From Rickettsia typhi (GTDB lineage Bacteria > Pseudomonadota > Gammaproteobacteria > Burkholderiales > Burkholderiaceae_C), in the NCBI GenBank assembly GCA_943325485.2, contig CALPPP020000001.1, positions 1 through 26,606 on the forward strand: a stretch of 26,606 nucleotides of DNA, given 5' to 3'. The notes under the pieces are model-generated. The model was not told the DNA's origin. It worked only from the letters and a program-made list of their open reading frames with translations, and made no database searches. Numbering within the stretch: the stretch's first letter is position 1; each line of letters opens with the position of its first letter. The translations under genes and the position numbers were made by a program. Shown in pieces: positions 1 to 26,606 of the stretch.

Positions 1-2
1 AT

Positions 3-284
3 GGGCAGGCTTGCGAGCAGGCGGCCTTGAATCACGGCGAAAAGCTCACCCCATTTGTTGCTGCACAGTTGAGCAACACGCAAGGACCAGTGATTGCTGC
101 CACCGACTATGTCAGGGCTGTTGCAGAAAGTGTGCGAGCGTATTTGCCGCCCAACAGGCGCTACATCGCGTTAGGCACCGATGGGTTTGGTCGCAGCGAC
201 ACCCGTGCAGAGTTAAGACATTTTTTCCAAGTAGATGCACAGCACATCGCCAAAGCGGCTCGAGCAGCGCTGGCTCAAGCGTGA
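3..284 (+). CDS. aceE: Pyruvate dehydrogenase E1 component, 3' end (partial)
   Basis: This is the C-terminal 93 residues of a homodimeric-type thiamine-diphosphate E1, the subunit that decarboxylates pyruvate in the pyruvate dehydrogenase complex. The frame is open to the left edge, so the gene begins outside the window. The diagnostic stretch is GPVIAATDYVRA followed by LGTDGFGRSDTR and a FFQVDAQHI tail, which matches the conserved end of AceE proteins (known family length near 900 residues). An internal methionine is not needed as a start. The stop at 282-284 overlaps the serC stop on the opposite strand by 10 bases, so the two genes are tail to tail with no room for a separate terminator. 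A paralogous E1 of the same family cannot be excluded from the tail alone. Confidence 0.9.
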   Translation, partial: GQACEQAALNHGEKLTPFVAAQLSNTQGPVIAATDYVRAVAESVRAYLPPNRRYIALGTDGFGRSDTRAELRHFFQVDAQHIAKAARAALAQA

Positions 285-1357
285 CGTTTTTCAAACGCGA
301 ACATACAGTCGCGCAGCTTTTGAACTGCTGAAAGTGGCATGGCGTTGTAAATGGAGGCTCTCATGCCTCCTGCGATGCGGTGGCCGCGCAGTTGCACCAT
401 GCCTTGTGATTGCGCAGCTTCGAGGAAAGCAGCGTTCAAGGATTCATCACGCAAATAAAAAGTCACATTCATGCGAGAGCGGTCTGCAGGGCGCACACGG
501 TTGCTGAAAAAGCGGCTGTGGTCTAAAAAGTCATAGAGCAACTGCGACTTCGCAAGGTTGCGCTCTTGCATGGCAGGCAAGCCACCCTCGTTTTGAATAT
601 GCTGCAACACCAAGCCCATGATGTAAATCGCATAGGTGGGCGGCGTGTTGTACATGGATTCGTTATCGGCTTGTATTTGGTAGTTGAAGGCAGAGGGTGT
701 TGAGGCAAGCGCATGGCCCATCAAATCACGGCGAACAATGACCAAGGTCACACCAGAGGGTCCCATGTTTTTTTGTGCGCCCGCATAAATCAGTCCATAG
801 CGAGAGATGTCGATGGGTCGGGACATGATGTTGGAGGACATGTCAGCAACGAGGGGCACATCGCCTGTGCTGGGTGTCCAATGGCACTCCACGCCACCAA
901 TGGTTTCGTTGCTACAAAAATGCACATAGGCCGGCTTTTCTGACAACTGCCATGTGGCAAGATCTGGCATAGAGGTGTAGCCTTGCGCCTCGGAGCTGGC
1001 GGCCAGATGGACACGGCCGTAACGCGCGGCTTCTTGCATCGACTTATGCGACCAATTGCCACTGACCACGTAGTCAGCCTGCCCTGTGGAACCGATCAGG
1101 TTCATGGGCACAATCGCGTTTTCTGCAATAGCCCCACCTTGCAACAACAACACGCTGTAGTTGTCAGGAATGGCCAACAAACTCTTTAAGAGGGACTGTG
1201 TTTGGGCCAAGATGTGGGTGAACTCGGGCCCTCGGTGGCTCATCTCCATGACTGACATGCCACTTCCCTGCCAATCCAACATATCGCTGGCAGCTTGGCG
1301 CAACACAGCCTCTGGCAAAGTAGCAGGGCCGGAACTGAAATTGAGAACGCGGTTCAT
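275..1357 (-). CDS. serC: Phosphoserine aminotransferase
   Basis: SerC converts 3-phosphohydroxypyruvate and glutamate to phosphoserine and 2-oxoglutarate, in cytosolic serine synthesis; the same enzyme also serves pyridoxal phosphate synthesis. The 360-residue product has the normal family length. It starts MNRVLNFSSGPATLP, the usual SerC N-terminus, and contains YAGAQKNMGPSG, in which the lysine binds pyridoxal phosphate. The gene follows the MerR-type regulator on the same strand with a 5-base gap and no strong ribosome site of its own, which suggests coupled expression. Serine-pathway or aromatic genes such as pheA, often next to serC in Burkholderiales, are absent on this side. Confidence 0.97.
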   Translation of the reverse strand: MNRVLNFSSGPATLPEAVLRQAASDMLDWQGSGMSVMEMSHRGPEFTHILAQTQSLLKSLLAIPDNYSVLLLQGGAIAENAIVPMNLIGSTGQADYVVSGNWSHKSMQEAARYGRVHLAASSEAQGYTSMPDLATWQLSEKPAYVHFCSNETIGGVECHWTPSTGDVPLVADMSSNIMSRPIDISRYGLIYAGAQKNMGPSGVTLVIVRRDLMGHALASTPSAFNYQIQADNESMYNTPPTYAIYIMGLVLQHIQNEGGLPAMQERNLAKSQLLYDFLDHSRFFSNRVRPADRSRMNVTFYLRDESLNAAFLEAAQSQGMVQLRGHRIAGGMRASIYNAMPLSAVQKLRDCMFAFEKRHA

Positions 1358-1362
1358 AGGGT

Positions 1363-2364
1363 TTATTCAGACAAGTCTATACCCTCTTGCAGCGCCACCC
1401 TTTGCAAAGCTTCCTCAAAAAGAGCCCTTGCAGTGCCAGATACCGCAGAGAGATAGGCGTGTAGCTTGGCATCATTGACAGAGCTGTTCAAACATTCGCT
1501 GCTGTACTTTTCAAAACTGCTGAGTTGCGAAATCAGCTCTGCCACATGGCGAGGGCATTCGCACAGCACTTGGGTTGAAATCGCTGCGACGCGCTGCAAG
1601 ACCTGATCAGAATACCGCCGTGCAGGAATGGTTTTGGCAGTCATTTGTGAAAGAGGTCTAGACGGTTCCACGAACAGCACAGATTGCATGATGTCGCTTA
1701 AATCGGCGTCTGACACCGGCTCACGCCTCAAAAGCAATCCCGCATTTTTTAAGTCCTGTATCACTTGGTCCGAGGCATAACGGTAAATCAGCAATCCTTT
1801 GCTGACTTTCAAGCGCTTTTGCAAACGCAAAATATCGTCCGCGTAGTTGGATAGCACCGACGATTGGCTCAACACCAGCATGGTGGAAGCGTCGTCTACT
1901 GCAGGCATTTCAGCCGAAGACAAAGCATCTTGCAAATCGGTGAACACCTGCACCACCTTCAAGCTGGCATGGCCGAACGTCAAAGTGAACTTTTGCGTTT
2001 CTAAGCGTGAAGCCAAGTTATAGCCAACCACCACCAAGGAAATGACTGCTGGCAGCACTTGGCGAGCCGCATGCACCTGCACGGCTTGGCGGGACTCATT
2101 CAGCAAGCTTTGCAAAGATGAAATATCCAAATCAGACAAGGTGCTGATGGCGTGTCCTTGTTGCGTCAGGCTTTTCAGCAAGGTGACCTTGAGCACATCT
2201 TGGTCGCTGTACAAACGGTGGCCGCCATCGGTTTTAGGTGGGGTGACCACCGAGTAACGGCGCTCCCAGACACGCAAAGTCGCTACAGGTAAGCCAGCAA
2301 GTTTGGCCACTGCGCCGATTCTGTACCTGCCTTGCATGGCTACGGTTGAGGTGACACGTTGCAT
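1363..2364 (-). CDS. MerR-type regulator with degenerate B12-domain-like C-terminus
   Basis: This is a 333-residue DNA-binding regulator. Residues 13-60 form a MerR helix-turn-helix and wing (IGAVAKLAGLPVATLRVWE, then GGHRLYSDQDV). After a helical linker, residues about 105-230 look like an alternating beta/alpha fold as in CarH/LitR proteins. The DxHxxG cobalamin-binding signature of that family is not present, so B12 or light sensing is doubtful. A third part has C268, C270, H273 and C291 (CECPRH, then SSECLN), a possible metal, redox or cofactor site. The start at 2364 has GGAG ten bases upstream; a second ATG at 2337 has no ribosome site. It is divergent from an Rrf2-type regulator and upstream of serC. 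The MerR class is sure; the signal is unknown. Confidence 0.85.
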   Translation of the reverse strand: MQRVTSTVAMQGRYRIGAVAKLAGLPVATLRVWERRYSVVTPPKTDGGHRLYSDQDVLKVTLLKSLTQQGHAISTLSDLDISSLQSLLNESRQAVQVHAARQVLPAVISLVVVGYNLASRLETQKFTLTFGHASLKVVQVFTDLQDALSSAEMPAVDDASTMLVLSQSSVLSNYADDILRLQKRLKVSKGLLIYRYASDQVIQDLKNAGLLLRREPVSDADLSDIMQSVLFVEPSRPLSQMTAKTIPARRYSDQVLQRVAAISTQVLCECPRHVAELISQLSSFEKYSSECLNSSVNDAKLHAYLSAVSGTARALFEEALQRVALQEGIDLSE

Positions 2365-2390
2365 ATTGGTATATCTCCAGCTTGATTGAA

Positions 2391-2466
2391 TAGGTTTTGA
2401 CTCAATAATAACCTAATAACGATTCAAATTTCTATTTTTTGATTGAAATTATTCTTTTTGAACCTA
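2391..2466. promoter_or_regulatory. Repeated AACCTA boxes, candidate operators
   Basis: TAGGTT at 2391-2396 is inverted against AACCTA at 2410-2415, and AACCTA recurs at 2461-2466 inside the promoter spacer of the Rrf2-type gene. TTGATTGAA also occurs twice, at 2382-2390 and 2439-2447, and GATTCAA lies at 2421-2427. Shared boxes between divergent regulators are a usual place for operators. Assignment to the MerR-type protein is inference. Confidence 0.4.
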
Positions 2467-2470
2467 TATT
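2443..2470 (+). promoter_or_regulatory. Sigma70-like promoter of the Rrf2-type gene
   Basis: TTGAAA (2443-2448; five of six to the -35 consensus) is separated by 16 bases from TATATT (2465-2470; five of six to the -10 consensus). Transcription would begin near 2477, leaving a leader of about 60 bases before the ATG at 2538. Confidence 0.55.
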
Positions 2471-2490
2471 ACACACACGAACTGATTCAT

Positions 2491-2506
2491 GTCACCTCAT
2501 GGTGAC
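2491..2506. promoter_or_regulatory. Perfect dyad GTCACC-N4-GGTGAC, candidate operator
   Basis: Six-base inverted arms with a TCAT spacer lie just downstream of the predicted transcription start of the Rrf2-type gene. The related sequence TGAGGTGAC is found at 2347-2355 near the start of the divergent MerR-type gene, in inverted orientation. The position fits autorepression by the Rrf2-type protein, which is inference. Confidence 0.4.
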
Positions 2507-2537
2507 TTACACACTGAGACAAAGTCTGGAGATTGAT

Positions 2538-3062
2538 ATGTTTTCTAAACTGACGCAAAACGCGGTCAACACCATGCTGTGGGTGTGTAAGCACCAAGAC
2601 AGTGGGCCTGTGACCACCGACATTGTGAGCAAGCGACTGGGCTTATCAGTGTCCTATTTGGAGTCTTTGTTTTCTCGACTCAAGAAACAGGGTTTTGTGG
2701 TTTCTTACCGTGGCCCAGGTGGTGGTTATTGCACGCAAAGCAAACCCTCTGATTTGATGCTGCTAGACCTGGTGAAACATTTTGATTTTCAAGAGCAAGC
2801 TAAGCTTCGTTCTCGCGAAGACCAAGGTGAAATGAGCAAAGATGTGGTTTCGCATTTGATGAAAAATTTTTGGGAAACTCACCTGAAAGGTTTGAGTTTG
2901 GCCGACGTGATGAACCAAGTGCCTGATGAAGCTTGGGGTGGTGTACCCACCGCGAATACTTCAGCCAAACTTGACCCAAGGAAATTTAAACCGCTTCAAG
3001 TCCCCAAATTGCCCTCCGGACCCAATTCGGTATTCACATTAGCCCACTCATTGGCGGCTTAG
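2538..3062 (+). CDS. Rrf2-family transcriptional regulator without Fe-S cysteines
   Basis: The 174-residue product has an Rrf2/IscR winged helix. The recognition region is GLSVSYLESLFSRLKKQG (about residues 35-52) and the wing is RGPGGGY (58-64). Classical IscR and NsrR proteins bind an iron-sulfur cluster through three cysteines near residues 90-105. None is present there, since the only cysteines are C17 and C65, so any signal must be different. The C-terminal third is proline- and lysine-rich and not recognised. I chose the ATG at 2538 because GGAG lies six bases upstream and MFSKLTQNAV matches the normal family N-terminus; a longer open frame from 2439 starts with an unrelated segment. 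It is divergent from the MerR-type gene and 67 bases upstream of the channel gene. Confidence 0.88.
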   Translation: MFSKLTQNAVNTMLWVCKHQDSGPVTTDIVSKRLGLSVSYLESLFSRLKKQGFVVSYRGPGGGYCTQSKPSDLMLLDLVKHFDFQEQAKLRSREDQGEMSKDVVSHLMKNFWETHLKGLSLADVMNQVPDEAWGGVPTANTSAKLDPRKFKPLQVPKLPSGPNSVFTLAHSLAA

Positions 3063-3098
3063 TCGTCAGTTTTAAGCCGCAAGGGTATGCGCTAAAGT

Positions 3099-3125
3099 CT
3101 GCATCTTTAAAAAATTAAGATGCAG
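3099..3125 (+). promoter_or_regulatory. Hairpin just before the channel start codon
   Basis: CTGCATCTT (3099-3107) and AAGATGCAG (3117-3125) form a perfect nine-base stem with an AT-only nine-base loop. It ends four bases before the ATG at 3130, exactly where a ribosome site should be. No T-run follows, so it is not a good terminator. It may be an operator or an RNA structure that limits translation. Confidence 0.5.
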
Positions 3126-3129
3126 TTGT

Positions 3130-3963
3130 ATGAATCACGTTTACCATTCGAACAGCACCTGGAGAAACCGAATTGAAGATTTCATGGAAAATCCATGGGT
3201 TCAAAATTTTTTGGTTTTTCTGATTTTGCTCAATGCCGTGATTCTCGGTTTAGAAACCGATGCCGACATCATGGACAAAATGTGGCCGCAGCTGCATTCA
3301 ATTGACCATGCAATTTTATGGATTTTCATTGCTGAAATTGTGGTTCTCATCACGGCCAGAGGGCTTACTTATTTCAAAGACCCTTGGTGTGTATTCGACT
3401 TTATTGTTGTAGGTATTGCGCTGATTCCTGCTTCTGGCTCTTTGTCTGTGTTGAGAGCTTTAAGAGTTTTGCGGGTACTTCGACTGATCAATAAAGTCGA
3501 AAGTATGCGCAAAGTGGTCGGCGGCTTGCTGAGCGCTTTACCAGGACTAGGCTCAGTTTTTGGCTTAATTTTGATTATTTTTTATGTGGCTGCAGTGATT
3601 GCGACCAATCTCTTTAAGCATGATTTTCCCCAATGGTTTGGCAACTTAGGTGCCAGTGCTTTTACTCTGTTTCAAATCATGACCTTGGAAGGTTGGTCAC
3701 AAGAATTGGCCAGACCCATCATGGAAGTATTCCCCTATGCATGGGTATTTTTTGTTATTTTTATTCTCATCGCCACTTTCATTGTCTTTAACCTCTTTAT
3801 TGCGGTCATTGTGGACTCCATCACGGCTGATAAAGAACAAGACCGAAAAGACCACGCACAATTTAACGCCATAGAACATGAGTTGCGCACCGTTCACCGC
3901 GAACTCAGTGAGTTGCGTCAGTTGCTTGAAAAGCGAACTGAGCAGTCGCCACCAGGCTCTTGA
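3130..3963 (+). CDS. Bacterial voltage-gated cation channel (BacNav family, TLEGW filter)
   Basis: A 277-residue six-helix channel subunit of the NaChBac/NavAb type; such proteins assemble as tetramers in the inner membrane. S1 is about 25-42, S2 60-77 with conserved E69, S3 85-100 with D90, and S4 has R109, R112, R115 and R118 spaced every three residues. The pore reads FTLFQIMTLEGWSQ (178-191), followed by S6 (203-230) with conserved N221. Residues about 237-268 form a heptad-rich helix like the family's C-terminal bundle. The filter has glycine (G188) in place of the serine of TLESW sodium channels; that glycine is known as a calcium-selectivity determinant in CavMr. The start at 3130 gives the expected short N-terminus but lacks a ribosome site. 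An MpaB-like gene follows after two bases. Confidence 0.93.
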   Translation: MNHVYHSNSTWRNRIEDFMENPWVQNFLVFLILLNAVILGLETDADIMDKMWPQLHSIDHAILWIFIAEIVVLITARGLTYFKDPWCVFDFIVVGIALIPASGSLSVLRALRVLRVLRLINKVESMRKVVGGLLSALPGLGSVFGLILIIFYVAAVIATNLFKHDFPQWFGNLGASAFTLFQIMTLEGWSQELARPIMEVFPYAWVFFVIFILIATFIVFNLFIAVIVDSITADKEQDRKDHAQFNAIEHELRTVHRELSELRQLLEKRTEQSPPGS

Positions 3964-3965
3964 CC

Positions 3966-4910
3966 ATGTTTAATTGGCCGCTTCATCACAACAGCGCCTT
4001 TGAATGCCGTGTGCGGTCGGCTGCTTTGACAATCCCTCAGCCTGTGCGTCATTTGATCGGTCAACACATCCGACAGATGACGGGCTCAACCCAGTCACTC
4101 GACAACTTCAAGCAGCCTTTAGGTGACCCCGGTCTATTGGGGCCCGCGTCCATGCCTTGGCGGGTCCATGCGCATTTCATCGGCATGATGGTAGGGGGCT
4201 TGTCCTCGCTGATGTTGCAAGCCCTGCATCCCCGCGCCTTGGCTGCGGTTTGGGACCATTCCAATTTTCGCCATGACCTCAAAGCCCGTTTGGGTCGAAC
4301 CGCTTACTTTGTTGCTATCACCACCTATGGCCCTAGCGAGTTGGCCTTGAAAGCCATAGACCGGGTCAACCGAATTCATGCCAATGTCCATGGCTTCATG
4401 CCCGATGGCTCTGCTTATGTGGCCAACGAACCTGAACTGCTGCGCTGGGTCCATTTAGGTGAGGTGAGCAGTTTTTTACGGGCCTACCAAAGTTTTTCAC
4501 TCAACCCACTGGACCACGCCGAACAAGACCGCTACTTGGGCGAAATGACCATGATTGGCAAGCACCTGGGGATAGAAGATTTGCCCCAAACCAAACAGGC
4601 CAGCGAAGAAGCATTGCTGGCCTTTTTGCCTGACTTGCGATTCGATCACCGCACTGCAGAGATCATCAAGGTGATTGAAAACTACCCCTCAAGCCTTTTG
4701 GACCGTCCTCTCATCAAGTTGGTGATCCAAGCCGCATTTGATGAGCTTCCTGATTGGGCCTTGGCCATGCTGGGACGAACGCCTTCAAGGCCTTTACAAA
4801 AACAAGCGGTACGCCATGCACTGCGCCTTGCGGGCTTACCACTTCAAGCAGCTTTGGACGAAGAAGGTGTCGCTGCCTTTTCGCGCCAAAGAATGGCGCT
4901 CCATCGCTGA
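3966..4910 (+). CDS. MpaB/latex-clearing-protein family oxygenase-like protein (DUF2236)
   Basis: The 314-residue product matches the DUF2236 family, which includes the fungal MpaB oxygenase and bacterial latex-clearing (Lcp) proteins. Visible hallmarks are an MPWRVHAHFIGMMVGG start of the core (about residue 63), LHPRALAAVWDHSNF (H88), a RVNRIHANVHG helix (H138, H142) and WVHLGEVSSFLRAY (H163). Many members are haem or metal proteins, but their reactions are mostly unknown, so no substrate is proposed. The ATG at 3966 starts three bases after the channel stop. A TTG at 3960 would overlap that stop, but is less likely. Co-transcription with the channel is probable and its meaning is unknown. 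No signal peptide is seen. Confidence 0.85.
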   Translation: MFNWPLHHNSAFECRVRSAALTIPQPVRHLIGQHIRQMTGSTQSLDNFKQPLGDPGLLGPASMPWRVHAHFIGMMVGGLSSLMLQALHPRALAAVWDHSNFRHDLKARLGRTAYFVAITTYGPSELALKAIDRVNRIHANVHGFMPDGSAYVANEPELLRWVHLGEVSSFLRAYQSFSLNPLDHAEQDRYLGEMTMIGKHLGIEDLPQTKQASEEALLAFLPDLRFDHRTAEIIKVIENYPSSLLDRPLIKLVIQAAFDELPDWALAMLGRTPSRPLQKQAVRHALRLAGLPLQAALDEEGVAAFSRQRMALHR

Positions 4911-4928
4911 GCCCGACTGCCCCACGAA

Positions 4929-4958
4929 GGTGCGCAACACTCTATGCGCACTTATTTC
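4929..4958 (+). terminator. Rho-independent terminator after the MpaB-like gene
   Basis: GTGCGCA (4930-4936) and TGCGCAC (4945-4951) make a seven-base GC-rich stem with an eight-base loop, followed by TTATTT. It lies 20 bases after the stop at 4910 and separates the channel unit from the ATP-grasp operon. The remaining 4959-5100 leader shows no convincing promoter boxes. Confidence 0.6.
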
Positions 4959-5100
4959 GAGCAAAAGTACCTGGTGCATTCCTTTTAAGCCCCTCAAACA
5001 GGCATATCCAAGAACTATTGCACTGAAAATTAGCGCAGTTTTGCTGGGCATAAAGTCTGCTTAAGAAGAGCTAACACCTACTCAATCAAGGCGGATCTTC

Positions 5101-6522
5101 ATGGCACACGCCATATTTGATGAAATGCGGCAATCCAACGGATTGGCACGGTCGCACTATGCCACCTTTGACGCATGGCTCAAAGGCATTTCTGCTGAAA
5201 CCGTGCAGCAAAAACAAACAGAAGCCGATTTGATATTTCGTCGCACGGGCATCACCTTTTCATTGAATGGCGACGAGGGTGGCACCGAACGCTTGATTCC
5301 CTCCGACTTGATTCCACGCATCATTGATGCATCGGAATGGGCGTTGATGGAAAAGGGACTGGTGCAACGGGTCACGGCCATCAATATGTTTTTGCATGAT
5401 GTCTATCACCAGCAAAACATCCTTCGTGCAGGTGTGGTCCCCAACGAGCAAGTATTGGCCAACGCACAGTTCATGCCCATGATGCTGGGCCTAGATTTAC
5501 CGCACCAAATTTACGCCCATATTGCGGGTGTCGACATCATTCGCCATGCCGACGGTAATTTTTATGTACTGGAAGACAACCTGCGTGTGCCATCAGGGGT
5601 GTCGTATATGTTGAGTAACCGCATCTTGATGATGCGACTCTTTCCCGATCTGTTCAGGCGTTATGCAGTTCGCCCAGTCGAACACTACCCCGCCCTCTTG
5701 CTTCAAACCTTGCGATCTTCAAGTTGGGTAGAGCAGCCTACGGTGGTGTTGCACACACCGGGGCGTTTTAACAGCGCCTATTTCGAACACGCTTTCTTGG
5801 CCAAGCAAATGGGCATTGAGTTGGTGGAGGGCTCCGACTTGTTTGTCAGAGATGGGTTTGTTTATATGCAAACCACCGAAGGGCCACAGCAAGTGGATGT
5901 GATCTACCGCCGGGTGGACGATACCTATATGGATCCTTTGTGCTTTCAAGCAGATTCTTATATTGGTGTGCCGGGTCTGGCTTCTGTGTACCGTCAGGGC
6001 AATGTCATCATCGCCAATGCACTGGGCACAGGTGTGGCGGACGATAAGTCCATCTACCCCTTTGTGCCGGAGATGATTCGCTTTTACTTGCAAGAAGAAC
6101 CTATTCTGAAGAATGTACAAACTTGGCAATGCCGTCATGCCGACGAACTGAGTTATGTCTTGGCTAACTTGAAAGACTTGGTGGTCAAAGAGGTGCATGG
6201 CGCAGGTGGCTACGGCATGTTGGTGGGTCCCGCCTCCAGTAAAAGCGAAATTGATTCATTTGCCAAACGCATCAAAGCCCATCCGGACAATTACATCGCA
6301 CAGCCCACCTTAAGTCTGTCCACCTGCCCTATTTTTGTCGACCAAGGTATTGCGCCTAGGCACATCGATTTGCGCCCGTTCGTGCTGATGGGGGACAAAA
6401 CCCGCATCGTGCCAGGTGGCTTGACCCGTGTGGCATTGCGTGAGGGCTCCTTGGTGGTGAACTCGTCTCAAGGCGGTGGCACCAAAGACACCTGGGTGCT
6501 TGAAGAGAGCGAGGCCAGTTGA
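5101..6522 (+). CDS. Circularly permuted ATP-grasp protein (DUF404/DUF407, COG2308 type)
   Basis: A 473-residue cytosolic protein of the circularly permuted ATP-grasp class, predicted to form an amide bond between a carboxylate and an amine using ATP, in the manner of glutathionylspermidine-synthase-like ligases. Visible elements are the FRRTGITFSLNGDEGGTER N-terminal stretch, VLEDNLRVPSG with E158, D159 and N160 as likely metal/ATP ligands, VIYRRVDDTYMDP, and the late nucleotide-binding motif VVKEVHGAGGYGM (K363, glycines 367-372), then RIVPGGLTRVAL near the end. AAGGCGG lies upstream of the ATG at 5101. Its stop overlaps the next ATG by one base (TGATG), so translation is coupled. The substrate is not known for this family. 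It is first in the four-gene Anbu operon. Confidence 0.92.
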   Translation: MAHAIFDEMRQSNGLARSHYATFDAWLKGISAETVQQKQTEADLIFRRTGITFSLNGDEGGTERLIPSDLIPRIIDASEWALMEKGLVQRVTAINMFLHDVYHQQNILRAGVVPNEQVLANAQFMPMMLGLDLPHQIYAHIAGVDIIRHADGNFYVLEDNLRVPSGVSYMLSNRILMMRLFPDLFRRYAVRPVEHYPALLLQTLRSSSWVEQPTVVLHTPGRFNSAYFEHAFLAKQMGIELVEGSDLFVRDGFVYMQTTEGPQQVDVIYRRVDDTYMDPLCFQADSYIGVPGLASVYRQGNVIIANALGTGVADDKSIYPFVPEMIRFYLQEEPILKNVQTWQCRHADELSYVLANLKDLVVKEVHGAGGYGMLVGPASSKSEIDSFAKRIKAHPDNYIAQPTLSLSTCPIFVDQGIAPRHIDLRPFVLMGDKTRIVPGGLTRVALREGSLVVNSSQGGGTKDTWVLEESEAS

Positions 6523-7472
6523 TGCTGTCTCGTGTTGCCGCCCAGTTGTATTGGATGTCACGCTACCTTGAACGTGCAGAGAACATGGCGCGTATTTTGG
6601 AGGTGGGTCAATCGTTTGCCTTGGTGTCCGCCAGCGATAACCAAGGCGACGATGCGGAGGCGGTGAAAGAACCCTTGGTCATCACCGACACACTGGCAGC
6701 CTTCGAAGCAACCGGCAAAACCATTCGAGCCGATCAAGTTGCGCAATTTTTAGCCTGGGACCCAGATCATCCTTCGTCTATTTTTAACAGCATTCAAGCC
6801 AGCAGAGAAAACGCTCGTGCGGTGCGGGGTGCGATGACGGTAGAAATGTGGGAGTGCATCAATGACACCTGGCTTGAATTACTGTCGCGTAAGAAAAAAA
6901 TGCTTCGCAACGACACCACAGTGGACTCCAGCTTTTTTGAATGGATCAAACAACGTTCCCATCTGTTCCGTGGCGTGACCTTTGCCACCATTCAGCGTGA
7001 CCAACCCTACCATTTCATACGTTTAGGCACTTACCTTGAGCGAGCCGATAACACTGCGCGCATTCTCAGCGTGAAAACCCGACGTCAATCGGAGGGCGGA
7101 AGCGACATGGTGGACGACTATTACCGGCTTGGCGCCGTGCTTCGCTCGGTCAGCGCTTTGGAGGCATACCGAGATACCTACCGCGACACCATCGATGCCG
7201 ATCGTGTGGCTGAATTACTGATATTCAATCCTCGAGTTCCACGTTCTCTGCACTTTTGTTTGGATGAGTGCGCCCTCATACTCAGTCAACTGCCTCAGCA
7301 AACGGGACGCGAAGCTCGCAAACGTTGTGCCAACCTTTTGACCCACTTGCGTTACGGCGCATTGAAAGAAGTCTATGACCACGGTCTAGAGGCTTACCTT
7401 GAAAAGTTTGTGGAAGAAAACATAGGCCTAGCCCAAGCCGTGCAAACCGAGTACTTGGAAGTTTTGTCATGA
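6522..7472 (+). CDS. Alpha-E domain protein (DUF403, COG2307 type)
   Basis: A 316-residue all-helical protein of the alpha-E family, which is nearly always found with the circularly permuted ATP-grasp ligase; its biochemical role is not established. Two copies of the family signature are visible: YLERAENMAR (E17, R18, N21) and YLERADNTAR (E173, R174, N177). This indicates an internal duplication that could provide two matching acidic/basic sites. I chose the ATG at 6522, which overlaps the ATP-grasp stop, over the TTG one codon earlier. The gene stop overlaps the next ATG by four bases (ATGA). In context it is a likely partner, scaffold or substrate-binding subunit of the ligase; that is inference. 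Confidence 0.92.
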   Translation: MLSRVAAQLYWMSRYLERAENMARILEVGQSFALVSASDNQGDDAEAVKEPLVITDTLAAFEATGKTIRADQVAQFLAWDPDHPSSIFNSIQASRENARAVRGAMTVEMWECINDTWLELLSRKKKMLRNDTTVDSSFFEWIKQRSHLFRGVTFATIQRDQPYHFIRLGTYLERADNTARILSVKTRRQSEGGSDMVDDYYRLGAVLRSVSALEAYRDTYRDTIDADRVAELLIFNPRVPRSLHFCLDECALILSQLPQQTGREARKRCANLLTHLRYGALKEVYDHGLEAYLEKFVEENIGLAQAVQTEYLEVLS

Positions 7473-8272
7473 AGTTGCAAATCTTCCATGAAACCACCTA
7501 TACCTACGACCAAGCCATGCGCCGCAGCATCCAAATGCTGCGCATGTCGCCACCCAAAACCGCCAGGCAGCATGTCAGTCAATGGCAATTGACCCTGCCC
7601 GCCAAGGCCACGCCATGGACTGATGCTTATGGCAACCAGTGCCATTGTTTGGTGATGGACCAACCCGTGCAGTCCATTGTGCTCAAAGCGCAAGGCATGA
7701 TCGAGTTAATGCAAACCGACCAAGGCGAACCTGAAGGCCCCGTGCCACCCGCGGTGTTCTTGCGTATCACGCCCTTGACGCAACCAGATGCAGCCATCAA
7801 AGCTTTTATCGAGCCTTTCAGGTCCACCGTGAAGTCCAGACCGTATTTGGGTCTGCACGATGTGATGCTGGCCTTGCTCAATCACATGCCTTACGAAAAA
7901 GGCCATACCCAAGTGGGCTTTAGCGCAGCGCAATCGTTTGCGGTGGGCAAGGGTGTATGCCAAGACCATACCCATGTATTTTTAGCCTGTGTAAGGCACT
8001 TAGGCTTAGCTGCTCGTTATGTCAGCGGCTACCTGAACTCGACTGATCAGGGCCATGTGGCCAGCCATGCGTGGGCCGAGGTATGGATTGGGGGGCGTTG
8101 GGTAGGTTTTGACGTCAGCAATTCGGTGGGCGCAGACCAAGGCCATATTCGCTTGGCGCATGGACTGGACTACGATGATGCGAGCCCTGTTCGGGGTGTG
8201 CGCATTGGAGGTGGCAACGAAACCTTGGACAGTTTTGCGAAAGTAGAATCGCTCAACTTTACTCAGCAATAA
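7469..8272 (+). CDS. Transglutaminase-like cysteine protease/acyltransferase (COG1305 type)
   Basis: A 267-residue protein with a bacterial transglutaminase N-terminal domain (KLQIFHETTYTYD, about 2-100) and a papain-like transglutaminase core. The catalytic triad is intact: C164 in GKGVCQDHTHVF, H200 in SHAWAEVW and D215 in GFDVSN. Such enzymes cut or transfer amide and isopeptide bonds through a thioester. No signal peptide is seen, so the protein should be cytosolic together with its neighbours. The start overlaps the alpha-E stop (ATGA) and the Anbu gene follows after six bases. Given the ligase upstream and peptidase downstream, it may attach or remove the peptide made by the ATP-grasp protein; that is inference. 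Confidence 0.93.
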   Translation: MKLQIFHETTYTYDQAMRRSIQMLRMSPPKTARQHVSQWQLTLPAKATPWTDAYGNQCHCLVMDQPVQSIVLKAQGMIELMQTDQGEPEGPVPPAVFLRITPLTQPDAAIKAFIEPFRSTVKSRPYLGLHDVMLALLNHMPYEKGHTQVGFSAAQSFAVGKGVCQDHTHVFLACVRHLGLAARYVSGYLNSTDQGHVASHAWAEVWIGGRWVGFDVSNSVGADQGHIRLAHGLDYDDASPVRGVRIGGGNETLDSFAKVESLNFTQQ

Positions 8273-8278
8273 ACCGCT

Positions 8279-9010
8279 ATGACCTATTGTGTTGCGATGG
8301 CATTGAATGAGGGCTTGTTATTCGCCTCGGATTCACGCACCAATGCCGGTGTGGACCACGTATCCACCTTTTGCAAGATGACGGTGTTTGAAACGCCCGG
8401 TGAAGGCGTGATCGTCATGCTCAACAGTGGCAACTTGGCCACCACACAGCAGGTGGTGAGTCGCATCAAGCAGCATGCACATCACAGCGGTTCTCCTTTG
8501 ACGGCCATGGGTTCGCTGTTCTGCGTGGCTGAGTTGTTGGGTCGTGAATTGCGCGAGGTCATCACCACCACACAAAACGAAGCGCCTGAGCAATCGTCGG
8601 TTGATTTTTCAGCGACTTTTTTGGTGGGAGGACAACTCAAAGGCGAAGCGCCACGTCTCTTCATGGTCTATCCCCAAGGCAATTTCATCGAGTCGTCAGC
8701 TGACACCTCGTTTTTCCAAATCGGCGAGAGCAAATACGGTAAACCGATTTTGGACCGCGTCATTCAACCCGAACTGGGCCTCTACAAGGCAGCCAAATGC
8801 GCTTTGGTGTCGTTCGACTCCACCATCAAAAGTAATCTCTCCGTCGGTTTGCCCATCGACTTTGCCATGGTCAAACGAGATGGACTGTCTGTGTTCAAGC
8901 GTCACCGCATTGATGAAGGTGATGATTATTTCCGTGAATTGCGTAGCAGTTGGAGCCAAGGTCTGCGCAATGTCTTCAACCAACTCCCTGAACCTGATTG
9001 GCTGAAATAA
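8279..9010 (+). CDS. Anbu (BPH) proteasome-like Ntn-hydrolase
   Basis: A 243-residue member of the Anbu family, the bacterial ancestral proteasome-like beta subunit (COG3484 type). After removal of the initiator methionine, Thr is the N-terminal nucleophile (MTYCVAMALNEG). Counting from it, D17 in ASDSRT and K32 in TFCKMT fill the other proteasome catalytic positions, so the active site looks complete and no propeptide is needed. Other Anbu proteins form open, lock-washer-like oligomers and no general substrate is known. It is the last gene of the ATP-grasp/alpha-E/transglutaminase operon, starting six bases after the transglutaminase stop without an obvious ribosome site. No dedicated unfoldase ATPase or HslV partner is present in the window. 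Confidence 0.94.
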   Translation: MTYCVAMALNEGLLFASDSRTNAGVDHVSTFCKMTVFETPGEGVIVMLNSGNLATTQQVVSRIKQHAHHSGSPLTAMGSLFCVAELLGRELREVITTTQNEAPEQSSVDFSATFLVGGQLKGEAPRLFMVYPQGNFIESSADTSFFQIGESKYGKPILDRVIQPELGLYKAAKCALVSFDSTIKSNLSVGLPIDFAMVKRDGLSVFKRHRIDEGDDYFRELRSSWSQGLRNVFNQLPEPDWLK

Positions 9011-9033
9011 TCTGTATATTCAAGCTACAGATT
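9009..9033. promoter_or_regulatory. Dyad between the Anbu gene and puuE
   Basis: AATCTGTA (9009-9016) and TACAGATT (9026-9033) are perfect eight-base inverted arms with a nine-base spacer. The left arm overlaps the Anbu stop and the right arm ends five bases before the puuE ATG. There is no T-run. It could be an operator or a hairpin limiting read-through into puuE. Confidence 0.4.
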
Positions 9034-9038
9034 GTTTC

Positions 9039-9980
9039 ATGACCTACGACTCCACACTCCCCTACCCGCGTGACTTGGTTGGCTACGGCCAACAAGCACC
9101 CCATGCCAACTGGCCAGGTCAGGCGCGGGTGGCTGTTCAGTTCGTTTTGAACTATGAGGAAGGCGGCGAAAACGCGGTGCTGCATGGCGACGCGGGTTCC
9201 GAGCAATTTCTCTCAGAGATGTTCAACCCTCCCAGCTTTGAAGCTCGCCACCTCAGCATGGAAGGCATTTACGAGTACGGCTCTCGGGTAGGCGTGTGGC
9301 GTATCTTGCGAGAATTCGAGCAACGAAAACTCCCCCTGACGGTGTTTGGTGTGAGCATGGCATTGCAACGCCACCCCGAACTCACCTCGGCTTTGGTGGA
9401 ATTGGGCCACGAAATTGCCTGCCACGGTTGGCGCTGGATCCACTACCAACACATGGACGAAGCCACAGAACGTGAACACATGCGCATAGGCATGGACATC
9501 ATCCAACAGATGACGGGTCAAGCTCCCTTAGGGTGGTACACCGGCCGCGACAGCCCCAACACACGCCGACTGGTGGTGGATCACGGCGGTTTTGCGTATG
9601 ACAGCGACTATTACGGTGACGATCTGCCGTTTTGGATGAAAGTTGCCAAAACCAATGGCGATGTGGTGCCGCATTTGGTCGTGCCTTACACCCTCGACAC
9701 CAATGACATGCGCTTTTCCCTGCCGCAAGGTTTTTCGCAAGCCGAGGATTTTTTCATCTACTTGCGCGACAGCTTTGATGCGCTCTATGCCGAAGGTGCT
9801 GAGTCACCCAAGATGATGAGCATAGGCATGCACTGTCGTTTGCTGGGCCGGCCTGGCCGCATCGTGGCTTTGCAAAAATTCTTAGACCATATCGCCAAAT
9901 TTGAGCGTGTATGGGTATGTAAACGCATTGACATCGCCCAGCACTGGAAAACCCATCACCCTTTCAAGGACAGCCCGTGA
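9039..9980 (+). CDS. puuE: PuuE-type allantoinase / polysaccharide-deacetylase-fold amidohydrolase
   Basis: A 313-residue NodB-fold protein closely resembling PuuE, the metal-independent allantoinase that opens allantoin to allantoate. Supporting stretches are YPRDLVGYGQ at the N-terminus, VQFVLNYEEGGEN, SRVGVWRILREF, GHEIACHGWRWIHYQ and LGWYTGRDSPNTRRLV with YDSDYYGDDLPFW. Length and order match PuuE (about 310 residues). Other NodB-fold members of this type act on different amides, so the exact substrate is open. The ATG at 9039 is 28 bases after the Anbu stop, and its own stop overlaps the GTG start of the M20 gene by four bases (GTGA), so the two hydrolases are translationally coupled. 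Their products may act in sequence on one compound. Confidence 0.82.
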   Translation: MTYDSTLPYPRDLVGYGQQAPHANWPGQARVAVQFVLNYEEGGENAVLHGDAGSEQFLSEMFNPPSFEARHLSMEGIYEYGSRVGVWRILREFEQRKLPLTVFGVSMALQRHPELTSALVELGHEIACHGWRWIHYQHMDEATEREHMRIGMDIIQQMTGQAPLGWYTGRDSPNTRRLVVDHGGFAYDSDYYGDDLPFWMKVAKTNGDVVPHLVVPYTLDTNDMRFSLPQGFSQAEDFFIYLRDSFDALYAEGAESPKMMSIGMHCRLLGRPGRIVALQKFLDHIAKFERVWVCKRIDIAQHWKTHHPFKDSP

Positions 9981-11221
9981 GTACCTACAAGCAACTTGAC
10001 GAATGGATAGATGCACACTTCGATGAACAAGTGCGATTTTTGCAAGAACTGGTTCGCATACCCACCGACACACCACCGGGCAACAACACGCCCCATGCTT
10101 TACGCACAGCCGAGTTGCTAGAGGGCATGGGCCTGCCTTCGCAACGCTTTGAGGTACCCCAAGCTGAGGTTCAAGCGCAAGGCCTCACCTCCATCACCAA
10201 TTTGATTGTCAAACGGCACTACGGAGAAGGCTTGGTGATTGCTTTGAACGCCCATGGTGACGTGGTGCCTCCCGGCGAAGGCTGGACACATGACCCCTAT
10301 GGCGGTGAGATAGTGGATGGGCAGATGTATGGCCGCGCCACTGCGGTCAGCAAATGCGATTTTTCTACCTTCACTTTTGCGCTCCGCGCTTTAGAAGCCG
10401 TCGCCAAACCCAGCAAAGGCCAAGTGGAATTGCACTTCACCTACGACGAAGAATTTGGCGGCGAAGTGGGTCCAGGGTGGCTTTTGTCGCATGGCCATAC
10501 TCATCCCGACTTGATGATCGCCGCAGGGTTTAGCTACCAAATCATCACGGCGCACAACGGCTGCTTGCAAATGGAGGTCACTGTGCACGGCAAGATGGCC
10601 CATGCGGCCATTCCTGATAGCGGCATCGATGCCTTGCAAGGCGCTGTTGCCCTGCTGAACGCCTTGTATGCGCAAAACGCTTTGTACAAACACATTCGCT
10701 CGAATGTGGAAGGCATTTCCCACCCTTATTTGAATGTGGGCTTGATCGAGGGTGGCACCAACACCAACGTCATACCGGGCAAGGTGGTGTTCAAACTCGA
10801 CAGGCGAATGATTCCCGAGGAAGATCCTGTTCAGGTGGAAGCCTCCATCCGCGAAGTATTGGCCAAAGCGGTTGAGGACTACAACGCTTCACGAGAGGCT
10901 CGCCATGCTATCCATATTGATGTACGTCGCATGTTGATGGCCCATGCCATGAAGCCTTTGCCTGGCAACAAGCCTTTGGTGAATGCCCTGCAACAACACG
11001 CCAGCGACATATTTGGTGAACCCATTCCAGCGGTGGGCACACCGCTCTACACCGATGTACGTTTGTATGTGGAACGTGGCATTCCCGGCGTGATCTACGG
11101 CGCCGGTCCGCGCACGGTGCTGGAGTCACACGCCAAGCGAGCCGATGAACGTTTGAATTTAGACGATTTACGCCGAGCTACCAAGGTGATTGCACGAAGC
11201 TTGTCTGACTTGCTGAGCTGA
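9977..11221 (+). CDS. M20-family metallohydrolase (ArgE/DapE/ACY1/CPG2 group)
   Basis: A 414-residue cytosolic M20 enzyme, a family that removes acyl or amide groups with a two-metal centre. Visible ligands are H93 and D95 in NAHGDVV, the E158/E159 pair in TYDEEFGGE and the late SHAKRADERL histidine near residue 389. A central dimerisation domain with HGKMAHAAIP is present. The bridging-metal segment reads MYGRATAVSKCDF rather than the usual YGxGxxDxKG, so the aspartate (D128) appears displaced. The start is GTG, overlapping the puuE stop. With PuuE, a racemase-like gene and an ABC importer nearby, its substrate may be a ureide, N-carbamoyl or N-acyl amino acid; this is inference. ArgE itself is less likely in this context. 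Confidence 0.85.
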   Translation: MSTYKQLDEWIDAHFDEQVRFLQELVRIPTDTPPGNNTPHALRTAELLEGMGLPSQRFEVPQAEVQAQGLTSITNLIVKRHYGEGLVIALNAHGDVVPPGEGWTHDPYGGEIVDGQMYGRATAVSKCDFSTFTFALRALEAVAKPSKGQVELHFTYDEEFGGEVGPGWLLSHGHTHPDLMIAAGFSYQIITAHNGCLQMEVTVHGKMAHAAIPDSGIDALQGAVALLNALYAQNALYKHIRSNVEGISHPYLNVGLIEGGTNTNVIPGKVVFKLDRRMIPEEDPVQVEASIREVLAKAVEDYNASREARHAIHIDVRRMLMAHAMKPLPGNKPLVNALQQHASDIFGEPIPAVGTPLYTDVRLYVERGIPGVIYGAGPRTVLESHAKRADERLNLDDLRRATKVIARSLSDLLS

Positions 11222-11231
11222 CTCAACACCT

Positions 11232-11975
11232 TCAGCGGTCAATCAATCGAAAATCCATGGTGGGCGGTAAGTGATTCCAAGCCGTGTCAAAGCCATTGAT
11301 GGAGCGAGCGCTCAAGGGCATTTGCCGCTGTAAGTAAAGCTCGGTCCCTGCACTGACGCTGTCAATCAAGGGTAAATCAACCTCGGCTTGAAGCTCGGCG
11401 GCATAACCGGCCAAACCAGCGCCGCCCAAGATGATGGATCGCACACCACTTCGTGCAGCTTGTTGACAGGCCACGCCCAGTACCCTGAGTGCATTGTGAC
11501 GATCGGCCAACAACTGAGCACCGGTTTCTTGAACCAATTCAATGTGCTGCAGCTGCGAGGCAAAGCCCAAACTTAAAGCCAATCGCTCCAACATGGGTTT
11601 CCAACGTGCACCCCCTGTGACAATGGCAAACGGGCCTGATCGAGCAGCTTGAATGAAAGAAGCCTCTGCCAAACCAGATACCGGACAGGCACTGGCCTCC
11701 CGTAAAGCAAACAAACCCGGATCACCAAAACAAGCGATCAACACACCATCCGGGGCATGTGCAGAGGTATGCAGATGATGCGCCCAAGCGTCAAGCAATG
11801 CATGACCCGCCACCGCATGACTGGCTTCGCAAGCGATATAAGGTGCGCCAAAACGGGCGTTGATGCAATCGAGTTGCACATCAGAGGGCAACAGCGTTTG
11901 CAAATGTGACTGCAAGCGCTGGGTGGTCGCCTGCCCCGTATTTGGGTTGATGACAAGCAAGTGCCGCATGGCCAT
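11232..11975 (-). CDS. Asp/Glu/hydantoin racemase-family protein, single-cysteine variant
   Basis: A 247-residue member of the Asp/Glu racemase superfamily, closest in style to hydantoin and allantoin racemases. It has the LLVINPNTG start and the first catalytic cysteine, C82 in IACFGDPGLFAL. The second catalytic position, normally LGCAGM, reads LGGAGL with G185, so the two-base racemase mechanism is not complete. It might be a lyase, decarboxylase or isomerase-like member. The ATG at 11975 overlaps the GntR stop by one base (TGATG); a second ATG at 11969 is possible. It is the last gene of the ABC-transporter operon and its end is ten bases from the end of the convergent M20 gene. Confidence 0.82.
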   Translation of the reverse strand: MAMRHLLVINPNTGQATTQRLQSHLQTLLPSDVQLDCINARFGAPYIACEASHAVAGHALLDAWAHHLHTSAHAPDGVLIACFGDPGLFALREASACPVSGLAEASFIQAARSGPFAIVTGGARWKPMLERLALSLGFASQLQHIELVQETGAQLLADRHNALRVLGVACQQAARSGVRSIILGGAGLAGYAAELQAEVDLPLIDSVSAGTELYLQRQMPLSARSINGFDTAWNHLPPTMDFRLIDR

Positions 11976-12691
11976 CAGTCTTGCAGCAGTTGCTCTAAGT
12001 CAACCAACTGCGGCTGTACCATGGAAAAATTCAGCTGGCTCTCAATGGTATTGAGGTGATCCACCATTTGCTTGGGCGCCTCGAGGTGGTCGCGCAAGCG
12101 AATGGCGTCGAGTAACTTTTTGTGTTCTTGGCAACCACAGGCAGCATGTTGGCTGCGCAAACTAGTGTCACGTGAACCCCAAGCCATCAAGATCAAGGAG
12201 TTGCGAGAAATCAACTCATGCATCATGCGACCAAAGGTCTCATGGCCAGCCACTTCGGCAATATACAAATGGAATTCTCCAGACAGTCGAATGGCCTTGT
12301 GCCAGTCACCCGCCTCTTGGGCTTGCCTCTCTTGAGCCAGCATGCGTGACAGGTGAGCAATATCGTGTGCTTGTGCTTTGTCCATGAAGCGCAGCACCAG
12401 CACAGGCTCGATCAACCTGCGTGCTTCGAACACCTCAATAGATTCTTGTTGCGTGGGTTGCGATACCGATGCGCCACGGTTGTGCGTGAGGGTGATGATG
12501 CGCTCATTGGCCAGCCTGACCAAGATGGGTTTGATACGGGTGCGAGAGACACCAAAAATGCCGCACAAGCGGTCTTCGGTCAAACGGGTGCCAGGTGGCA
12601 AGCGGTGGTCCAACACAGACTCAACGATGCGCTCGTAAATGGCTTGATCGCTCCAAACAGCTGGTGCATCCTTGAGAGCAGGACTGCTCAT
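11975..12691 (-). CDS. GntR-family regulator, FCD type
   Basis: A 238-residue regulator with an N-terminal winged helix (AIYERIVESVLDHRLPPGT, then LCGIFGVSRTRIKPILVRL) and a C-terminal all-helical FCD ligand domain (about 85-220) carrying EFHLYIAEVAGHETF and QEHKKLLDAI. FCD regulators usually sense small organic acids or the pathway substrate. I chose the ATG at 12691 because AGGAGG lies six bases upstream and the start overlaps the permease stop (ATGA); a longer version from 12712 lacks this. Its place inside the importer operon suggests autoregulated control of uptake. A possible operator, TTGTATGCAA, lies upstream of the first operon gene near 16902. Confidence 0.93.
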   Translation of the reverse strand: MSSPALKDAPAVWSDQAIYERIVESVLDHRLPPGTRLTEDRLCGIFGVSRTRIKPILVRLANERIITLTHNRGASVSQPTQQESIEVFEARRLIEPVLVLRFMDKAQAHDIAHLSRMLAQERQAQEAGDWHKAIRLSGEFHLYIAEVAGHETFGRMMHELISRNSLILMAWGSRDTSLRSQHAACGCQEHKKLLDAIRLRDHLEAPKQMVDHLNTIESQLNFSMVQPQLVDLEQLLQD

Positions 12692-13572
12692 CCACGCCTC
12701 CTGCGCAACCATGCACCGGTGCCCAATGCCAATCCAATCACAGCAAAGGAAATCAAGGTCGTCACACTGCCCAAAGCATAAATAGCTGGATTGGTGACCG
12801 TGGTGGTCAAGCCCTGCAACTCCAAGGGCAAGGTGTTCACGTCCCCAATGGCTTGCGAGGTACGGGCAATTTCATCCCAGCTCAAAGTGAAACCAAACAT
12901 ACCTACACCCACGACCGAAGGCGCAATCAAAGGGAACACCACATGCTTGAAAGTCTGCCATGGCGTAGCGCCCAAATCTTCGGCAGCCTCTTCATATGCA
13001 GGGTTGAAGCGGTTGAATACCGCAAACATGATGAGCAAACCAAAAGGCAAAGTCCACGTTAAATGCGCGCCCATGGCCGAGGTAAACAGACCTAAAGAGG
13101 TGCCAAAGTTTTCTAAGGACTCGGTCATGCCCCATGCTTCAAACAAAGATTTGATACCGCTATCGAGCAACCTGAATTGCAAGCCAATGCCCAAGGACAC
13201 GATGATGGAGGGCATGATGAGACTCGCCACAGTGATGTAAAAAAGTGCATCGCCACCCCGCAATTTTTTGCGAAATGCCAAGCCCGCCAACACCGACATG
13301 AACATGGTCAAGAACATGACCACCGCGCCCAACAACATGGACCGTTTGAAGGCTGCGCCAATGTCCACTACACCCAAGCCCTCGGCCAATTTGTAGAACC
13401 AATGCAAGGACATACCCCGCAGAGGGAATGTCAAGCCACCCTCAGGGCCTTGGAAACTCAAAATAAAAATGGTGATCATGGGGCCGTAGAGAAACAGCAC
13501 AAAGGCCACAAACACGGCCAGCAACCACCAAAAACCTGCAGGTTTTTTCTGTGAGTAGGAGACAGAAGCCAT
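12688..13572 (-). CDS. ABC transporter permease, PotC type
   Basis: An inner-membrane permease of a spermidine/putrescine-type (PotC-like) importer with about six transmembrane helices, the first at FWWLLAVFVAFVLFLYG. The EAA loop that docks the ATPase is EEAAEDLGATPWQTFKHVVF. The frame can begin at ATG 13578, overlapping the upstream permease stop, or at ATG 13572. I prefer 13572 because AAGGAG sits eight bases before it but only two before 13578. It is paired with the PotB-type gene upstream and followed by gntR with a four-base overlap. Pot-type systems carry polyamines but also many other small organic solutes, so the solute is not fixed. Confidence 0.93.
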   Translation of the reverse strand: MASVSYSQKKPAGFWWLLAVFVAFVLFLYGPMITIFILSFQGPEGGLTFPLRGMSLHWFYKLAEGLGVVDIGAAFKRSMLLGAVVMFLTMFMSVLAGLAFRKKLRGGDALFYITVASLIMPSIIVSLGIGLQFRLLDSGIKSLFEAWGMTESLENFGTSLGLFTSAMGAHLTWTLPFGLLIMFAVFNRFNPAYEEAAEDLGATPWQTFKHVVFPLIAPSVVGVGMFGFTLSWDEIARTSQAIGDVNTLPLELQGLTTTVTNPAIYALGSVTTLISFAVIGLALGTGAWLRRRRG

Positions 13573-13574
13573 GC

Positions 13575-14486
13575 TCATAGCTCCTTGCGAATATCAACCA
13601 AACGGGTCAGGCCCCAAATGATCATGAGCACCACCAACAACAAAATCACGGCGTTGGCGGCAGCCAGAGGGAACTGCAAAAACGAGGTTTGTACTTGGAT
13701 GATTTTGCCTACCGACGCTATTTGTTGCCCACCCATGACGCCGATGGTGACGAAGTCACCCATCACAATGGTGATGACAAAAATCGACCCAATGATGATG
13801 CCGGTGCGGGACAAGGGAATGATCACATTCCACAAGGTTTGCCAAGGCGTAGCGCCTGTGTCGTAGGCGGCTTCAATCAATGAGCGATCGATACGCATCA
13901 TGGAATTGAAGATGGGAACAATCATGAACATGGTGTAGAGATGCACAAAAGCCAACACCACAGAAAATTGTGAAAACAGCAACCACTCCACCGGTTGATT
14001 GACCAAGCCCATACCCATGAGGGTTTGGTTCACCAAGCCATTGCGCCCCAGCAAGGGAATCCAAGAAATCATGCGGATGACATTCGAGGTCCAAAAGGGC
14101 ACGGTACACAACACGAACAACAGCGTCTGCGTGGAAGAAGACTGAACGCAAAACGCCAAAAAATAAGCAATGGCAAAACCCAAGACCAAGGTAATCGCCC
14201 ACACCATCAAGCTGATGCTGATGGTGGACCAGTAGGTCTTCAAAGTGACACACATGTCCCCGTAGTCGTTCACGCGCGAGCAGCCTTCAAAAATGCTGAA
14301 GTAACTGTGCAGCGTGAAAGTGGGAATCATTTCATATTCATTGAATTCCCAAAAGCTGACCATGAAGATCAGACCTAAGGGAACCAAGAAAAACAGCAGA
14401 AACACCAGTGAATAAGGCGTGGCTTGCCACCGCGCAGAAATGCGCAGAGGGCTTGCCGTTTTCACGGTGTTCTGCTGTGTGCTCAT
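13575..14486 (-). CDS. ABC transporter permease, PotB type
   Basis: A 303-residue inner-membrane permease of the PotB/HisM-like binding-protein-dependent class. The first helix is PYSLVFLLFFLVPLGLIFMV. A long periplasmic loop with two cysteines (FEGCSRVNDYGDMC) follows, then the remaining helices and an EAA loop, IEAAYDTGATPWQTLWNVII. AAGG lies very close to the ATG at 14486, giving poor spacing, so translation may depend on coupling with the binding-protein gene that ends 17 bases upstream. It should form a heterodimeric channel with the PotC-type partner. Confidence 0.93.
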   Translation of the reverse strand: MSTQQNTVKTASPLRISARWQATPYSLVFLLFFLVPLGLIFMVSFWEFNEYEMIPTFTLHSYFSIFEGCSRVNDYGDMCVTLKTYWSTISISLMVWAITLVLGFAIAYFLAFCVQSSSTQTLLFVLCTVPFWTSNVIRMISWIPLLGRNGLVNQTLMGMGLVNQPVEWLLFSQFSVVLAFVHLYTMFMIVPIFNSMMRIDRSLIEAAYDTGATPWQTLWNVIIPLSRTGIIIGSIFVITIVMGDFVTIGVMGGQQIASVGKIIQVQTSFLQFPLAAANAVILLLVVLMIIWGLTRLVDIRKEL

Positions 14487-14503
14487 GCCTTAATTAGCAA
14501 TGA

Positions 14504-15778
14504 TCAAGCGGCAACGAATTCGTTCCACTTCTTAACCATGTACTCGTTTTCATCCATCACGGCATTCCAGCAAGCGATGCCACCCATGCGGGTTTCATAG
14601 CTGCCGCCGTCACGCACGCTGCCGGCTTTGGCCAGCAAGTCACCGTTGGGTGACTTGATGTCTTTGGCAGCAGGTTTGCCTTCCATCCAGTAAGCCCACT
14701 CGTAGGCTTCCATTTTGGCTTTGGCTGTGTCCAACACCGCGCTGTAATAGCCTTGGCGATTCAGGTAAGCACCCGCCCAGCCGTCCAAGAACCAGTTGAT
14801 GAACTCGTAGACGCCGTCGGCTTTTTTGCCGGTGACAGACTTGGGTACGCCAAATCCAGCTGCCCATGCGCGGTATCCCTCTTTCAAAGGCTGAAACACG
14901 CAGTCGATGCCTTTGGTACGCACCGCAGTCACCGCGGGTGACCACATGGACTGGATCACCACTTCGCCAGAAGCCATCAAGTTGACGGATTCGTTGAAGT
15001 CTTTCCACAAAGCACGGAATTGACCGGCTTTTTTGGCCTCAATCAAAGTCTTGATGGTCAAGTCGATTTCTGCCTTGGTCATATTGCCTTTGTCGGGGTA
15101 TTTGTAGATACCCTTGGCTTCCACCACCATGGCCGCATCCATGATGCCAATGGAGGGGATGTTCAAAATGGCAGCCTTGCCTTTGAATTCAGGGTTGAGC
15201 AACTCGGCCCAAGAGCTGATGGGACGCTTGATCAGGTCAGGACGGATGCCCAAGGTGTCGGCGTTGTACACGGTGGGGATAAGGGTCATGTACTGTGTAG
15301 GCGTGGCAGAGAAGGTCTTGCTATCGGGCTTGTCCAAATACATGACTTTCTTGGGCGCGGTACCTTGGTCACCCACTTTTTTACCAGCCACTTCACCTTT
15401 GGTAAACAGAGAGGTGATTTTGTCGGCGTTTTTAATACGCTTGGTATCGATACCCAACAAATTGCCTGTAGGCACAATTTTCTTCAAAGAGAAGTATTCG
15501 GTATCGATCAGATCGAACGAATTGGGGGCAGTCACAGCACGCTTGGTGACGTCATCGGTGGTGACAGCCACGTATTGAATTTCAATGCCAGTGGCTTTTT
15601 TGAATTCTTCTGCAATTTTTTTGTCTTGGTTCACTGCTGTGCCAAGGTAACGCAGCACGATTTTTTCTTGGGCATGTACCGCAGGGAAAATGCCGCTGGC
15701 CAAAATGGCAGCAGTGCCTTTTAAAACCGCACGGCGGTCTGTCGCCACTTGCTCTACAGGGAGTGTTTCGTCTTTCAT
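14504..15778 (-). CDS. ABC transporter periplasmic binding protein, PotD-like, Tat-type signal
   Basis: A 424-residue solute-binding protein for the adjacent Pot-type importer. Residues 13-36 are a twin-arginine-like signal (TDRRAVLKG, hydrophobic stretch, then AVHA/Q as the likely cleavage site), so export in folded form is plausible. The mature part starts KIVLRYLGTAVNQDKKIAEE, with two alternating lobes as in PotD/PotF. Conserved polyamine-binding residues cannot be confirmed without alignment, and it is longer than PotD (about 350). AAGGAAG lies upstream of the ATG at 15778. It follows the ATPase gene after a 61-base gap with a terminator-like hairpin, which may tune relative amounts. Confidence 0.9.
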   Translation of the reverse strand: MKDETLPVEQVATDRRAVLKGTAAILASGIFPAVHAQEKIVLRYLGTAVNQDKKIAEEFKKATGIEIQYVAVTTDDVTKRAVTAPNSFDLIDTEYFSLKKIVPTGNLLGIDTKRIKNADKITSLFTKGEVAGKKVGDQGTAPKKVMYLDKPDSKTFSATPTQYMTLIPTVYNADTLGIRPDLIKRPISSWAELLNPEFKGKAAILNIPSIGIMDAAMVVEAKGIYKYPDKGNMTKAEIDLTIKTLIEAKKAGQFRALWKDFNESVNLMASGEVVIQSMWSPAVTAVRTKGIDCVFQPLKEGYRAWAAGFGVPKSVTGKKADGVYEFINWFLDGWAGAYLNRQGYYSAVLDTAKAKMEAYEWAYWMEGKPAAKDIKSPNGDLLAKAGSVRDGGSYETRMGGIACWNAVMDENEYMVKKWNEFVAA

Positions 15779-15798
15779 GGTCTTCCTTTTACGGGGTT

Positions 15799-15820
15799 AA
15801 AAAACCTGAGATCGTCAGGC
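15799..15820 (-). terminator. Intercistronic terminator/attenuator-like hairpin
   Basis: On the minus strand CCTGA-CGATC-TCAGG is followed directly by TTTTTT, a short five-base stem (six with a G-U pair) and T-run. It sits between the ATPase and binding-protein genes. The stem is weak, so partial termination is more likely than full stop. Confidence 0.42.
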
Positions 15821-15839
15821 GGCGAGGGTGAACAGCATT

Positions 15840-16859
15840 TCAATGGGCAGGTAGCACATGGCCATCCGCTTCTTGCCACTGCAAGTGGTAGGTGTGTCCT
15901 GGGGTCCATTGGGAATTGACACTGGACTCAGGCAACATCACGCTCATGGCTTCGGTGTGGGGCCCCTGAGGCTCAAACGCCAACAAGCAGTAACTTCCTT
16001 GGAACTCAATGTCGATCAGTGAGGCCTGCACGCTAGGGCTGCTGCTTGTCTGAGATGATTCAAGCACTGCAATTTTGTCGCTGCGAACCGCGACCAAGCC
16101 TTGCGGTGTTTTGACAAGATTGTGACCACCCATGAAGCGGGCAACAAACTCAGAAGCAGGACGGTTAAACACTTCTTGCGGCGTACCTGCTTGCTCAATG
16201 CGGCCATGGTTCATCACCACCATGGTGTCTGCCAAGGCCATGGCCTCTTCTTGCGAATGCGTGACATGAATGAAGGTCAAGCCCAATTCTTTTTGCCAAC
16301 GGCGCAATTCGGCACGCATTTGTATGCGCAAAAACGGATCGAGTGCCGACAAGGGCTCATCGAGCAAAAGTACACGAGGCTCCATGATGAGCGCTCGCGC
16401 CAAAGCAATGCGTTGCTGCTGACCGCCCGATAACTCCGAAGGGAAACGTTGCGCATAAGCGCTCATGGCTACACGCTCTAGCAAGGCATGGGCACGTTGG
16501 TGTCTCTCTGCTTTGCCCACACCTCGCATCTTCAGGCTGAAAGCGACGTTGTCTAAAGAGTTCAGATGGGGAAACAAGGCATAGCTTTGGAACATCATGG
16601 CGGTGCCACGCTCTGCGGCCGTGGCATGGGTGATGTTGCGGCCTCCCAAAATCACATCGCCCGAAGTCACCACCTCGTGACCGGCCACCATGCGCAAGGT
16701 AGAAGTTTTGCCGCAACCCGAGGGGCCAAGCAAACAACAGTAATGGTTGGTGGGGACTTTTAAATCAATGCTGTCCACAGCAATGCTGTCAGCGCTGTAG
16801 TGCTTGGACAAGGACACCAATTCCAGTGTGTTGTCCTTGCTGTGTGTGTGGAGAGACAT
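15840..16859 (-). CDS. ABC transporter ATP-binding protein, PotA type
   Basis: A 339-residue ATPase that energises the Pot-type importer, at the inner face of the membrane. Walker A is GPSGCGKTST (45-54), the Q-loop is MMFQSYALFPH, the signature is LSGGQQQR (143-150), Walker B is LLLDEPLSALD (164-174) and the switch histidine is in HVTHSQEEA. A TOBE-like C-terminal domain starts near GGHNLVKTPQG. AGGG is six bases before the ATG at 16859. It is the first gene of the operon, which continues with the binding protein, two permeases, gntR and the racemase-like gene. Confidence 0.95.
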   Translation of the reverse strand: MSLHTHSKDNTLELVSLSKHYSADSIAVDSIDLKVPTNHYCCLLGPSGCGKTSTLRMVAGHEVVTSGDVILGGRNITHATAAERGTAMMFQSYALFPHLNSLDNVAFSLKMRGVGKAERHQRAHALLERVAMSAYAQRFPSELSGGQQQRIALARALIMEPRVLLLDEPLSALDPFLRIQMRAELRRWQKELGLTFIHVTHSQEEAMALADTMVVMNHGRIEQAGTPQEVFNRPASEFVARFMGGHNLVKTPQGLVAVRSDKIAVLESSQTSSSPSVQASLIDIEFQGSYCLLAFEPQGPHTEAMSVMLPESSVNSQWTPGHTYHLQWQEADGHVLPAH

Positions 16860-16861
16860 GC

Positions 16862-16987
16862 TTTACCCTAGCAATCAAGATGCCAACCGATTGTGGCTTG
16901 TTTGTATGCAAAGATAATCGAAATTGCATTCAATCGGTGCTATTTCATGTTTTTAAGCGCACAAAATGGGTGCGAAACTAGGGTAAA
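16862..16987. promoter_or_regulatory. Nested inverted repeats and GntR-like site in the divergent region
   Basis: TTTACCCTAG (16862-16871) is exactly inverted as CTAGGGTAAA (16978-16987), and inside it ACCGATTG (16886-16893) is inverted as CAATCGGT (16931-16938). TTTGTATGCAAA (16901-16912) is a near-palindrome resembling FCD-type GntR operators. The 16860-17085 region lies between the divergent importer operon and upp and holds no gene. The left outer repeat overlaps the ribosome site of the ATPase gene. Clear promoter boxes were not found. Confidence 0.42.
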
Positions 16988-17085
16988 CGATAGGTCGCAG
17001 GCACCAAATCAGGGCTGGGCGATTTGGACTGAGAACACGGCATTTGAAGCGACAATGCGCAAGCAAACCCAAACTCACAGCGTCT

Positions 17086-17724
17086 ATGTTTAACGATCCC
17101 TTTGTGCATGTCATTTCACACCCCTTGGTGCAACACAAATTGACCTTGATGCGACGCAAGGATGCAAGCACCAGCAGCTTCAGACGTTTACTGAATGAGC
17201 TGTCCATGCTCATGGCCTATGAGGTCACCCGCGACATGGAAATCAGTTATGTCTCCATCGATACCCCGATGGAGACCATGCAAGCGCCCACCATTGATGG
17301 CAAAAAATTAGCCTTGATCAGCATCTTGCGAGCAGGCACAGGGATTTTGGATGGCATGTTGCAAGTGGTACCAGGTGCCAGAGTGGGACATATTGGTATT
17401 TACCGCAATCCCGATACCTTGCAAGCTGTGGAGTATTTTTTCAAGGTTCCCCAAAACATGCCTGAGCGAGATGTGATTGTGGTAGACCCCATGCTGGCGA
17501 CTGGCAACTCCGCGGTGGCCGCCATCGCTCGGATCAAACTTACCCAACCCAAGTCCATCAAGTTTTTGTGTTTGCTCACCTGCCCGGAAGGAGTTGCCGC
17601 CATGCGAAGCGCACATCCTGATGTACCGATTTACACCGCTGCGATTGACCGGCAGTTGAATGAAGATGGCTACATACTTCCAGGCCTAGGTGATGCAGGT
17701 GACCGCATCTTTGGCACCAAATAA
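17086..17724 (+). CDS. upp: Uracil phosphoribosyltransferase
   Basis: Upp joins uracil and PRPP to give UMP in pyrimidine salvage. The 212-residue length from ATG 17086 matches the family (about 208). The sequence has the usual start [18 protein letters not shown], the [14 protein letters not shown] segment, the PRPP loop [12 protein letters not shown] (about 132-143) and the uracil-site end [22 protein letters not shown] 42 bases upstream would add residues not seen in the family. Ribosome-site match is weak. The CitE-like gene follows after 14 bases, so upp may head the downstream operon, although the functions are not clearly linked. Confidence 0.97.
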
Positions 17725-17738
17725 ACCCCAGCAACTCT

Positions 17739-18614
17739 ATGCACATGCTTCGTTCCCTGCTTTTTGTCCCTGGCGACAGTGAGAAAAAACTCGCCAAGTC
17801 CATCAGTACTTCAGCCGATGCCTTGATTTTGGATTTGGAAGACTCTGTCTCGCACGATCGAACAGCGATTGCGCGAAGCATGGTGTTTGAATTTCTAAAG
17901 GCCCACAGCAACCGAACTCAACAACTGTGGGTTCGCATCAACCCTTTGCAAACCCCTTTGGCTTTGCACGATTTGGTGGCGGTGATGGCTGGCAAACCTG
18001 ACGGCATCATGCTGCCCAAGCCCTTGAACGCCAAAGATGCGCAGCAGTTGGACCATTGCTTGTCTGCATTGGAAGTGCGTGAAGGCTTGGAACTCGGTTC
18101 GACCCGCATCATCCCTGTGGCCACCGAAGTGGCGGGTGCCTTGTTCGATTTGCAGTCATATGCCGGAGCCACGCCCCGCTTGCAAGGCTTGACATGGGGC
18201 GCAGAAGATTTGGCCACGGCCTTGGGTGCCACCTCCAACCGTAATGAACAAGGTGACTTCACCTTCACTTACCAACTTGCACGTTCACTGTGTTTATTAG
18301 CCTCTGCCCATGCCGAGGTGCAAGCGATTGACACCTTGTCGGTGGATTTCAAAGACATGAAAGCCTTGGCTGCTGATGTGCAAAACGCTCGCAGAGAGGG
18401 CTTCAGTGGCAAATTGGCCATACACCCCGACCAAGTGGAGGTCATCAACCAAGGCTTCACGCCCTCTGCCCACGACATCAGCCATGCGCAACGCATTGTG
18501 GATGCGTTTGCACAGGCACAAGGCGCTGGTGCGGTGCAACTCGATGGCAAGATGGTGGATAAGCCCCACCTCACCCAAGCCTTGCGCTTGCTGCAACTCT
18601 CTAGGAAACACTGA
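17739..18614 (+). CDS. CitE-like CoA ester lyase (HpcH/HpaI aldolase family)
   Basis: A 291-residue member of the citrate lyase beta/malyl-CoA lyase family, which cleaves 3-hydroxy-dicarboxylyl-CoA esters. Visible elements are RSLLFVPGDSEKKLAKS, LDLEDSV (E34, D35), WVRINP with substrate-binding R66, LPKP, the acidic residue E130 in VATEVAG, and GAEDLATALG with the metal-binding aspartate near 157. It ends with the usual GFSGKLAIHPDQV. A second ATG lies at 17745 and could be the true start; neither has a clear ribosome site. With the MaoC hydratase directly downstream (one-base overlap) it may carry out a malyl- or citramalyl-CoA type step, but this is inference. Confidence 0.88.
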   Translation: MHMLRSLLFVPGDSEKKLAKSISTSADALILDLEDSVSHDRTAIARSMVFEFLKAHSNRTQQLWVRINPLQTPLALHDLVAVMAGKPDGIMLPKPLNAKDAQQLDHCLSALEVREGLELGSTRIIPVATEVAGALFDLQSYAGATPRLQGLTWGAEDLATALGATSNRNEQGDFTFTYQLARSLCLLASAHAEVQAIDTLSVDFKDMKALAADVQNARREGFSGKLAIHPDQVEVINQGFTPSAHDISHAQRIVDAFAQAQGAGAVQLDGKMVDKPHLTQALRLLQLSRKH

Positions 18615-19075
18615 TGGCTGGTTTGTACTTTGAAGCGTTTTATGTCGGGCAGGTGTTTCAACATGCCATTCGTCGCACCGTGTCTGAAATGGACAATGTG
18701 ATGTTTTCCGCCCTCACACACAACCCCGCAGCTTTGCATTTGGATGAGGAATATTGCAAGCACCACACCGAGTTCGGGCAACGCATTGTCAACAGTGTGT
18801 TTACCTTGGGCTTGATCGTAGGCGTGTCCGTGGGCGACACCACCTTGGGGACCACAGTGGCTAATTTGGGCTGGGACGAGGTGCGTTTCCCCAAGCCTTT
18901 GTTCCATGGCGACACCGTCAGGGTGGAAACCGAGGTACTTGAATTGCGTGAAAGCCAGTCGCGCCCACGCAATGGCATTGTGATTTTTGCCCACCGAGGC
19001 TACAACCAACACAATGAATTGATTGCCTCTTGCAAACGCTCGGCCTTGATGCTGAAAACCCCCCTCCCTGCCTGA
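18614..19075 (+). CDS. MaoC-like hot-dog dehydratase/hydratase
   Basis: A 153-residue single hot-dog-fold protein of the MaoC family, which hydrates enoyl-CoA type double bonds. The active-site helix reads THNPAALHLDEEY (35-47), a variant of the usual GDxNPxH, with H36 in the aspartate place and H42 as a likely catalytic histidine. The second half has NLGWDEVRFPKPLFHGDTV, typical of MaoC proteins acting on mesaconyl-, itaconyl- or methylmalyl-CoA. ATG 18614 overlaps the end of the CoA lyase stop by one base. Pairing with a CitE-like lyase is common in itaconate and mesaconate routes. The exact substrate is not shown by the sequence. Confidence 0.87.
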   Translation: MAGLYFEAFYVGQVFQHAIRRTVSEMDNVMFSALTHNPAALHLDEEYCKHHTEFGQRIVNSVFTLGLIVGVSVGDTTLGTTVANLGWDEVRFPKPLFHGDTVRVETEVLELRESQSRPRNGIVIFAHRGYNQHNELIASCKRSALMLKTPLPA

Positions 19076-19077
19076 CC

Positions 19078-19785
19078 ATGAATTACATCTTCCCCCCTCA
19101 CACGGTGGTGGGCTTGCCCATCGCCGGCAAGTCTGAAACGTTTCCAGTTCGTCGTGTGTATTGCGTTGGCAGAAACTACGCAGCCCACGCCAGAGAAATG
19201 GGCTTTGACCCCGAGCGCGAACCGCCCTTCTTTTTTTGCAAAGCGAATGATGCGCAATCAGTGGTGGCGGTACCTGCAAACACCACGGTATCTATCCCCT
19301 ATCCCACCTTGACCAGCAACTTCCACTATGAAATTGAGTTGGTGGTGGCGATTGGCAAGGCGGGAAAAAACATTCCTATTGCGCAAGCCAGTGACCATAT
19401 TTTTGGCTACGCCGTGGGTTTGGACATGACCCGCCGAGATTTGCAAATCAAAATGCGTGAGCAAGGACGGCCTTGGGAAATTGGCAAAGCCTTTGACTAT
19501 GGGGCTCCCATAGGTGTCTTGCATCTGAAATCTGAGACCGGCGAAATCAATTCAGGTGAAATCTCGCTCACAGTCAATAACGACGTCAAGCAGAAAAGTG
19601 ATATTTCTCATTTGATTTGGTCGGTCAGCGAAACCATTGCCAATCTTTCGACCTTGTTTGAACTTCAGCCAGGTGACCTGATCTTCACTGGCACACCCGA
19701 TGGCGTGGGGCCTGTGAAGACCGGTGACACCATGCTGGGGTCCATACAAGGACTTTCATCCATTTCTGTAAAGGTAAGCCCATGA
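19078..19785 (+). CDS. Fumarylacetoacetate-hydrolase-family protein
   Basis: A 235-residue FAH-family protein resembling fumarylpyruvate hydrolases and acylpyruvases. It has CVGRNYAAHAREMG (about 29-42), metal ligands E85 and E87 in HYEIELVV with D116 in GLDMTRRDLQ, and the end motif FTGTPDGVGPV. The ATG at 19078 is two bases after the MaoC stop, and its stop overlaps the cupin ATG (ATGA). A frame extending back to 19030 is rejected because it runs inside the MaoC gene. Such enzymes cut C-C bonds in beta-diketo acids or decarboxylate oxaloacetate. With the CitE and MaoC neighbours it probably serves organic-acid or aromatic breakdown. Confidence 0.9.
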   Translation: MNYIFPPHTVVGLPIAGKSETFPVRRVYCVGRNYAAHAREMGFDPEREPPFFFCKANDAQSVVAVPANTTVSIPYPTLTSNFHYEIELVVAIGKAGKNIPIAQASDHIFGYAVGLDMTRRDLQIKMREQGRPWEIGKAFDYGAPIGVLHLKSETGEINSGEISLTVNNDVKQKSDISHLIWSVSETIANLSTLFELQPGDLIFTGTPDGVGPVKTGDTMLGSIQGLSSISVKVSP

Positions 19786-20060
19786 CCACACCCACCTTAG
19801 AGTCCTTCACAGCTCAGTCCCTTGATGAAGGTTTTGATGAAATTTTGGTTCGAGAGTGGGCTTCGGATTTGAAAATCGACACGCATACCCACCCCTTTGA
19901 TGTCAGCGCTTATGTGCAACGTGGCGAATATTGGTTAACGGTGGGCGAGAAGGTCACGCACCTTAAAGCGGGTGACTATTTCCGCCTGGCCCGAAACATT
20001 GAACACGCTGAGCTGTATGGCTCAGAAGGCGCCACTGTGTGGGTTGCCAGGGCCAATTGA
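19782..20060 (+). CDS. Small cupin-domain protein
   Basis: A 92-residue single-domain cupin. The first motif has H35 and H37 in THTHPFDV but no glutamate at the usual position. The second is LKAGDYFRLARNIEHAE with H75. A metal site with three histidines is therefore possible. No enzymatic role can be assigned; such proteins may be isomerases, dioxygenase-like or regulators. It overlaps the FAH gene by four bases upstream and, by a TTGA overlap, the binding-protein gene downstream, so it lies within one operon. Confidence 0.87.
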   Translation: MTTPTLESFTAQSLDEGFDEILVREWASDLKIDTHTHPFDVSAYVQRGEYWLTVGEKVTHLKAGDYFRLARNIEHAELYGSEGATVWVARAN

Positions 20061-21031
20061 ACAAGCCATCACGCCGCTCAACCTTGGCGCTGTTGGGCGT
20101 AGCGGCGTTTGGCCATCGGATCCAGCCAAGTTGGGGGCAGACAAGCCCCTCACTACCCGTCTTGCGGGTGGCCATCATTTCCCGCACGGTGTTTTATGCC
20201 CCCTTGTGGGCTGCGCTTGCGCTCAAGCTGTTTGAGCGTGAGGGACTCCTTGTCACTGTGTTGGTGTTTGACAGTGCTGAGCGCATCACTGAAGCCTTGC
20301 TAAAGGGTGAAATCGATATCGCTGTTTCTACCCCCGAGTCCGTCATGGTGGATGCTTACCAAGGAGGACCCTTGCGCATGGTGGCAGGAAACGCCGAAAA
20401 GTTACCCCACCAAATCATTGCCAGACCCCCTGCTCAATCAACCCACGACTTGGTTGGCGCAAGGTTTGGTGTGCTGTCTCTCAAAGAGGGAACCGCTTAT
20501 TTGGTCAAACGCTATGCCGAGTCCATAGGCCTGAACAAAGACCAATACACCGTGGTAGCCGTCGGTGGTGCCCCGACACGTTGGAAACATCTGCAAGACG
20601 GTTCGATTGATGTGGGTTTTCAACCTTTCCCTTTGAGTTATGTCGCAGAGGATGCTGGCTACAAAAATCTAGGCGCTATTTCTGCGCTGTTTCCTGACTG
20701 GCTATTTACCTCTGTGAATGTGCATCAGCGCTGGGCACAACAACATGCCCAACAGTTAAAAGTCTTCTTGGCCACTTTGAATGCGGCCCAACTTCAATTC
20801 ATGGCGACGCCTCATGCGTTTGCTCCATTGCTTGCGCAAGAGTTGCGAACCACCCCTGCTTATGCCGCCCGGGCCATTGACCAGGCTGTGCGTATGAACA
20901 TGTTTGCCCCTGGTACACGGGTTCACCCACCTGCAGCCAAAGCGGTGTTTGAGGCATTGCTCGATACCGAACAATTGCCAGCTGGTACCGCCTTCCAGAT
21001 GGAGCGATTTTTTGATGCCAGCTACCTCTGA
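20057..21031 (+). CDS. NMT1/THI5-like substrate-binding protein, Tat-type signal
   Basis: A 324-residue periplasmic solute-binding protein of the NMT1/SsuA-type superfamily, with VLRVAIISRTVFYAPLWAALALKLF, a DIAVSTPESVMVDAY binding-site loop and GYKNLGAISALFPDW. I prefer TTG 20057, which overlaps the cupin stop (TTGA) and has AGGG about five bases upstream. It gives (M)NKPSRRSTLALLG, a twin-arginine-like signal. GTG 20039 is the alternative. No permease or ATPase of this type lies in the window, so it is an orphan component or uses a distant transporter. Its operon position suggests it binds the substrate of the CitE/MaoC/FAH route; that is inference. Confidence 0.83.
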   Translation: MNKPSRRSTLALLGVAAFGHRIQPSWGQTSPSLPVLRVAIISRTVFYAPLWAALALKLFEREGLLVTVLVFDSAERITEALLKGEIDIAVSTPESVMVDAYQGGPLRMVAGNAEKLPHQIIARPPAQSTHDLVGARFGVLSLKEGTAYLVKRYAESIGLNKDQYTVVAVGGAPTRWKHLQDGSIDVGFQPFPLSYVAEDAGYKNLGAISALFPDWLFTSVNVHQRWAQQHAQQLKVFLATLNAAQLQFMATPHAFAPLLAQELRTTPAYAARAIDQAVRMNMFAPGTRVHPPAAKAVFEALLDTEQLPAGTAFQMERFFDASYL

Positions 21032-21638
21032 CGTGCCGACCATCACCCATATGGTTTATGCCCATGGCTTTCGCTCAAGTCCACAATCGTTCAAAGCGCA
21101 ATTCATAGCAAGGTGGCTGAAACAGCATCGCCCTGATGTTCAGTACTTGTGCCCACAGCTACCTGTCTCGCCGCAAGCAGCCTCTGAACTTTTACTCAAT
21201 GCGGTTCACACTTGGCCCAACGCCAGCATGGCGGTGATGGGCTCATCGCTGGGTGGGTTTTACGCCACGTGGCTGGGTGCGGTGATGCAATGCAAAACGG
21301 TGTTACTGAACCCTGCGGTGCATCCCGCCAGAGACTTGGTGAGCCATATAGGTACACAAAGCGCGTGGCACAACCCAGATGAAGCGGTGGTGTTTGAGCC
21401 GCACTACATCGAGGAGCTGAAAAGCTTGTATGTGGGACAGGCCAGTCAAGATGTCAGCGCTTTGCCAGACCCCCCACAACTGTTGAACGTGGTGGCCACT
21501 GGCGACGAGGTGCTGAATTGGCAAGAAATGGTAGCCAGGTACCCATTCGCCCAACTTCATCTGATTGAAGGCTCAGACCATGGCATATCCGATTTCGAAC
21601 AACACTTTCCGGTGGTGAAAGCCTACCTGGGACTGTGA
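21015..21638 (+). CDS. YqiA-like alpha/beta hydrolase (UPF0227)
   Basis: A 207-residue esterase of the YqiA type. It has the oxyanion-side motif MVYAHGFRSSPQSFK, the nucleophile S78 in GSSLGG, D164 in ATGDEVL and H189 in EGSDHGISDF, a complete catalytic triad. The ATG at 21015 gives GGAG ten bases upstream and a 17-base overlap with the binding-protein gene; ATG 21051 would start directly at MVYAHGF and is a weaker alternative. YqiA proteins are cytosolic carboxylesterases of unknown natural substrate. It ends four bases from the end of the convergent small gene. Confidence 0.87.
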   Translation: MPATSDVPTITHMVYAHGFRSSPQSFKAQFIARWLKQHRPDVQYLCPQLPVSPQAASELLLNAVHTWPNASMAVMGSSLGGFYATWLGAVMQCKTVLLNPAVHPARDLVSHIGTQSAWHNPDEAVVFEPHYIEELKSLYVGQASQDVSALPDPPQLLNVVATGDEVLNWQEMVARYPFAQLHLIEGSDHGISDFEQHFPVVKAYLGL

Positions 21639-21642
21639 GGGC

Positions 21643-21900
21643 TTAAGTGCCGTTAGCCACACCGCGGCGACGCCACTCGAGGTATTTGTTTTCATTCCAA
21701 TAAATCATGAAGGTGTCGAAATTGCCTTCAAAGCGTTGGTTTTGAAAACGTTGCGTGATAGAGAGGCAACTGGTTAAATCCTGCCCACCCAACTCACCTT
21801 TCATGTACAAAGCGTCACAGTCCCAGTACATGCGCTCCAAGTCCACCGCGCCTACAGTTGCCAGGTCGAGGGCTACGGCCAAAAGATACGACATCACCAT
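21643..21900 (-). CDS. Hypothetical 85-residue protein
   Basis: I do not recognise this small protein. AAGGAG six bases before the ATG at 21900 makes a good ribosome site, and the sequence has normal protein character, so it is probably real. It starts with a hydrophobic stretch (MVMSYLLAVALDLATVGAVDL) that could be a short membrane segment or a poor signal peptide, then an aromatic, charged C-terminus (MIYWNENKYLEWRRRG). Two cysteines (C28, C45) are present. A strong hairpin lies just upstream of the ribosome site. Its upstream neighbour on the strand is the gamma-glutamylcyclotransferase-like gene, 96 bases away. Confidence 0.6.
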   Translation of the reverse strand: MVMSYLLAVALDLATVGAVDLERMYWDCDALYMKGELGGQDLTSCLSITQRFQNQRFEGNFDTFMIYWNENKYLEWRRRGVANGT

Positions 21901-21913
21901 GGTTGCTCCTTGT

Positions 21914-21950
21914 CAAAGTCTGCCTAAACATCGCTTTGGCAAAGACTTTG
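21914..21950. promoter_or_regulatory. Hairpin upstream of the 85-residue gene
   Basis: CAAAGTCT (21914-21921) pairs with AGACTTTG (21943-21950). GCC (21922-21924) can also pair with GGC near 21938-21940 past a two-base bulge, giving about eleven pairs. On the minus strand it sits directly before AAGGAG. No T-run follows, so it is more like a leader structure than a terminator. Confidence 0.42.
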
Positions 21951-21996
21951 GGGGCAAAAACCCGTGAGGAGTAGGTGGAAAATACCTATAGGCAGC

Positions 21997-22383
21997 TTAG
22001 CTGTGAGGGCCGTACGCTAGCCAATTCCCCTGATCAAGCAGCTGCGACTGCGCTGCAAAATCCGCACTCAGTTCGTAGATCTCGCAAACCAGCTTGTGTT
22101 CACCACATAGCACTTCGGCAGGGACACGTTGGTATTCGCCACTGGGCACAGGCGCTACTTCCTCCAATACATCCAACTGCGCCAACAGCGCTGGCGAGAT
22201 GTCATACACCTCGCCTTGCACCCACTGCTCGCCGCCTAAACGTATGCCTGGGTACCAGCCTCGGCTGTACAACTGGCCCTTGACTATGGCCATGCCCACA
22301 AACAAGGGCTGTGGTGTTTTGAGGTTGATGTCGTTACGCTGGCCGATACGCAAAGTGCCATAAACGAACACAAGATGGTGCAT
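21997..22383 (-). CDS. Gamma-glutamylcyclotransferase-like protein (AIG2/GGACT fold)
   Basis: A 128-residue protein of the AIG2-like gamma-glutamylcyclotransferase superfamily. It starts LVFVYGTLRIGQRN (4-17), the conserved substrate-binding loop, continues with VKGQLYSRGWYPGIRL and VQGEVYDISPALLAQLDVLE, and has E83 in SGEYQR as a candidate catalytic glutamate. The family cleaves gamma-glutamyl amides to 5-oxoproline, but many members are uncharacterised. The start lacks a clear ribosome site and lies six bases downstream of the unknown 281-residue gene, which suggests coupled translation. Confidence 0.85.
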   Translation of the reverse strand: MHHLVFVYGTLRIGQRNDINLKTPQPLFVGMAIVKGQLYSRGWYPGIRLGGEQWVQGEVYDISPALLAQLDVLEEVAPVPSGEYQRVPAEVLCGEHKLVCEIYELSADFAAQSQLLDQGNWLAYGPHS

Positions 22384-22389
22384 AAAAAA

Positions 22390-23235
22390 TCAGTTCAGCG
22401 CCGATTTGAGGTAGTTGTATTTGTCCATGCTCACAGCGGTTTCAAATGCGCTAGAGAACTCTCTTGCAGCTCTGAGCAACATGCGCTTAGGAACAATGTC
22501 TTGGTACTTGATGGCGTGCAGCGAAAACAATATAGGACCATGGCGCGTGCGGTTATCAACTTCCATGAAGAAGTTGCCCAGCTTCGCATTGGCCTGTTCG
22601 CTGATGTTTTGAATTTCGCTGGAATTCACGCTGGAACTGATGGGAAAAGCCTGAGCACCAAAGGTAATTTCTTTGGTAACTTTGTTTACACGTGTCCAAA
22701 ACGGGTAATCAAAGCCAGATGGGACATAAACATCGTTGTATTGATCGATGCGAGCCTCTGCGCGAGATTTGTTGAACATCGCACAAATAGATTCATTGTT
22801 AACTTCATGCGAGCGCAATATATTGGGTTCCGCGTCGGCAATCAAAGCGCGTGTTTCCTCGATGTTTTCAATGATGTAACTGGCCACCTTGGGGATTTGT
22901 TTTTTCAAAAATCTTTGCTTCTTCAACACATCCCTTAGACAGGTATAAATGTCTTCAAACTGATTGGGGGTGACTTGCAAACCAGGGGGCGCAGTTTGCG
23001 AGATGACATCACGGTAGTATTTTTCTGGCTTGAGAACCACGAAGTCCCCATGGATTTTCATATTCTCGTAAATCTTTTCTACCGAGATACCAAATAAAAA
23101 ATGTTTGATACTTTTTTGTTCACAAACAGCATCGTAAAAAGTTTGGGTCGCAGTCTCAACCGCCTCTTGAAAAGAGGAGAGGTTGTCAGTGTCACTTCGC
23201 GGATGATGGATTTTGGCAAGCAAAATAAAAGGCAA
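22390..23235 (-). CDS. Hypothetical protein, AT-richer than neighbours
   Basis: I do not recognise this 281-residue protein. The frame is intact and has an ordinary soluble, mixed-charge sequence. It has features such as FLFGISVEKIYENM, a KKQRFLKKQIPKVASYI basic helix and an aromatic FDYPFWTR stretch, but no known motif. Base composition is lower in GC than the flanking genes (for example 24 of 60 for 22681-22740). The best start is TTG 23235, directly after an in-frame TAA and without a good ribosome site; the next ATG would remove 58 residues that look genuine. It lies 115 bases after the histidine kinase gene and six before the cyclotransferase-like gene. Possible recent acquisition; function unknown. 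Confidence 0.6.
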   Translation of the reverse strand: MPFILLAKIHHPRSDTDNLSSFQEAVETATQTFYDAVCEQKSIKHFLFGISVEKIYENMKIHGDFVVLKPEKYYRDVISQTAPPGLQVTPNQFEDIYTCLRDVLKKQRFLKKQIPKVASYIIENIEETRALIADAEPNILRSHEVNNESICAMFNKSRAEARIDQYNDVYVPSGFDYPFWTRVNKVTKEITFGAQAFPISSSVNSSEIQNISEQANAKLGNFFMEVDNRTRHGPILFSLHAIKYQDIVPKRMLLRAAREFSSAFETAVSMDKYNYLKSALN

Positions 23236-23325
23236 TTAACAGGTATCAGAAAGAGAATCGGCTTTAAGCGCCTTAAGTTAAACCAATAAGTGCTTAGAAA
23301 CAATCAAATTCATCAATACAACAGG

Positions 23326-23344
23326 AAAATGACGCATCTGTCAT
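23326..23344 (-). terminator. Weak hairpin after the histidine kinase gene
   Basis: On the minus strand ATGAC-N6-GTCAT (23329-23344), followed by a short T run, starts seven bases after the kinase stop. The stem is only five pairs, so termination would be partial. Confidence 0.3.
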
Positions 23345-23350
23345 GAAATG

Positions 23351-24748
23351 TCAGCCAAACCATACATCGGGCGGGTTCAAAGGGGCTGTGAACGTGACCC
23401 TGACCACACTGCCCTCCTCGGTTGTCAAAGATATGCGCCCATGGTGCAAATGAATGATTTCGATGCAAAGGCTCAAACCCAGACCATGACCATCAACTTG
23501 TCGCGTATGCGCTGAATCGCCTCGGTAAAAGCGCTCAAAAGCACGGCCTGTGAGGTCTTTCACCACCTCTTGGGTTGGGTTGGAAATTGAAAATTCCAAA
23601 GACCCGTTGCGTTGCTTCAATTGAAAATCAATCCAACCGTTGGGCAGGTTGTAGTTCACTGCATTCACATACAGGTTTTGAATCAGCTGGTAAACCAAGT
23701 TTTTATCGCAACGCCACAAAATTTTGGGTTCGATGGTCGACCTGATCTTTAAGTTGGATTGGAAAAGCTGGGCATCCTCCACCATTTGCGAAACAACATC
23801 GCTGAAATTGATTTCTGTCGTATCAAGCTTCAAACTGTCCGAGTCTGCACGTGAGAGTAAAAGCAGTTTTTCAGTGATGTCAATCAAGCGCTCAATCTCC
23901 TCGCCCATCAAGCGCAAGCGAATTTGTGCTGGCGAGCCACTAGGCAGTTCGGCAATGCCCAACTCCACATGTCCACGCAAAATCGTCAAAGGGGTGCGAA
24001 GCTCGTGAGAGGCATCAGCAGAAAACCGCTGTGACTGTAGAAAGCTGTTGTGCAAGCGCCCACGCAATTCTTCAAAAACCTCTGTGAAAGCTTTGAACTC
24101 GTTGTAGTCAGCTTTGACCTCCAAGGGTTCGTTAAGGTTTTTAGAAGAGAGTTTTTGCAATTTAAGCTTGATGTTGTTGACAGGTTTGAGAAGCACGGAA
24201 GCCATCAACCAACTCACCACCATGAGCATCAAGGCAATCACTGGAAACACATATTGCATGACGCGGTTGCGAATACCCCAAAGCTCATCGGTCGATCTTT
24301 GGACAACCGCTTGTTCCACCAAAAGCAATCGAAGGCTTGAGGCTTGCCTGACCGCGCTCCACTGCTCCTCGCCCAAGCTGACAAGAGAAAACTCAAAACC
24401 GGGGACAGGATTGCCTTGGATATCACTCCAATTGGCCTGAGTGGAATGGACTTGCTGACACAAGCTAGACAAACTGCTTGCAGAAGAGGGACCCTCGCAA
24501 TAAACATAGCTGCTGGGCAAACTCTCCATCCAAGATTGCGACCTTGCCGCATCAGCGCAATGCTTGAACTCATCTTTGGATACATTGAGTTGAGTGCATT
24601 GCTGCAAAACCTTGACCATGCCCGACTGAATACGCTCGTGCAGGTACTGGGCTGCAAAATATTGACTTAAGTATCGGTTGAGTAAGGTGACAAACAAGAT
24701 GCAGACCAGGAACAGCAACATCAACCTCAGCCTGAATGAATGTCTCAC
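23351..24748 (-). CDS. Sensor histidine kinase with cysteine-rich periplasmic domain
   Basis: A 465-residue inner-membrane sensor kinase. The first membrane helix is about residues 9-24, the periplasmic domain about 25-163, the second helix 166-187 and then HAMP. The phosphoacceptor is H248 in DASHELRTPLT. ATP-binding boxes are NLYVNAVNYN (N-box), FERFYRG and DGHGLGLSL (G-box). The periplasmic part has four cysteines, C51, C64, C84 and C97, arranged as two CX12C pairs, which suggests disulfides or a metal/redox site. The start is GTG 24748, overlapping the response-regulator stop by four bases (GTGA). It phosphorylates the adjacent OmpR-type regulator; the signal is unknown. Confidence 0.94.
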   Translation of the reverse strand: MRHSFRLRLMLLFLVCILFVTLLNRYLSQYFAAQYLHERIQSGMVKVLQQCTQLNVSKDEFKHCADAARSQSWMESLPSSYVYCEGPSSASSLSSLCQQVHSTQANWSDIQGNPVPGFEFSLVSLGEEQWSAVRQASSLRLLLVEQAVVQRSTDELWGIRNRVMQYVFPVIALMLMVVSWLMASVLLKPVNNIKLKLQKLSSKNLNEPLEVKADYNEFKAFTEVFEELRGRLHNSFLQSQRFSADASHELRTPLTILRGHVELGIAELPSGSPAQIRLRLMGEEIERLIDITEKLLLLSRADSDSLKLDTTEINFSDVVSQMVEDAQLFQSNLKIRSTIEPKILWRCDKNLVYQLIQNLYVNAVNYNLPNGWIDFQLKQRNGSLEFSISNPTQEVVKDLTGRAFERFYRGDSAHTRQVDGHGLGLSLCIEIIHLHHGRISLTTEEGSVVRVTFTAPLNPPDVWFG

Positions 24749-25440
24749 GCCAAGCTTTCAAGGTTGATGCGATAGCCCACACCGCGAATAGATTCAATCG
24801 GAAATACAGACTTGTTATTTTTGTCTGAGATCAATTTCTTTCGAATGCGTTGTACACACACGTCCACCACATTGGTTTGCGGGTCAAAATTGATATTCCA
24901 AACATGCTGCAATATTTGTTTGCGCGAAAAAATATAGCCAGGCGAGCGCATCAAATAGTCCAGCAACATGAACTCCCGCTGGCTCAGTACGGCGCTTTGG
25001 TCTTGCCAATCGGCTTTTCGCGTCAAACGATTGAGGGTGATACCAGCGACGCTGAAAATATCTTCGTTGTGGTTTGCACTGCGACCCAACAGTGAGCGTA
25101 TGCGTGCAATCAGTTCTTCGATGAAAAAAGGCTTGGCCAGGTAATCATCTGCACCTAAATCAAAGCCTTGCAAGCGATCAGGCAAATCGGTCTTGGCACT
25201 CAAGACGATCACAGGGGTGGCAATGCCCATGGATCTGATTTTTTGCAACAACTCAAAGCCGTCCAGACCTGGCAACATGATGTCTAGCACCACCAAATCA
25301 TGCTGCGATTGAAGAACAACCTCAAGCCCGTCCATCCCGTTGTCGATGTGATCGACTCCCATGCCGCAAGCACGCAGTCCTTGACAGACAAATGACGCTA
25401 TCTTGGGCTCGTCCTCAATCAGCAAGATACGCATGGGCAT
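24745..25440 (-). CDS. OmpR/PhoB-type response regulator
   Basis: A 231-residue DNA-binding response regulator. The receiver has E9/D10/E11, phosphorylated D53 in LDIMLPG, S80 in VLSAKTD and K102 in YLAKPF. The C-terminal winged helix has LSQREFMLLDYL, RKQILQHVWN, NVVDVCVQRIRKKL and SIRGVGYRI. The ATG at 25440 lies five bases after the stop of the amidohydrolase gene; a second ATG at 25434 is possible. No ribosome site is clear, so translation may depend on the upstream gene. It is transcribed together with its kinase. Confidence 0.95.
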   Translation of the reverse strand: MPMRILLIEDEPKIASFVCQGLRACGMGVDHIDNGMDGLEVVLQSQHDLVVLDIMLPGLDGFELLQKIRSMGIATPVIVLSAKTDLPDRLQGFDLGADDYLAKPFFIEELIARIRSLLGRSANHNEDIFSVAGITLNRLTRKADWQDQSAVLSQREFMLLDYLMRSPGYIFSRKQILQHVWNINFDPQTNVVDVCVQRIRKKLISDKNNKSVFPIESIRGVGYRINLESLA

Positions 25441-25445
25441 GGCAA

Positions 25446-26606
25446 TTACGCAAACTCGGTCAGCAGTTCGCCGTGCAAGCCAGCTTGATCCACAAGCCCC
25501 TGCTGGTCAGCCACCAGTTGACCATTCACCCACACACCATGCACGCCGTTGGCCAATGTATTCAAGCGAGCTGCACCACCGGGCAAATCGAACACCCTGT
25601 GTTTAGGTCCACGACCCACCGTTTGCGGGTCAAACAGCAACAAATCAGCGGCATATCCCTCACGCAACACACCGCGCTCTTTCAAACCCAAGACCTGCGC
25701 AGGTTGTTGGGTTAATTTGTGTACCGCTTGGGTCATGCTCATCTTGCCGAGATCCCTTGCCCAGTGCCCCATCAAATGCAAACCAAAACCGGCATCGTTG
25801 AAAAAGGTAAGGTGCGCACCAGCGTCGCTGAGTGACACCAAGCTGTGCGGGTCGTTAAGCAAGCGGGCCACTGCCTCGGTATCGCTGTTGAGCAATTGCG
25901 CAGTGAACACGGTTTGCAGGTCTTCTTTCAGCGCCAAATCCAATGCGAAATCCAAGGGGTCTTGGTGCGATGCTTGCGCTAACTCGGCTATGCTTTTTTG
26001 CTCGAACGATTGGTGCTCGGACAGAGCTGTTTGCACCACATGCACCTTATCCCATTCATTGTTGAACAAACGAAACGTGGCGGTTTGGGACAACTCAGCT
26101 TTAACAGATTGGCGAAAAGACGGGTCTGCCAACATCACTTTCAGAGCCTCATGCGACAGGCCCATGGCGGGACGCCAACTCACCAAACCCTCGACAGGGT
26201 AGGCAGAGGCAAAGGTGAAGTCCATGGTCAAGGGGCAGCACGACACCTGCCCTATCAGAGGAATACCTTGTTCGTTGGCTTGTGCAATGGCGTTCATGTC
26301 CTTGAACACGGCGTCGGGGTTGGTGCTGTTGTGCAGCAATGCCGCCACCATCACGGGTCGGCCACTGGTTTTCGACAGCGACTGCAAGAACGACATGGGC
26401 ATTTGTCCGCCTTTGGTGACCATGTAGACGCCACGCCCCAGGCTAGCCATGGCAAGTGTGAGTTGCATCATTTCTTCGTCACTGGCCAAACGCGAGGGCA
26501 TGGGAAAGCCACCCTCGCCGTTATGGGCAGGGCTGGTGCTGGTGGCAAAGCCCACGGCGCCAGCGGCCATGGCCTCTTTGACGATATTGGCCATGGCATC
26601 AATTTC
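25446..26606 (-). CDS. N-acyl-D-amino-acid deacylase-like amidohydrolase, 3' part (partial)
   Basis: The last 386 residues of an Amidohydrolase_3/D-aminoacylase-type protein; the frame is open through the right edge, and the N-terminal metal-binding HxH part lies outside. Visible features are GAVGFATSTSPAHNGEGG, the late catalytic SDAGAHLTFF, and a C-terminal VLREGYAADLLLFDPQTV strand typical of the superfamily's beta-sandwich end. Such enzymes remove acyl groups from D-amino acids or open cyclic amides; exact substrate is open. It precedes the response-regulator and kinase genes with a five-base gap, so it may be co-transcribed with that two-component system. Confidence 0.88.
   Translation of the reverse strand, partial: EIDAMANIVKEAMAAGAVGFATSTSPAHNGEGGFPMPSRLASDEEMMQLTLAMASLGRGVYMVTKGGQMPMSFLQSLSKTSGRPVMVAALLHNSTNPDAVFKDMNAIAQANEQGIPLIGQVSCCPLTMDFTFASAYPVEGLVSWRPAMGLSHEALKVMLADPSFRQSVKAELSQTATFRLFNNEWDKVHVVQTALSEHQSFEQKSIAELAQASHQDPLDFALDLALKEDLQTVFTAQLLNSDTEAVARLLNDPHSLVSLSDAGAHLTFFNDAGFGLHLMGHWARDLGKMSMTQAVHKLTQQPAQVLGLKERGVLREGYAADLLLFDPQTVGRGPKHRVFDLPGGAARLNTLANGVHGVWVNGQLVADQQGLVDQAGLHGELLTEFA

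Follow-up and report, generated by a model that had tools for sequence, protein, structure and literature searches.

The four genes located between positions 5,101 and 9,010 of the window, meaning the whole stretch of 26,606 nucleotides analysed here, correspond to the published "Anbu operon" and not to a new system. We propose, with a probability of about 0.45, that this operon is an amide ligase-and-hydrolase cassette induced by nitrogen starvation, its nitrogen control, which the earlier note did not see, being the strongest functional clue found. The peptide-tag or small-peptide synthesis and turnover cycle suggested in that note may still apply, only the four families, their coupling and the catalytic residues being supported.

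All four genes are carried by the forward strand and are contiguous in the Anbu-operon order. They encode a circularly permuted type 2 ATP-grasp amide ligase (5101..6522, 473 aa), an Alpha-E protein (6522..7472 from the ATG at 6522, a likelier start than the TTG at 6519 from which a protein of 317 aa is read), a transglutaminase-like (TG) protein (7469..8272, 267 aa) and Anbu, a proteasome-beta-like N-terminal Thr protein (8279..9010, 243 aa). The ligase/Alpha-E (counted from the TTG) and Alpha-E/TG junctions are 4-bp overlaps, and a 6-bp gap separates TG from Anbu. This spacing and the Pfam matches confirm the four families and the tight coupling described in the earlier note, and the comparative-genomics link that it mentioned among these families is indeed that of the Anbu operon reported in Yersinia bercovieri, Pseudomonas and others (Iyer 2009, as cited in PMC5666114 and PMC6376114). 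Of 31 loci from close relatives, 26 have this four-gene order and 5 are interrupted by the end of a contig.

The ligase matches CP_ATPgrasp_2 (PF14403) with 548.8 bits for a cut-off of 32 and aligns with 3n6x (E 2e-208). The Alpha-E protein matches PF04168 above its cut-off (301.7 bits) and has the ER motif; its two halves are an internal duplication (hhalign E 3.5e-12, 84 columns, 35% identity), with ERAEN and ERADN motifs at residues 18 and 174, counted from the TTG at 6519. Both Bact_transglu_N (65.5 bits) and Transglut_core (67.7 bits) are found on the TG protein, and Anbu matches Pfam Proteasome (31.0 bits) and aligns over residues 2-241 with an Anbu chain of known structure, 5loy (E 3e-90). 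The same comparison gave four more matching sequences, two of which were deposited as 'Peptidase'. The catalytic residues, said earlier to be intact, are present: the TG protein has the transglutaminase fold with its Cys164/His200/Asp215 triad, and Anbu has Asp17, Lys32 and a Thr1 that follows the Met. When the residues conserved at 95% or more in the fetched loci outside the window clade are considered, the ligase keeps 172 of 174 (58 ATP-grasp sequences), Alpha-E 52 of 55 (54 sequences), TG 13 of 13 (76 sequences) and Anbu 54 of 56 (127 sequences). His200 of TG is absent from the 13 conserved positions, its column being His in 71 of 106 rows of a wider TG set in which some rows may be misaligned.

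The 190-bp leader preceding the ligase gene contains the promoter elements, all on the forward strand. Two NtrC-like dyads lie in tandem with a spacing of 29 bp: GCCCCACGAAGGTGC (4919..4933), whose position relative to the Phe codon of FDEM is -197, and GCACTTATTTCGAGC (4948..4962). They are degenerate, fitting 9 and 8 of the 10 positions of GCACY-N5-RGTGC (summed score 17). A sigma54 -24/-12 element, TGGGCATAAAGTCTGCT (GG-N10-GC), follows at 5045..5061 with 9 of 13 consensus positions. Taken alone this element is not above chance, and no excess of sigma54-type sites was found across the window as a whole; its support comes from the fact that most of the window clade has it conserved at the same place. 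Among the 32 loci of this clade, window included, 8 were left unscored, the ligase start or the 300 bp before it being missing or broken (L007, L013, L015, L017, L020, L023, L024 and L029). All 24 scorable loci have a sigma54 score of at least 9/13, and 17 of them a score of at least 10/13; in control segments the first threshold is reached by 9.6% (random) and 12.8% (upstream of other ORFs), the second by 2.4% and 3.9%. NtrC-like dyads scoring at least 9 occur in 22 of the 24 loci and in 24 of 47 other Burkholderiales loci (controls 6-8%), and a tandem sum of at least 17 in 12 of the 24 clade loci versus 1.8% of control segments, L002 and L003 having the same spacing as the window. As for the regulators, the genome of the window, which is 59% complete, gave a partial rpoN match, covering profile positions 4-110 of 160, and for ntrC its matches fell below the cut-off; rpoN was found in 6 of 6 relatives (7 of 7 clade genomes overall), and ntrC exceeded the family cut-off in 5 of these 6 (5 of 7 overall).

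The sigma54 signal extends to the rest of the Burkholderiales. Eighty loci were fetched, some genera twice, and 56 were scored; in 22 others the stretch contained no unfused ligase scoring above 620 bits, and the last 2 (L131, L154) lacked an anchor. Sites of at least 10/13 are present in 45 of these 56 loci (controls 2.9% and 3.4%), and 23 of 28 families have such a site at least once, 20 of them at all scored loci; it is absent from 11 of the 56, including 3 of 3 in family f7 and 2 of 2 in f41. A later set of eight linked operons from the family to which the window belongs scores 11 throughout. Of the 13 dispersed ligase loci of that family, 11 could be anchored, and each of these has a site scoring 10 or more within 250 bp, in one case at -160; among ligase loci devoid of Anbu the site is present in 4 of 7 and missing in 3. 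Outside the Burkholderiales the signal is patchier: a score of at least 10 was reached in 7 of 15 loci from elsewhere in the same class and in 9 of 25 from the rest of the phylum (controls 4%), the start anchors being less sure in these two sets. With the same reserve on anchors, the rest of the phylum gave no excess of NtrC dyads (2 of 25 at 9 or more, control 6%). The cyanobacterial copies lack the signal; an exact NtcA box is present in 1 of 10 of their leaders.

Published experiments, as far as the sources cited here report them, agree with nitrogen control in Burkholderia cenocepacia; for Pseudomonas putida the agreement is partial. In the ntrC mutant of B. cenocepacia, I35_5080-5083 (DUF404/407, DUF403, TG, large TG) change by log2 -8.2, -9.4, -9.4 and -6.0, and these genes are listed as common sigma54 targets (PMC5491218). 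P. putida grown on nitrate versus ammonium shows increases of log2 4.44 for PP_2685 and 3.99 for PP_2688; nitrogen limitation causes a 3.7-fold response of the promoter that precedes the ATP-grasp gene, and the one adjoining Anbu is nitrogen-insensitive (PMC8050072). Other data weigh against the proposed control: a change of only 1.12-fold is given for PP_2685 (Anbu) in the wild type (PMC7801951), and Anbu expression is cited as unchanged under various conditions, except in nitrogen-limited P. putida (PMC5666114).

Gene content indicates which part of the set is central. Alpha-E is also present in 188 of 192 Burkholderiales genomes having Anbu, in 29 of 29 chosen genomes and in the 23 of 23 genomes checked out of 49 non-clade genome loci. 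Judged by this distribution, the occurrence of Anbu is nested within that of the ligase system, and because of this co-occurrence the ligase pair would be the core and Anbu an optional hydrolase dependent on it. The operon was called complete in the earlier note, a term to be taken as relative, since 24 of 212 Burkholderiales Alpha-E genomes have the ligase/Alpha-E pair without Anbu, and the Anbu gene is sometimes far from the ligase gene. The genus of the window has two kinds of Anbu, which never occur in the same genome (10 versus 25 of 61 genomes) and do not form one clade in a tree that took 7 of the 31 clade loci; this suggests that one kind replaced the other. No second, dispersed set was found in six other tested genomes of the freshwater Comamonadaceae clade to which the window belongs.

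We propose the following sequence of events for the window. To judge from the conserved sites, nitrogen shortage would bring NtrC to the boxes near 4919-4962, and its action on the sigma54 polymerase at 5045-5061 would start transcription of the operon. The ATP-grasp ligase, with Alpha-E, would then spend ATP to link a carboxylate to an amine; the amide so formed would more probably be a conjugate of a peptide or an amine metabolite than a modified protein. The TG-like cysteine enzyme and Anbu, both of hydrolase-type fold, would cut or transfer this bond, and its nitrogen-containing parts could be used again. The ATP-grasp protein of the operon is reported to release phosphate from ATP (PMC6376114). 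In the window the gene set probably extends past Anbu: a PuuE-type allantoinase gene (9039..9980, forward; TIGR03212, 503.6 bits for a cut-off of 424.6) starts after a 28-bp gap, and an M20-family, ArgE/DapE-like amidohydrolase gene (9977..11221, forward; TIGR01910, 211.9 bits, just under the subfamily cut-off of 217.6) overlaps it by 4 bp. From this spacing, transcription of the operon probably reads through into PuuE, and the M20 hydrolase is probably co-read with it. The PuuE gene comes immediately after Anbu in L002 and L003 as well as here.

A different use of the same enzymes, which we hold to be unlikely, is protein tagging, in which the ligase with Alpha-E would attach a peptide or an amino acid to proteins as a mark, with TG editing the mark and Anbu degrading the proteins that bear it. 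Recycling by the Pup-proteasome is important in mycobacterial nitrogen starvation, and the operon would be its Gram-negative counterpart. Nitrogen control is in agreement with such a role, as are the confinement of Anbu almost entirely to genomes having Alpha-E, expected of an eraser or reader, and its proteasome-beta fold, with proteasome inhibitors bound at Thr1 (PMC5666114). Authors of the latter work argue for protein degradation by Anbu and against a role in peptide synthesis. However, two studies found no hydrolysis of the model substrates tested (PMC6376114, PMC5666114), and the first describes neither peptidase nor amidase activity of Anbu, nor any specific interaction with the other operon proteins in pull-down; the activity tests in the 2017-2021 papers used standard proteasome substrates. 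Moreover, the ORF spacing in the window leaves no intergenic room for a short peptide or tag gene within the set, no unfoldase or tag protein was seen among the window genes scanned, and the ligase/Alpha-E genomes lacking Anbu also argue against tagging. The full NtrC-switched scheme, from marking of proteins or peptides to recycling of nitrogen by Anbu, is in our opinion quite doubtful; if true, an old branch of the proteasome fold would gain a function.

It is more improbable still that the link with nitrogen is incidental, the product of the operon being secreted or part of the envelope, and its sigma54 sites responding to a different signal or enhancer-binding protein. In favour of this, loci outside the class have no excess of NtrC-type dyads, the ATP-grasp/TG/protease set RloABC, which includes secreted proteases and a TG protein of the inner membrane, has a role in stress tolerance (PMC12239564), and in one study the induction of PP_2686-2688 persists, at 14-20-fold, in an rpoN mutant of P. 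putida (PMC7801951). On the need for rpoN the published results conflict, this P. putida study contradicting it. The ntrC-mutant data of B. cenocepacia, and the co-occurrence of NtrC-type dyads with the sigma54 site, argue against an incidental link. Least probable is that Anbu alone degrades bulk peptide or protein for nitrogen-starved cells while the linked ligase and TG act separately: Anbu stands without ligase or TG nearby in 15 of 80 fetched Burkholderiales stretches and does bind inhibitors, but it depends genome-wide on Alpha-E, and only 3 of 15 stand-alone Anbu genes reach a sigma54 score of 10 within 250 bp (control about 4% for 230 bp), so that Anbu itself would mostly not be the regulated part. 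For the nitrogen-starvation cassette, the promoter conserved in most Burkholderiales families tested designates nitrogen starvation as the condition to use, the ligase and not Anbu as the lead gene, and Alpha-E as its near-constant partner.

Compared with known systems, the window shares with the Anbu operon of Yersinia bercovieri and Pseudomonas the four families, the described order and Thr1/Asp17/Lys32, and differs by the allantoinase and M20 hydrolase that follow. Its Anbu S1-pocket positions are T20 F30 N48 L52 T55, versus T20 F30 T48 L52 S55 in Anbu-1 of P. aeruginosa (PMC5666114): F30 and L52 match, whereas the two polar positions differ, Asn replacing Thr at 48 and Thr replacing Ser at 55. 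The I35_5080-5083 cluster of B. cenocepacia H111 also groups ATP-grasp, Alpha-E and TG under sigma54/NtrC, as predicted for the window, but has a large second TG, and its description names no Anbu (PMC5491218). In Methylococcales and Synechococcus, Anbu adjoins a small TG, as in the window, next to an N-formylglutamate-amidohydrolase-like gene; an FGase domain takes the place of the ligase (2 of 2 proteins tested), which is usually not beside Anbu (L040, L051 and L058 have one within about 5 kb), Alpha-E lies elsewhere in the genomes examined, and these Anbu sequences form their own clade in a tree that took 10 of the 31 window-clade loci. Finally, RimK/RimB and RloABC share with the Anbu operon the pairing of an ATP-grasp ligase with a peptidase, in their case a RimK-like ATP-grasp and aspartic (retropepsin-like) peptidases, with neither Alpha-E nor Anbu named in their description (PMC12239564).

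The four genes at 5101–9010 on the + strand encode a circularly permuted ATP-grasp ligase, an Alpha-E protein, a transglutaminase-like protein (TG) and Anbu, and the tight coupling claimed in the earlier note holds, neighbouring genes overlapping by 4 bp or standing 6 bp apart. The ligase aligns with 3n6x, the TG with 3isr and residues 2–241 of Anbu with a solved Anbu chain; the residues described there as intact (TG Cys164/His200/Asp215, Anbu Thr1/Asp17/Lys32) are all present. Alpha-E (6522–7472) is an internal duplication: one half aligns with the other over 84 columns with 35% identity (E 3.5e-12), and each carries an ERA(E/D)N motif, the Pfam description naming one conserved ER motif; its structure model has a pLDDT of 86, and a fold search with this model gave no confident match. 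Of the 57 rows in an alignment of TG proteins (the window and 56 of the 120 listed relatives), 7 are without Cys164 and 6 of the 7 carry Arg in place of His200, so some lineages retain a TG incapable of the usual catalysis. In six homologues of the TG at 7469–8272 (P0210, P0226, P0228, P0231, P0236 and P0238), both residues are replaced and Asp215 is kept; these proteins are likely pseudo-enzymes.

The source genome is an incomplete 1.5 Mb assembly (59% complete), and the closest relatives, which form the window clade with it, are 31 loci (L002–L032, 73–100% identity) titled as metagenome bins of Comamonadaceae, Burkholderiales or Betaproteobacteria, with a few misfits. The titles of loci L022, L025 and L078 (Klebsiella pneumoniae, Bordetella parapertussis) appear wrong, L022 and L025 matching the freshwater Comamonadaceae clade at 78–79%, and all three are probably mislabelled metagenome bins.

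Sigma54 sites were scored with the −24/−12 consensus YTGGCACGNNNNTTGCW (13 informative positions, GG and GC obligatory) and NtrC-type dyads with the pattern GCACY-N5-RGTGC (10 positions). The sigma54 consensus is printed as GGcacg-N4-ttGC in PMC5491218. The window's own element (5045–5061, behind dyads at 4919–4933 and 4948–4962) is weak, 9/13, and meaningless if taken alone. In the aligned leaders of the main subclade of the window clade, the element lies about 40 bp 5' of the ligase start; in the subclade of L026 it keeps a different constant position, −85 relative to the FNEM codon. Paired GCAC...GTGC boxes stand upstream of it in window-clade leaders. All 24 scorable loci of the clade reach at least 9 and 17 at least 10, against 9.6% and 2.4% of random segments of the same loci and 12.8% and 3.9% of other-ORF leaders. 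Among 56 scored operons of other Burkholderiales, 45 reach at least 10 and 24 at least 12 (controls about 3% and 0.2%), 40 of these 45 sites lying 52–99 bp 5' of the anchor codon, and in the window's own family each of 8 linked operons scores 11 or more. Since the loci are related and their counts not independent, the count by family is fairer: a site of at least 10 occurs at least once in 23 of the 28 families to which these other Burkholderiales belong. Dyads of at least 9/10 precede the operon in 22/24 window-clade and 24/47 other Burkholderiales leaders (controls 6–8%). We found no paper on an order-wide Burkholderiales promoter in searches of one open-access library; it may be printed elsewhere.

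All 7 clade genomes have an rpoN gene, that of the window's genome being partial, and 5/7 have ntrC above the cut-off. Sites of at least 10 occur in 7/15 loci of the same class and 9/25 of the rest of the phylum (controls 4% in each case), no excess of NtrC-type dyads being found in the latter 25. Sigma54 was found in none of three genomes (one Cyanobium, one Synechococcus, one Mycolicibacterium), and an NtcA box is absent from 9/10 cyanobacterial leaders. The phylum counts, the genomes devoid of sigma54 and the leaders devoid of NtcA boxes indicate that the putative nitrogen control is a proteobacterial feature, above all of Burkholderiales.

These data can be set beside published expression studies. 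In an ntrC mutant of B. cenocepacia H111, I35_5080–5083 (DUF404/407, DUF403, TG, large TG), named a common sigma54 target, change by log2 −8.2, −9.4, −9.4 and −6.0 (PMC5491218). Nitrogen limitation raises P. putida PP_2685–2688 (PMC7801951, PMC3325844, PMC8050072); upstream of PP_2688, the ATP-grasp gene, the promoter responds 3.7-fold to nitrogen, and the one upstream of the Anbu gene PP_2685 gives no response (PMC8050072), which fits a site before the ligase. Two results of PMC7801951 count against such control: PP_2686–2688 still rise 14–20-fold in an rpoN mutant, and in the wild type the change of Anbu is just 1.12-fold. A study of marine metagenomes ties DUF403/404/407 and the TG domain to urea metabolism (PMC3597751).

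The region 9039–16859 is a ureide/amide nitrogen neighbourhood, in which a PuuE allantoinase (9039–9980) and an M20 hydrolase (9977–11221) are followed by − strand genes for an Asp/Glu/hydantoin racemase, a GntR regulator and an ABC transporter. PuuE directly follows Anbu in the window, L002 and L003, and lies 4–9 kb downstream in L004, L005, L014 and L019. Upstream (3130–4910), an ion-channel gene comes first and overlaps the next gene, for an MPAB/Lcp-type oxygenase, by 4 bp, a pair that also precedes the operon in L002 and L003. Three arrangements were distinguished: type A (ligase, Alpha-E, TG, Anbu), as in the window; type B (ligase, Alpha-E, Anbu, large TG); and type C (Anbu, FGase-domain amidohydrolase, small TG), usually with no adjoining ligase. 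At L033:10723–12385 and L043:7239–9490, where no ligase adjoins it, Anbu has as neighbours a small TG and an N-formylglutamate-amidohydrolase-like protein. The type C proteins fall in an Anbu clade of 21 rows (100/100) that also takes in two stand-alone and two ligase-near proteins. Anbu stands alone in 7/8 window-family loci from the Burkholderiales-wide fetch; its neighbour in locus L111 is presumably mutS.

Among 399 Burkholderiales genomes, Anbu occurs in 192, Alpha-E in 212 and both in 188, leaving 24 with Alpha-E only and 4 with Anbu only; among these 4, one has an Anbu match of E 4e-15 and another a match where its contig ends. Alpha-E is also present in 29/29 further chosen genomes, 23 of them outside the window clade; most of these 23 have neither ligase nor Alpha-E in the stretch around Anbu. 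As Anbu without Alpha-E is rare and the reverse is not, these raw counts over related genomes suggest that Anbu probably acts on, or downstream of, the product of the ligase pair. Eight genomes with at least two Anbu matches (G022, G059, G088, G143, G144, G158, G216, G232) have a stop codon inside one match, which may lie close to its end or reflect a pseudogene or an artefact.

In the window's genus, Anbu occurs in 35/61 sampled genomes, many incomplete: the window kind in 10 (80–100% identity), another kind in 25 (48–51%), both together in none. The other kind stands alone in three genomes, whose proteins group with the family's stand-alone Anbu, apart from the window clade; the complete genome G689 has Anbu 0.7 Mb from an unfused Alpha-E, and in 6/6 other window-clade genomes Alpha-E and Anbu each occur once. 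Family members with 55–60% identical Anbu have linked type A operons in 8/10 fetched loci (one of the 8 without TG), on branches distinct from the window clade. A single clade for both kinds was rejected (AU p 5e-7, quick tree), and the ligase tree is concordant with the Anbu tree (AU p 0.02). Old paralogues with differential loss may explain the two kinds; the simplest reading is horizontal replacement.

The genes, residues, conserved promoter elements and co-occurrence pattern are established in the present analysis; others have shown NtrC dependence for one species and a nitrogen response for two (PMC5491218, PMC7801951, PMC3325844, PMC8050072), as well as use of ATP (PMC6376114). We read the operon, at slightly under even odds (about 0.45), as an amide ligase that is induced by nitrogen starvation and has two partners of hydrolase type. 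We infer both an amide product that the ligase would form and its nature, TG and Anbu being the putative enzymes that cleave it. Three observations favour a conjugate of a small molecule or peptide over a protein tag: neither an unfoldase nor a tag gene was seen in the window, a small-amide hydrolase family is present in type C loci, and the neighbours here are enzymes of small nitrogen compounds (allantoinase, M20 hydrolase, hydantoin-type racemase).

The comparative link stated in the earlier note is confirmed by PMC5666114 and PMC6376114, which describe the four-gene Anbu operon, credit it to Iyer et al. 2009 and depict Anbu as an open split ring. Proteasome inhibitors bind Thr1 of P. aeruginosa Anbu (PMC5666114), the substrates tested in both studies were not hydrolysed, the Y. 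bercovieri ATP-grasp protein releases phosphate, and no specific interaction was found among the operon products (PMC6376114). The four-gene system itself is thus already known, and nitrogen control is the new clue.
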